This document shows, one piece after another, positions 1 through 48,343 of a stretch of DNA of 48,343 bases. Both the position numbers and the translations under genes were made by a program. Positions within the stretch are counted from its first letter, which is position 1; every line of letters begins with the position of its first letter. Under the pieces are notes generated by a model that was given only the letters and a program-made list of their open reading frames with translations, ran no database searches and had not been told where the DNA came from. Where the stretch lies: assembly GCA_946479035.1 (NCBI GenBank), contig CAMLDW010000018.1, positions 1 through 48,343 on the forward strand, in the 5' to 3' direction. This DNA comes from an uncultured Chthonomonadaceae bacterium (GTDB lineage: Bacteria; Armatimonadota; Fimbriimonadia; Fimbriimonadales; Fimbriimonadaceae).

Positions 1-1531
1 TTTCGCTGAGCTGCAGCATCGCCATCTCGAGCCTTTCCTGCTGAGCGCGGATCGTCTCGACCGCGATCTTGCGCTCGGTGACGTCGTTGTAGAAGACGCT
101 GACGCCCTCCTCCGACGGGTAGATGCGGAACTCGATCCAAATGCCCTGTTCGCCGAAGAACTGGTCGAAGATCGCCGACTCGCGCTGATCCATCACGCGA
201 TTGATCACCGCGAGGAACTCACTGCCTGCGAGCGAAGGCGAGACGTCGAGCACGGTTCGGCCGATCACCTCCTCGACCGACATGCCGAGCCACTCTGCTG
301 CCGTGTGGTTGACGTAGCGGTAGACGAGGTCCCTGTCCAACGTGACGAAGGCGTCCTTAATGCTCTCCAGGATCGCAGCGACCCGCTCGTTCGCCTTTTG
401 CGCCGCTTGCTCCGCTTCCTTTTGCTTCGTGATGTCGGCGCAGGCGATGAGCGCGGCGGTCGGCTCCTGCCTCGATGCCCTCATCGGGAAGACGCTGACG
501 AGCAACCGCCTCTGCCCTTCTGGCGTGCGGGCCTCGAGCTCGATGTTCGTGAGGTGGTTTCCTCTGAACGCTTCTGCGATCAGTCCCTTGAGCACGAAGT
601 CGTTGTCGAGGCTGAAAAAGCGCCCGAAGATCGTCTTTTGGATCGTCTGGTGCCAGTCGACGCCGAACATCTTCGTCGCGGCGTCGTTCCACTCGAACAC
701 CGTGCCGGACTCGTCGACGGAGAAGCACGCGAACGGGACTCCGTGAAAGAGGTCCTCGAAGCGCGCGGAGGCCTGCTTCAGGAACACGTTGCTCGACGTG
801 GTCTCGTCGTAGGCTGTGCTGAGTACGAGGTGCCGCTCCTTGAGCTCGTTGTTCGCTTTCTCGAGCTGGCCCCTTACGACCTCGAGCTCGTCGGCGCGCT
901 GGCTCGCGCTGGCTTGCGAGTCTTCGAGCTGCCTAAGTGTTTCGCGCAGCCGACTGCTCAAGGGCCCGAGGACGATCAGGGCGACGAGCCCGACAAAAAC
1001 GATACTGACCACGAGCATCCACACTTGGGTCGTCCGAACGTGGTTGAGGCGCTGCATGGACTCGCGGTCCAGCGCCTGTTCGACCCGCTTGATTTCGACG
1101 TCAAACCTCTGCTGGTTTGTGCGGAGTTCGATGCGCACAGCCTTCGGGTCGCCGATTGCCCCCATCTCCGCGATCCCGTTGCTGGCGCCAACGATGTGCG
1201 CGAGAGGCACGTTGATGTCGCGCAGGAGCAGCTTTGCCTCACCGTCGATGACCGGGCTCTGCGTGAGCGTCATCTGGTTGGCGCCGAGCTCGTCGATCGT
1301 CTGTTTGATCCGCGCGCGATCCGGGGGGGACTCGTTGCAGTAGCTGACGGCTGTCTCGCCCAGGATGCGCTGGCGTCCAACGAGATTCGCCATCTCAACT
1401 GTCTTGGCGGCGCGGTCCATCTCGCGTCCGGCGATCTCGTATCCGATAAGTCGAGCGACAGCGAGCGCGCCAAGGATGGCGACGCTCACAACTACCAGCC
1501 AGAATGTGACTCGCTGTGAGGTGGACTTCAA
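1..1531 (-). CDS. membrane sensor with PilJ-type input domain and PAS domains (3' end outside window)
   Basis: Signal-transduction protein, probably a histidine kinase or diguanylate cyclase, but the output domain lies beyond base 1. Reading the minus strand gives about 510 codons without a stop. In order: a first membrane segment (about residues 10-28, FWLVVVSVAILGALAVARL), an extracytoplasmic part with EMANLVGRQRILGETA that resembles the PilJ/nitrate-sensor (type IV pili methyl-accepting) N-terminal domain, a second membrane segment (VWMLVVSIVFVGLVALIVLG), a coiled-coil stretch, a PAS domain (FACFSVDESGTVFEWNDAAT) and a second PAS domain ending in FYNDVTERK. No ATG precedes the first membrane segment in this frame, so I chose a TTG at 1531 (L K S T S Q R V T F W); the frame is closed by a TAG at 1610-1612. 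The Shine-Dalgarno is weak, so the start is uncertain. It is divergent from the PIG-L gene. The long plus-strand frame over this region is antisense. Confidence 0.8.
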   Translation of the reverse strand, partial: MKSTSQRVTFWLVVVSVAILGALAVARLIGYEIAGREMDRAAKTVEMANLVGRQRILGETAVSYCNESPPDRARIKQTIDELGANQMTLTQSPVIDGEAKLLLRDINVPLAHIVGASNGIAEMGAIGDPKAVRIELRTNQQRFDVEIKRVEQALDRESMQRLNHVRTTQVWMLVVSIVFVGLVALIVLGPLSSRLRETLRQLEDSQASASQRADELEVVRGQLEKANNELKERHLVLSTAYDETTSSNVFLKQASARFEDLFHGVPFACFSVDESGTVFEWNDAATKMFGVDWHQTIQKTIFGRFFSLDNDFVLKGLIAEAFRGNHLTNIELEARTPEGQRRLLVSVFPMRASRQEPTAALIACADITKQKEAEQAAQKANERVAAILESIKDAFVTLDRDLVYRYVNHTAAEWLGMSVEEVIGRTVLDVSPSLAGSEFLAVINRVMDQRESAIFDQFFGEQGIWIEFRIYPSEEGVSVFYNDVTERKIAVETIRAQQERLEMAMLQLSE

Positions 1532-1606
1532 GGGGAGGTGGCTCTTGTTCCTGTCTGGTTCAAATTGTCGGCTCGCGAGAGACTGTTCCGACCCGCATTT
1601 CCTTCG

Positions 1607-1657
1607 ATTCTATGTACAAGTCAGTACAGGTTCATTTGAACCTAAAGGCGGTAGTCT
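1607..1657. promoter_or_regulatory. divergent promoter/operator region with two inverted repeats
   Basis: Between the sensor and the PIG-L gene lie TGTAC-N6-GTACA (1613-1628) and the perfect palindrome GGTTCATTTGAACC (1629-1642). A TAGAAT box faces the sensor (1612-1607, minus) and a TAGTCT box (1652-1657, plus) ends 5 nt before the ATG at 1663. Eight bases after TAGAAT on the minus strand is an ATG (1598) opening a 12-codon frame, MRVGTVSREPTI, ending at 1560, 28 nt before the sensor start. The palindromes look like operators shared by both genes; no regulator is identified. Confidence 0.4.
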
Positions 1658-1662
1658 TGGGC

Positions 1663-2484
1663 ATGCGAGGCTGGCTGACGAGGCCGCTGATCGGCAAGAA
1701 AAGGGTCTCCTGGCGGCGGCGGCTGGCGTTCTGGGGCTGCTTCTTCGGCCTCCTCGTCGGCTTCTACTACTGGCAGCCACAACGGTACGAGTTCTTCCCG
1801 CCAGCGGCCCCCGAGCTCAAGCGGGTCTCGCCCGAGGAAGTGGGACTACTTACACCGGGCGTCCGAGTGCTGGTCATCACCGCGCACCCGGACGACAGCG
1901 AGTTCTTCATCGGCGGCACGCTCCTGCGCATAGCATCGACTGGCGCAAAGATCAGGCTCGTCGTCATGACGGACGGCGACAAGGCGTACTATCCGTTCGG
2001 CGTCGACCCGAGCCTGACGCAGACGCGCCGCACCGAGGAAAGGAGGGCCGCTGCGAAATGGAACGGCGAGGTTTTTTTCCTCGGCTATCGCGACGGAAGG
2101 CTGCCAGTGAACGAGCAGACAGTCGGCGACATCGTTTCGCAGCTGCGACAGTTCCAGCCCGACATCGTCATTGCGCAAGACCCCGTGTACCGCCAGCGCA
2201 TCAGCCACAGCGACCACATCGACGCGGGCAGGAACGCGCTGCGCGCCCTCGACCTATGGGGCGGGCACTGCTGGGTCGCGCTAATGGACACGCGAGCCCC
2301 CAGTTGCTTCATCGACATCGACAAACAGTGGCTCGGCAAGGTCGACCTGCTCAAGACGCACGCCAGCCAGTTCCACGGCGAGCGGCTGGAGCTCGTTACC
2401 GGCTTTCTGGCTGAGCGCGCGATGGAGGAAGGCAACCGCGCGGGACTTGGGATGGCCGAGTCGTTCCGGGCATACAGGCGCTAG
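1663..2484 (+). CDS. PIG-L family (LmbE-like) N-acetylglucosaminyl deacetylase, membrane-anchored
   Basis: Zinc-dependent deacetylase of the PIG-L/LmbE family, which removes N-acetyl groups from GlcNAc-type substrates; the real substrate is unknown. The zinc-site signature AHPDDSEFFIGGTLL is present, followed by VVMTDGD, RRTEERRAAAKWNG and the late histidine motif HSDHIDAGRNAL, so the catalytic set looks complete. The N-terminus has a single membrane segment (AFWGCFFGLLVGFYYW), so the enzyme is probably anchored with its domain outside the cytoplasm. The frame stays open upstream to 1516 and an ATG at 1612 is possible, but that start would put the coding sequence through two palindromes. The ATG at 1663 follows a TAGTCT -10-like box by 5 nt and gives a normal signal anchor. 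The stop overlaps the stop of the converging gene by 4 bp. Confidence 0.85.
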   Translation: MRGWLTRPLIGKKRVSWRRRLAFWGCFFGLLVGFYYWQPQRYEFFPPAAPELKRVSPEEVGLLTPGVRVLVITAHPDDSEFFIGGTLLRIASTGAKIRLVVMTDGDKAYYPFGVDPSLTQTRRTEERRAAAKWNGEVFFLGYRDGRLPVNEQTVGDIVSQLRQFQPDIVIAQDPVYRQRISHSDHIDAGRNALRALDLWGGHCWVALMDTRAPSCFIDIDKQWLGKVDLLKTHASQFHGERLELVTGFLAERAMEEGNRAGLGMAESFRAYRR

Positions 2485-2978
2485 CGCGCCTGGTCGAGAA
2501 TCCCCATCATCCCAATCCTGAGGACAATGCCAAGGACGATCCCAGCCACTGTAAGCAGGATCGCGCCGATGAGCAGCGGCCTGCCCTTCGGGTTTCCTCT
2601 CGAAGTCGCAACGGCGCCCATCACGATGCCCGCGCCACCGAGGAAGAGCGGGCAGCAGAAAAGACCGACAACTGCGCAGACCCATCCGATGGTGACCAGC
2701 GTGTCCGTGTTGTCCGGCCCCTGCGGACGTGGGTAGGGCGAACCTGGTCCCGGCGGTTGCACGTACGGCGACGGCCCCGGCTGTTGCGGCTGCTGCGGCT
2801 GATAGGGCTGATGCGTCGCGCCCAAGCCGAGGTCCGCGGCCGTCAGTCTTCGGCCCGTCCCCTCTTCCTCCAAAGGGGTATCTGGCCGCACACGGCCCTC
2901 TTGCATCCACTTCTGGAGCGTCGGTACATCGGCAGGGCCGTACTTGTTGCCGTCGCTCCCGAACACGAAGTACCGCAC
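2481..2978 (-). CDS. GYF_2-like domain plus DUF4190-like membrane protein
   Basis: Small membrane protein of unknown role. The N-terminal ~55 residues (RYFVFGSDGNKYGPADVPTL, then WMQEGRVRPDTPL) match the GYF_2/DUF4339 pattern, in which a YGP-containing module is thought to bind proline-rich partners. A Pro/Gln-rich linker follows, then two hydrophobic segments (TIGWVCAVVGLFCCPLFLGG and LLIGAILLTVAGIVLGIVLR), as in DUF4190-type proteins. I prefer the GTG at 2978 because AAAAGGGGC lies 5-8 nt upstream; an earlier in-frame GTG at 2996 would add MVKGAI. It lies downstream of pnp but is separated from it by a strong terminator. Confidence 0.75.
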   Translation of the reverse strand: MRYFVFGSDGNKYGPADVPTLQKWMQEGRVRPDTPLEEEGTGRRLTAADLGLGATHQPYQPQQPQQPGPSPYVQPPGPGSPYPRPQGPDNTDTLVTIGWVCAVVGLFCCPLFLGGAGIVMGAVATSRGNPKGRPLLIGAILLTVAGIVLGIVLRIGMMGILDQAR

Positions 2979-3000
2979 GATCGCCCCTTTTACCACAACT

Positions 3001-3040
3001 CAAAACAAAACGGGCCCCGCGCTGGAGGCGCGGGGCCCGT
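3001..3040 (-). terminator. rho-independent terminator of pnp
   Basis: Perfect 11-bp stem CGGGCCCCGCG / CGCGGGGCCCG (3011-3021 with 3029-3039) and a 7-nt loop. Read on the minus strand it is followed by TTTTGTTTT and lies 11 nt after the pnp stop codon. Confidence 0.92.
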
Positions 3041-3050
3041 CGAACGACGC

Positions 3051-5336
3051 CTAGTTGCGCGGTCTGAACCGGGCGTTCACGTCTTCGCCTTCGCGCGAAC
3101 GCCCGCCGCCGCCAGGGCCCCCGCGTCCGCCGCGGTCCCTGTCGCGGCCGCCGTCGCGTCCGCCGCGCCCGCGTCCGCCGTATCCGCCGCCGCGATCGTC
3201 GCGGCTCGGGCCCTCAGTCGCAACAGGGTTGTTGATCCGTTCGTGGTCCGGGTTGAGCCCGAGCGCCGAAAGGTTCACACGGCCCATGTCGTCGATCTCA
3301 GCCACGCGCACGTTGATCAGGTCGCCGATCTGCACGGCGTCGTCCGGCCTGCGGATCGGTTTGTCGGTGAGCTGCTCGGTCGGCACCATGCCGTCGCGCC
3401 CGCCTGGCATCTCGACCATCGCTCCGCGCCCCATGAGGCGCGTCACGCGGCCGCTGAACTGCATTCCGACCTCCATGCTCATCGTGCTCGCCTTGATCCT
3501 GTCGATCGCGGCCTGCGCCGATATTCCGTCGGTCGCGGCGATGAGAACTCGGCCGTCCTGTTGGATGTCGATCTCGGTGCCGGTCTCTTCGGTGATCTTG
3601 CGGATGTTCGCACCGCCAGGTCCGATGAGCGCGCCGATCTTCTCCTGCGCGATGTTGACGGTGTAGAGCCGTGGAGCGTTGGGCGAGAGCTCAGCGCGCG
3701 GCGCGGGGATCTCAGCCTCGATGACGTCCAGGATCTTCATCCGTGCGGTCTTGGCTTGCGCGAGCGCGTCGGCCAGGACCTTCTCCGGGATGCCGTCGAG
3801 CTTCGTGTCGAGCTGCAGCGCGGTAATGCCCGCGCGGGTTCCCGCGACCTTGAAGTCCATGTCTCCAGTAAAGTCCTCGACTCCCTGGATGTCCGTGAGC
3901 ACGCGGAACGTCTTGCCGTCCGACATCAGCCCCATCGCGATTCCTGCGACGGGCGCCTTGATCGGCACGCCCGCGTCCATGAGTGCCAGCGTCGAACCGC
4001 AGACCGAGGCCATCGAGGTCGAGCCGTTCGACTCGAGCACTTCGCTCATGAGCAGGCAGGTGTACGGGAAGTCCTCGGTTCCGGCCGGGACTACCGGCTC
4101 GAGCGCACGCTCAGCGAGGGCGCCGTGGCCGACCTCTCGGCGGCCAGGCCCGCGCATCATGCGCACTTCGCCGACCGAGTACGGCGGGAAGTTGTAGAAG
4201 TGCATGTACTTCTTCTCGGAGATGCTCTCGTCGATGGTATCCACCATCTGTGCGTCCTTGGGCATTCCGAGCGTCAGGATCGTCATCACCTGGGTTTGGC
4301 CGCGGGTGAACATTCCCGAGCCGTGCACGCGCGGCAGGATGCCGGCGACCGCCTCCAGCGCACGGATCTCGTCCGGCTTGCGGCCGTCCGGCCGCATCCC
4401 GTCCTCGATGATCGACTTGCGGATGACTTTCTTCACCGCAGAGTCAACGGCGTCTTTCACCTGCGGCAGAAGCACTGCGTCCTCCGCGTACTTCGCCTTG
4501 TACTTCACGACTAGCGTGTCCTCGAGCTCCGACATCGCGCTCTCTCGAGTCGCCTTGTCGGGGTTGAAAATGCCGTCCTTGATCGCCTGGAGCTCGCTCG
4601 AACGGATCTCTTCGATCAGAGCGTCGTCTGTCTTTAGGACGATCGGTACGCGCTTCGGCTTGCCTGCCTTCTCGGCGAACTTCTCGAACTCTCCGCAGAT
4701 CAGCTTGATCGCTTCGTGCGCGATCGTCAGCGCCTTGACCATCATCTCTTCGCTGACTTCGTTGGCGCCTGCCTCGACCATCGAGATCGCGCCCTTGTGC
4801 CCAGCGACCACGAGGTCGAGCTTGGAGACCTTGAGGTCTTCGTTGGAAGGGAACAGCACGAACTCGCCGTCGATGTGCCCGACGCGCACTCCTGCGACCG
4901 GGCCGGCGAACGGGACGTCGGAGACGGCCAGGGCAGCACCCGCGGCATTGATCGCCAGTACGTCGGGCGGCACGTTCTTGTCGACGGAGAACGCCATCGC
5001 GATGATCTGCACGTCGTTGCGCATCCCCTTGGGGAAGAGCGGCCGGAGCGGCCGGTCGATCAGACGGCTAGTCAGGATTGACTTTTCAGAAGGTCGTCCG
5101 CCGCGCTTGACGAAGCCGCCGGGGATCTTGCCGATCGAGTACTTGCGCTCTTCAAAGTCGCAGACCAGCGGCAGGTAATCGATGCCCTCTCGGGCGCTTT
5201 TAGACATGGTCGCCGTTCCAAGCACCACGGTCTCGCCCATGCCTAGTAGCACGGACCCTCCCGCTTGCTTGGCCACGCGACCCGTCTCGATGCTGAGGGT
5301 CTTGCCCCCAACCTCGAATGTGTGGGTATGGATCAT
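3051..5336 (-). CDS. pnp: polyribonucleotide nucleotidyltransferase (PNPase)
   Basis: 3'-to-5' phosphorolytic exoribonuclease of the RNA degradosome; it releases nucleoside diphosphates from RNA and can add tails. The 761 residues show the full PNPase order: a first RNase PH-like domain (about 1-145, KIPGGFVKRGGRPSEKSIL), the helical domain (about 240-320), a second RNase PH domain (about 325-470) with the catalytic stretch DIQGVEDFTGDMDFKVAGT, a KH domain with IGPGGANIRKI (about 575) and an S1 domain (FSGRVTRLMGRGAMVEMPGG). The last 50 or so residues are an unusual Gly/Arg/Asp-rich tail with GGRGRGGRDGGRDRDRGG repeats. The ATG is preceded by AGAGGC. It is co-oriented with rpsO 32 bp upstream, the classic rpsO-pnp pair, and ends at a strong terminator. 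Confidence 0.97.
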   Translation of the reverse strand: MIHTHTFEVGGKTLSIETGRVAKQAGGSVLLGMGETVVLGTATMSKSAREGIDYLPLVCDFEERKYSIGKIPGGFVKRGGRPSEKSILTSRLIDRPLRPLFPKGMRNDVQIIAMAFSVDKNVPPDVLAINAAGAALAVSDVPFAGPVAGVRVGHIDGEFVLFPSNEDLKVSKLDLVVAGHKGAISMVEAGANEVSEEMMVKALTIAHEAIKLICGEFEKFAEKAGKPKRVPIVLKTDDALIEEIRSSELQAIKDGIFNPDKATRESAMSELEDTLVVKYKAKYAEDAVLLPQVKDAVDSAVKKVIRKSIIEDGMRPDGRKPDEIRALEAVAGILPRVHGSGMFTRGQTQVMTILTLGMPKDAQMVDTIDESISEKKYMHFYNFPPYSVGEVRMMRGPGRREVGHGALAERALEPVVPAGTEDFPYTCLLMSEVLESNGSTSMASVCGSTLALMDAGVPIKAPVAGIAMGLMSDGKTFRVLTDIQGVEDFTGDMDFKVAGTRAGITALQLDTKLDGIPEKVLADALAQAKTARMKILDVIEAEIPAPRAELSPNAPRLYTVNIAQEKIGALIGPGGANIRKITEETGTEIDIQQDGRVLIAATDGISAQAAIDRIKASTMSMEVGMQFSGRVTRLMGRGAMVEMPGGRDGMVPTEQLTDKPIRRPDDAVQIGDLINVRVAEIDDMGRVNLSALGLNPDHERINNPVATEGPSRDDRGGGYGGRGRGGRDGGRDRDRGGRGGPGGGGRSREGEDVNARFRPRN

Positions 5337-5349
5337 ATAGCCTCTTTTT

Positions 5350-5364
5350 CCCGGCTCCGCCGGG
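5350..5364 (-). other. hairpin in the rpsO-pnp intergenic mRNA
   Basis: Stem CCCGGC / GCCGGG with a 3-nt loop, between the rpsO stop and the pnp ribosome-binding site. On the minus strand it is followed by AAAAAGAGG rather than a T-run, so it is not a terminator. It could be a processing or regulatory hairpin like the one controlling pnp in enterobacteria, but that is inference. Confidence 0.4.
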
Positions 5365-5368
5365 GTTG

Positions 5369-5650
5369 TCAGTGAGGCTTCACTTCACGAATGCCGAGCT
5401 TTTGGACGAGTTCGCGGTATTTCGCGATGTCCGTCTTCCGCAGATAGCCCTCAAGGCGGCGCCGCTTTCCGACGAGCCGCAGCAGACCCATGCGAGAGTG
5501 GCGATCCTTGTTATTGGTCCGCAAGTGCTCGGTGATCTGCTCGATGCGCGCCTGCATGACGGCGATTTGGACCTCTGCAGACCCTGTGTCGCCCTCCTTG
5601 GACGCGTGTTGCTTGATGACTGCCTGTTTCTTGGCCTTTTCCAGCGGCAT
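5369..5650 (-). CDS. rpsO: 30S ribosomal protein S15
   Basis: Primary 16S rRNA-binding protein of the small-subunit platform. The 93 residues are slightly longer than the usual 88-89 and match S15 throughout: [35 protein letters not shown] and [16 protein letters not shown] are the family's rRNA-contact regions. First gene of the rpsO-pnp pair. The likely Shine-Dalgarno, GGAGG, sits about 16 nt before the ATG, which is longer than usual. A long inverted repeat lies 31 nt upstream of the start and could be the autoregulatory site. Confidence 0.97.
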
Positions 5651-5680
5651 GTTGTTAGCTGCGAAGCCTCCGGTGAGTCA

Positions 5681-5746
5681 GTCCCGCTCTCGCGGGTTTG
5701 GGGCCGAGCCTATCGATGCCGCTCTGCGCAATCCCGCGAGCGGGAC
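5681..5746 (-). promoter_or_regulatory. long stem-loop in the rpsO leader (candidate S15 autoregulatory element)
   Basis: GTCCCGCTCTCGCGGG (5681-5696) pairs with CCCGCGAGCGGGAC (5733-5746), a 14-bp stem with a 2-nt bulge closing a loop of about 36 nt that itself contains a smaller GAGC/GCTC pairing. It sits 31 nt upstream of the rpsO ATG on the transcribed strand. S15 represses its own mRNA through leader structures in several phyla that do not share sequence, so a lineage-specific element is plausible here. It is not followed by a T-run. Confidence 0.45.
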
Positions 5747-5868
5747 TCCGGACAACGGCACACAGTGGGCTCTTCCCAAGCTCACATGATACCAGGCCGG
5801 GGTCAGAGGTGAGTAGGGTCTAGGGTCTCGGGACTCGCCATTCCAGCCTGCCTCCCCCGATCCTTCAG

Positions 5869-5874
5869 TAAACT
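5869..5874 (+). promoter_or_regulatory. -10-like box TAAACT for gpsA
   Basis: TAAACT ends 6 nt before the gpsA ATG and no Shine-Dalgarno lies between, so transcription would begin at or next to the start codon (leaderless). Confidence 0.45.
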
Positions 5875-5880
5875 CCGGCC

Positions 5881-6867
5881 ATGCAGGTCGCGGTCGTCGG
5901 TGCCGGAAGCTGGGGGACGGCGCTCACCCTAGTCCTTGCAAGGAACGGCCACGACGTCACTCTTTATGGCAGAGAGGACGAGCACTTTCAAGCCCTGCGG
6001 GCCTGTCGCGAGAACCTGACGTACCTTCCAGGCTACATCCTGCCCGCCGAGGTTCAGTACGCGATCTTGGAAGGGGCGCCGGTGGCGGAGGGGACGGTCG
6101 TCGTAGCAGTCCCGTCTGGGGCGATCCGGGACGTCTTGCCGGCGCTCGCCGGGGGCAAGACGGTCTGCATGGCCAGCAAGGGGCTCGACGCCGTCTCGCG
6201 CACAGTGCTCACCGACGTCGTCGCAGAGCGGATGCCGGGCGCCAAGCTCGTCGCCCTGAGCGGCCCCAACCTGGCCGTCGAGCTCGCCCAGGGCGTACCG
6301 ACCGTCGCAGTCGCCGCAAGCCCCGACGAGGCGCTCGCCGAAGAGATACGGGGGCTGTTCATGTCCAAGAGCTACCGCGTGTACGTCTCTGACGACATGC
6401 GCGGCGTCGAGCTGGCGGGCGCTCTGAAGAACGTCATGGCGATCGCCGCTGGCATGAGCGACGGCCTCGGGTATGGGGACAACACGAAGGGAGCGCTGCT
6501 CGCGCGCGGGCTGAACGAGATTGCGCGGCTCGGCGTAAGAATGGGTGCGAGGGTCGGAACGTTTCTCGGTATCGCGGGGGTCGGCGACCTTTTCGCAACG
6601 GCGGCCAGTAGACTGAGCCGCAACTACCGGGTCGGCCTCGGGCTCGGAAAAGGGAGGCACATCGAAGACGTTTTGAGCGAGCTCGGTCAAGTGGCGGAGG
6701 GGGTGCCGACCGCCGACACGGCGGTACGGCTCGCCAGAGAACTGCAAGTACAGGCGCCGATCACGGAAGTGGTCGACTCCGTGATCAAGGGCCGCGTCGC
6801 CCCGCGCGAGGCCGTCTCGCTCCTCATGGAGCGCGCTCCCGCAAAGGAGGGGGAGTTCGGCCAATGA
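5881..6867 (+). CDS. gpsA: glycerol-3-phosphate dehydrogenase [NAD(P)+]
   Basis: Cytoplasmic enzyme that reduces dihydroxyacetone phosphate to sn-glycerol 3-phosphate for phospholipid synthesis. The 328 residues start with the Rossmann motif VVGAGSWGTAL. The family motifs AVPSGAIRDVL, SGPNLAVELAQG, the catalytic-lysine region GVELAGALKNVMAIAAG, GDNTKGALLARGL and GIAGVGDLFATAASRLSRN are all present, with normal length. It starts a plus-strand group in which folK overlaps its end by 4 bp (ATGA), so the two are translationally coupled. The ATG has no Shine-Dalgarno and follows a TAAACT box by 6 nt. Confidence 0.96.
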   Translation: MQVAVVGAGSWGTALTLVLARNGHDVTLYGREDEHFQALRACRENLTYLPGYILPAEVQYAILEGAPVAEGTVVVAVPSGAIRDVLPALAGGKTVCMASKGLDAVSRTVLTDVVAERMPGAKLVALSGPNLAVELAQGVPTVAVAASPDEALAEEIRGLFMSKSYRVYVSDDMRGVELAGALKNVMAIAAGMSDGLGYGDNTKGALLARGLNEIARLGVRMGARVGTFLGIAGVGDLFATAASRLSRNYRVGLGLGKGRHIEDVLSELGQVAEGVPTADTAVRLARELQVQAPITEVVDSVIKGRVAPREAVSLLMERAPAKEGEFGQ

Positions 6868-7379
6868 CGCGCGTCGCGATCGCGTTCGGCAGCAACCTGG
6901 GGGACCGGGAGCGCCACGTGCGCGAAGCGCTGAAGCTTCTCGAGCGCGGCGTCGCGGTCGAGCTGGTCAGCAGCCTCTATGAGACCGCGCCGATGTACGT
7001 CGAAGACCAGCCGTCGTTCCTGAACGGGGTCGCGGTCGGCGAGACGGACCTCGGGCCGATTGCGCTCGTCGCGTTGCTCAAGCAGATCGAGAGGGTGGTC
7101 GGAAGGACGCCGGCCGAGCGGAACGGCCCGCGCGAGATCGACCTCGACCTGGTGCTCTACGGCAGCCTAGTCCTGCGGTCTGAAGGCTCGGTTTCGGTCG
7201 TCGTGCCGCACCCGCGCTTGGCCGAGCGGCGGTTCGTGCTCGAGCCGTTGCACGAGGTCGCCCCGGAGGAGTTCGTCCCCCTCGTTGGCCCGGTCGATGC
7301 GCTGTTGGAAAGGGAAGACGTGGCCTCGCAGTCCGTCAGGAGGTTGGATGCCGCAGTTCCGGTACCGGGCCACAAATAG
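6864..7379 (+). CDS. folK: 2-amino-4-hydroxy-6-hydroxymethyldihydropteridine pyrophosphokinase
   Basis: Transfers pyrophosphate from ATP to 6-hydroxymethyl-7,8-dihydropterin in folate synthesis. The HPPK signatures are clear: AFGSNLGDRERHV at the N-terminus, SSLYETAPMYVEDQPSFLNG, RNGPREIDLDLVLYG (the Mg/ATP site with the D-x-D motif) and VPHPRLAERRFVLEPL. The 171 residues are a normal length. The ATG overlaps the gpsA stop, and the 3' end overlaps the start of the next gene by 32 bp. No folP or folB is in the window. Confidence 0.96.
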   Translation: MTRVAIAFGSNLGDRERHVREALKLLERGVAVELVSSLYETAPMYVEDQPSFLNGVAVGETDLGPIALVALLKQIERVVGRTPAERNGPREIDLDLVLYGSLVLRSEGSVSVVVPHPRLAERRFVLEPLHEVAPEEFVPLVGPVDALLEREDVASQSVRRLDAAVPVPGHK

Positions 7380-8652
7380 CCAGGGGCACGATCTGGAAGG
7401 CACGATGAGCGCCGCCGACGCGAACGCCGCAGTCGTGCAACTGAGCCGCCAAGGGCTGCGCTTGAAGAGCATCGAGGAGGGCATGAGCGTCGTGCAGCCT
7501 CCGACGTACCAAGCCCAAGCGGCTGCGCCGCCCATCGCTCGGCCACAGGTGCGGATGAACACGGTCTCCGTTCGCGCACCGGTCGCGCCGACGCTGACGA
7601 AGGTCGCCAACACCGTAAAGACAACTTCCTCGAAGAACGACGAGCTTTTCTTCCTCTTCGCGCAGCTCAGCAACCTGATCAGGAGCGGGATCACGACCGC
7701 CGAAGCGCTCACGCAGATGAGCCAGCGCACGCACAACTCGAAGTTCCGTCAGCCGTTGCAAGAAATGGCGCGCATGGCGGGCGAGGGCGGAAGTCTGGCG
7801 GCGGCAATGGAGCATTACCCCGACCTCTTTTCCCCCGGGCACGTCGGGGCTGTGCGCGCAGGCGAGAACGGTGGGTACCTTCCCGAAGCGCTCCAGGTCA
7901 TGAGCGATCAGTGCAAGGAGACGCACAAGCTCATGCGCGCCTATTGGTGGCTCGGGCTCGCTTTGATCGCGACGGTGACGACGTTCGCCGTGGCGCTCTC
8001 CGGCAGCGTCGGGATCGACCGGTTGATCATGTCGATCAACGAACCGAACGACCCGAAGAACTCGCTCGGCGCGGGAATGCGAGACGCGATGCTCGGGCCG
8101 GTCGGCCTTGGCGTGGTGCTCTTCTTCGTCTTCTATTTCATAACGAAGGCTTGGCTGAGGCGTACGGACTCGCGGTTCCGGCGGCACAGCATGGCCTTGG
8201 GAGTGCCGCTCGTCGGCAAGCGCGCAAAAAGCGAAAACCTCGCGCTCTTCTCGTGGCACCTAAACAAGCTCGGGAAGGCCGGGATCAGCCCTTACACGAG
8301 CTGGAACCTCGCAGCCGACGCGGTGCCCAACGCGGCGTTCAGCGAGAAGCTCCGCAACGCTGGCGCGGGGATGGGGGAGAACACAAAGCTCTCGTCGATG
8401 CTCTACAAGTCGAACCTGTTCCCACACGAGATCTCGGCGATCGTCGAGACGGGCGAGGTGACGGGCGACCTGGGGCCCTCGCTCGACCAGGCAATGGACT
8501 ACGCGCGCGCCGACCAGCAAGTCGCCGACACGACCCTCAAAATCAAGGCCGGCTGTTGGGCCACCCTTCTCATTTTCGGGGGCGGGATGATCGCGTTTAT
8601 GATCATGTACAGCAGCTATCTGCACAGCGCCTTCAAAGTCCTGGACGACTGA
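7348..8652 (+). CDS. type II secretion/type IV pilus inner-membrane platform protein (GspF/PilC family), copy 1
   Basis: Polytopic inner-membrane protein of the F family, which forms the assembly platform for type IV pili or a type II secretion system. The frame is open from 7285, but the ATG at 7348 has AGGAGG 6 nt upstream and begins MPQFRYRATNSQG, the typical N-terminus of PilC/GspF. Two T2SF domains follow (about 90-215 and 285-420), each with the pattern of helices and a GEL/AGE turn (VGAVRAGENGGYLPEAL and SAIVETGEVTGDLG). Hydrophobic segments are ALIATVTTFAVAL, GLGVVLFFVFYFI and ATLLIFGGGMIAFMIM. Its start lies inside the end of folK, and a paralogue follows 22 bp later. Confidence 0.88.
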   Translation: MPQFRYRATNSQGHDLEGTMSAADANAAVVQLSRQGLRLKSIEEGMSVVQPPTYQAQAAAPPIARPQVRMNTVSVRAPVAPTLTKVANTVKTTSSKNDELFFLFAQLSNLIRSGITTAEALTQMSQRTHNSKFRQPLQEMARMAGEGGSLAAAMEHYPDLFSPGHVGAVRAGENGGYLPEALQVMSDQCKETHKLMRAYWWLGLALIATVTTFAVALSGSVGIDRLIMSINEPNDPKNSLGAGMRDAMLGPVGLGVVLFFVFYFITKAWLRRTDSRFRRHSMALGVPLVGKRAKSENLALFSWHLNKLGKAGISPYTSWNLAADAVPNAAFSEKLRNAGAGMGENTKLSSMLYKSNLFPHEISAIVETGEVTGDLGPSLDQAMDYARADQQVADTTLKIKAGCWATLLIFGGGMIAFMIMYSSYLHSAFKVLDD

Positions 8653-8674
8653 TCCGTCCATAAGGGTGGAAACG

Positions 8675-9892
8675 ATGCCGATCTTCGAGTACAGCGGAAC
8701 GAACGCGGAAGGACAGACCGAGCGCGGCATGATGCCTGGTGCGTCGCTCGATGCGGTCATGAGCAAGCTCAAGGCCAAGGGCCTGCAGGTTACGCACGTT
8801 TCGCTTGCGCAGTCCGGCAGCGACCCGCTCAGCGAGCAGCCGCACAACACGGGCCAGCGTTCGCGGTTTCAGACGGACGTCTTGGGGCCCCTTTTGGAGC
8901 AAGTGCCGTTGTCCCAACTGCAGTTCTTCTTCAGGCAGCTCGCCGCGATGCTCAGCGCGGGGATCGGCGCGACCCAAGCGCTCGAAACGCTTTCGAACCA
9001 GTCGCAGAGCTCCAAGCTCCAGCAGGTCCTCCTTGAAACAAAAGGCATGGTCGCCGTGGGCCAACCGATTTCCTCTGGTTTCGAGCGTTACCCGGAGGTC
9101 TTCTCGCCGATGGTTATCAGCCTTGTTCGTGCGGGCGAGCAAGGCGGCTTCCTCGTCGACCAGTGCAAGCTCATCAGCGAGTACATCCAGCGCGACATCG
9201 AGCTTCGAAACCTCATTCGCAAAGAGACGCTCTATCCGAAGGTCACGCTCGCGACCTCGATCATCGTGATCTTGGCAGCGCGGGCGATCGTCCACTCTTA
9301 CGGAAAGGAGACGCACTTGACTTCGCCACTGACTGAGCCGGGAACGTGGCTCATCCTCGGCCCTGTCATCATCGCGCTTTTCATCTACTTCAAGGTCATC
9401 AAGAAGCAGCCGCGGATGCAGTACCAGTGGGACGCAATGGTCTTGAGGGTTCCGTTCATCGGCAACACTTCGCACGGCTTTGCGATGGCGAAGTTCGGCC
9501 GCGCATTCGGCGCGCTCTACAAAGGCGGCGTGCCGATCCGAAGGGCGGTTGAGCTCTCCGCCGACGCGTGCGGCAACGAGTACGTGCGCTCACGCATGTA
9601 TCCCGCCGGTCAGGCGCTCGAGACCGGCGAGGGGATCGGATCAGCCTTTGCGCGCACCGGGATCGTCACGCCCATCGCCCTGGACATGCTGAGGACGGGC
9701 GAGACGACTGGAAACGTCGACGAGATGGTCCTTAAGATGTGCGAATACTACGAAGAGGACGGCGCCGTGCGCGCGAGGCAGGCGGCGGTCATCCTTGGAG
9801 TCGCCGTGCTCCTGCTCACAGGAGCGTACGTCCTCTATGTCGCGCTACAGTTCTACGGCGGCCTCGCCAACCAATACCAAGACCAGATGTAG
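8675..9892 (+). CDS. type II secretion/type IV pilus inner-membrane platform protein (GspF/PilC family), copy 2
   Basis: Second F-family platform protein, paralogous to the gene just upstream. It begins MPIFEYSGTNAEGQTERGMM; an in-frame GTG three codons earlier (8666) is possible, but AGGGTGG sits correctly for the ATG at 8675. Two T2SF domains are visible, with FFRQLAAMLSAGIGATQAL opening the first and SLVRAGEQGGFL plus DMLRTGETTGNVDEMV marking the conserved turns. Membrane segments are TLATSIIVILAARAIV, WLILGPVIIALFIYFKVI and AVILGVAVLLLTGAYVLYVA. Tandem F genes are unusual but occur. No ATPase, pilin or secretin gene is in the window, so I cannot say whether pili or secretion is served. 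Confidence 0.88.
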   Translation: MPIFEYSGTNAEGQTERGMMPGASLDAVMSKLKAKGLQVTHVSLAQSGSDPLSEQPHNTGQRSRFQTDVLGPLLEQVPLSQLQFFFRQLAAMLSAGIGATQALETLSNQSQSSKLQQVLLETKGMVAVGQPISSGFERYPEVFSPMVISLVRAGEQGGFLVDQCKLISEYIQRDIELRNLIRKETLYPKVTLATSIIVILAARAIVHSYGKETHLTSPLTEPGTWLILGPVIIALFIYFKVIKKQPRMQYQWDAMVLRVPFIGNTSHGFAMAKFGRAFGALYKGGVPIRRAVELSADACGNEYVRSRMYPAGQALETGEGIGSAFARTGIVTPIALDMLRTGETTGNVDEMVLKMCEYYEEDGAVRARQAAVILGVAVLLLTGAYVLYVALQFYGGLANQYQDQM

Positions 9893-9895
9893 GCC

Positions 9896-10984
9896 ATGCG
9901 CGACCACTACGATGCGCTCGGGATCGGTTGGAACGCGACGCCGGATGAGGTCCGCTCTGCGTTCCGCAGGGTCGCGCGAGAGCACCACCCCGACGTCTCC
10001 GGGTCGGACGACTCCAAAGAGAGGTTCCTCGCGGCGAAAGAGGCCTATGAAGTCCTGAGCGACCCGGAGCGCAGGCGCACGTACGACCAGACGCTCGCAC
10101 ACCAGAGGCGGATCGAGGAGAGCCAGCGCCGCAACGTCCAGCACGGCGACGACAAAGCCAAAAGGAGGATGCAACAGGCCAGGGCCGAGCGCGCCTCCTC
10201 TTCCGAGCTATTGCGCATGAGCATGCTGCTCAACAGCCATCGCTTTCGCGAGGCGGAGGCCGTCGCAAGGGAAGTGCTGCAGGTCGAGCCAAAGTCGGCG
10301 CAGGCCTATGCGACCCTCGCAGAGGTTGCAAAGGTCCGCGGCGACCTGGACTCCGCCGCGCGCTATTTCGCGTTCGCTGCGCAGTACGCGCCGGACAACC
10401 GCGTGTACCGCGAAAAGAGCATCGCGGCGCAGGAAGCGCTCGAACGGCGCGCGCGGGGCTCGCACCCGGACCGGATACAGCGCAACGCGCCGATTGCCGT
10501 CGGTGGCGGCGCGTTCGTGGTGCTCGTGTCTTCGCTATACGTGGTGCTCGCCGCCGACCCGCCGGCGTTCCCGAGCGTGAAGCCGATCGCGGCGTGGCCC
10601 CTGTCGCTTCTTTTCATGCTGGTCGTGGCTGGCCTCTCGATCGGCGTTTCGCTGTCGATCGGCGGCTTTCTGGACGTGTACGACGCGAACCGCGGCTCGG
10701 CGGTTATGCGGGTCGCTCCTGCGACCGCGCTCGGCGTCGTCGCGCTCATGAGCTATTGGGTCGCGCTGGGGTTCTACCTGCTCGTGGGCGTGACGCAGCA
10801 CGCTTTCAACGCCTCGATGTCTCGCCTGATGAGCGGCGTGCTCGCCGCGCTCTTCGTCTTCACGCTCGCGTCCTGGAACCTTAACGGGGAGGCGGCGTTC
10901 CAGACGTTCCTTTGGGGCGGCAACGTGCTCTACCTAGGCGGAGCGGTCGGCTGGTTCGTCGCGGACAGTCTTAAGAAAGGCTGA
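9896..10984 (+). CDS. DnaJ-domain membrane protein with TPR-like region
   Basis: J-domain co-chaperone that would stimulate an Hsp70 at the membrane; it is not DnaJ itself, because the Gly/Phe region, zinc finger and C-terminal domains are absent. Residues 1-65 form the J domain with the essential HPD (VAREHHPDVSGSDDSKERF) and AYEVLSDPERRRTYD. Residues about 100-185 look like TPR-type helices (AEAVAREVLQVEPKSAQAYATLAEVA). The rest has about five membrane segments (GAFVVLVSSLYVVLA, WPLSLLFMLVVAGLSIGVSL, ATALGVVALMSYWVALGFYL, MSGVLAALFVFTLASW, NVLYLGGAVGWFVA). It starts 3 bp after the second PilC-like gene and is probably cotranscribed with it. Confidence 0.82.
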   Translation: MRDHYDALGIGWNATPDEVRSAFRRVAREHHPDVSGSDDSKERFLAAKEAYEVLSDPERRRTYDQTLAHQRRIEESQRRNVQHGDDKAKRRMQQARAERASSSELLRMSMLLNSHRFREAEAVAREVLQVEPKSAQAYATLAEVAKVRGDLDSAARYFAFAAQYAPDNRVYREKSIAAQEALERRARGSHPDRIQRNAPIAVGGGAFVVLVSSLYVVLAADPPAFPSVKPIAAWPLSLLFMLVVAGLSIGVSLSIGGFLDVYDANRGSAVMRVAPATALGVVALMSYWVALGFYLLVGVTQHAFNASMSRLMSGVLAALFVFTLASWNLNGEAAFQTFLWGGNVLYLGGAVGWFVADSLKKG

Positions 10985-11013
10985 TCGAATAGTGCTCTTC
11001 TGAGAGCCCGCGC

Positions 11014-11034
11014 GCTCCCGTGTGTCTCGGGAGC
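11014..11034. terminator. stem-loop between convergent genes
   Basis: GCTCCCG / CGGGAGC with a 7-nt loop, between the stops of the DnaJ-domain gene and the HD-GYP gene. There is no clear T-run on either strand, so termination is inferred from position and stem strength. Confidence 0.5.
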
Positions 11035-11038
11035 AGGC

Positions 11039-12094
11039 TTACGCCGACTTGCGCAATTGGCTGCCGTGGGTCTCGCAGGCTAGCATGAACGCGTCGACCA
11101 CGGCCGGGTCGAACTGAGTTCCGCTGCAGGAACGGATCTCCTCCACCGCCTCTTCGTGGGACATTGCGGACCTGTACGGCCGGTCGTTCGTCATGGCGTC
11201 GTAGCTGTCTGCGACTGCGACGATGCGCGCCGGAAGAGGGATATTCTTCCCCATCAGGCTGTTCATGTAGCCCTTTCCGTCCCACCTCTCGTGGTGGTTT
11301 AGCGCGATCTCTGCCGCGAGCATGAGGATCGGCGACTTTCCGCGCGAAAGGATCTCGAACCCAATGAAGGTGTGCAGCTTCATCTGCTCGTACTCGTGCG
11401 GCTCAAGCTTGCCCGGCTTGAGAAGGATCTCGTCGCTGATGCCGATCTTGCCGACGTCGTGCATCGGCGCGGCGTCCCGGATCAGGTCGACGAACGCGGC
11501 ATTCAGCCCCATTCCTTCGGCGATCGCGGCGCTGAGCGCTCCCACGCGCTGCGTGTGCTCGCCTGTCACGTCGTCGCGGTACTCGGCGGCGGCCGCCAGG
11601 ACGTCCAGGGTCTCTTGGCGCGAGATCAAGATCTCTTCGGTGCGCTCGAACACCCGCTGCTCAAGGCGCAGGTTCTGCTTTTCGATCTCGCTTTGAAGCC
11701 GGCGCAGCTCAAGAAAGTTCTGGACGCGCAGCAGGATCTCAGTCGCGTCGCCAGGCTTTGTCAGGAAGTCGGTCGCGCCCAGCTCGAGCGCGCGGGTCTT
11801 TGCGTCGCTCGTGCCGTCTGCGGTGAAGACGAGGATCGGCACGTAGGCGCCCACGGACTTGAACTCGCGGATCTGCTGCAGGACCTGGAACCCGTCCATC
11901 TTCGGCATGTGCAGGTCGAGGATCACAAGGTCGGGCTGGTACTCGCGATAGACGTCGATCACGGTGGTCGGGTCGAGCACCGAGCGCAGGTTCTCATACC
12001 CCGCCCACTCGAGCACGCGGAGGCTCAAGTGGATGTTCTGGATATTGTCGTCGACGACCAAGATCTTCGACTCAGGGTGCTGTGCCATGACCAT
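11039..12094 (-). CDS. response regulator with HD-GYP domain (probable c-di-GMP phosphodiesterase)
   Basis: Two-component output protein expected to hydrolyse c-di-GMP when phosphorylated. An N-terminal receiver domain (ILVVDDNIQNIHLSLRVLE, phospho-acceptor Asp in DLVILDLHMPKMDGF, conserved Thr/Lys in VFTADGTSD and FLTKPG) is joined by a coiled-coil helix to an HD-GYP domain (about 170-350). The HD-GYP signatures are HTQRVGALS, MHDVGKIGISDEIL, HHERWDGKGYMNSL and AVADSYDAMTNDRPYR; the GYP is GYM here, with the metal residues kept. Two in-frame ATGs (12094 and 12088) open the gene and neither has a good Shine-Dalgarno. It ends convergent with the DnaJ-domain gene. No cognate kinase is adjacent. 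Confidence 0.92.
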   Translation of the reverse strand: MVMAQHPESKILVVDDNIQNIHLSLRVLEWAGYENLRSVLDPTTVIDVYREYQPDLVILDLHMPKMDGFQVLQQIREFKSVGAYVPILVFTADGTSDAKTRALELGATDFLTKPGDATEILLRVQNFLELRRLQSEIEKQNLRLEQRVFERTEEILISRQETLDVLAAAAEYRDDVTGEHTQRVGALSAAIAEGMGLNAAFVDLIRDAAPMHDVGKIGISDEILLKPGKLEPHEYEQMKLHTFIGFEILSRGKSPILMLAAEIALNHHERWDGKGYMNSLMGKNIPLPARIVAVADSYDAMTNDRPYRSAMSHEEAVEEIRSCSGTQFDPAVVDAFMLACETHGSQLRKSA

Positions 12095-12215
12095 CGCTTG
12101 CGGTTGTTCTGGGGTTGCCCCTACTTAGTTTCGGCTGTTCGTCGTCCGAATCCGCAGGTTGGGCCCCGCTAGGTCGCTGGAACCGTCAGGTTTTGGGCCC
12201 GTTTGAGCCTGGCGG

Positions 12216-12221
12216 TATAGT
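12216..12221 (+). promoter_or_regulatory. -10-like box TATAGT for the O-methyltransferase gene
   Basis: TATAGT ends 9 nt before the ATG at 12231. A weak -35 candidate, TTGGGC, lies at 12193-12198 with 17-bp spacing. No Shine-Dalgarno lies between. Confidence 0.5.
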
Positions 12222-12230
12222 GGCTGCGCG

Positions 12231-12884
12231 ATGTCGCAGGAGCTTTGGGACAAGGTCGACCGGTACTTCGAAGACAAGCTGATCGGACGCGACGCGGCGC
12301 TGGAGGCCGCTCTCGCAGACAGCGAGGCGGGCGGGCTCCCGCCGATCAGCGTCACGGCCACTCAAGGGAAGCTGCTCCAGATCTTCGTAAAGATGCTCGG
12401 TGCCTCGCGGGTGCTGGAGGTCGGCACGCTGGGCGGCTACAGCACGATCTGGATGGCGCGAGCCTTGGGCCCGGGCGGACGGCTGACGACGCTGGAGATC
12501 GACGCCAAGCACGCGGAGGTGGCGAAGAAGAACATCGCGCGCGCGGGCGTCTCTGACCGGGTGGAACTGCGGCTCGGTCCCGCCATCGAGACCCTGCCCA
12601 AGCTCACTGGCCCGTTCGACCTGGTTTTCATCGACGCGGACAAGCAAAGCACGCTGGCTTACTTCGAGCACGCGCTGCGCCTCTCGCGACCGGGCTCGCT
12701 GATCGTGGTGGACAATGTGGTTCGGAAGGGCGAAGTCGCCGATTCTGCCAGCGAGAGCGACATGGTGAAGGGGATCCAGCGGTTTTGCGACGCTTTCTCT
12801 TCTATTTCGGGCGTAACAGGAACTGCCGTGCAGACGGTCGGGAGCAAGGGGTACGACGGCTTTGCGGTCATGCTCGTCGGCTGA
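12231..12884 (+). CDS. O-methyltransferase (family 3, COMT/CCoAMT-like)
   Basis: SAM-dependent catechol-type O-methyltransferase; the substrate cannot be deduced. The 217 residues match the family: ATQGKLLQIFVKMLGASRVL leads into the SAM-binding motif VLEVGTLGGYSTIWMARAL, then LTTLEIDAKHAEVAKKNI, the metal/SAM region FDLVFIDADKQSTLAYF, and SLIVVDNVVRKGEV with the conserved metal-binding DN. The length is normal. It is preceded by a TATAGT box with no Shine-Dalgarno and is followed 43 bp later by metG, which appears to have its own promoter. Confidence 0.92.
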   Translation: MSQELWDKVDRYFEDKLIGRDAALEAALADSEAGGLPPISVTATQGKLLQIFVKMLGASRVLEVGTLGGYSTIWMARALGPGGRLTTLEIDAKHAEVAKKNIARAGVSDRVELRLGPAIETLPKLTGPFDLVFIDADKQSTLAYFEHALRLSRPGSLIVVDNVVRKGEVADSASESDMVKGIQRFCDAFSSISGVTGTAVQTVGSKGYDGFAVMLVG

Positions 12885-12911
12885 CTGCCGATAGCCCCGA
12901 ACCGCCGCCGG

Positions 12912-12917
12912 TATCAT
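12912..12917 (+). promoter_or_regulatory. -10-like box TATCAT for metG
   Basis: TATCAT ends 10 nt before the metG ATG, which would leave a leader of only about 3 nt. Confidence 0.4.
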
Positions 12918-12927
12918 CAAGGGCTGG

Positions 12928-14919
12928 ATGGCCAAGCGGTTCTACATCACGACGCCGATCTACTACGTCAACTCGGTGCCCCACGTGGGCCACGGGCTGA
13001 CGACGCTCGTGTGCGACGCGACCAAACGCTGGCACCAGATGAAAGGGGAGGATGCGTTCTTCCTCACCGGCACGGACGAGAACGGGCTGAAGGTGATGGA
13101 GGCTGCGCAGGCGGCCGGCGAGACGCCGCAGGAGTTCGTCGACCGCATCAGCGCGATCTGGTCGAAGGCGTTCGACTCGCTCAACATCGGCTACGACGTT
13201 TTCTTCCGCACGACGAGCGCGCGGCACAAGGAGGCGGCGCAGGCGCTCTTCGACCTTCTCCGCAAGAACGGTCACATCTACCTCGACAAGTACTTGGGTT
13301 GGTACGACGTCAGCGCAGAGACGTTCGTGAAGGAGTCGGACCTCGTCGACGGCAAGAGCCCGGACGGGAACGACGTACGGTGGGTCGAGGAGGAGAACTG
13401 GTTCTTCCGGCTCTCGGCCTTTCAAGGGCCGTTGCTAGAGAAGATTGCCAGCGGCGAGCTGCTTCTGCTGCCGGAGGGCCGGCGGAACGAGGTCGTTTCC
13501 TTCATCAACCAAGGCTTGCGCGACCTTTGCGTCTCGCGCGCGAACCCCGGATGGGGCATTCCTGTGCCTGGCGACGAGACGAAAGTGATTTACGTGTGGT
13601 TCGACGCGCTGATCAACTATCTCGCAGCGACCGGCTGGCCATCGAAGGGGTGGAAGGACCTGTGGCCGGCGGACGTGCACTGGATGGCAAAGGAGATCTT
13701 TACGCGCTTCCACGCGACGCTGTGGCCCGCGATGCTGATGGGAGCTGGGTTGCCGCTGCCCAAGGCTGTGATCGCGCACGGGTGGTTCACGTTCAACGAC
13801 TCGAAAATGAGCAAGTCAAAGGGGAACGTGCTCTCGCAGGCGGCGGTCGTCGATCGCTTCGTCGAGGCGGGCTGCGCAGAGGCTCTCGCGGTGGACGTGC
13901 TGCGCTATTGTCTGGCGCGAGCGCTGCCTTATGACAACGACACGAATTTCACGATGTCCGAGATCGAGCGGATGTACAACGCGGACCTGGCGAACGACCT
14001 GGGAAACGCGCTGAACCGAACGCTGACGATGGCGCACAAGTTCGTCGGCGGCGCGGTGCCCGGCGGCGAGTGCGACGCGGCAGCCGTCGCGCACGTGCGC
14101 GGCTGCAAGTCGCGCTTCGAAGCGGCGATGGAGACTCACCGCTTGCACGAGGCGCTGGACGCGGCCGTCGACGCCTCGCGGTTCTTGAACAAGTACGTGG
14201 ACGAGAAGGCGCCGTGGGCGCTGGCGAAGAGCGGCGACGCTTCGCTAGCGCAGGTCCTGCGCTCGATGCTGTTCCTGCTGCGTTCCGGAGAAGGGATGGC
14301 TCGGCCGTTCGTGCCTTCGACCGCCGACGCAATCGCGGCGCAGCTCGGTCTTGCGCCCCTGAAGGAGTGGAAGCTGATCGGCGACGAGGCGTCGCTGCCG
14401 GCGGGGACGAAGGTGGGGCAGCCCGTGCCGATGTTCCCGAGGCTGGATACAAAGAAGCAGAGTGGAGCGTCAGTCCAAAAGGAGGTTCTCCCTAACCATC
14501 CCCCAGTGGGGAGGGAGCAGCGTGCGGGCGACGATGTGAGTCCGGCAACCACCGAGAAGGAAAAGAAAGTGCAGACAGAAGAGAAGAAAGACGAGACGAT
14601 CGAGTTCGCGGACTTCATGAAGGTGCACCTGCGTGTAGCGCGGATCATGGAGGCCGAGCCCGTGGAGGGCAGTGACAAGCTGATGAAGCTGACCGTGAAG
14701 ATCGGCGACGAGAAGCGGCAGATCTTGGCGGGGATCAAGCAGAAGTATTCGGCAGAGGACCTGATCGGCCGCCAGGTCGTGGTGGTCGCGAACCTCAAGC
14801 CGCGCAAGATGATGGGGCTCGAGAGCCAGGGGATGGTCTTGGCGGCGGACGACGCGGACGGGCAGGCGATCCTGCTCGAACCGGAACATGAGGCGCCCGA
14901 GGGCGCAAGCGTACATTGA
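12928..14919 (+). CDS. metG: methionyl-tRNA synthetase with C-terminal tRNA-binding domain
   Basis: Charges tRNA-Met and initiator tRNA with methionine. The class I signatures are HVGH (residues 14-17, for HIGH) and KMSKSKGN (about 292-299). FFLTGTDENGLKV, the WYD/SAET insert and WFDALINYL are typical, and the four-Cys zinc knuckle of the E. coli type is not visible, so it resembles the short-insert type. After the helical anticodon-binding domain comes a linker and then a Trbp111-like OB-fold dimerisation/tRNA-binding domain (FADFMKVHLRVARIMEAEPV onward). The linker contains the peptide KEVLPNHPPVGREQRAGDDV, encoded by a REP-like palindromic repeat inserted in frame. The start follows a TATCAT box by 10 nt without a convincing Shine-Dalgarno. 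Confidence 0.96.
   Translation: MAKRFYITTPIYYVNSVPHVGHGLTTLVCDATKRWHQMKGEDAFFLTGTDENGLKVMEAAQAAGETPQEFVDRISAIWSKAFDSLNIGYDVFFRTTSARHKEAAQALFDLLRKNGHIYLDKYLGWYDVSAETFVKESDLVDGKSPDGNDVRWVEEENWFFRLSAFQGPLLEKIASGELLLLPEGRRNEVVSFINQGLRDLCVSRANPGWGIPVPGDETKVIYVWFDALINYLAATGWPSKGWKDLWPADVHWMAKEIFTRFHATLWPAMLMGAGLPLPKAVIAHGWFTFNDSKMSKSKGNVLSQAAVVDRFVEAGCAEALAVDVLRYCLARALPYDNDTNFTMSEIERMYNADLANDLGNALNRTLTMAHKFVGGAVPGGECDAAAVAHVRGCKSRFEAAMETHRLHEALDAAVDASRFLNKYVDEKAPWALAKSGDASLAQVLRSMLFLLRSGEGMARPFVPSTADAIAAQLGLAPLKEWKLIGDEASLPAGTKVGQPVPMFPRLDTKKQSGASVQKEVLPNHPPVGREQRAGDDVSPATTEKEKKVQTEEKKDETIEFADFMKVHLRVARIMEAEPVEGSDKLMKLTVKIGDEKRQILAGIKQKYSAEDLIGRQVVVVANLKPRKMMGLESQGMVLAADDADGQAILLEPEHEAPEGASVH
14483..14520. 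repeat. REP-like palindromic repeat inside metG
   Basis: CTCCCTAACCATCCCC / GGGGAGGGAG forms an imperfect hairpin within the linker-coding part of metG. On the minus strand it reads as a palindrome followed by TGGTTAGGGAGAACC, the same arrangement as the repeats near 45167 and 48190. It keeps the metG frame open. Confidence 0.55.
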
Positions 14920-15008
14920 GGGCTCGTCCCGGCAAGCTGTGGACAATCGCGGGGAAACCGCTTGGCCCAGTCGGAATCGCGCCAAGCCGGTAGCGCGTAT
15001 TAATCAGT

Positions 15009-15920
15009 GTGAAGGGCGGTAGCCCCAAGAGCGTCCACGCGCTGTCGCAGCCGGTTGAAGAAATCGTCTCGGAGTACGAGTTCCTCGTCGAGCACATGCG
15101 GCACGCCGTCTGGCGCCTCGATGCGACCGGAAAAGTGATCGAGGCGAACGGCGCCGCGTGCAAGTGGCTGGAAGTCCCGATCGAGCAGCTCGTCGGGCGC
15201 AACGTGCGCGAATTCCTCGTCATCGACGTCGACATCGTGCGCGACGAGTCGTTCGAATCGGAGTTCAAGACCGCGACCGGCGTGCACAGGGTGGCAGTCG
15301 TGTCCTCCCGCGTGCTGCGCCACTCAGACGGCATGGCGCTAGGTGCGCTTCAGGTAGTGACCGACGTGACCGCGGGCCGCGCGATCGAGAACCGGCTGGT
15401 GCAAGAGATCCAAAAAATGGCGCGCATGGCGGGCGAAGACAAGCTGACGGGCCTGCCGAACCGCCGCGCGTTCGACATGGTCTTGGAGGGCGCGGCCGCC
15501 GGCGCGAACAAAGAGCCGTTCGCGGTGCTGCTCATCGACCTGAACGACTTCAAGGAAATCAACGACGCGATGGGGCACCAGGCGGGGGACGAGGCTCTGT
15601 CCCTGTTTGGAAAGAGGCTGGACAGCCTGGTGCGCGACACGGACCTCGCGGCGCGGATCGGTGGCGACGAGTTCGCGGTCGTGCTGATGAACGCAGACCG
15701 CGCGATGGCTGAAAAGGCCGCCGCGCGCTTCAAGCAGGGGCTCGACTTCCTGGCCGTGGTCGGGGGGGCCGAGGTGCGGCTCTGGGCGTCGGTCGGTGTG
15801 GCGCACAGCGCGGATGGCGCTGGCTCCGTGCTCGCCCGCGCCGATGCGGCGATGTACGAGGGCAAGCGCGCTGGGAAGAACGGCGAAGGCCGCAACGCGG
15901 AGCGCTCCCGCCTCGCATAA
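15009..15920 (+). CDS. PAS-GGDEF diguanylate cyclase
   Basis: Makes c-di-GMP from two GTP. The 303 residues have no membrane segment. A PAS domain (about 20-130, AVWRLDATGKVIEANGAACK) is followed by a GGDEF domain (about 140-300) beginning DKLTGLPNRRAFDMVL, with LIDLNDFKEINDAMGHQAGDEAL and the intact active site IGGDEFAVVL (GGDEF about 218-222). The inhibitory I-site RDTD lies exactly five residues before GGDEF, so product feedback inhibition is expected. The GTG start at 15009 follows a TATTAAT stretch by 4 nt with no Shine-Dalgarno. htpX starts 9 bp after its stop, but a CATAAT box overlapping the stop may drive htpX separately. Confidence 0.93.
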   Translation: MKGGSPKSVHALSQPVEEIVSEYEFLVEHMRHAVWRLDATGKVIEANGAACKWLEVPIEQLVGRNVREFLVIDVDIVRDESFESEFKTATGVHRVAVVSSRVLRHSDGMALGALQVVTDVTAGRAIENRLVQEIQKMARMAGEDKLTGLPNRRAFDMVLEGAAAGANKEPFAVLLIDLNDFKEINDAMGHQAGDEALSLFGKRLDSLVRDTDLAARIGGDEFAVVLMNADRAMAEKAAARFKQGLDFLAVVGGAEVRLWASVGVAHSADGAGSVLARADAAMYEGKRAGKNGEGRNAERSRLA

Positions 15921-15921
15921 T
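15916..15921 (+). promoter_or_regulatory. -10-like box CATAAT for htpX
   Basis: CATAAT overlaps the stop codon of the GGDEF gene and ends 8 nt before the htpX ATG; no Shine-Dalgarno lies between. Confidence 0.4.
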
Positions 15922-15929
15922 GGTCAGCG

Positions 15930-16889
15930 ATGCGCCGCACGATTCACCAGCAGGTCGCGGCGAACAACCGCCTCAGCTTCTTCTACGTTCTCATGGAGAT
16001 CGTGCTGTTGGCAGCGCTGGGCGGCGCGATCGTCGGTTACTACGCTCCTGACTACTGGATCGGTGGCGTCGTGGCAGCGGCGGGGCTCGGACTCGTCGTC
16101 GGGCTGGTGGCGTGGAACTCGGGCAGCGACATCGTGCTCAAGATGAACCATGCGCACCCTGCCACTCCCGAAGAGCAACTGCTCGTGGACAACGTGGCGG
16201 AAGAGATGGCGATCGCTGCAGGAATCCCTACGCCGCACGTCTACGTGATCGACGACCCCTCGCCAAACGCCTTCGCGACAGGACGTTCGCCCAAAACTGG
16301 CATCGTGTGCGTGACGACCGGCCTGCTGCAGCGGTTGAACCGCGAAGAGCTGCAAGGCGTGGTCGGGCACGAGATCGGCCACATCCGAAACAACGACATC
16401 AAACTGATGGCGACGCTCGCGATCGTCGTCGGCCTCATCCCGATGTTCGCGCACTTCTTCTGGCGGTCGCAGTGGTATGGCGGAGGCCGGCGCAGCCGCG
16501 ACAGCAACGACGGAGGCGCCTCGGCCGTGTTCTTCGTGATCGCAATCGCGCTGGCGGTCCTCGCGCCCATCTTCGCTTCGCTGCTCGAGCTCGCGATCTC
16601 GCGGAGAAGGGAGTTCATGGCCGACGCGAGCTCGGCGCAGTTCACGAGAAACCCGGACGGTCTGGCGCGCGCGCTGGAGAAGATCGCCGCGTCGGACATC
16701 AAGATGGACTCGGCGAACAAGGCGACCGAGCACATGTACATAGTCAACCCGTTCCAGTCGCTCGAGGCGCGCGGCATCTTCAGCACCCACCCGCCCGTGG
16801 AGCAGCGCATCGCAGCGCTGCGCGGCCTGAGCGGCATGGACTACCACCGCTACCTTTCCAGCGACGATAAACTATATGGTCAGGGCTGA
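15930..16889 (+). CDS. htpX: HtpX-like membrane zinc metalloprotease (M48)
   Basis: Membrane protease for quality control of inner-membrane proteins, active site facing the cytoplasm. The 319 residues have two N-terminal membrane segments (FFYVLMEIVLLAALGGAIVG and GGVVAAAGLGLVVGLVAW), the zinc motif HEIGH (147-151), two further hydrophobic stretches (LMATLAIVVGLIPMFAHFF and AVFFVIAIALAVLAPIFASL) and the third zinc ligand in RREFMADASSAQ. PNAFATGRSPKTG and FSTHPPVEQRIAAL are M48B hallmarks. It lies in its own transcription unit or behind the GGDEF gene, and faces the converging yraN across a few bases. Confidence 0.95.
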   Translation: MRRTIHQQVAANNRLSFFYVLMEIVLLAALGGAIVGYYAPDYWIGGVVAAAGLGLVVGLVAWNSGSDIVLKMNHAHPATPEEQLLVDNVAEEMAIAAGIPTPHVYVIDDPSPNAFATGRSPKTGIVCVTTGLLQRLNREELQGVVGHEIGHIRNNDIKLMATLAIVVGLIPMFAHFFWRSQWYGGGRRSRDSNDGGASAVFFVIAIALAVLAPIFASLLELAISRRREFMADASSAQFTRNPDGLARALEKIAASDIKMDSANKATEHMYIVNPFQSLEARGIFSTHPPVEQRIAALRGLSGMDYHRYLSSDDKLYGQG

Positions 16890-16896
16890 GCGCGCG

Positions 16897-17250
16897 TCAC
16901 TCGTAGCGCGGGCGGAACGCCGCGATGTGGTGCCGGAGCCCAGCGGGCGTGACGGCGATGAGGTCGTAGCGGCACACCGCCTCGGGGATTCCTGCTTTGT
17001 GCAGGTACTCGCCGACAGCGCCGGTAAAGTGCGCGACCTTCTTTCCGTCGACGGCCTCCTCGGGCACGGCCGTCCTTGAGCGCCTCGACTTCACTTCGAC
17101 GAAGACGAGCGTCTCACCGTCCATCGCGACGATGTCGATCTCCCCGCGCGAGGACTTGAAGCGCCGCGTCACAATCGTATAGCCGAGCCCGAGCAGGAAC
17201 TCCGCCGCCCGGTCTTCCGCCTCTGCGCCTAGTCGTCGAAGGTTAGGCAC
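16897..17250 (-). CDS. YraN/UPF0102 family nuclease-fold protein
   Basis: Small protein of the UPF0102 family with a restriction-endonuclease-like (Holliday-resolvase-like) fold; its in vivo role is unsettled. The core motif is GEIDIVAMDGETLVFVEVKS with the conserved E, D and ExK residues, after RLGAEAEDRAAEFLLGLGYT. The frame stays open upstream to 17400, but that part lies inside rnhB; I chose the GTG at 17250 (V P N L R R L G A) because GGTGA lies 7 nt upstream and 117 residues is the normal family size. It overlaps the 3' end of rnhB by 22 bp, the usual rnhB-yraN pairing, so the two are probably cotranslated. Confidence 0.9.
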   Translation of the reverse strand: MPNLRRLGAEAEDRAAEFLLGLGYTIVTRRFKSSRGEIDIVAMDGETLVFVEVKSRRSRTAVPEEAVDGKKVAHFTGAVGEYLHKAGIPEAVCRYDLIAVTPAGLRHHIAAFRPRYE

Positions 17251-17855
17251 GGTTGGTTCACCATGTCCGATATGGGCGAGAAGGTCCGGCGGTGTATAGC
17301 GCAAGGACCGTGTTCGCGCAAAGCGTCGAGGTGCTGGGGAGTCCCGTACCCGAAGTTCACGTCGAACCCGTACTCTGGGTACTGGTGCGCGTACTCGCAC
17401 ATGATTCCGTCGCGCTCTGTCTTTGCAAGGATCGAGGCCGCGGCGATGCAGGCGTATTTCGCGTCCCCCTTTACGACCGCCTCGACATTGAGCTTCGTCG
17501 GTGGGAGCTGGTTGCCGTCCACGAGCGCGCGCGTGGATCGCAAGAGCTCGAGCACGCGCGCCATCGCGTTGAGCGAAGCGCGCAGGATGTTGCGCCTCTC
17601 GATTTCAGGGACGTCGACGACCTCGATGCACCACGAGGCTCCCTTCCTGATCCTCTCCGCTTGCTCCTCTCGCTGGCTCGGAGCGAGCCGCTTAGAGTCG
17701 TCGATCCCTGCGACGTCGAACCCTTCAGGAAGAACGACCGCTGCGACGACGAGGGGCCCGGCCAAAGGCCCGCGACCGGCCTCGTCCGCTCCTGCGACAC
17801 CCGGCAGATGGATCAGGTTCGGCATTCCTTGCCAGGCCGTTCGCTCGGCCTTCAT
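17229..17855 (-). CDS. rnhB: ribonuclease HII
   Basis: Cleaves the RNA strand of RNA-DNA hybrids and single ribonucleotides in DNA, feeding ribonucleotide excision repair. The family signature GADEAGRGPLAGPLVVAAVV supplies the D-E catalytic pair, DDSKRL and ALVDGNQLPP the third acid, and AAASILAKTERDGIM the fourth. The 208 residues are a normal length. ATG at 17855; a second ATG at 17825 (MPNLIHLPGVAG) is an alternative. It overlaps yraN downstream. Its upstream region faces tRNA-His divergently, with about 40 bp between. Confidence 0.95.
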   Translation of the reverse strand: MKAERTAWQGMPNLIHLPGVAGADEAGRGPLAGPLVVAAVVLPEGFDVAGIDDSKRLAPSQREEQAERIRKGASWCIEVVDVPEIERRNILRASLNAMARVLELLRSTRALVDGNQLPPTKLNVEAVVKGDAKYACIAAASILAKTERDGIMCEYAHQYPEYGFDVNFGYGTPQHLDALREHGPCAIHRRTFSPISDMVNQPCLTFDD

Positions 17856-17897
17856 TGACAGTATGCCGGAAGTGGGCCATAATTTGTGACCGGCGCG

Positions 17898-17974
17898 GCG
17901 GGTATAGCTCAGTTGGTTAGAGTGCCTGACTGTGACTCAGGAGGTCACGGGTTCAAGTCCCGTTATCCGCCCCA
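17898..17974 (+). tRNA. tRNA-His (anticodon GTG)
   Basis: A complete cloverleaf can be drawn by hand: acceptor GCGGGTA / TATCCGC, D arm TAGCTCAGTTGGTTAGAG, anticodon stem CCTGA / TCAGG with loop CTGTGAC (anticodon GTG), and T arm CACGGGTTCAAGTCCCG. The discriminator is C73 and CCA is encoded. The base before position 1 is G, matching the extra G(-1) that identifies tRNA-His. Confidence 0.97.
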
Positions 17975-17980
17975 TTTCCC

Positions 17981-18292
17981 TTATTGGTCGTCCGATCCGC
18001 CGCCTTGGCTAAGGGACCCGCCGCTCTCCTTTGCCGCGGCACCCATCGCTTGGCGCTTGGCCGCCTGCTGGATTCCGCCTCCACCGCCTCCCGCCACGGA
18101 GTCAGAGCCAGATACGGGTGATATGCCGCCGACCTCTGGCGACGTGATCCCGATCCCATCTGTACTGCCGCCTTGCACAGAAGCCTGCGTGCCGGTCTTG
18201 TCCCCCTTTGCAGGCGGCTCGGCAAGAGGCTCCGGTTTCGTGGCGCATCCAGCGAGCACTACCGCAAAGAGCACAATAGCGAAAACCCTCAT
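17981..18292 (-). CDS. small Gly/Ser-rich lipoprotein
   Basis: Predicted lipoprotein of unknown function, 103 residues. MRVFAIVLFAVVLAGCATKP is a typical lipoprotein signal with the lipobox LAGC (Cys16), so the mature protein would be lipidated and surface- or membrane-attached. The rest is low-complexity (Gly/Ser/Pro/Ala rich, a run of seven Gly) without recognisable domain. The open frame extends upstream to 18523, but the lipobox fixes the start at 18292. A TAACAT box ends 8 nt before the ATG. It is divergent from uvrA-N. Confidence 0.75.
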   Translation of the reverse strand: MRVFAIVLFAVVLAGCATKPEPLAEPPAKGDKTGTQASVQGGSTDGIGITSPEVGGISPVSGSDSVAGGGGGGIQQAAKRQAMGAAAKESGGSLSQGGGSDDQ

Positions 18293-18300
18293 GTCGTCAT

Positions 18301-18306
18301 ATGTTA
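18301..18306 (-). promoter_or_regulatory. -10-like box TAACAT for the lipoprotein gene
   Basis: TAACAT on the minus strand ends 8 nt before the ATG at 18292; no Shine-Dalgarno lies between. Confidence 0.4.
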
Positions 18307-18371
18307 GAGGAGTCTTGTCCCGCCGTGTGCAAAGTCGGGGGCCCTGGAACATGTGTCTACCATTCTGTGGG

Positions 18372-18377
18372 TAGAAT
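18372..18377 (+). promoter_or_regulatory. -10-like box TAGAAT for uvrA-N
   Basis: TAGAAT ends 9 nt before the uvrA-N ATG; no Shine-Dalgarno lies between. Confidence 0.5.
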
Positions 18378-18386
18378 CGTGCACGA

Positions 18387-20258
18387 ATGGCCCAGGAAAA
18401 GATCATCGTCGTCGGCGCGCGCGAGAACAACCTGAAGAACGTGACCGTCGAGATCCCGCGCGACAAGCTAGTCGTGATCACGGGGCTCAGCGGCAGCGGA
18501 AAGTCTTCGCTGGCGTTCGACACGATCTACGCAGAAGGGCAGCGGCGCTACGTCGAGTCGCTCTCGGCGTATGCACGGCAGTTCCTTGGGCAGATGGACA
18601 AGCCGGACGTCGACCACATCGACGGGCTCTCGCCAGCGGTCTCCATCGACCAGAAGAGCGCTTCGCGCAACCCGCGTTCGACGGTCGGCACGGTGACCGA
18701 GATCTACGACTACATGCGAATCCTGTTCGCGCGCGCCGGCACTCCCTACTGCCCCAACTGCGGCACGCCCATCGAGCGCCAGTCGACCGACCAGATCGTA
18801 GACGCGGTCAGCGCCCTGCCTGAGGGCACAAAGCTACAGATCCTCTCGCCGATCGTGCGCGGGCGGAAGGGCACGTACCAGAAGGAGCTGCAAGAGATCC
18901 AGGCGGCGGGCTACGTGCGCGTGCGCGTGGACGGGACGATGTGCGAAGTCACCGACGACATCCCCATGGACCGGTACAAGCAGCACACGATCGAGGTCGT
19001 CGTCGACAGGCTGGTGATGAAGGACGGCATCGGGCGCAGGCTGGCCGATTCGGTCGAAACGGCGCTGAAGATGGGCAAGGGGATGGTGACGGTCTCGCAC
19101 GAGGCCAAGGGGAAGTGGGTGGACCGGCTCTACAGCGAGCACTACTCTTGTGCAAAGTGCGGGTTTTCAATGCCCGAGCTGGAGCCGCGCATGTTCTCCT
19201 TCAACTCTCCTTACGGCGCGTGCCCTGAGTGCACTGGGCTAGGGACGAAGACGGAGTTCGAGCCGTCGCTGATCATCCCCGACGACTCTCTGCCGCTGCG
19301 CGACGGCGCGATCGTGCCCTTCGTCTACAAGTCGGGAGAGGTGAAGGAGTGGTGGCCGCAGGTCCTGGACGGCGTGGGCCGCACGCTCGGATTCGACGCG
19401 ACACTGCCGGTCAAGAAGATCGGTGCGAAGAACATGCAGGCCGTGTGGGACGGGCTGCCGGAGCCCGTGACAGTCCTCATGAAGTACGGCAAGAGCGAGC
19501 GCAAGTTCCAGACGAAGTGGGAGGGCGTGCTGAAGGTGCTCCGCAAGAAGTACGATCAGACGGAGAGCGAATGGATCAAAGCCGACCTTCAACAGTACAT
19601 GCGGACGAACCCGTGCCCCGTGTGCGGCGGGAGGAGGCTGAAGCCCGAGTCGCTTTCAGTCCGCATCGGCGACAAGAACATCTCGGAGGTGACTGCGTTC
19701 GCGGTCACGGACGCGCTTGCGTTCTTCAAGGACCTGCCAAGGAAGATGAACAAGCGCCAGCTCACGATCGCCGAGCGCGCTGTCAAGGAGATCATCGAGC
19801 GCCTCAGGTTCCTCTTTGACGTAGGGCTTTCTTACTTGACACTGAACAGAAACGCGACGACTCTCGCAGGCGGCGAGGCGCAGCGGATACGGCTCGCGAC
19901 GCAGATCGGCTCTGGGCTCATGGGCTGCCTGTACATCCTGGACGAGCCATCGATCGGGCTCCACCAGCGCGACAACCACAAGCTGATCGAGACGCTGCAA
20001 AGGCTGCGCGACCTAGGGAACACGGTGATCGTTGTCGAACACGACGAGGACACGATGCGCGCTGCGGACTGGCTCATCGACCTTGGCCCCGGCGCCGGAG
20101 AGCACGGCGGAAGGGTGGTAAACGAGGGTCCGATCGAGAAGTTCTTGAAGAAGAGCTCTCCCACTAGCGACTTCCTGAACGGTCGGGAGAAGATACCTGT
20201 GCCTACGGTGCGGCGCGCTCCTAGGACGCCGAGCCCGCTCTCCAAATCCAAACGCTAA
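18387..20258 (+). CDS. uvrA: UvrA N-terminal half as a separate gene (first ABC module)
   Basis: Damage-recognition ATPase of nucleotide excision repair, but only the first half: 623 residues against about 940-950 for a normal UvrA. It holds Walker A GLSGSGKSS (33-41), the UvrB-binding and DNA-damage insertion domains, the zinc cysteines (CPNCGTP; CAKCGFSMPELEPRMFSFNS then CPEC; CPVCGGRRLKPE), the signature TLAGGEAQRIRLATQIGSG and Walker B LYILDEPSIGLHQRDN, then IDLGPGAGEHGGRVV. It stops after the linker (REKIPVPTVRRAPRTP) exactly where a normal UvrA continues into its second module. The TAA is a real end: the following 190 bp do not encode the second half. The ABC signature reads LAGGE rather than LSGGE. 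The matching C-half is at 32669-33742. Confidence 0.93.
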   Translation: MAQEKIIVVGARENNLKNVTVEIPRDKLVVITGLSGSGKSSLAFDTIYAEGQRRYVESLSAYARQFLGQMDKPDVDHIDGLSPAVSIDQKSASRNPRSTVGTVTEIYDYMRILFARAGTPYCPNCGTPIERQSTDQIVDAVSALPEGTKLQILSPIVRGRKGTYQKELQEIQAAGYVRVRVDGTMCEVTDDIPMDRYKQHTIEVVVDRLVMKDGIGRRLADSVETALKMGKGMVTVSHEAKGKWVDRLYSEHYSCAKCGFSMPELEPRMFSFNSPYGACPECTGLGTKTEFEPSLIIPDDSLPLRDGAIVPFVYKSGEVKEWWPQVLDGVGRTLGFDATLPVKKIGAKNMQAVWDGLPEPVTVLMKYGKSERKFQTKWEGVLKVLRKKYDQTESEWIKADLQQYMRTNPCPVCGGRRLKPESLSVRIGDKNISEVTAFAVTDALAFFKDLPRKMNKRQLTIAERAVKEIIERLRFLFDVGLSYLTLNRNATTLAGGEAQRIRLATQIGSGLMGCLYILDEPSIGLHQRDNHKLIETLQRLRDLGNTVIVVEHDEDTMRAADWLIDLGPGAGEHGGRVVNEGPIEKFLKKSSPTSDFLNGREKIPVPTVRRAPRTPSPLSKSKR

Positions 20259-20448
20259 GTGCCGCGTCTTCACCAAGGTTCCTAGCATCGGCACTGACAG
20301 TCCAATACTTGGCGATGTTCATGCTGGCGCGGGACTCGGCGCAGTACCCGGGTAAGTCTTGAGTACACGCCCTCATTTGATCGGTGTCCTCAGTAGCGAC
20401 GCGTTGTGCCAAGTCTGGGCCATACTGGGTTTGGAGCGAAGTCGGCGG

Positions 20449-21048
20449 ATGTCGGAAAAGCAGTTCTACATCGATCCCAGCAGGTGCATCGGATGCAACG
20501 CGTGCGTCGCGGCGTGCGCGGAGTGCGACACGCACGCAGGCGTCTCGATGATCCATCTCGAGACTATTGAGCGCGCCGACAGCGTCCAGACGACTCCGAT
20601 AGTCTGCATGCATTGCGAAGAGCCAGCTTGCGCGGCTGTGTGTCCCGCGGACGCCATCAAGCGCACGCACGACGGCGTCGTCCAAAGCTCGCTCAAGCCC
20701 CGCTGCATAGGCTGCACGAACTGCGTCTACGCTTGCCCGTTCGGCGTCCCCAAGTATGAGGCAAAGATAGACCAAATGATGAAGTGCGACATGTGCTACG
20801 ACCGCACTTCAGTGGGGCTGCGGCCTATGTGCGCGACCGTTTGCCCCTCTGGGGCCCTCTTCTTTGGAACGCCGGAAGAGATCGCCGAGCAAAGAGGGTC
20901 GACCCCTGTCAATGAGTTCCAGTTCGGCGCACGCACGGTCCGCACAAAAGTCTCGATCATGATGCCGCAGGGAAGCACGCGGCTCAACGTTCAGCCCGGC
21001 GCGCTCATGCGAAAGAGCGACCTGCTCGCTACAGCGAGGACGTCCTGA
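20449..21048 (+). CDS. four-cluster [4Fe-4S] ferredoxin-type electron-transfer subunit (DmsB/HybA/NarH-like)
   Basis: Electron-carrier subunit, 199 residues, with four cysteine groups for four [4Fe-4S] clusters: [39 protein letters not shown] and CDMCYDR followed by CATVCP. This is the fold of the beta subunits of molybdopterin oxidoreductases. It has no signal peptide, so it is cytoplasmic. The frame is open from 20359, but the ATG at 20449 ([13 protein letters not shown]) gives the family's usual N-terminus. A CATACT box lies at 20421 and GGAG about 15 nt before the start. First gene of a tightly packed six-gene operon with the Rieske gene one base downstream; it probably relays electrons to the NasA-like subunit. 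Confidence 0.92.
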
Positions 21049-21049
21049 G

Positions 21050-21532
21050 ATGGAACAGCGCATCAAGGACGACTTTTCGATCGAGTGGGATGAAGACCGC
21101 TTCGTCTCTCGTCGCGAGTTCTTCAAGTTCATGACGGTCGCGAGCGCGGGGCTCGCCCTTGGCACTGCCATCCTTGCCGTGTGGCGTTCGGGAAGAGGGA
21201 CGACGAAGGCAGTGCGGACCAAGGTCGCACGCGTGCGGGATCTGCCCGTCGGTAAGTCGCTGCAGTTCAGTTATCCCGGAAAGGACGACCTGTGCATCTT
21301 GGTCCACAGGTCGGACGGGGAGTTCGCAGCATTCTCGCGGCGGTGCACGCACCTTTCATGCCCTGTGCAATACCAAGCGGAAAAGGCACGACTTTTCTGC
21401 CCGTGCCACAACGGTGCGTTTTCGCTTGAGAACGGGAGGCCGACCCAGGGCCCACCGCGGCGCGCCCTCGACCGGATCGATATCGAGGTCGAGCACGGCG
21501 TCGTGTATGCGACAGGAGTGACAAGGGCGTGA
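21050..21532 (+). CDS. Rieske [2Fe-2S] protein with Tat-type signal
   Basis: Rieske iron-sulfur protein, 160 residues. The cluster motifs are CTHLSC (CxHxxC) and CPCHNG (CxxH), with the following GRPTQGPP loop as in bc1/b6f Rieske proteins. The N-terminus has SRREFFKFMTVASAGLALG, a twin-arginine motif followed by a hydrophobic segment, so the folded protein is expected to be exported by Tat and to stay anchored, with the cluster outside the cytoplasm. It begins one base after the Fe-S gene stop and overlaps the next gene (GTGA). Together with the cytochrome b-like gene it could form a quinol-oxidising unit for the nitrate reductase. Confidence 0.92.
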   Translation: MEQRIKDDFSIEWDEDRFVSRREFFKFMTVASAGLALGTAILAVWRSGRGTTKAVRTKVARVRDLPVGKSLQFSYPGKDDLCILVHRSDGEFAAFSRRCTHLSCPVQYQAEKARLFCPCHNGAFSLENGRPTQGPPRRALDRIDIEVEHGVVYATGVTRA

Positions 21533-21762
21533 AGAGCGTCCACGAAGACCGTAGGCGGCAAAGGGCGTTGGTCGTCTCGGCCCTGATCATGTTCCAGCTC
21601 GTCATCGTGCTGCTACAACTCTGGCTCTTCGTATCTGTGCTTGAAGGCGTAGTCGCAGGGGCGAGCCAGATCGGTTTCACGGCGACCGTCGTTAGCCTGC
21701 TCTGTTTCGCGGCCAACGCTTGGATGCTTGTCGGCGTGTGGAGGATCGACCGTGCCGAATAG
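21529..21762 (+). CDS. small two-helix membrane protein of the nitrate operon
   Basis: 77 residues with two membrane segments (VVSALIMFQLVIVLLQLWLFV and TVVSLLCFAANAWMLVGVW) and charged ends. The GTG start overlaps the stop of the Rieske gene (GTGA), and the 3' end overlaps the narK start by 11 bp, so it is translated as part of the operon. I do not recognise the family with certainty; it may be one of the small membrane proteins found beside Rieske/molybdoenzyme clusters. A structural role in the membrane complex is inferred only from position. Confidence 0.72.
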   Translation: MKSVHEDRRRQRALVVSALIMFQLVIVLLQLWLFVSVLEGVVAGASQIGFTATVVSLLCFAANAWMLVGVWRIDRAE

Positions 21763-23239
21763 CCCGGCGAACCGCGTGCTAGCGATGAACGTCCTCATGT
21801 TCGCGCTCTGCTTCGCGTCCTGGACTCTGTTCGGCGTGCTCGTTACGTTCCTCGTCGACCACCGAGCCCTCGTGGTCGACAAGGCACAGGTCGGCTGGCT
21901 CATCGGTGCGCCGATCCTGACCGGGTCCGTACTGCGGCTCCCCGTCGGACTGCTCTCAGACCGTTACGGCGGAAAGCCAGCGAGCGTCGGCATCATGCTT
22001 GTCGGGGCAGTCGCTATGTATTGCGTGAGCTTCGCAAACGGATTTGGGCAGCTCATGCTCGTCGGACTCCTTTTTGGCGTGGTGGGCGCGTCCTTCGCCT
22101 CCGGTGTCGCCCTCACCTCCGTCTGGTTTCCCAAGAGCAGGCAGGGCACGGCGCTCGGCCTGCTCGGCCTCGGCAACGTAGGCACGGCGGTCACGGCGCT
22201 CAGCGCGCCGGCTCTGCTCAAGTGGGCGACGCAGGACGGCGCGAACATCGAAGGGTGGCGCCGCGTTCCGCAGATCTATGCGGGCGCGCTGGCGGTGATG
22301 GCGGTCGCCTTCTGGCTGCTCGCAGTCGCAAAGAAGCAGGAGGGTCCACCAAAGACGATGTCCTTGCTGCTGCAGCCGCTCAAGCAGGTTCGCGTTTGGC
22401 GGTTCGGCCTTTACTACTTCCTCATATTCGGCGGGTTCGTCGCGCTCTCGCAGTGGCTGATCCCCTATTCGCTCAACGTCTACGGTTTGACGCTCGCCTC
22501 CGCCGGACTGTTGTCTACGATGTTTAGCCTGCCTTCCGCCTTTACTCGCGCGATCGGTGGCTTCGTCTCGGACCGCTTCGGCGCGCGCGCGACACTCTAC
22601 TGGGTGCTCTCGGGCGTGCTGCTCTTGTTCCTCTTGCTCGTTGCGCCACGGATGGACATCACTTCGCCCGGCGAAGGGGTGCTGGCGGACCGCCCAGGAG
22701 TCGTATCGGAGGTGGGGCCAGAGAAGATTGTCGCCGGCGGAACAGTATATACGCTTCGAGTGAAGCACTCATCTAGTGAAAAAATGGACGGGACGGCGGT
22801 CGTATGGCCCCAGTTCGCCTCTTGGCACGAGCCGGCCGTAGCAGTCGGCGACAATGTCACAAAGAAGCAGGTCCTTGCACGAGGCGTGACACACATCTAC
22901 TTCCAAGCTAACCGCACGGTGTTCACTGTTCTCCTCTCCGTCGCCGGCGTTCTGATGGGCCTTGGCATGGCGGCGGTGTTCAAGCACATCCCCGAGTACT
23001 ATCCGAACGACGTGCCTGTCGTCGGCGGGCTCGTAGGCGTCATCGGCGGTCTTGGCGGCTTCGTGATGCCGATCGTTTTCGGCTATGCGCTCAAGGCGTC
23101 TGGCGTGTGGACGACCTGCTTCCTGATCCTGGCGGTCTTGTCCGCGGTCTGCCTTGTTTGGATGCACTTCGTCATCGCTCGCAGCGCAGCCGAACACGAA
23201 AAGACTGAGAGGGCCGCGCACCTGGGGGCCGAGAAGTGA
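21752..23239 (+). CDS. narK: nitrate/nitrite transporter, NarK family (MFS), with inserted soluble domain
   Basis: Twelve-helix major facilitator of the nitrate/nitrite porter family, bringing nitrate to the cytoplasmic reductase. Both nitrate signature regions are recognisable: LGLLGLGNVGTAVTAL in TM5 and VGGLVGVIGGLGGFVMPIVF in TM11, plus the MFS loop SDRYGGKPAS. Between two late helices (about residues 301-385) there is an extra soluble segment with VVSEVGPEKIVAGGTVYTL and VAVGDNVTKKQVLARGVTH, resembling a biotinyl/lipoyl- or hammerhead-type beta module, which ordinary NarK lacks. The GTG start at 21752 has GGAGGA about 7 nt upstream. The 3' end overlaps the next gene by 4 bp. Confidence 0.9.
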   Translation: MPNSPANRVLAMNVLMFALCFASWTLFGVLVTFLVDHRALVVDKAQVGWLIGAPILTGSVLRLPVGLLSDRYGGKPASVGIMLVGAVAMYCVSFANGFGQLMLVGLLFGVVGASFASGVALTSVWFPKSRQGTALGLLGLGNVGTAVTALSAPALLKWATQDGANIEGWRRVPQIYAGALAVMAVAFWLLAVAKKQEGPPKTMSLLLQPLKQVRVWRFGLYYFLIFGGFVALSQWLIPYSLNVYGLTLASAGLLSTMFSLPSAFTRAIGGFVSDRFGARATLYWVLSGVLLLFLLLVAPRMDITSPGEGVLADRPGVVSEVGPEKIVAGGTVYTLRVKHSSSEKMDGTAVVWPQFASWHEPAVAVGDNVTKKQVLARGVTHIYFQANRTVFTVLLSVAGVLMGLGMAAVFKHIPEYYPNDVPVVGGLVGVIGGLGGFVMPIVFGYALKASGVWTTCFLILAVLSAVCLVWMHFVIARSAAEHEKTERAAHLGAEK

Positions 23240-24261
23240 ACACCCCGCGCAGCGTGCGAATCGCGTATCTTGCAGCGTCAGTCGCCGCTCTCCTCGTCGT
23301 TGCATTGATCTGGTTTGGTTCGGGCAGGTTCTCGCGGTTTGATCCTCCGCTGAGCGCGTATGCGGCAGCGACCGTTTTCGCCGCGTTCGCCGTCACCTAT
23401 CGGTATTCGATGTGGGTCCAGCGCCCACCCACCTGGCCCTATTTCAAGAGGGGATGGAGCCTGTTCTTCCGTCGCAGCAAGCTCGGTGCAAACGTGCTAC
23501 TGCTGTTTCGTCTCGTCTTCGACGACATCATCGCGCAGCGCTTTATCGAAGAGCGTGGGCGCTCGCGCTGGATGGGCCACCTGTGCATCGCGTGGGGTTG
23601 CCTCATCGCCTTTGCGATCACCTTCCCGCTCAGTTGGGGATGGGTCCAGTTCGGCGCCGACGGCGAGCGGTATGTCGTCGAAGTGATGGGCCACCGCCAG
23701 TTCTCGTTCGACCCCGGCGGGCTCGTCGCGTTCTTCGTCTTCAATGGCCTCAACTTCAGTGCAGTCATGGTGCTGGCGGGCGTCTCCATAGCGATGCACC
23801 GCCGCATCCACGAGCGCGGCGCTCAAGCGGTTCAGAGCTTCGAGTCCGACCTGCTGCCGCTCTTCCTGCTCTTTTCGGTCGCGGTCACGGGCCTGATGCT
23901 CACTGCTAGCTCAAAGCTCATGCAGGGCGAGAACTACTCGTTCCTTTCGCTCCTCCACGCTTTCACAGTCATCTTGTTCTTGCTCTATTTGCCGTTCGGC
24001 AAGCTCTTTCATGTCATTCAGAGGCCGGCCCAGCTCGGTGTCGCTTATTATAAGAAAGAGGGCGCCGAGGGAGAGCAGTCCGTCTGTCCGCGCAGCGGAG
24101 AAGCGTTCCAGTCCAAGATGCACCACGATGACCTCGTCGGCCTCATGCAAGAGATCGGGTTTGACTTCGGCGCCCACCAGGACCTCTCTCCTGCTGAGAA
24201 ACGCAGGCTCGTCGCGCTCAACCAGGCGAACGAACTCGGTGAGAGGCCCTTTGCGGGGTAG
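23236..24261 (+). CDS. NarI-like cytochrome b membrane subunit
   Basis: Membrane protein of 341 residues with about six hydrophobic segments (AYLAASVAALLVVALIWF, CIAWGCLIAFAITFPLSW, GLVAFFVFNGLNFSAVMVLA, LLPLFLLFSVAVTGLMLTAS, LHAFTVILFLLYLPFGKLFH). The late motif HAFTVILFLLYLPFGKLFHV matches the haem-ligand helix of the nitrate reductase gamma/heterodisulfide reductase membrane subunit family, and MGHLCIAWG supplies another candidate His. The C-terminal ~75 residues are hydrophilic and cytoplasmic, with SVCPRSGEAFQSKMHHDDLV. It probably oxidises menaquinol and passes electrons to the Rieske/Fe-S proteins. GTG start overlapping the narK stop. Confidence 0.82.
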   Translation: MNTPRSVRIAYLAASVAALLVVALIWFGSGRFSRFDPPLSAYAAATVFAAFAVTYRYSMWVQRPPTWPYFKRGWSLFFRRSKLGANVLLLFRLVFDDIIAQRFIEERGRSRWMGHLCIAWGCLIAFAITFPLSWGWVQFGADGERYVVEVMGHRQFSFDPGGLVAFFVFNGLNFSAVMVLAGVSIAMHRRIHERGAQAVQSFESDLLPLFLLFSVAVTGLMLTASSKLMQGENYSFLSLLHAFTVILFLLYLPFGKLFHVIQRPAQLGVAYYKKEGAEGEQSVCPRSGEAFQSKMHHDDLVGLMQEIGFDFGAHQDLSPAEKRRLVALNQANELGERPFAG

Positions 24262-24267
24262 CTAAAC

Positions 24268-26451
24268 ATGGCAAAGCCCCCTCTCCCAGTCGAGGAACTG
24301 ATCGAGCAGTTCGGCCCGCATCTCAACTATGAGCCTCCGGGCGGATGGCAGGGCCGCGGCGAGCCAGAGCGCGTGGTCAAGACGCACTGCTGCTTCTGTG
24401 GCCAGCAGTGCGGGATCCAGCTCAAGGTCCGCGAGAACAAGGTGATCGGTTTCGAACCGTGGGAGGAGTTCCCCTTCAACCGCGGAAAGCTCTGCCCTAA
24501 AGGCGTCAAACGGTACATGCAAGGGAACCACCCTGACCGACTGCTCGGCCCACTAAAGAGAGAAGAGGGCGTGGGCTTCGTGCAAGTTTCGTGGGAGGAT
24601 GCACTTGCAAAGACGGTGTCCGAGGTCCAGCGCGTGCAAGCCAAGTACGGAAGGGACGCTGTCGCCGTGCTCTCCGGCGTTTCCCTCACGAACGAAAAGA
24701 GCTATCTGATGGGCAAGTTCGCGCGCGTCGCCCTGCAAACCAAAGAGCTCGACTATAACGGGCGCCTCTGCATGGTCAGTGCGGGGACTGGGAACAAAAA
24801 GGCGTTCGGCATCGACCGCGCCGCGAACTCGTGGCAGGACATCCTGCTCGCAGACGTCATCCTTTGCGCAGGCACGAACGTCGCAGAGTGCTCGCCAATC
24901 ACGACGGACTACATCTGGCGCGCACGAGACCGGGGCGCGAAGCTCATCATGGTCGATCCTCGCGTCACGCCGTTGGCGCGCACGTGCGACCTCCACCTTC
25001 CAGTGCGTCCGGGCACCGATTCTGCCCTATTCAACGGCCTCCTCCGTGTGTTGATCGAAGAAGGGTTTGTAAACAAGCCGTTCGTCGACGCACACACGAG
25101 CGGATGGGAGGGCGCCGAGAGGACGGCGCTTGCTCAATCGTTGGACGAGGCATCGCGCATCAGCGGAGTTCGGCTCGACGACATCGTCAAGGCGGGCCGC
25201 ATGTGGGGAGAGGCCGCTTCGAGCTTCCTGCTGCACGCGCGCGGGATCGAGCACCACACGAAGGGCGTGGACAACGTGCTGAGCTGCATCAACCTGGTCC
25301 TTGCTACCGGGCGCATCGGCCGCCCGGGCTGCGGCTATGGCACCATCACGGGCCAAGGGAACGGGCAGGGCGGGCGCGAGCACGGGCACAAGTGCGACCA
25401 GCTCCCTGGCAACCGCGACATTGAAAACCCAGAGCACCGCGCCTACATCGCCAAGGTGTGGGGCATCGAAGAGAGCGAGATGCCGGTCAAGGGCCACACC
25501 GCGCAAGAGATCATGAACATGATCCACGAAGGCGAGATCAAGGCTCTCATTTCGATCTGCTTCAACCCTCTCGTCTCGCTTCCTGACTTGGCCCACACGC
25601 GCGCGGCGCTTTCTCGCCTCGAGCACTTCACCGCCATCGACTTCTTCCTCAGCGAGACCGCGCACCACGCCGACGTCGTGCTCGCCGGCTCGCTGCACGA
25701 AGAGGAAGAAGGAACGAGCACGAGCGCCGAAGGCCGCGTGATTAAGATCAACCGGGCAGTCGATCCGCCGGGCGACGCAAAACGGGACACAGAAATCGTT
25801 CTGGAGCTGGCGCGAAGGCTCGGTCGCGGCAAGTACTTCGACCACTTCGAGACGAGCGAGGACGTCTTCAACGAGCTTCGCGTCGCCAGCAAGGGCGGCA
25901 CCGCCGACTATTTCGGTATAAGCTACGAGCGGATCGTCGACGAGATGGGCGTGTTCTGGCCCTGTCCCGAGGTCGGCCACCCCGGCACACCGCGCCTCTT
26001 TGAAGACCACGTCTTCTTCACGCCCGACAAAAAGGCGCACTTCCACGCAGTTCCTTATCGCCCGAGCGCCGAGGAGCCCGACGACGAGTACCCGGTCATC
26101 CTCACAACGGGCCGCGTTGTGTCGCAGTACCTGAGCGGCACGCAGACGCGACGCATCGGCGCCCTCGTCGACATGTGTCCTGAACCCTACGTCGAGATCC
26201 ATCCGACCTTGGCGGCCCAGTACGGGATCGTGGACGGCGGGTGGATGAAGGTCGAGAGCCGGAGAGGATCCGTCACTCTGAAGGCGAAGGTCGTAACGAC
26301 GATCCGCCCGGACACGGTGTTCATCCCTTATCACTGGCCCGGCGCGAGGTCCGCGAACAACCTCACTCAGCGCGCGCTCGACCCGCTCAGCAAGATCCCA
26401 GAGTACAAGAAGTCGGTCGTCCGAATTGCTCCCGCGACGACAGCGATCTAA
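24268..26451 (+). CDS. molybdopterin oxidoreductase, NasA/NapA-like nitrate reductase catalytic subunit
   Basis: Catalytic subunit of a bis-MGD molybdoenzyme, most likely reducing nitrate to nitrite. At the N-terminus C42, C44, C48 and C76 (CCFCGQQCG and LCPKG) form the [4Fe-4S] site, and Cys168 in GRLCMVSAG sits at the position of the molybdenum-ligating Cys of NapA/Nas[27 protein letters not shown], the [15 protein letters not shown] stretch and the C-terminal cap ([33 protein letters not shown]) are typical. No Tat signal, so the enzyme is cytoplasmic; at 727 residues it is close to NapA in length but NasA-like in location. The linked narK, Fe-S, Rieske and cytochrome b genes support nitrate as substrate, but another oxyanion is not excluded. 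Confidence 0.9.
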
Positions 26452-27416
26452 TCTCCGGTAGCGACTGTTCCAGCGGTCCGCGCCGCAATCTCCGAGCATT
26501 TGCACCAGTCGACCTCTGCACCGAGAATGCGGTTGATCCGCTCTGCGAGCAGGTCGAGCGCGCGCAGTCCGGTCTCCTTCCCGTTCGAATAGAGCGACTG
26601 CCAGTGCGTCAGCAGCACAGGCGTCCCGCCAGCGGCGAGGATGCGCGGAACGTCTCCGCGACCGTCCTCGGTCAGCATCTTGTCGACGATCCCAAGCAGG
26701 AACTCGTCGTCTGTCCGCGGCGAGTCGATCGTCTCCCACCACCAGTCGCGCACCGTTGCAGGCACGGCGACTAAGCGACCGGGCACCGCGATCCAGGGCC
26801 GCTGCTCCGGCCTATCGAAGATCATCTGTAGGAAGTACCACGAAAAATCGCGGTCGTAGACTTGCTTCTGCGCCGCGACGATCGACGCCTCATACTCTTC
26901 GAGCACCTCGATGCCGAAAACCCAAGGCGAAGTCACGCCGTTTGCGTCGATCCCTGCCTCTTTCAAGAGCGTGAGCGCCTGCACGAGGTATGGGGTCAGC
27001 GTCTCGCGGGTCTGCGTCTGCGACCACTGCGACTCGCCGAGCGGGATGTCCTCCCCGGTAGCAAGGTCGATCGCAAAGTTGTGCGTGATCCCCTCTGGAC
27101 AGAAGTCGCACAATCGGTCAAGCCGCCTCTTGACCGTCGCGATCCACTCAAAGGTCAACGCAGGGTCGAACCCCTCGATGCCACGCGCGACGTCGCCCAT
27201 CCGTGCAGGTGCAGGGACGATCGAGAACTTCCCCTTGATTCCGTGCCGCTCCATCACGTCGCAAAACCGGTCGAGGAAAGCGTTCGGGACGGCGTCGTGC
27301 AGCGGCGCGCCGTAGCCGGTCGTCGGCGGCTTCATGTGAACGTCCTCCCAATGGCGTCTGTAAACATGCACCAAGGGGCACGGGTCGTCCACGAGCAGTG
27401 CGATCGGAGTCCTCAA
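26448..27416 (-). CDS. conserved protein of unknown function, possibly polysaccharide-deacetylase-like fold
   Basis: About 322 residues, cytoplasmic, no signal peptide. The N-terminus [20 protein letters not shown], followed by [20 protein letters not shown] and later [19 protein letters not shown], resembles the Asp-rich first strand and barrel layout of the NodB/glycoside hydrolase-deacetylase superfamily. I cannot assign a family with confidence. The frame opens at 27521 without a good start; a TTG at 27416 (L R T P I A L L V) is preceded by TAGAAT with an 8-nt spacer, the same leaderless arrangement as many neighbours. Its stop overlaps the stop of the NasA-like gene by 4 bp. Confidence 0.65.
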
Positions 27417-27424
27417 TGGACTGT

Positions 27425-27430
27425 ATTCTA
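27425..27430 (-). promoter_or_regulatory. -10-like box TAGAAT for the deacetylase-like gene
   Basis: TAGAAT on the minus strand ends 8 nt before the TTG start at 27416; no Shine-Dalgarno lies between. Confidence 0.45.
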
Positions 27431-27456
27431 TCCCCCATCTGTCTGCCCGCTTAGGG

Positions 27457-30057
27457 TTAGCGCAACATCGCAGCGGCGTCGCCGTTCGGGACGGGCCGCC
27501 CGAAGTAGTAGCCCTGCGCAAAATCGCAATGCAAGTCTCGGATCGCGGCGAGCTCTTGATCGTTCTCGACCCCTTCCGCCGTCACCGAAAGATTGAGCGC
27601 GTGAGCAAGGTTCACAATAGCCTGAGCGATCATCGCGCCACTGCCACCGTCCTTGAGGTCTGCAACAAAGGACCGGTCAATCTTGAGAGAGTCGATCGGA
27701 ACCACGCTGAGGGAGCTCAGCGAGGAATACCCCGTCCCAAAATCGTCGAGCGCGACGCCGACGCCGATCGCGCGCAGTTTGCCCAGCGCGTCCGCCACCG
27801 AGTCCTTGTTCTCCATGAAGACGCTCTCCGTCACCTCGAGCCGCAAGTGCGAGCCGTCCAGGTCGGCGGCTGCCAGTGCCTCTGCCACGATCTTGACCAC
27901 GTCGATCTGCGAGAACAGCCGCACCGAGACGTTGACGTTGATCGTAAGGGGGCGTATGCCCGGGTGTCGCCTGTGCCAATCGCCCATTTGCTGACAAGCT
28001 TTCCGAAGCACCTGCCGATCGAGCTCCGAGATCAGGCCGGTCTGCTCGGCGACCGGGATGAACTCGCTTGGTAGCAACATCCCCTTTTGTGGATGCTCCC
28101 ACCTCACCAGCGCCTCAAAGCCGACGATCGTCCGGGTTTCGAGCGAGTAGATCGGCTGGTAGTGCACGTCGAGCCCGTCGCTTTCGAGCGTCCTCCTCAG
28201 GTCCGCTTCAAGCCGAAGGACCTCGACGACCGGCTTGTGGCTGTCGCCTTCATAGACCTGGTAGCGCTTGCGCCCCAGAGCCTTCGCACGGTACATCGCC
28301 GTGTCCGCGTCCTGGATCACGTCCACCGGTCTATTGTGCCTCGGCCCGATCAGCGTTATCCCTATGCTTGCGCTCGCGAAGAACTCTTCTCCCGAAAGCA
28401 AGTACGGCTTATGGAACAGCCCCTCGATGCGCTTCGCCACGTCTTCCGCGTAGCACAGGTCCGAAACGTCCTCCAACAGGACTGCGAACTCGTCACCCGC
28501 CAACCGCGCGACGGTGTCGCCAGGTCGGAGGATCGCCTCGATCCTCCGACCTGTCTCCACCAGGAGCTCATCGCCGACACCGTGTCCGAGCGTGTCATTG
28601 ATGAGCTTGAACCGGTCTATGTCGAGGTATAGGAGACCGTGGGACTTGGCCGATTGCCGCTTGCTAGCCCGGAGGCTCTGGCCCAGGCGATTGAGGAACA
28701 ACGTCCGATTGGGCAGGCCCGTGAGCGGATCATGAAGCGCTTCTTGCTCAAGCTCCTCCTCGTGTCTCTTCCTGTCGGATATGTCGACGCACATTCCGAC
28801 ATATCCCGCGAACGATCCGTCGGAGAGGAACCTCGGGTTGCCGGTGGACATGACCCACCGATAGACTCCATCGGCGCGCTTCAGCCGAAAGTCTGCTCGA
28901 AAGTTCTTTTGGGTCGAAAAAGCCGAGCTATAGTTCTTCAGGAGTGCGTCTGCGTCGTCGGGATGCACGCTCTCTATCCAGCCGAGTCCCAAGTCCTGTT
29001 CTTCACTGCGCGCCGTGAAGTCGAGCCAAGTCTTGTTCAAGAACGTACACCGCGCGCTAGGATCGGAGACCCAGATCATTGAGGGAGAACTGTCAGCGAG
29101 GGTCCGGAAGCGGTCTTCGCTCTCGCGGACCGCCTGTTCCGCCAGCAACATCTCATGAGTCGCAGAGGAGAGCAGCATCGCGGTCACCGCGACCACTCCG
29201 GTAAACGCCTGTGCTAGCAACAGCGCAGTCTCCCTATCAAAGCTGGCAAACGGCCCGTGCCGTGCCAGGGTGCCGGCGAGCACGATCGTCCCGAAGACCA
29301 GAGTCGCAGTGGTTGCGACCCTGGGAAAGAACCTGAACGCGATCCATACCATCGGCGGCAGGCACAAGAACGTCTGGGCGAACGGCGACCCCTCGATCGA
29401 GTGGGTGCTGTCAAAAACGATCAAGGTCGAAAAGGCGATGAGCACAAACAGGAATCCCGCTTCGATCGCACGTCTGAAACTCCACCGGACGATTGGGTGC
29501 GCCGCCCAAACGATGATGGGTGGAGCGACGATGAGTGCGCCCGTGGCGTCACCCAGCCACCATGTGCGCCAAACTGAGGCGATACTGTCCCACGATGCGT
29601 AGCCGGTTGCGACAAGGCTCGCCACGCCGATCGTCGCACTCAATGTCGTGCTAAGAAGTGCGGCGAACAAGACGAACTTCGCCGTGTCCATCGGGCGGTC
29701 AAAGGCAAAGCGCCCGTTGGCAAGCCTCTGGACAAGAAAGGCCGCCACGAGCCCCTCGAGCGTATTGCCGGCGGCGATGCCGAGCGACGAAGCAAAGTTG
29801 CCCGCGGTCGTGATGTTGACGAGAAACGCGCCCACCAGGATGAGCGGCCAGACTCGGTAGCCGAGCAGCAAGATCGCCGCGATCGCGATGCCGGTCGGCG
29901 GCCAGACCGGCGTCGCGCTCGGGTTCTCGATGGCCAGCCGCAGCCCGAGCTTCGCCGCAAAGACATAGACGGGGAGAAGAAGGAGGTAGGGGAGAAGCGC
30001 GAACAGACGGCGCCCTTTCGCAGACCGACCGCTCGCTAGGTCACTCTCTTGACGCAT
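27457..30057 (-). CDS. MASE1-PAS-GGDEF-EAL membrane c-di-GMP protein
   Basis: Bifunctional-type c-di-GMP turnover protein of 866 residues. The first ~300 residues contain about eight membrane segments and the MASE1 pattern (LRLAIENPSATPVWPPTGIA, WWLGDATGALIVAPPI). A PAS/PAC domain follows (about 315-430, DRFRTLADSSPSMIWVSDPS to MCVDISDRKRHEEE), then a GGDEF domain (DPLTGLPNRTLFLNRL; site LAGDEFAVLL, first Gly replaced by Ala, around 519) and an EAL domain with VGFEALVRWEHP (about 647), DDFGTGYSSLSSL and AEGVENDQE. The EAL catalytic residues look complete, so phosphodiesterase activity is likely; the AGDEF variant may or may not cyclise GTP. ATG at 30057. The upstream 143 bp separate it divergently from the truncated uvrA copy. 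Confidence 0.94.
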   Translation of the reverse strand: MRQESDLASGRSAKGRRLFALLPYLLLLPVYVFAAKLGLRLAIENPSATPVWPPTGIAIAAILLLGYRVWPLILVGAFLVNITTAGNFASSLGIAAGNTLEGLVAAFLVQRLANGRFAFDRPMDTAKFVLFAALLSTTLSATIGVASLVATGYASWDSIASVWRTWWLGDATGALIVAPPIIVWAAHPIVRWSFRRAIEAGFLFVLIAFSTLIVFDSTHSIEGSPFAQTFLCLPPMVWIAFRFFPRVATTATLVFGTIVLAGTLARHGPFASFDRETALLLAQAFTGVVAVTAMLLSSATHEMLLAEQAVRESEDRFRTLADSSPSMIWVSDPSARCTFLNKTWLDFTARSEEQDLGLGWIESVHPDDADALLKNYSSAFSTQKNFRADFRLKRADGVYRWVMSTGNPRFLSDGSFAGYVGMCVDISDRKRHEEELEQEALHDPLTGLPNRTLFLNRLGQSLRASKRQSAKSHGLLYLDIDRFKLINDTLGHGVGDELLVETGRRIEAILRPGDTVARLAGDEFAVLLEDVSDLCYAEDVAKRIEGLFHKPYLLSGEEFFASASIGITLIGPRHNRPVDVIQDADTAMYRAKALGRKRYQVYEGDSHKPVVEVLRLEADLRRTLESDGLDVHYQPIYSLETRTIVGFEALVRWEHPQKGMLLPSEFIPVAEQTGLISELDRQVLRKACQQMGDWHRRHPGIRPLTINVNVSVRLFSQIDVVKIVAEALAAADLDGSHLRLEVTESVFMENKDSVADALGKLRAIGVGVALDDFGTGYSSLSSLSVVPIDSLKIDRSFVADLKDGGSGAMIAQAIVNLAHALNLSVTAEGVENDQELAAIRDLHCDFAQGYYFGRPVPNGDAAAMLR

Positions 30058-30200
30058 GCCTACCCGCCTTCATGATATAGCCTGCGGCTTGATCCAGGGA
30101 CGAGTTATCAGACAGGCTAGTCTCCAGCGCCATACCGCTCCTCATCTGGGCACCCGACGAACCCACGGCGCTCTCCAAAAATGAGTATCGTTGTGTCTAC

Positions 30201-30758
30201 ATGACCGAAGGCTGGCTGGTGGTGCGCGGAGCGCGCGGGCACAAGCTCAAGGACGTCGACGTGGCGGTCCCCTTGGGGCTCTTCGTCTGCGTCACCGGCG
30301 TCAGCGGCAGCGGCAAGTCCACGCTCGTGCAGGACATCCTCTTCCCAAAGCTGATGTACGAGGTCTACGGCACGCGCTCGGCCTGGCAGGACCACCGCGC
30401 GATCGAAGGCGCGGACCAGCTCGACAAGGTCATCGACATCGACCAGTCCCCCATCGGGCGCACCCCCCGCAGCAACCCCGCCACCTACACCGGCACCTTC
30501 GACATGATCCGCGAGCTCTTCGCCATGACCCCGGACGCCAAGATGCGCGGCTACAAGAACGGCCGCTTCTCGTTCAACGTCAAAGGCGGGCGGTGCGAGG
30601 CGTGCAAGGGCGACGGCATCATCAAGATCGAGATGCACTTCCTGCCGGACGTCTACGTGCCCTGCGAGGTGTGCAAGGGCAAGCGCTATAACCGCGAGAC
30701 GCTGGAACCTAGCGCGGCGGAGGCACGAGAAACCTTGGCAGTAGCGTGGATTTCATGA
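30201..30758 (+). pseudogene. truncated second copy of the UvrA C-terminal half
   Basis: 185 codons. [20 protein letters not shown] through [15 protein letters not shown] aligns with the first ~170 residues of the UvrA C-half at 32669, including Walker [10 protein letters not shown] and the CEACKGDG / CEVCKGK zinc site, then breaks into an unrelated 17-residue tail ([16 protein letters not shown]). The ABC signature, Walker B and dimer/ATPase motifs are missing, so it cannot be a working ATPase. Bases 30225-30703 are identical to 32696-33174 except at 30245 (G here, C there), yet the first 24 bases differ at many positions. The break lies 5 bp before the stop codon of the convergent gene. A TATCGT box (30186-30191) ends 9 nt before the ATG, so expression of the fragment is possible. 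Confidence 0.85.
30225..30703 (+). repeat. 479-bp direct repeat, copy A
   Basis: Identical to 32696-33174 apart from one base (30245 G versus 32716 C, giving Lys versus Asn), offset 2471 bp. Similarity ends abruptly on both sides. Confidence 0.95.
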
Positions 30759-31407
30759 TGGTCGAAACGCCAGGAGAACCTTTTCTGAACTCTGCAAAAT
30801 CGGCAAGCTGCTCCTCAAACTCACCAACCACTGTATCGGCGCTAATGGACTCGGGAAGGTAGCAGCTGACTAGCCACGAGGGCGTGTCCGAACCAGGGAT
30901 GAGCGCTCTGGGAATTGCGAAGGACACCCGCTTGCCCGTGTGATTGATCTTCACGTCACCCAGCTTGTGGAAATCGCTCGTCCTCACAATGGCAGCTTTG
31001 CCTGGCGAAATGCGCGGGCGAGAGTTGTAGACGTACCGACTCGCAGCATACACGAGCACGTACTGCTGCTGTTCCGGCCCTGGGAAGAAGAGCTGAAAAG
31101 CCAACGTCCCTTGAGTCTTTGCGGGCATTGCGTCAACGAGGTCAATGTCAACACGTACGGACGTAGGGCTCACCTCCACGTAGGCAGCACGCCGCATTCG
31201 CGCATAGTCGGGCACTGGATACGACGTCGCCTTCTGCGTCTTGCGAACGATCACACTTGACTGCACAGGGCCCGGTTCCGAGCCCGAGGCCCCCTCGGCC
31301 CGCGCCAAAATCTTTTCCTGGTTCGGTGAGGGGGCTTTCATGCCTAGTCCCAAGAGAAGGGCCACGGCGAGAATCGCACCATTGCCTCTAATAGCGGCAG
31401 AAGACAT
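30709..31407 (-). CDS. secreted or anchored protein of unknown function
   Basis: About 232 residues. The N-terminus [20 protein letters not shown] looks like a signal peptide or anchor; the rest is a soluble domain of mixed strands ([53 protein letters not shown]) with no motif that I recognise. The frame opens at 31440 inside the upstream gene. I chose the ATG at 31407 because TAGAGT (31421-31416) precedes it by 8 nt; the adjacent ATG at 31410 is equally possible. It lies in a stretch that looks less GC-rich than its surroundings, sandwiched between the two uvrA-C copies, and may have arrived with the event that duplicated them. Confidence 0.6.
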
Positions 31408-31415
31408 CATGGTCC

Positions 31416-31421
31416 ACTCTA
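31416..31421 (-). promoter_or_regulatory. -10-like box TAGAGT
   Basis: TAGAGT on the minus strand ends 8 nt before the ATG at 31407 and overlaps the stop codon of the upstream gene. Confidence 0.3.
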
Positions 31422-32507
31422 CCAGCCCGGCCAACCCCAATAGCCATTTGGGGGACCCTGATAAACAAGTATGGCGTTCTGGTTGTAGACTTTCAGGATG
31501 TTGTTCCAGGGATCATAGACATACGTCATCGATTGGTGCAGGTTATGAGAATAGTTGCGCCATGTGAAATACCACTTACCATCCGCGCCCTGAAACCAGC
31601 CGAAGTATCCGTTGCGACCTCCGTCGTAGCCGCACTTGGCGACCCACTGAGTGACTTCGCTCGGATCGAGCCGTCCGTTTCCGTTCGTGTCGTAACCGTA
31701 GCCAATCCGAAATGCCCCACCGATGCTGTACAGGTTGACATAGTAACCCGGACGGCCAGGCCAAGGGGCGCTCACGCCGAAGTCATAGCCGCCCTCATGG
31801 GTAGGGCCAATGCTTGCCGCCCAAGTTCCCTGGCCCGGCTGAGGCGGAAACGTGATACCGCCCGGAATGATCCAAGGGAAGTGGACTGGAAGCTGCGGAA
31901 GTTCGTTGAAACGCAGAGAGCCCCCGGAACCTTCGGGATGCATGGGAAGCAGCGTGTGGACATTGGCAAGCGCGGGGTCGAGATCATAGTAGTCGCCGAG
32001 TTGGCCGCCAAAGTTGCCTACGTTGAGGCTGAGTTCGGTTCCGCCTGGGAGATAGCACGTCGCAGCAATGCGCGCCGAATAGCCGCCCAAAGAGGACGTA
32101 GGGGCCTGAATTGTCAATTCGGATCCGTTGACCGAATATGAGCCGTAGGCGACGATCGTTCCTGAGGGAATGTCCATCACGCCGACCTGCCCCGGACCCA
32201 GGTTCGGCGATGAGCCCAAGGTGTATCCGCCGAGAGGGAGCGCGATCAGGCGATTGCCGAACTGTGCCTCAAAGCAAACAACGTCGCTGATCGTGCCGGG
32301 AACGGAAGCTCCCATAGTGAACTGGACCTGGGTATTTGCCCCCGCCGTACTCACGGAGGCAGAAGAAATTTCCATCCATGAAGGAACGGTGAAGCTGGCG
32401 GCAACGCCATTCAGACGGTTCAGCCACATTTCGGAATGTTGAGCGTTGGCTCCGACGCTCGCCAGAGCCATGACTCCGAGGACGAATGACTTGAAAAGCC
32501 TTCTCAT
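31419..32507 (-). CDS. secreted protein of unknown function with one EF-hand-like loop
   Basis: About 362 residues. MRRLFKSFVLGVMALASVGANAQ is a clean signal peptide with an ANA-Q cleavage site. The mature protein is rich in Gly, Tyr, Trp and Asn and beta-prone, with two hydrophobic-strand repeats in the first half. The loop YDTNGNGRLDPSEV has the DxNxNGxxD spacing of a calcium-binding dockerin/EF-hand site. The C-terminus is aromatic (YQGPPNGYWGWPGW). The frame opens at 32540 (MEVIHD), but the ATG at 32507 fits the signal peptide and has AGGGAT just upstream. No family recognised. It is transcribed divergently from uvrA-C and probably with the downstream unknown gene. Confidence 0.7.
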   Translation of the reverse strand: MRRLFKSFVLGVMALASVGANAQHSEMWLNRLNGVAASFTVPSWMEISSASVSTAGANTQVQFTMGASVPGTISDVVCFEAQFGNRLIALPLGGYTLGSSPNLGPGQVGVMDIPSGTIVAYGSYSVNGSELTIQAPTSSLGGYSARIAATCYLPGGTELSLNVGNFGGQLGDYYDLDPALANVHTLLPMHPEGSGGSLRFNELPQLPVHFPWIIPGGITFPPQPGQGTWAASIGPTHEGGYDFGVSAPWPGRPGYYVNLYSIGGAFRIGYGYDTNGNGRLDPSEVTQWVAKCGYDGGRNGYFGWFQGADGKWYFTWRNYSHNLHQSMTYVYDPWNNILKVYNQNAILVYQGPPNGYWGWPGW

Positions 32508-32612
32508 ATCCCTAGCGACGGTGTCGTGGATTACCTCCATTCATAGAGTCAGGCGAAAACTCAGTTGCTTCATCTTCGCACACTGGCCCCGCCATTGCTG
32601 TCGGTATTCAGC

Positions 32613-32618
32613 TATACT
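32613..32618 (+). promoter_or_regulatory. -10-like box TATACT upstream of uvrA-C
   Basis: TATACT ends 9 nt before the ATG of a 14-codon upstream frame (32628-32672) that leads into uvrA-C. Confidence 0.5.
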
Positions 32619-32627
32619 TCTGTCCAC

Positions 32628-32672
32628 ATGTTCCCGAATTCGACTTCGTCCTTTGCCGCGTATCTAACATGA
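32628..32672 (+). CDS. 14-codon upstream ORF overlapping the uvrA-C start
   Basis: [14 protein letters not shown], whose TGA overlaps the ATG of uvrA-C (ATGA at 32669-32672). Its own ATG lies 9 nt after a TATACT box, so it would be the leaderless first frame of the transcript and uvrA-C would be translated by termination-reinitiation. Nothing in the peptide suggests a function; coupling or attenuation is the likely purpose if it is translated. Confidence 0.45.
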
Positions 32673-33738
32673 GTGCCAGCGGTTGGCTCGTCATCCGCGG
32701 AGCGCGCGGGCACAACCTCAAGGACGTCGACGTGGCGGTCCCCTTGGGGCTCTTCGTCTGCGTCACCGGCGTCAGCGGCAGCGGCAAGTCCACGCTCGTG
32801 CAGGACATCCTCTTCCCAAAGCTGATGTACGAGGTCTACGGCACGCGCTCGGCCTGGCAGGACCACCGCGCGATCGAAGGCGCGGACCAGCTCGACAAGG
32901 TCATCGACATCGACCAGTCCCCCATCGGGCGCACCCCCCGCAGCAACCCCGCCACCTACACCGGCACCTTCGACATGATCCGCGAGCTCTTCGCCATGAC
33001 CCCGGACGCCAAGATGCGCGGCTACAAGAACGGCCGCTTCTCGTTCAACGTCAAAGGCGGGCGGTGCGAGGCGTGCAAGGGCGACGGCATCATCAAGATC
33101 GAGATGCACTTCCTGCCGGACGTCTACGTGCCCTGCGAGGTGTGCAAGGGCAAGCGCTATAACCGCGAGACGCTCGAGGTCAAGTACAAGGGCAAATCGG
33201 TAAGCGACGTGCTCGAGATGACGATCGAAGAGGCGTGCGAGTTCTTCAAACCGATCCCCAAGATCTTCCGCAAGCTGGAGACCCTGCAACAGGTTGGACT
33301 TGGCTATCTGCACATGGGCCAGCCCGCGACGACGCTTAGCGGCGGCGAGGCGCAGCGCGTCAAGCTCTCCTCCGAGCTCTCCAAGCGCGCGACCGGCTCC
33401 ACCCTCTACATCCTGGACGAGCCCACGACCGGCCTCCACTTCGAGGACGTGCGCAAGCTGCTCGCCGTGCTGCACGACCTGGTCGAGAAAGGAAACACCG
33501 TGCTCGTGATCGAGCACAACCTCGACGTAATTAAAACTGCGGACTGGGTGATCGACCTCGGCCCCGAGGGCGGCGACGCCGGCGGCCGCGTCATCGCTCA
33601 GGGCACACCGGAAGACGTCGCTGCGGTCGCTGCCTCGTACACGGGCAAGTACCTGAAGAAGGTCTTGAACGACAAGAACCTTCCGACGCCGAACGGGCAT
33701 GCGAAAGGAAAGCGCGACGTTCGCGCTAGAGTGAGGTC

Positions 33739-33742
<4 letters not shown>
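32669..33742 (+). CDS. uvrA: UvrA C-terminal half as a separate gene (second ABC module)
   Basis: The missing second module of UvrA, 357 residues. It begins [20 protein letters not shown], the region that in an ordinary UvrA follows the inter-module linker, then Walker [10 protein letters not shown] (34-42), [20 protein letters not shown], the zinc site CEACKGDG / [10 protein letters not shown], the signature [19 protein letters not shown], Walker [16 protein letters not shown] and the His loop [20 protein letters not shown]. All catalytic elements are intact, so together with 18387-20258 a full set of UvrA motifs exists. No upstream sequence in this frame encodes the N-half. The start overlaps the stop of a short upstream ORF, and the stop overlaps the start of the MoeB-like gene (GTGA). 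Confidence 0.93.
32696..33174 (+). repeat. 479-bp direct repeat, copy B
   Basis: Partner of 30225-30703; lies within the intact uvrA C-half gene and covers Walker A and the zinc-finger region. One mismatch in 479 bases. Confidence 0.95.
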
Positions 33743-34899
<1,157 letters not shown>

Positions 34900-34959
34900 A
34901 TAGCCTCCCCCTTTCCGCCGCCGAGCGGATATCCTAGCACTCATAGTACGGAGGATCCT

Positions 34960-35835
34960 ATGGAGACCATTCAATCGTTGGACCCGAAAGTAGCAGCGTT
35001 CAAGGAGCGCGTTCAAGCGGAGTGGGCGGGGGACGAGACCGCCGCCGCCTGGCAAAAGCACTACGCCACTATGCGCGAGCAGTTCGCCTCTGTGACCGGC
35101 GCGCTCGCCGACGCCGCTGGGCTTCAGCCCGGCATGCACGTCCTCGACCTCGCCTCCGGCACAGGCGATCCTTCACTTACCTTGGCGCGAAGGGTCCTGC
35201 CAGGCGGTACAGTGACGGCGACCGACCTGAGCACCGCCATGCTCGCAGCGCTGCGCACGAACGCCGACGCCGACGGCCTGGCCAACATCGAGACCCAGCC
35301 CTGCGACGCGCACGAGCTGCCGTTTGCAGATTCCCGGTTCGACCGCGTCACGTCGCGATTCGGGCTCATGTTCTTCGGCCAAGTGGACTGCGCCCTGTCG
35401 GAAGTCCGCAGGGTGCTGAAGCCGGGCGGCCGCATCGCGTTCACGGTCTGGGGCGGACCGATTCCTGGAAGCTACTTCGGCACGGCCGTGCTTCCGTTCG
35501 TCAAGCGATTGGCAGAGAAGCCCGATCCCGACGGCCCTGGCCCGATGCGCTTTGCCGAGCCTGGAAAGCTGAAGCGCGTCGTGGAGGCAGCTGGCTTTTC
35601 GGGAGTGGCCGAGGCCGTACACAACCTGCCCTCGCCTTACAAGGGCACGCCCGAAAGGCTGCTCTCGGACATGATGGAGATCGCTGCTCCGTTTCGCAAC
35701 GCGGCCGCAACTCTGTCCGAAAGCGATAGGAGCGACGCGGAACAAGAGGCCGTGGCAGGGTTGCGTGGGCTGGAAAAGAACGGGATCGTCAACGTCACCG
35801 CTCCAGTTATCGTCGTCACGGGCGTGTCGAAGTAG
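34960..35835 (+). CDS. class I SAM-dependent methyltransferase
   Basis: Methyltransferase of the UbiE/Methyltransf_11 type; the substrate is unknown. HVLDLASGTGDPSLTLARRV is the SAM-binding motif I, TVTATDLSTAMLAAL motif II, FDRVTSRFGLMFF the post-motif region and RRVLKPGGRIAFTVWGG the conserved beta5 area. 291 residues. The ATG has GGAGG 8 nt upstream. It is followed 8 bp later by a DUF1801 gene in the same direction, probably cotranscribed. Confidence 0.9.
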   Translation: METIQSLDPKVAAFKERVQAEWAGDETAAAWQKHYATMREQFASVTGALADAAGLQPGMHVLDLASGTGDPSLTLARRVLPGGTVTATDLSTAMLAALRTNADADGLANIETQPCDAHELPFADSRFDRVTSRFGLMFFGQVDCALSEVRRVLKPGGRIAFTVWGGPIPGSYFGTAVLPFVKRLAEKPDPDGPGPMRFAEPGKLKRVVEAAGFSGVAEAVHNLPSPYKGTPERLLSDMMEIAAPFRNAAATLSESDRSDAEQEAVAGLRGLEKNGIVNVTAPVIVVTGVSK

Positions 35836-35843
35836 GGCAGACC

Positions 35844-36215
35844 ATGCGGGAAGTGGCTGCTAATGTGGAGGAATACCTTGCGGGGCTTTCTCCAAGGATG
35901 AGAAAGGCGCTCGAAAGGCTCCGCAAGAAAGTCAGAGCGCTCGCGCCCGATGCCGAAGAGGTCATTAGCTACGGCATGCCGACCTTTAAACTGCACGGTC
36001 GCGCCATCGCGTACTTCGCCGCCTTCAAGGACCACTGCAGCTTCTTTCCCGGGTCCGCAATCGTCGAGGCCTATCAGAAAGAGCTGAAGGGGTTCAAGAC
36101 TTCCAAGGGAACGATCCAGTTCATGCCCGAGCACCCGATCCCCGACGCCTTGGTGGAGAAGATCGTCCGAGAGAAGATCAAGCAGAACACCGCCAGCAAG
36201 AAGAAACGGGGCTAG
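35844..36215 (+). CDS. DUF1801 (YdhG-like) protein
   Basis: Small cytoplasmic protein, 123 residues, of the DUF1801/YdhG family: [20 protein letters not shown] at the N-terminus, then [35 protein letters not shown] and [20 protein letters not shown] are the conserved blocks. Its biochemical function is not established. AGGG lies about 8 nt before the ATG. It converges on the MoaD-like gene, with a 4-bp stop overlap. Confidence 0.9.
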
Positions 36216-36508
36216 CCGCCAGCGATCGCGCCGACGACCAAGAACGGCTCGCTGCCGTCAGCGATGGCGGCAGGCAGCGCCGTGTCCGTCGGCACGTGCG
36301 AGATGTCCTCGCCGCAAGCGAAGTACCGCACGAACGCGCGCCGCTTCTTGGTCACGTGGTCGCGGATCGTCCCCTTCAGCATCGGATACTGCGTCTCGAT
36401 TGCGTCCAGCACGGACGACACGCTCGCAGGGCCGGGGACGTCCAAGGACACCTCCGACCCGACCCTCGCGAGGTTTCGCAAATGGTGCGGCAGCACGACG
36501 CGGATCAT
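36212..36508 (-). CDS. MoaD/ThiS-family ubiquitin-like protein ending in Gly-Gly
   Basis: Beta-grasp sulfur-carrier-like protein, 98 residues. [20 protein letters not shown] and [20 protein letters not shown] match the MoaD/ThiS layout, and the protein ends [12 protein letters not shown], carrying the diglycine tail needed for adenylation by a MoeB/ThiF-type E1. An insert ([20 protein letters not shown]) replaces the usual mid-domain loop. The ATG overlaps the stop of the upstream Asp-box protein (ATGA), so the two are translationally coupled. The frame runs further upstream, but that part is antisense to nothing useful. Whether it serves molybdopterin synthesis or another sulfur transfer is open. 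Confidence 0.85.
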
Positions 36509-37671
36509 TTCAGCGTCTGCACCTCGACCGAAAGCACGCCAGGGAAGTGCTCGCCGATCGCGTTCCAGTGGTCGCCGCCGTCGGGCGAGCAATACACCTG
36601 CCCGCTCGTCGTGCCGAAGTAGATCCCGCAATCGTCCATCTCGTCGACGTCCATCGCCTCGCGCAGCACGTTCACGTAGCAGTCCTTCTGCGGCAGGCCG
36701 TTCGTCAGCGCCTCCCATTCGTTGCCGCCCGTGCGGCTGCGATAGACGCGCAGCTTGCCGTCCGGCACGAAGTGCTCCGAATCGCTCTTGATCGGCACGA
36801 CGTAGATCGTCTCCGGCTCGTGCGCGTGAACGTCGATCGGAAAACCGAAGTCCGAAGGCAGGTTGCCGCTCACTTCGGTCCACTGGTCGCCAGCGTTGTC
36901 AGTCCGCATGATGTCCCAGTGCTTCTGCATGAAGAGCGTGTCCGGCTTTGAGGGGTGGAACGCGATGCGGTGGACGCAGTGGCCGACCTCGGCCTCTTCG
37001 TTAGGCATGAAGTTCGACTTGAGTCCTTTGTTGATCGGCTTCCACGTGTCGCCGCCGTCCTCTGTCCGGAACGCACCGGCCGCAGAGATCGCGACGAACA
37101 TCCGCTTCGGGTTCTTCGGGTCCACCAGGATCGTGTGCAGGCACATCCCGCCTGCGCCGGGCTGCCAATCCTTTCCAGTCGCGTGCTTGCGCAGGCCGGG
37201 AACTTCCTTCCACGTCTTTCCGGCGTCCGTCGTCTTGAAGATCGAGGCGTCCTCGACCCCTGCGAGAGCCGTGTCCGGGTCCGTCAGCGAAGGCTCGATG
37301 TGCCACACGCGCTTGAACTCCCACGGCTTTTCCGTCCCGTCGAAGAACTTGTGCGTCCCTGCCTCGCCCTCGTACACGAACTTGTTGCTCTCCCCGCCAG
37401 GGAAGCCGAAAGAGGTCATGCGCTCCTCCTCGGTGCTGCCGGGCGTGTTCCACGTCTTTCCGCCGTCGTCGGAGCGCTGGATGACCTGCCCGAACCAGCT
37501 GCTGGTCTGCGAGACGTAGATCCGGTTCGGGTCTGCAGGAGAGCCCTTCATGTGATAGATCTCCCATCCGCCGAAGTGCGGCCCATCGATCTTCCAGCTC
37601 TTGCGCGCACCGTCCGAGGTGCAGAGGAAGCCGCCTTTCTTAGTTCCAACGAGGACTCTGACTTTGCTCAT
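36505..37671 (-). CDS. Asp-box (BNR) beta-propeller protein, sialidase/VPS10-like
   Basis: Beta-propeller of about six blades marked by Asp-box repeats: [45 protein letters not shown] and SPDGGDHWN. 388 residues, no signal peptide, so it appears cytoplasmic. The sialidase catalytic Arg triad cannot be confirmed by eye, and proteins of this kind are often not glycosidases. It is coupled by an ATGA overlap to the downstream MoaD-like gene, a pairing I recall from other bacteria, which suggests a joint function, perhaps in metal or sulfur chemistry. [20 protein letters not shown] is a typical start for this subfamily. Confidence 0.85.
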
Positions 37672-37714
37672 ATTCCGTGCCCGTCCAAGGTCTCAAGCCT
37701 ACCAGGCCCGCCCG

Positions 37715-39601
37715 TCACCCCTCGATCCCAAGGGACTTCTTGGCCCTCGCTTTCAGCGCGTCAGTGGGGAACTGCTCCCACGATGCGCCCAGCAGGTCGG
37801 TCGCGGCCCCGTTGGGGTATGCGACCAGCACGTCGACGGCTGACGAGACATCCGCCGCGCTCCCCGAAGAGAGCAGCGACCGCAGCCCAGCCAGGCCGCC
37901 CGCCTCAGCCAGTGCGCCGCGCAGAGACTGAGGCACCCCCGCTAGGAACTTGACCGCGGACTTCCGCACGGCCGGGTTCTCCTGAGAGAGCATCGCCGTC
38001 ACCATCGCCGCAATGTGGCCCGGCGCGTACTGCGTGTCGGCGGACATGAGCCCAGAAAGGTCCTTGCCGTTCGCGTCGACGTACTTCGCCAGCTCGTTCG
38101 GCTTGTTCTCCGCGAGCGCATTCACGAGCCAGGTCGTGGCCCTCTCGTCCAGCGGCACACCGTTTAGCAGCTTCGGCTCGACGCAACGCAGGCGGTCGGG
38201 CGTCGTAAGGTCCACGCCACCTTTCGTCGCCACCTCCCAGAGCAGCGTCGCGAATCGGCCTTCGGACACGCCCGGCAGCATCCGCTTGTTCACCTCGTCG
38301 ATCGTCGCCTTGTCGGAGTAGATCCACGTCCTAGCCTGGTCGTGCGGCCCGCGTATGCGCTCGCGGTTCGCGATCGCGCCGAGGCGAACGAGCACGTCGT
38401 CCTGCGGAGCGCGCAAAACGTACTTCGCGCCCGGCCGGGGTTCGTGCTTCGCCATTTCTAGGCACGCCCAACGCACGGGGAACTCCTTCGTGGTCGGGTC
38501 CTGAATCGTGGGCCGCAGGCTGACTTGGAGGTACCCGATCCGTCCGGCGAGCACCCAGCCCCGGGTCCGGACAGTCGAGGACATGTCCTGTGCGCTAGCA
38601 TCGACCGCGTCAAAGAACGTTCCGACAGGGATAGTGACGTTCACGTCCTGCCCGGTCGCGTTCTCAACCTTGACCACGCACGAGTTCATGTCGTTCGGCA
38701 GCACTGTGAACTTGGAATCGCCCGGATCCACGTGCTCGCCCGCCTTGTTCTCCATGATCACGCCCTTGGGGCCCGTGGAGATCGATTCCTCTTCCTCCGT
38801 CTCGTCCTGAGTTTCATCGTCGTCGCGGTTGAAGTACTCGTGAATGCTCTCGATGAACGCCTTGAAGTCGAACTTGGGAGCGTCGGCGCCCTTGCACTCG
38901 CACCACGTCCAGTCGCGCTTATCCATCGGCTCGTCCTGCACTTCGTCTAAGGAGGCCACCGCTTGTTCGTGCGTCCCAACCACCTCTTTGATCGGCGTTC
39001 GGACGCCGCGGCTCATGCTGTACCCCACTTTGGTCATAGTGCCTCGTACGTGGAAGACATAGAGCTTCGTCCCGACCCACCAACTCCGCCCGGAGCACGG
39101 CCCCGCGTGCGGCATGTCGAACGTCTTCTTCTTCTTCGCCCGGTTGCGGAACTCGGCGAGCGCCTGGCTAACTTCGTGCGACCAGTCGTCCGGAGACGTC
39201 GTGCCGCCGCCCTGGCGTGCTAGCCCGTTCGCCGCGGCCGTCGCCGCATTCATCGCCGCGCGGTCAGGCGTGTAGGTCCCCTTGATCGTCAGGCGATGGG
39301 TCTCCGTGCAACGGACGTCGCAGGAAAAGTCGCAGGCCTCGTGGTTCTTGTGGACCTTGCCGTTGCACTTGTTGCTGCAGGTCAGGAACGGGCCGCCCTT
39401 CAGCCCCGTGTCTTCCACCCAAGTCTGCACGGAGTACTGCAGCGTATAGAACTCCGTCGCGGCTACCGTGTTCCCCTCGCGGATCTGGTTCTGGTACTGC
39501 CGCGACGTGATGCTCCCTTCGTCGTGCCACTCCTGGCTCCTGGCCATGCCCGGCAGGCAGGCGGTCAGCACTAGCAACGTTCGGCAGAGGCGGCTTCTCA
39601 T
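37715..39601 (-). CDS. large secreted protein of unknown function with Cys-rich N-terminal part
   Basis: About 628 residues. MRSRLCRTLLVLTACLPGMARSQ is a signal peptide. Residues about 70-100 contain six Cys in 30 residues (CSNKCNGKVHKNHEACDFSC onward), followed by an acidic stretch (DDDETQDETEEEES), a beta-rich middle and a helical C-terminal third with HEAT/armadillo-like character (NPAVRKSAVKFLAGVPQSL, VSSAVDVLVAYPNGAATDLL). I do not recognise a family. The frame is open to 39637, with further ATGs at 39637 and 39610; I took 39601 from the signal peptide. Possibly a scaffold or substrate-binding exoprotein. Confidence 0.7.
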   Translation of the reverse strand: MRSRLCRTLLVLTACLPGMARSQEWHDEGSITSRQYQNQIREGNTVAATEFYTLQYSVQTWVEDTGLKGGPFLTCSNKCNGKVHKNHEACDFSCDVRCTETHRLTIKGTYTPDRAAMNAATAAANGLARQGGGTTSPDDWSHEVSQALAEFRNRAKKKKTFDMPHAGPCSGRSWWVGTKLYVFHVRGTMTKVGYSMSRGVRTPIKEVVGTHEQAVASLDEVQDEPMDKRDWTWCECKGADAPKFDFKAFIESIHEYFNRDDDETQDETEEEESISTGPKGVIMENKAGEHVDPGDSKFTVLPNDMNSCVVKVENATGQDVNVTIPVGTFFDAVDASAQDMSSTVRTRGWVLAGRIGYLQVSLRPTIQDPTTKEFPVRWACLEMAKHEPRPGAKYVLRAPQDDVLVRLGAIANRERIRGPHDQARTWIYSDKATIDEVNKRMLPGVSEGRFATLLWEVATKGGVDLTTPDRLRCVEPKLLNGVPLDERATTWLVNALAENKPNELAKYVDANGKDLSGLMSADTQYAPGHIAAMVTAMLSQENPAVRKSAVKFLAGVPQSLRGALAEAGGLAGLRSLLSSGSAADVSSAVDVLVAYPNGAATDLLGASWEQFPTDALKARAKKSLGIEG

Positions 39602-39676
39602 GACCGCCATTTTGCTTGCAATCTTCGAATATGGCAAGCCCCTGGGCCGCCGGTTTCAACGGAACGAATACAAAGT

Positions 39677-39700
39677 CGCCGCGCCGGATCCGGCGCGGCG
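39677..39700 (-). terminator. terminator after the PEP-CTERM gene (24-bp perfect palindrome)
   Basis: CGCCGCGCCGGA / TCCGGCGCGGCG, a perfect 24-bp palindrome 23 nt after the stop codon of the PEP-CTERM gene. On the minus strand it is followed by ACTTTGTATT, a loose T-rich tract. Confidence 0.75.
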
Positions 39701-39723
39701 GCTACAGTTTGAGGCTTGCCTGC

Positions 39724-40512
39724 TTAGGCGATCTTGCGTCGGCGCCTTAGCAGCGCTGCCGCACCAAGACCGAGCGCGATCATAGAAGCCGGCTCAGGCA
39801 CGGACGTGATCTTGTCCGTGCTCACGAGGAACGAGCCGCCTGCCGCGACGTTCCTGTTCCACTGGAACCCGTACGCGATGTCGCCGTTGACCACCTGACC
39901 GATGCCGCTACCGGCCGGAGTGTTCAGGTTATAGCCGGCCGTTCCGGTAATCCCGTTTCGCGTGTTCGGCCAAATTGCGATCTCGGTGAAGTCCGGGATC
40001 GGCGTTCCGCCTTCGACCGCGTTGAGCGCGGTGACGCTGCCGTCGCTGACCTTGATCGTCGAGCTGTTCAACCGCTCGCCCTTGTCGTTGCCGGCAGTGC
40101 CGTTCATGTCGTAGTCGTTGTACTGGAACAACCGGACCGCGGCTGCGCTGCCCAGGTTTTCGACCAGCGCCGACTCGGCAAGGTCGGCTGTGCCAGAGGC
40201 GCCGGTCAAGAAATAGTTCACTGTGATCCGCAGGAACGTGCTCTGGTACTTCACTTCAGCGCCGCGCGTGCCGAAGAGCGTCACCGAAGGCGCGCCAAGC
40301 GTACTGATCAGCGATGCCGAGCCCGTGTCACCAAGGCGGTAGTAGTAGCTGTGTTGAAAAACGTTGTCTGTCCCGCCGACCAGCCAGTTGTTGATCGTGG
40401 CGTTCGTCTCATCGATGTTTACGATGCTCCCGTTGTGAGATAGCGTGATGGCAGCCTGGCTGCTCGCAACGCAAAAGATTGCTGTAATAGCGAAATAAAA
40501 GCGTCTCCTCAT
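39724..40512 (-). CDS. PEP-CTERM sorting-signal exoprotein
   Basis: Exported protein, about 262 residues. It has an N-terminal signal (MRRRFYFAITAIFCVASSQA) and a C-terminal PEP-CTERM tag: VPEPASMIALGLGAAALLRR, the Pro-Glu-Pro motif, a hydrophobic helix and a basic tail. Such proteins are thought to be processed by exosortase and released into the extracellular matrix. The body is a beta-rich domain of unknown function (TINNWLVGGTDNVFQHSYYY, VRLFQYNDYDMNGTAGNDKG). GAGGATCGAC precedes the ATG at 40512; the earlier ATG at 40551 would spoil the signal peptide. No exosortase is in this window. Confidence 0.9.
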   Translation of the reverse strand: MRRRFYFAITAIFCVASSQAAITLSHNGSIVNIDETNATINNWLVGGTDNVFQHSYYYRLGDTGSASLISTLGAPSVTLFGTRGAEVKYQSTFLRITVNYFLTGASGTADLAESALVENLGSAAAVRLFQYNDYDMNGTAGNDKGERLNSSTIKVSDGSVTALNAVEGGTPIPDFTEIAIWPNTRNGITGTAGYNLNTPAGSGIGQVVNGDIAYGFQWNRNVAAGGSFLVSTDKITSVPEPASMIALGLGAAALLRRRRKIA

Positions 40513-40638
40513 GTCGATCCTCAGCCTCAAACGTATCCTTGATAATGCCACACTTACGTACAGGTTCCAGCACCTTACCGGCCAATCCGTACCTAGCTGG
40601 CTAGCAATTCTACTAGATATGGCTTCTGCGACCCATTC

Positions 40639-42291
40639 CTAGCTCCGCTCAGGCACGACCACCCCGATGACCACCGGCCGTTGCTGGCACGCCCTTTGGA
40701 CCGTCTTCTTCACCGCCGCCTCGATTGTATCCTTCACTACAGTCGCGTCGCAGCGCGCCGTCTGGGAAAGGCCGTCCAGCGCCTCGCACACCGCCTCCAT
40801 CCCCGCGTCCACGACCTCGGTCGGGCCGCTAAACCCACGGGTCACCACTTCCGGCCGTGTCTTGACCTCCCCTCGCTTCAGGTCAATGCCGACTGAGACA
40901 ACGATCACCCCGTCGTGCCCCAGCGCCGTGCGCTGCGCCAGCACTGGCTCCGTCACAGCGACGTTTCCGTGCTGGTCGATCAGCTGCTCGCCCCAGTCCT
41001 CGTCCGGGCCGTACTCGGCCTTCTTGTCGTCGATCAGCAGCGTCTGCCCGTTCTGGATCGTGAAAACCCGGTGGTCCGGCCATCCCATCTCCTTGAGCAT
41101 CTCGCGGTAGATGTGCTGGTGCCGAGGCTCGCCGTGAACGGGGATCACGTAGAACGGGTCCGTCAGGCTCAGCATCATCTTGATCTCTTCTTGGTAGGCG
41201 TGGCCGCTCACGTGGATCGGCACCTCGCTGTCGTAGATCACGTTCGCGCCGAGCAAGAACAGCCGGTTGACCGTCCGCCAGATCGCCCCCTCGTTGCCGG
41301 GGATCGGCCGCGCCGAGTACATCACCGTGTCCCCAGGCTTGATCTGCATCCGTCCGTACTCCTCGCGCGACATCTGGCTCAGCGCCGCCATCGGCTCGCC
41401 CTGGCTGCCGGTCGTCAAGATCACCAGATCCTTGTCGGCGTGCTTCTGGATGTCGTCGAGGCGGATCAGCGTTCCTTCCGGAACGTTGACGTACCCTGTG
41501 CGGGAGGCGAGCTGCAGCGTCGTGTCCATCCGACGGCCGGCGACCGCGACCTTTCGCTTCGTCTCCTTTGCGACGTCCAGGGCCTGCTGCATCCGGTGTA
41601 CGTTGCTGCTGAACATGGTGATCAGCACGCGCCCCGGCGCTTCGCGGAACGCCTTGCGCAGACCGACGCTCACCGAGCTCTCGCTCGGACCCCAGCCAGG
41701 ACGGTCCACGTTCGTCGAGTCGCTGATCATCGCCAGCACACCCTCCTTGCCCAGTTCCGTCAGCCGTGCGATGTCGCTCGTCAGCCCGTCCACAGGCGTG
41801 AAGTCGAACTTGAAGTCTGCTGTGAAGAACACCGTGCCGTGGTCCGTCTTGATCGCCAGCGCGCACGTCTCCGGGATCGAGTGCGTCACGCGCACGTACT
41901 CGACGCTGAACGGCCCCGCGTCCACGCTGTCCCCCGGCTCGACGATCTGGATCTCAGGCTTGTAGTCGCGCAGCCGTTCGTCCATCTTGCTCTTGATCAT
42001 CTCCGCGGTAAAGCGCGTCGCCACCACGGGCACGTCGAGCTTGGGCAAGAGGAAGCTCAGCGCGCCGATGTGGTCCTCGTGCGCGTGAGTGATAAAGATC
42101 GCGCGCACGAGATCCTTGTTCTCCAGCAGATAGGAGAAGTCCGGGATGACGATGTCCACGCCGAAGTGCTCCTCGTGAGGGAAGCTGATTCCGCAGTCGA
42201 CGACGATAATCTCGTCGCCCTGGCGGACGACGGTGCAGTTCTTGCCGATCTCGCCGGCGCCCCCTAAAGGGATAATCTGGAGCAGGGACAT
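40639..42291 (-). CDS. rnj: ribonuclease J
   Basis: Metallo-beta-lactamase/beta-CASP nuclease with 5'-exo and endonuclease activity, a central RNA decay enzyme in lineages lacking RNase E. The zinc motif HAHEDHIG (about residues 69-76) is present, with LGGAGEIGKNCTVVRQGDEI at the N-terminus, DSTNVDRPGWGPSESSV, VLITMFSSNVHRMQQ, TTGSQGEPMAALSQM, IHVSGHAYQEEIKMM and IPVHGEPRHQHIYREM. The frame opens at 42360, but the ATG at 42291 (MSLLQIIPLGG) is the normal start; 550 residues is typical. It is divergent from the broken small membrane-protein gene. Confidence 0.95.
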   Translation of the reverse strand: MSLLQIIPLGGAGEIGKNCTVVRQGDEIIVVDCGISFPHEEHFGVDIVIPDFSYLLENKDLVRAIFITHAHEDHIGALSFLLPKLDVPVVATRFTAEMIKSKMDERLRDYKPEIQIVEPGDSVDAGPFSVEYVRVTHSIPETCALAIKTDHGTVFFTADFKFDFTPVDGLTSDIARLTELGKEGVLAMISDSTNVDRPGWGPSESSVSVGLRKAFREAPGRVLITMFSSNVHRMQQALDVAKETKRKVAVAGRRMDTTLQLASRTGYVNVPEGTLIRLDDIQKHADKDLVILTTGSQGEPMAALSQMSREEYGRMQIKPGDTVMYSARPIPGNEGAIWRTVNRLFLLGANVIYDSEVPIHVSGHAYQEEIKMMLSLTDPFYVIPVHGEPRHQHIYREMLKEMGWPDHRVFTIQNGQTLLIDDKKAEYGPDEDWGEQLIDQHGNVAVTEPVLAQRTALGHDGVIVVSVGIDLKRGEVKTRPEVVTRGFSGPTEVVDAGMEAVCEALDGLSQTARCDATVVKDTIEAAVKKTVQRACQQRPVVIGVVVPERS

Positions 42292-42359
42292 GAGAGGCCT
42301 AAAGGGTACCTTTCTGCCAGCGTCGAGACCGTGACCCGGTTGACGGGCGGGGCACCGCA

Positions 42360-42632
42360 ATGAGTTGGCCTGAGAACACCACGAACCTGTCGGTTGCAGG
42401 AGTGCTGAAGTAGCTCTTCATCATCGCCTCGCTGCCTTGCTTTTTCAAGGCGTTCCAAGGGATCGTGCTGCAAAAGACGGCGAGTGGTTACGGACAGATG
42501 GGCGCGTCCAGCACGGAACTCTTCACGGGAACGGAAGCCGTCAAGTATGGGCTGGAGAACCTGGGGCTCGCCGCGCTTTCCCTCGGGATCGCGTGGGCGC
42601 TCTGGTTCTTCTGGCAGCAGAACGAGGACTGA
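42360..42632 (+). pseudogene. small two-helix membrane protein gene interrupted by an in-frame TAG
   Basis: ATG at 42360 with GGCGGGG about 8 nt upstream opens MSWPENTTNLSVAGVLK, then TAG (42411-42413), after which the same frame continues for 72 more codons to TGA at 42630. The continuation looks like real protein: a hydrophobic helix LFIIASLPCFFKAFQGIVLQ, a polar loop GYGQMGASSTELF, and a second helix LGLAALSLGIAWALWFFW. Apart from the amber codon the gene would encode a 90-residue membrane protein. Either it is a recent pseudogene, a remnant of a larger transporter, or the base is a sequence error. No start codon suitably placed after the TAG rescues the first helix. Confidence 0.6.
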
Positions 42633-42636
42633 GCGA

Positions 42637-43308
42637 CTAACCCGTCTCTCGTGCGGCCCACAGGAAACCGCGCCGCATCAGCTCCGTCGCCTCCGGCACG
42701 TCGAACACCGCGCGGTTATGGCCCAGAGCGTTGTAGAACACGCGCCCTCTTCCGAACGTCTTCGTCCAAACCTGCGGCATGTCGCAAGGGTTGCCGCTGT
42801 GAGGGCCAGGGAACTCCTCGTGCGGGAACCGCGTCGTCGCAAGCACGAGCGCGCCCGGGTCCACGTGCATGTAGTACTGCTCGCTCCGCACCCAAAAGTC
42901 CGGTAGCCCGTCGATCACAGGGTGCGCGCCGCGCAGCTCGACCTTGTAGTGCACGCCGTCGTTGCCCGGGTGAGCGACCCACTGCCCGCCCGTCATGAAC
43001 TGCCACTCCGTGCTGCCCCGGAAAGCGTCGCACATCCCGCCGTGGCAGCCCGCGAGCCCGACGCCGTGCAGAGAGACCGCGTCGCAAACAGCCTTGCACT
43101 GCCCGCTCGTGATCTCCCCCATGGTCCAGACCGGAACGATCAAAGACAGGCTGGTCGGGTCGGAGGAGACAAACGACTCGAGCGTGTCCGAGACGCGGAC
43201 GTCGAATCCCTCGTGCTCAAGCACCGACGCGAAATGCGCCGCCACCTGCTCCGGCTCGTGCCCGTCCCATCCGCCCCATACGATCAGCGCGCTTCGTCCT
43301 TCAGCCAC
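42637..43308 (-). CDS. ThuA-like (trehalose utilisation) domain protein
   Basis: Protein of the ThuA family, a class I glutamine amidotransferase-like fold linked to sugar metabolism; the reaction is not settled. SALIVWGGWDGHEPEQVAAH, VGLAGCHGGMCDAFRGSTEW, HPVIDGLPDFWVRSEQYYMH and GRGRVFYNALGHNRAVFDVP are the family blocks. About 223 residues, no signal peptide. I chose the GTG at 43308 (V A E G R S A L I) because TACTCT ends 8 nt upstream; a TTG at 43317 lies within that box. Confidence 0.9.
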   Translation of the reverse strand: MAEGRSALIVWGGWDGHEPEQVAAHFASVLEHEGFDVRVSDTLESFVSSDPTSLSLIVPVWTMGEITSGQCKAVCDAVSLHGVGLAGCHGGMCDAFRGSTEWQFMTGGQWVAHPGNDGVHYKVELRGAHPVIDGLPDFWVRSEQYYMHVDPGALVLATTRFPHEEFPGPHSGNPCDMPQVWTKTFGRGRVFYNALGHNRAVFDVPEATELMRRGFLWAARETG

Positions 43309-43316
43309 GGCGCGCA

Positions 43317-43322
43317 AGAGTA
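43317..43322 (-). promoter_or_regulatory. -10-like box TACTCT for the thuA-like gene
   Basis: TACTCT on the minus strand ends 8 nt before the GTG at 43308; no Shine-Dalgarno lies between. Confidence 0.4.
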
Positions 43323-43336
43323 CCAGGCGCGAACAA

Positions 43337-43363
43337 GGGCGGCGCGAACCCGTCGCGCCGCCC
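43337..43363 (-). terminator. terminator after the DUF1326 gene
   Basis: Perfect 11-bp stem GGGCGGCGCGA / TCGCGCCGCCC with a 5-nt loop, 17 nt after the stop codon at 43380; on the minus strand it is followed by TTGTT. Confidence 0.8.
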
Positions 43364-43379
43364 TATTAAAACAGCGCCC

Positions 43380-43976
43380 CTACTGGCTGGAGGCTATGTT
43401 CCTGTTGAAGTATGCGTTCGTGCCTTCCAGCTTGAACGACTTGTCGCCGTTGTTGTAGAAGCACTTCGAGACCTTGCCCTGCATTACGATCGGGTGGATC
43501 GCGTCGTTCATGTTCGAGTACATCAGCGGGTTCTTCTTGTCGAGACCGTAGACGGTCGACGACTCGAGCCCCATCACCTTTCCGTCGTCCACACGCGCGT
43601 ACTGCTTGTTGTTCAATACCGTCAGCTTGATCTTCGCGTCGTGGGTGCCCGTGATCTTTCCGAACGGGCCGAGGTACTGAGTGATGAACGCGACGCACGT
43701 CGCGCGCTTCGTCGCGTTAGGGGCGTCGACGTAGAACTCGATCCACTCGCCTGGCTGCGTCGCATACGCGAACCGGCACCCGGACATGTCCTTGCCCTTG
43801 TAGGCGCCTTTCTGCACGTTGAAAATGCCGATGCCCTGGCACCCCATCTTCACTCCGGTCAGCTCGCACGGGCAAGGGCCGTTGCACGAGCACCCCTCCA
43901 CATAGCTCCCCGAAAACTCGAACGTCTTGGCGGGGGCCATGGCCACCGCAGCCGCAAAAACTAGTGCTGTCACCAT
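43380..43976 (-). CDS. DUF1326 protein with signal peptide
   Basis: 198 residues. VTALVFAAAVAMAPAKTFEF looks like a signal peptide. The mature protein begins with the DUF1326 Cys motif SYVEGCSCNGPCPCELTG, which looks like a metal or disulfide site; the function of the family is unknown. The ATG is preceded by AGGAGG with an ideal spacing, unlike the leaderless-type starts of its neighbours. It has its own strong terminator, so it is probably monocistronic. Confidence 0.88.
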   Translation of the reverse strand: MVTALVFAAAVAMAPAKTFEFSGSYVEGCSCNGPCPCELTGVKMGCQGIGIFNVQKGAYKGKDMSGCRFAYATQPGEWIEFYVDAPNATKRATCVAFITQYLGPFGKITGTHDAKIKLTVLNNKQYARVDDGKVMGLESSTVYGLDKKNPLMYSNMNDAIHPIVMQGKVSKCFYNNGDKSFKLEGTNAYFNRNIASSQ

Positions 43977-44058
43977 ACTGTCCTCCTAGTCGCTCCGGAC
44001 CCCCTCGCCGTCACAACTTTATCTTATCCTGTCCCAGCCGCCAGAGGATTTCAAGTCG

Positions 44059-44091
44059 CTGTCAGAAATGTCACCGAGACAGGTGTAGAAT
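44059..44091 (+). promoter_or_regulatory. hxlR promoter with inverted-repeat operator candidate
   Basis: TAGAAT (44086-44091) ends 7 nt before the ATG. CTGTC (44059-44063) and GACAG (44078-44082) form an inverted repeat with 14 bp between, directly upstream of the box, where a repressor would block transcription. HxlR-type regulators are often autoregulated. Confidence 0.4.
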
Positions 44092-44098
44092 CTGAGCC

Positions 44099-44437
44099 AT
44101 GGAGACGGCTGCCGGCGCCGCGGTCACGCCCGCCTTCGAGCGGCTCACCCAGATCATGGGCTGCAAGTGGTCCATGGGGATCCTGACCTCGATCGAACAG
44201 GGCGTCGCCCGACCCAGCCGCATCGAAAGGACCCTCGACGGCATCTCGACCAAGGTCATGCACCGGTGCATCAACAAGCTCGAGGTCGAGGGATTCATCG
44301 CCCGCGAGACCTTCCAGGAGGTCCCCCCGCGCGTCGAGTACCGACTCACCGAGAAAGGCGAGGTCCTCATGAAGGCAATCCACCATGTCCAGTCCCTCGC
44401 CCAAGAGTGGAGCACCCTCAACCCGCTCGTTCTCTGA
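44099..44437 (+). CDS. HxlR-family winged-helix transcriptional regulator
   Basis: Small MarR/HxlR-type DNA-binding protein, 112 residues. LTQIMGCKWSMGILTSIEQG with the conserved GxKW, RPSRIERTLDGISTKVMHRC as recognition helix region, LEVEGFIARETFQEVPPRVE as wing and YRLTEKGEVL are the family signature. HxlR members respond to aldehydes, quinones or redox stress, some through a Cys near the N-terminus; here Cys22 (MGCKW) is at that place. The start has no Shine-Dalgarno. The target may be the small gene 51 bp downstream. Confidence 0.92.
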   Translation: METAAGAAVTPAFERLTQIMGCKWSMGILTSIEQGVARPSRIERTLDGISTKVMHRCINKLEVEGFIARETFQEVPPRVEYRLTEKGEVLMKAIHHVQSLAQEWSTLNPLVL

Positions 44438-44488
44438 GCCCCGTTCCCGAGGGTAGCATCGCCCGACGGCTTTCATAGGAGACATGCC

Positions 44489-44794
44489 ATGAGAATGCTC
44501 GTTTACGTCGAACCCGATGTGCAGAAGTTCAACGCCGCCGTCCGCGACGGCTCGGCCGGCCCCAAATTGGACAAGATCCTCAGCGCGATCAAGCCAGAGG
44601 CGGTCTATTTCATCGAGAACGAGGGCCGAAGGTCGGCAATGATCATCGTGGACGTCCCAAGCGCGTCCAGCGTGCCCGCCATCTCCGAGCCTTGGTTCCT
44701 CCTCTTCGACGCCAAGGTCGAGTTCCACATCTGTATGTCGCCCGGCGACCTCGGCAAGGCCGGGCTCGACAAGATCGCCAAGAAGTGGAAGTAG
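44489..44794 (+). CDS. small conserved protein (often mislabelled panthothenate synthetase)
   Basis: 101 residues, cytoplasmic. FNAAVRDGSAGPKLDKILSA, IKPEAVYFIENEGRRSAMII and EPWFLLFDAKVEFHICMSPG form a dimeric alpha-beta barrel-like pattern. I recognise the type from proteobacterial genomes, where it carries an unsupported panthothenate synthetase label; the true function is unknown. AGGAG lies about 8 nt before the ATG. It follows the HxlR gene and may be regulated by it. Confidence 0.82.
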   Translation: MRMLVYVEPDVQKFNAAVRDGSAGPKLDKILSAIKPEAVYFIENEGRRSAMIIVDVPSASSVPAISEPWFLLFDAKVEFHICMSPGDLGKAGLDKIAKKWK

Positions 44795-44797
44795 GGC

Positions 44798-45151
44798 CTA
44801 GAGCCTTTCGCTGTTCACTACGAGCTCCTCGCCCTCAAGGTCGCGGTAGAAGCAGGACCGGTAACCCTCGTGGCATGCGGCGCCCGTTTGCTCGACCGTG
44901 AGCAGCAGCGTATCCATGTCGCAGTCCACCGCGATCCTCATCACCCGCTGAGTGTGGCCGCTCGTCTCGCCCTTCACCCAAAACTCCTGCCGCGAACGGC
45001 TCCAGTACGTCGCCTTGCCCGTCAGTGCCGTGCGCCTTAGCGACTCTTTGTTCATCCACGCCATCATCAGCACGTCGCCGTTCTCGGCGTCCTGCACGAC
45101 CGTCGGCACCAGCCCCGCCTCGTTCCACTTGATTTGCTCCAGCACGTCCAT
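44798..45151 (-). CDS. hisI: phosphoribosyl-AMP cyclohydrolase
   Basis: Third step of histidine synthesis, opening the purine ring of [45 protein letters not shown], the metal site [20 protein letters not shown] and the final Cys in GYRSCFYR are all conserved. 117 residues, without the HisE domain. The frame continues upstream to 45211, but those residues ([14 protein letters not shown]) come from a palindromic repeat, so the ATG at 45151 is the start. TACCTT at the edge of the repeat ends 9 nt before it. Confidence 0.95.
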
Positions 45152-45160
45152 GCTAATTGA

Positions 45161-45166
45161 AAGGTA
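45161..45166 (-). promoter_or_regulatory. -10-like box TACCTT for hisI
   Basis: TACCTT on the minus strand ends 9 nt before the hisI ATG and abuts the palindromic repeat; no Shine-Dalgarno lies between. Confidence 0.35.
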
Positions 45167-45206
45167 CCCCTCTCCCCTCCGGGGGAGAGGGGCTAGGGGT
45201 GAGGGG
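45167..45206. repeat. REP-like palindromic repeat between hisI and the GT39 gene
   Basis: CCCCTCTCCCC / GGGGAGAGGGG forms an 11-bp stem with a 4-nt loop, followed by CTAGGGGTGAGGGG. Same plan as the copies in metG and near 48200. The 3' end supplies GAGGGG, the ribosome-binding site of the next gene. Confidence 0.75.
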
Positions 45207-45209
45207 CGC

Positions 45210-46688
45210 ATGTCACACTTTCACACGATGCCTGCGCTCAAGGACTGGCGGAAGCTCGCGTTCCTCGCCGCCTGCGTGCTGCCGTTCCTCGGCTTCTGGG
45301 CGACCGGCCTCACCGACCTCGACGAGGGCTACTACGGCGCCGTCGTCGCCAACATGCTCCGCACCGGCGACTGGATCACCCCGCACTTCAACGGCTCGCC
45401 GTGGTTCGAAAAGCCGGTTCTACTCTATTGGCTCGCCGCGCCGAGCGTCGCGGCGTTCGGAGAGGCGCTCGGCCCAAGGCTGCCGAGCGTCCTCTCCACC
45501 CTACTCACCGCGCTCGTGCTCTTCAAGTTCCTCAAGCGGCACCTGGACGAGCGAACCGCAAGGATCGCCACGGCCGCCTACTGCGGCTCGCTGCTCGTCG
45601 TCGGGGTCGGGCGGATGCTCCTTACCGACGCGCCGTTCGTGCTCGCTCTCACCGTCGCCCTCACCACCTTCTACGATTCGATCACCGGTACCCCTCGCAT
45701 GCGCCTTTGGACCGCCGTCGCGCTCGGCGCTGCCGTGCTGGCGAAGGGCCCCGTCGCCGGCGTGCTCTTCCTTCTTGTTGCTGGGTTCACCTACTGGCGC
45801 ATGGCGGACCTGCGCAAGGGCTTCAAGGGTTACTGGCTCACAGGCTTTGCGCTGTTCTCCGTCGTCGTCGCGGCCTGGTACGTCCCCGCTTACCTCGCGA
45901 ACAAGGACCTCTTCGTCCAGAAGTTCCTCATCGAGCAGAACCTCGGCCGCTTTTCCGGCGGCGACCTCGCGCACAAGACGCCGCTGTGGGCGGTTCCGTT
46001 CTACTTCCCGGCGGTGCTCTTCCTTGCGCTCATGCCTTGGTCCTGCTGGGCGCTCAGGGCCAAGTGGTTCCAGTGGCCGCAAGACGCGCTCGCGAGGTAC
46101 CTCTGGATATGGGGGCTCGTCGTGCTCGGTTTCTTCAGCGCGAGCCTTACCAAGCTTCCGCACTACGTCCTGCCTGCCATCGCGCCGCTCACGGTCGTCA
46201 CCGTTACCGCTGTCCTCAAGAGGCGCGCGGACGAAGCGAGCGCCGACTTCTGGCTCAAATGCGCGCTCGCGTGGTCGCTCGTCCTCTTCTCGTTCGTCAC
46301 AGTCGCCTTCACGCTCGACTACCAAGACCGCTTCGCCGAGGTCCATCAAGTGGCCACCTACCTGCGCGACAAGCCCGGCGCGGTGGTGATGTTCGACGTC
46401 GGTCGCCACGAGAGCGACGTCGCCCCCGCGGTCACCATCAACGATTCGAGCAAGCCCTCGTTCTTCTTCTATCTGCGCAGGGAGGGCAAGATGACGCGAG
46501 ACGTCACGGCCGTCGCCAAGATGACCGGCCCCGTCTGGCTGGTCGTGCAAAAGGGCCGCGTCGAACCCGAACTGATGATGGATCTCCGGCTCGGGGGATT
46601 CGCCCCTGCGCGCGTCGAACTGCCGTTTGAGACCAAGAAGTACGAGCTCTGGCGGCTTGACCCGCTCGCTCCGCCGGGCGGCCCCTGA
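45210..46688 (+). CDS. glycosyltransferase family 39 membrane protein (ArnT/PMT-like)
   Basis: Polytopic membrane glycosyltransferase using a polyprenyl-phosphate sugar donor; 492 residues. The first periplasmic loop has the GT39/83 signature [19 protein letters not shown] with the catalytic Asp/Glu pair, then [20 protein letters not shown]. About ten hydrophobic segments follow ([50 protein letters not shown]), with a soluble C-terminal domain of about 100 residues. LAKGPVAGV and [19 protein letters not shown] are typical of the ArnT-like branch. The start at 45210 has GAGGGG about 5 nt upstream; the longer frame to 44952 is hisI antisense and repeat. Confidence 0.9.
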
Positions 46689-46691
46689 GCC

Positions 46692-47096
46692 TCACAGCCT
46701 GATGTACGGCAACAGCTTTGCGTAGGTCTTGTCGCCGATCCCCTTCACCGCCTTGAGCTCCTCCAGCGACTTGAAGCCGCCTATCTGGTTTCGGAAGTCG
46801 ATGATCGCCTTGGCTTTTACCTTTCCGATCCCTGGCAGGGTGTCGAGCTCCTCGAGCGTGCCGGTGTTGATCGAGACCTGCTGCCCGACCCTCAGTGGGG
46901 GAGAACTGTCGTGGCTCGCACCGGCCCCGGGCGGCGTCGTCGCAGGCGCGGGGTTGCCGACCGCCGCTTCGCGGCTCAAGGGGAAGGGCTGCGGCTGGTG
47001 CATGTAGCTCGAGCCGATAACACCGAAGACGAAAAGCACCATCGCGATCAGCGCGTAGGAGCCCATCTTCTGCCGCGAGTCCAGACCTTGCAGCAA
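46692..47096 (-). CDS. ComEA-like helix-hairpin-helix DNA-binding protein
   Basis: Membrane-anchored DNA-binding protein of the competence type. An N-terminal membrane segment ([19 protein letters not shown]) is followed by a Pro/Ala linker and a C-terminal double helix-hairpin-helix: [40 protein letters not shown] and [20 protein letters not shown]. About 134 residues. No ATG precedes the membrane helix except at 47066; a TTG at 47096 with AGAGG about 8 nt upstream is my choice. It may bind incoming DNA for uptake; the PilC-like genes at 7-10 kb could belong to the same process, which is inference. Confidence 0.88.
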
Positions 47097-47131
47097 GACA
47101 AACCTCTGGCACGCAGTATGCGCACAAGAGC

Positions 47132-48052
47132 TTATCGAAAGTAAACGTCTTCGTCGAGCAAGGCGAAGCGCCACCCTCTCGTGCTGACGAAGCACCCGTC
47201 GACGTGCAGCGCGCTGAGGAAACGCTCCAGGATCAGCGCGCCGATGTGCAGCGTTTTCTCGCGTCCCTTCTCCATGCCGGCGAGATCCGCCCGCTCGGCC
47301 TCCGACATTTCGCACATCCACCCGACCGACCTGCTCACCTCCTCATAGCTCAGGTACTGGCCGTGGATCCTGCCCGCGTCGAACTCGGCGATCCCGTCGC
47401 GGATCGCGACCAGGTTGGTCGGGGTCGCGCCGAGCGCGACCGCAGTCCCCGCCTGGCCGGACTGGTACTGCAAGCCGAGCATGTCGTCGATCTCGCGCAC
47501 TGCCTTGAGCCTTGCGGCACGGTCGGGGCTCTCCGCTCCCATCGGGCCGTCGCGCAGCCCGAGCGCGCCTACCGGAAAGCTCCGCTCGAACTCGACCGCA
47601 TAGCCCTCGCCATGCCGTACCGCAGTCGTCAGCTCGGTCGAGTGCCCGCCCGGGTCGATCACCGAGATGAGCGGGTGGCCGGCGAACTCGGGGTCGCGCA
47701 TCACCGCCGCCAGCCCGAGCCTCGCCTCGTCGTCGCCGCTCAGAACGGAGACCGGCGTGCCCTGCTTTCGAGCCTGGGCCAGGAACTCGTCCGCGTTCGT
47801 CGCGATCCGGACGGCCATGGTGGCGGCGGCTGCGCACGGCGCGCCGTGCACCCTTGCCTCCTCAAAGGCCCGCTTGATCGCTGCAAGGGTCTTCTCTCGG
47901 GCCTCTTTCTGGAGCAGCCCGGTCGCCTTCGTGTCGGTGCCGAGGCCGGTGACCTGGCTGCTCCCGAACACCTCGCGCCACCCGCCCTTTTCGCGCTCTG
48001 CGACGGTGAGCAGCACCGAGTTGGAGCCGACGTCCACCACCGCCCTGCGCAC
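47132..48052 (-). CDS. Ppx/GppA phosphatase family protein
   Basis: Exopolyphosphatase or guanosine pentaphosphate phosphatase of the ASKHA fold; about 306 residues, so the single-module short form without the HD domain. [20 protein letters not shown] is the phosphate-1 motif, then [56 protein letters not shown] (phosphate-2 loop) and [13 protein letters not shown] chose the GTG at 48052 because TACACT ends 6 nt upstream; a GTG at 48067 (M Y T R R V) would add five residues. Confidence 0.9.
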
Positions 48053-48058
48053 GCGTCG

Positions 48059-48064
48059 AGTGTA
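48059..48064 (-). promoter_or_regulatory. -10-like box TACACT for the ppx-like gene
   Basis: TACACT on the minus strand ends 6 nt before the GTG at 48052; no Shine-Dalgarno lies between. Confidence 0.35.
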
Positions 48065-48120
48065 CACGTCTGGCTTGGGTAGTTCGGGGAGGGCTCCTGC
48101 GTTTGCTCAGCGACCTGAAT

Positions 48121-48289
48121 TCCCATTTCAAATGGGAGTTTATTGGGATTCTTGGGGGCGTCGCCCGGGGGACGTGGATGCCTTCTCCATAACCCACTCC
48201 CGCGCAAGAGGGAGCAGGAGCAGGAGCGGGGGAGGGAGCCGTTTGTGGACGCCCTCAGCGTATTTTGCGCGAGAGGGAGTGGGAATCTG
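48121..48289. repeat. intergenic tail with hairpin and REP-like repeats
   Basis: From 48068 to the window end I see no convincing gene. TCCCAT / ATGGGA (48121-48137) is a small hairpin. Around 48190-48240 the minus strand reads CTCCCTCTTGCGCGGGAG followed by TGGGTTATGGAGAAGG, the same plan as the repeat in metG; a partial second copy (TTTTGCGCGAGAGGGAGTGG) lies at about 48264-48283. Confidence 0.45.
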
Positions 48290-48343
48290 GAGTTCGATTC
48301 CGGGCTCTTAACCCGGTCGCACGCCCTACTCTACTTTCGGGCG

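Follow-up and report, generated by a model that had tools for sequence, protein, structure and literature searches.

Separate genes for the two ABC modules of UvrA in Fimbriimonadaceae and a proposed two-chain form of the damage sensor

We analyzed a stretch of 48,343 nucleotides (contig CAMLDW010000018.1; hereafter, the window), and its UvrA-related features are listed in Table 1. In a profile search with the NCBIfam UvrA model NF001503 (943 positions), the ORF of module 1 (18387–20258) matched positions 2–609 and the ORF of module 2 (32669–33742) matched positions 613–942. The two ORFs jointly correspond to one complete UvrA, with the whole profile covered once and a cut at 609/613. The alignment with 9gxk_A assigned residues 22–630 and 632–961 to modules 1 and 2, respectively. 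PF17760 (UvrB interaction) and PF17755 (DNA-binding) were matched in the module 1 ORF in the Pfam search, and neither was matched in the module 2 ORF. The predicted structure of a fused relative, which informs on the position of the linker only, contained isolated bridge residues only in the inter-module stretch 599–629. An excerpt of PMC7835731 places both nucleotide-binding domains of UvrA on the same chain; here, the two ABC modules are encoded by separate ORFs spaced 12,410 bp apart. These results confirm the initial annotation, which had described a first ORF limited to the first ABC module with its zinc and UvrB-binding regions, a second ORF limited to the second module, and a cut at the inter-module linker with the halves 12.4 kb apart. 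The ORFs are separate, neither running on into the other, and each has its own start, stop, and -10-like box (TAGAAT for module 1 and a TATACT-type element for module 2), as had also been described.

Table 1. UvrA-related features of the window.
Feature	Position	Strand	Description
GTCTAC (18355–18360) and -10-like TAGAAT (18372–18377)	18355..18377	+	upstream of module 1
UvrA module 1	18387..20258	+	ABC-I, UvrB-interaction domain, zinc modules, DNA-binding/insertion domain; own start and stop, 623 aa
TATCGT-TGT-GTCTAC-ATG element	30186..30203	+	at the start of the truncated module 2 copy
Truncated duplicate of module 2	30201..30758	+	5' part to profile position ~778, then unrelated codons
DNA between the truncated and intact module 2 copies	30708..32612		G+C ~0.58 vs mostly 0.60–0.65 around (500-bp steps)
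TATACT-TCT-GTCCAC-ATG promoter/start element	32613..32630	+	in relatives, this type precedes module 2 genes and some uvrB genes
UvrA module 2	32669..33742	+	ABC-II with Zn3 motif; own start and stop, 357 aa

A third UvrA piece, ORF 30201–30758, had been missed in the initial annotation and matched profile positions 613–778. A block of 458 bp is identical between this truncated copy (30246–30703) and the intact module 2 gene (32717–33174). No Pfam or NCBIfam match was obtained for the ORFs 30709–31440 and 31419–32540, both on the minus strand. Partial module 2 copies are also present in some relatives. No mobile-element explanation was found for the partial copies; an origin by one-sided homologous recombination would be purely speculative. 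An ORF pair in L265 resembles an IS3-type transposase, as judged by eye.

Exact repeats of this type are able to mislead assemblers, and a normal uvrA might have been broken by misassembly. Alternatively, the gene might be a decaying pseudogene in the course of being lost, with which the partial copies in relatives and the single damaged halves in G005, G078, and G001 (module 1) would agree. We consider such an artifact or decay very improbable. Misassembly of the repeat could shift its flanks, but it would not thereby join module 2 to module 1. Moreover, both halves were found as separate ORFs with the same linker cut in 53 of the 85 Fimbriimonadaceae (Armatimonadota) genomes, including genome-length contigs, which contradicts the misassembly that the initial annotation had raised against itself. 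The other family genomes comprised 11 in which module 2 occupied a separate frame, 2 with module 1 only, 17 with a fused UvrA, and 2 with weak matches only. The split occurred in genomes assembled as single contigs of 2.65–5.23 Mb, which equal their stated genome sizes; G007 is a closed genome of 5,231,762 bp with a split uvrA. The distance between the halves ranged from 142 bp to >1 Mb across the split genomes, some halves were on opposite strands, and the module 1 tails and module 2 heads were similar from genome to genome. A re-search at E<=1e-10, corresponding to a check proposed in the initial annotation, detected no full-length canonical uvrA in any of the 14 inter-module-split relatives that it covered. 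In G078, which is counted within the 53 split genomes, module 1 is broken over two overlapping frames, probably by sequencing indels, and the module 1 of G001 contains an in-frame stop. A possible further UvrA split in G195 was dropped, as runs of N interrupt both pieces. G007 also carries, beside the split pair, a 798-aa UvrA-like frame with no match to the UvrB-binding region.

The sequence motifs also argue against decay. Walker A-I, both signatures, Walker B-I, and both H-loops were intact in all 54 split rows, and Walker A-II was intact in 53 of the 54, the exception being the damaged motif of G005. Walker B-II read LDEPTTGLH in all 51 rows displayed of the 54. The dN/dS values, from the 10 of 13 pairs with computable dS, were far below 1 (0.016–0.142 for module 1 and 0.006–0.144 for module 2). 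These values indicate that both halves are under purifying selection. UvrB and UvrC were above the cut-off in 16/16 relatives.

We consider it highly probable that this is a genuine split UvrA, in which A1 (module 1) and A2 (module 2) are produced from separate genes and would form a heteromer with inter-chain ATP sites. The composite sites of canonical UvrA, of which there are two per monomer, pair the ATP-binding part of one module with the signature of the other (I with II or II with I), as described in an excerpt of PMC6486640. The initial annotation had spoken of four ATP sites formed in cis and trans between modules; their composite nature stands, and the description is sharpened to these two combinations. 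We propose that A1 and A2 would assemble into an A1/A2 unit, which would then dimerize to give (A1A2)2. In canonical UvrA, the proximal site is formed by ATP-binding I and signature II and the distal site by ATP-binding II and signature I; with the chain interrupted at the linker, all ATP sites would be shared between A1 and A2. A1 would contribute the UvrB-binding domain, and A2 would supply the zinc hairpin involved in sensing damage. Because the cut is in the linker and each site needs both modules, neither half alone should work as UvrA. In regards to the two-chain heteromeric UvrA of the initial annotation, the split itself is supported by its recurrence in the family and by the intact motifs, and it is from the sequences that we infer physical assembly, inter-chain ATP sites, SOS control, and repair activity.

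The linker is also a place where joining would be harmless, and the chains might be rejoined after translation by protein splicing or ligation, so that the working enzyme would be a normal single chain. This explanation is extremely improbable: the displayed module 1 tails are short, and module 2 opens directly with a start codon and the first strand. Inteins were considered and rejected, as nothing of intein length was present at either end of the halves. Frameshifting and read-through are excluded by gene pairs separated by >1 Mb or encoded on opposite strands.

On the UvrA tree, from which the incomplete or doubtful sets were left out (G018c, G032, G085, G090, G108, and G195, and G199–G201), the split and fused states alternate. 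Long-linker fused forms occur among the split rows and look re-fused. A further tree left out twelve more rows, namely, two far outgroups, near-duplicates, and long branches. The hypothesis that the split arose once in 42 rows, each of them either split or long-linker fused, gave a p-AU of 0.328 and is neither shown nor rejected. With some rows left out, the distances of module 1 and module 2 were correlated with r 0.608 in the split rows (53) vs r 0.874 in the fused family rows (23); the lower value in the split rows indicates that the halves are not strictly co-inherited. This partly independent drift of module 2, together with the movement and partial duplication of its gene, would fit halves that act apart, with module 1 alone serving UvrB in repair or module 2 having a non-repair role. 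However, each composite ATP site draws one part from each module (excerpt of PMC6486640), a start element is common to module 2 genes and some uvrB genes, and apparently re-fused forms lie among the split rows. Separate roles are thus unlikely, and a heteromer of A1 and A2 is preferred. In a sister group, UvrA is split elsewhere, after the UvrB-binding domain, in 13 of 20 genomes; this second cut would place Walker A-I and Walker B-I on different chains. Elsewhere in the phylum, UvrA-like frames of about 1,740–2,105 aa were observed.

The ATG of the element before module 2 (32628) is located 41 bp before that of module 2 (32669). It starts a 14-codon ORF (32628–32672), the TGA of which overlaps the module 2 ATG. 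Exact searches with TATAMTNNNGTYYACATG gave 20 matches in 14 of 20 genomes, which were picked by hand and most of which were already known to have the element at module 2; the reversed control gave 0 matches. Downstream of the 20 matches were 12 module 2 genes, 3 truncated module 2 copies, 3 uvrB genes, and 2 others. GTCTAC/GTAGAC was present upstream of module 1 in 48/52 split rows and upstream of lexA in 15/15 relatives examined, although 2 of the 15 starts used are not start codons. In its exact form, this element was found upstream of module 2 in just 18/53 and within 130 nt of recA in 4/15 (background, 4.6%; several recA starts used are not start codons). Within ~200 nt, it was found at uvrB in 5/15 and at uvrC in 3/7, with one uvrC locus (L263) read in the wrong direction. 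The degenerate control element was absent upstream of one or both halves in 13/52 split rows. Related control elements on many gene pairs, of the GTCTAC/GTAGAC type of lexA or the type shared with uvrB, could match the product levels despite the distance between the genes. SOS control of the split uvrA halves is weakly suggested, because the exact element lies upstream of so few module 2, recA, and uvrB genes.

Taken jointly, these observations make it reasonably probable that the UvrA of Fimbriimonadia switches repeatedly between one chain and two, by the inter-module split, several re-fusions, and the second split of the sister group. The two-chain form would be an obligate heteromer with all ATP sites between chains, its separate genes would be linked by shared SOS/uvrB-type elements, and the module 2 gene may serve as a landing pad for incoming DNA.

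The split UvrA shares all domains and ATPase motifs with canonical bacterial UvrA (PRK00349/TIGR00630; e.g., PDB 2R6F and 9GXK), which is, however, one gene and one chain rather than two genes and two chains. Relatives of the UvrA2/DrrC/Ecm16 type are likewise UvrA-like double ABC ATPases, but they are single chains. The UvrA2-type proteins are not known to carry a UvrB-binding domain. The number of ABC modules per chain is also altered in the double-length UvrA (NCBIfam PRK00635, 1809 positions), which we take to be chlamydial; that case is a fusion, whereas the present one is a fission. Heterodimeric ABC transporters are two-chain ABC ATPases with composite ATP sites between different chains, as is proposed here. 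The initial annotation knew of no described split UvrA, and no two-chain form of the nucleotide excision repair damage sensor was found in the literature searched.

Bacterial nucleotide excision repair relies on UvrA to sense damage, and this protein has been described as a single chain with both ABC modules. A natural two-chain UvrA would allow each ATP module to be purified, mutated, and mixed separately, and the division of labor between the proximal and distal sites, so far studied by point mutants of the single chain, would become testable. With its fused, split, apparently re-fused, and differently split forms, the clade offers a natural series in which the fission of an ABC ATPase can be studied, and it includes a cultured type strain, Fimbriimonas ginsengisoli Gsoil 348T, for experiments.

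The UvrA of the window is encoded by two ORFs whose spans on the NF001503 UvrA profile (943 positions) are complementary and which align to consecutive parts of PDB chain 9gxk_A. The gap from module 1 (A1 as a chain) to module 2 (A2) is 12,410 bp. These results confirm the initial annotation, which had described UvrA as split into two genes 12.4 kb apart, with the UvrB-binding region in the first half.

UvrA halves and neighbouring features in the window
Feature	Position	Observation
UvrA module 1 (first ORF)	18387–20258	NF001503 positions 2–609; 9gxk_A residues 22–630; UvrB-interaction and DNA-binding domains placed here by Pfam
Genes between the halves		Ferredoxin-type, nitrate-reductase-like and GGDEF/EAL genes, among others
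MFS transporter gene	21728–23239	Adjoins the nitrate-reductase-like gene; soluble-looking stretch of ~90 aa between transmembrane parts (by eye)
Truncated module-2 copy	30201–30758	458 bp exactly identical to intact module 2; usual module-2 start element kept
DNA of lower G+C	30708–32612	~1.9 kb after the truncated copy; two ORFs without family match
UvrA module 2 (second ORF)	32669–33742	NF001503 positions 613–942; 9gxk_A residues 632–961; starts after the lower-G+C stretch

Among the best 120 matches of a module-1 protein search, 33 proteins, the window's own included, were 620–689 aa long, several of them on genomes with longest contigs of 120–614 kb; the longest contig given for both P0131 (a module 1) and P0010 (a module 2) was 462,369 bp. 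A UvrA match at E≤1e-30 was present in 85 of 85 genomes of Fimbriimonadaceae, and we determined the split or fused state from the ORFs in regions fetched around the matches (G, L and P numbers denote genomes, loci and proteins). Separate halves were both read in 53 of the 85 genomes, including G078, in which module 1 (L133) lies over two overlapping frames that break near residue 476, probably through a sequencing indel. A single fused uvrA ORF was found in 17 genomes, with the C-terminal end absent in G046 and G059 (the latter at a contig end), and module 2 occupied its own frame of 340–552 aa in 11. Only module 1 was seen in G043 and in G001, where it holds an in-frame stop; the matches in G030 and G050 were all weak or partial. 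No full-length canonical uvrA, for which a search of close relatives had been proposed, was found in any of 14 genomes with the inter-module split re-searched at E≤1e-10. G007 carries, besides its split pair, a 798-aa UvrA-like frame (C1:2687084–2689315; 39–45% identity) in which nothing matched the UvrB-binding region.

Spacing was taken from match ends for 34 pairs on the same strand of the same contig, a few module-1 ends being approximate. Module 2 lay downstream of module 1 by less than 1 kb in 13 pairs, by 1–10 kb in 13 and by 10–100 kb in 4, and was farther away or in reversed order in 4. The halves are convergent in G036 and lie more than 1 Mb apart on opposite strands in G062.

Extended to the whole class, the search took in 113 genomes, of which 28 do not belong to the family, and revealed a second split type. 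G086–G093 have one fused ORF each (G090 is cut by a contig end). In 13 of the 20 genomes G094–G113, residues 1 to ~237 and 247 onward are at different loci, with stop-to-stop ORFs of 260–367 aa (N-piece) and 728–1,123 aa (C-piece); in G099, a single 2.99-Mb contig, the pieces are ~1.0 Mb apart on opposite strands. Of the remaining seven, two gave only the C-piece (G097, G102), two have a fused gene (G109, G112), one is ambiguous (G113) and two showed no UvrA pieces (G100, G101). This cut lies behind the UvrB-interaction domain, where a model of a fused relative has a hairpin loop joining strands 233–239 and 245–251, and it separates Walker A-I from Walker B-I onto different chains. The other phylum genomes among those listed mostly have one frame of ~940–1,060 aa, apart from contig-end fragments and frames of approximately double length (~1,740–2,105 aa; G251, G264, G267, G270, G276 and G287).

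In a tree built from 95 UvrA rows without the linker columns, at least 12 changes between split and fused states were required when the second type was scored as split; for the inter-module split alone, well-supported branches forced 7 or more. Three fused forms have split sisters: G002 with G003 (support 99), G015 with six split rows (97) and P0122 with the window (98). All fused forms of the family with a canonical linker (35–37 aa between anchors) fall inside one 32-row clade (support 89). The fused forms with a long linker (42–72 aa; G018a, G020–G023, G046–G048, G083 and P0122) are placed next to split rows or between them, in each of the tree's two parts. This is the pattern expected from re-fusion and may reflect it, or change may have run in the opposite direction. 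One clade of the 42 split and long-linker rows was not rejected (p-AU 0.328).

Partial module-2 copies lay near the intact gene in 5 of 16 neighbourhoods read (L264, L265, L267, L268 and the window), those upstream being 5' or middle pieces and those downstream 3' pieces; G062 and G063 have additional small pieces hundreds of kb away. We hypothesize that incoming DNA recombined within the conserved sequence of module 2 at one end and was joined illegitimately at the other, which fits the layout of the copies and, in the window, the start element kept by the truncated copy and the lower-G+C stretch before the intact one. The distances of modules 1 and 2 correlated with r 0.608 in split rows and r 0.874 in fused relatives; the lower value is consistent with module 2 having been exchanged to some extent independently, and speaks against strict co-inheritance.

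GTCTAC/GTAGAC was found within 60 nt of the start in 48 of 52 module-1 genes, 19 of 25 fused uvrA and 18 of 53 module-2 genes (background, 612 of 20,000 random windows). Its degenerate form GTCYAC/GTRGAC preceded 49 of 52 module-1 genes, 40 of 53 module-2 genes and both halves in 39 of 52 cases (background, 2,824 of 40,000). Among the pieces of the second split type, the exact element was near a single N-piece of 12 and none of the 12 C-pieces. At a distance of up to 130 nt, it was also present for lexA in all 15 genomes (L319–L333; background, 918 of 20,000) and for recA in 4 of 15; for uvrB, at up to ~200 nt, the figure was 5 of 15. We infer from these positions that the element is a LexA-type box, a reading that recA and uvrB back weakly. 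Before lexA it is a possible SOS box of Fimbriimonadaceae; our literature search found no paper on LexA and an SOS box in Armatimonadetes.

Module 2 has a start element of its own, TANNNT-N3-GTYYAC-ATG, in 29 of 53 genes; among all 12,254 ATGs in L112–L231 the number that carry it is likewise 29. In 34 of 53 (hand count) a TANNNT hexamer has its first base 15 nt ahead of the start codon, and this position suggests that the module-2 mRNA is leaderless. The exact form TATAMTNNNGTYYACATG occurred 20 times in 14 of 20 whole genomes, hand-picked and mostly already known to have the element at module 2; the reversed control gave 0. It precedes 12 module-2 genes (one the damaged G005 copy), 3 truncated module-2 copies, 3 uvrB and, by eye, one sigma-factor-like and one helicase-like gene.

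All 54 split rows retain the H-loop, signature, Walker A and Walker B-I motifs with one exception (Walker A-II of G005), and Walker B-II is intact in all 51 of these rows for which it was printed. The dN/dS values were 0.016–0.142 for module 1 and 0.006–0.144 for module 2 (10 of 13 pairs with computable dS), and 0.022–0.096 over the two pieces of the second type (5 of 5 pairs). UvrB and UvrC were above the cut-off in 16 of 16 genomes, and RecA and LexA in 15 of 15. The sequence data indicate that both halves are maintained.

Isolated UvrA domains have already been studied in the laboratory. The initial annotation knew of no described split UvrA, and likewise the literature searched, which covered a minority of subscription papers, held no description of one, including under Fimbriimonas, Armatimonadetes and gene fission. 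The main text of the Fimbriimonas ginsengisoli Gsoil 348T genome paper mentions a nucleotide excision repair system, with no occurrence of uvrA in that text. The split form has the sequence and domain features of canonical UvrA but not its single chain, and for this reason we filed it as a new variant of UvrA.

Both nucleotide-binding domains of UvrA are normally on one chain (PMC7835731). Of the two canonical sites, the proximal one is built from ATP-binding domain I and signature domain II and the distal one from ATP-binding domain II and signature domain I (PMC6486640). Because these composite sites pair parts of both modules, the linker cut would place every ATP site between the A1 and A2 chains. 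In a model of the fused relative P0122 (mean pLDDT 74.9, pTM 0.65), the only structured positions in linker 599–629 are isolated bridge residues, so the inter-module cut should cost no fold. A1 and A2 would pair, and the pair would then dimerise as UvrA does.
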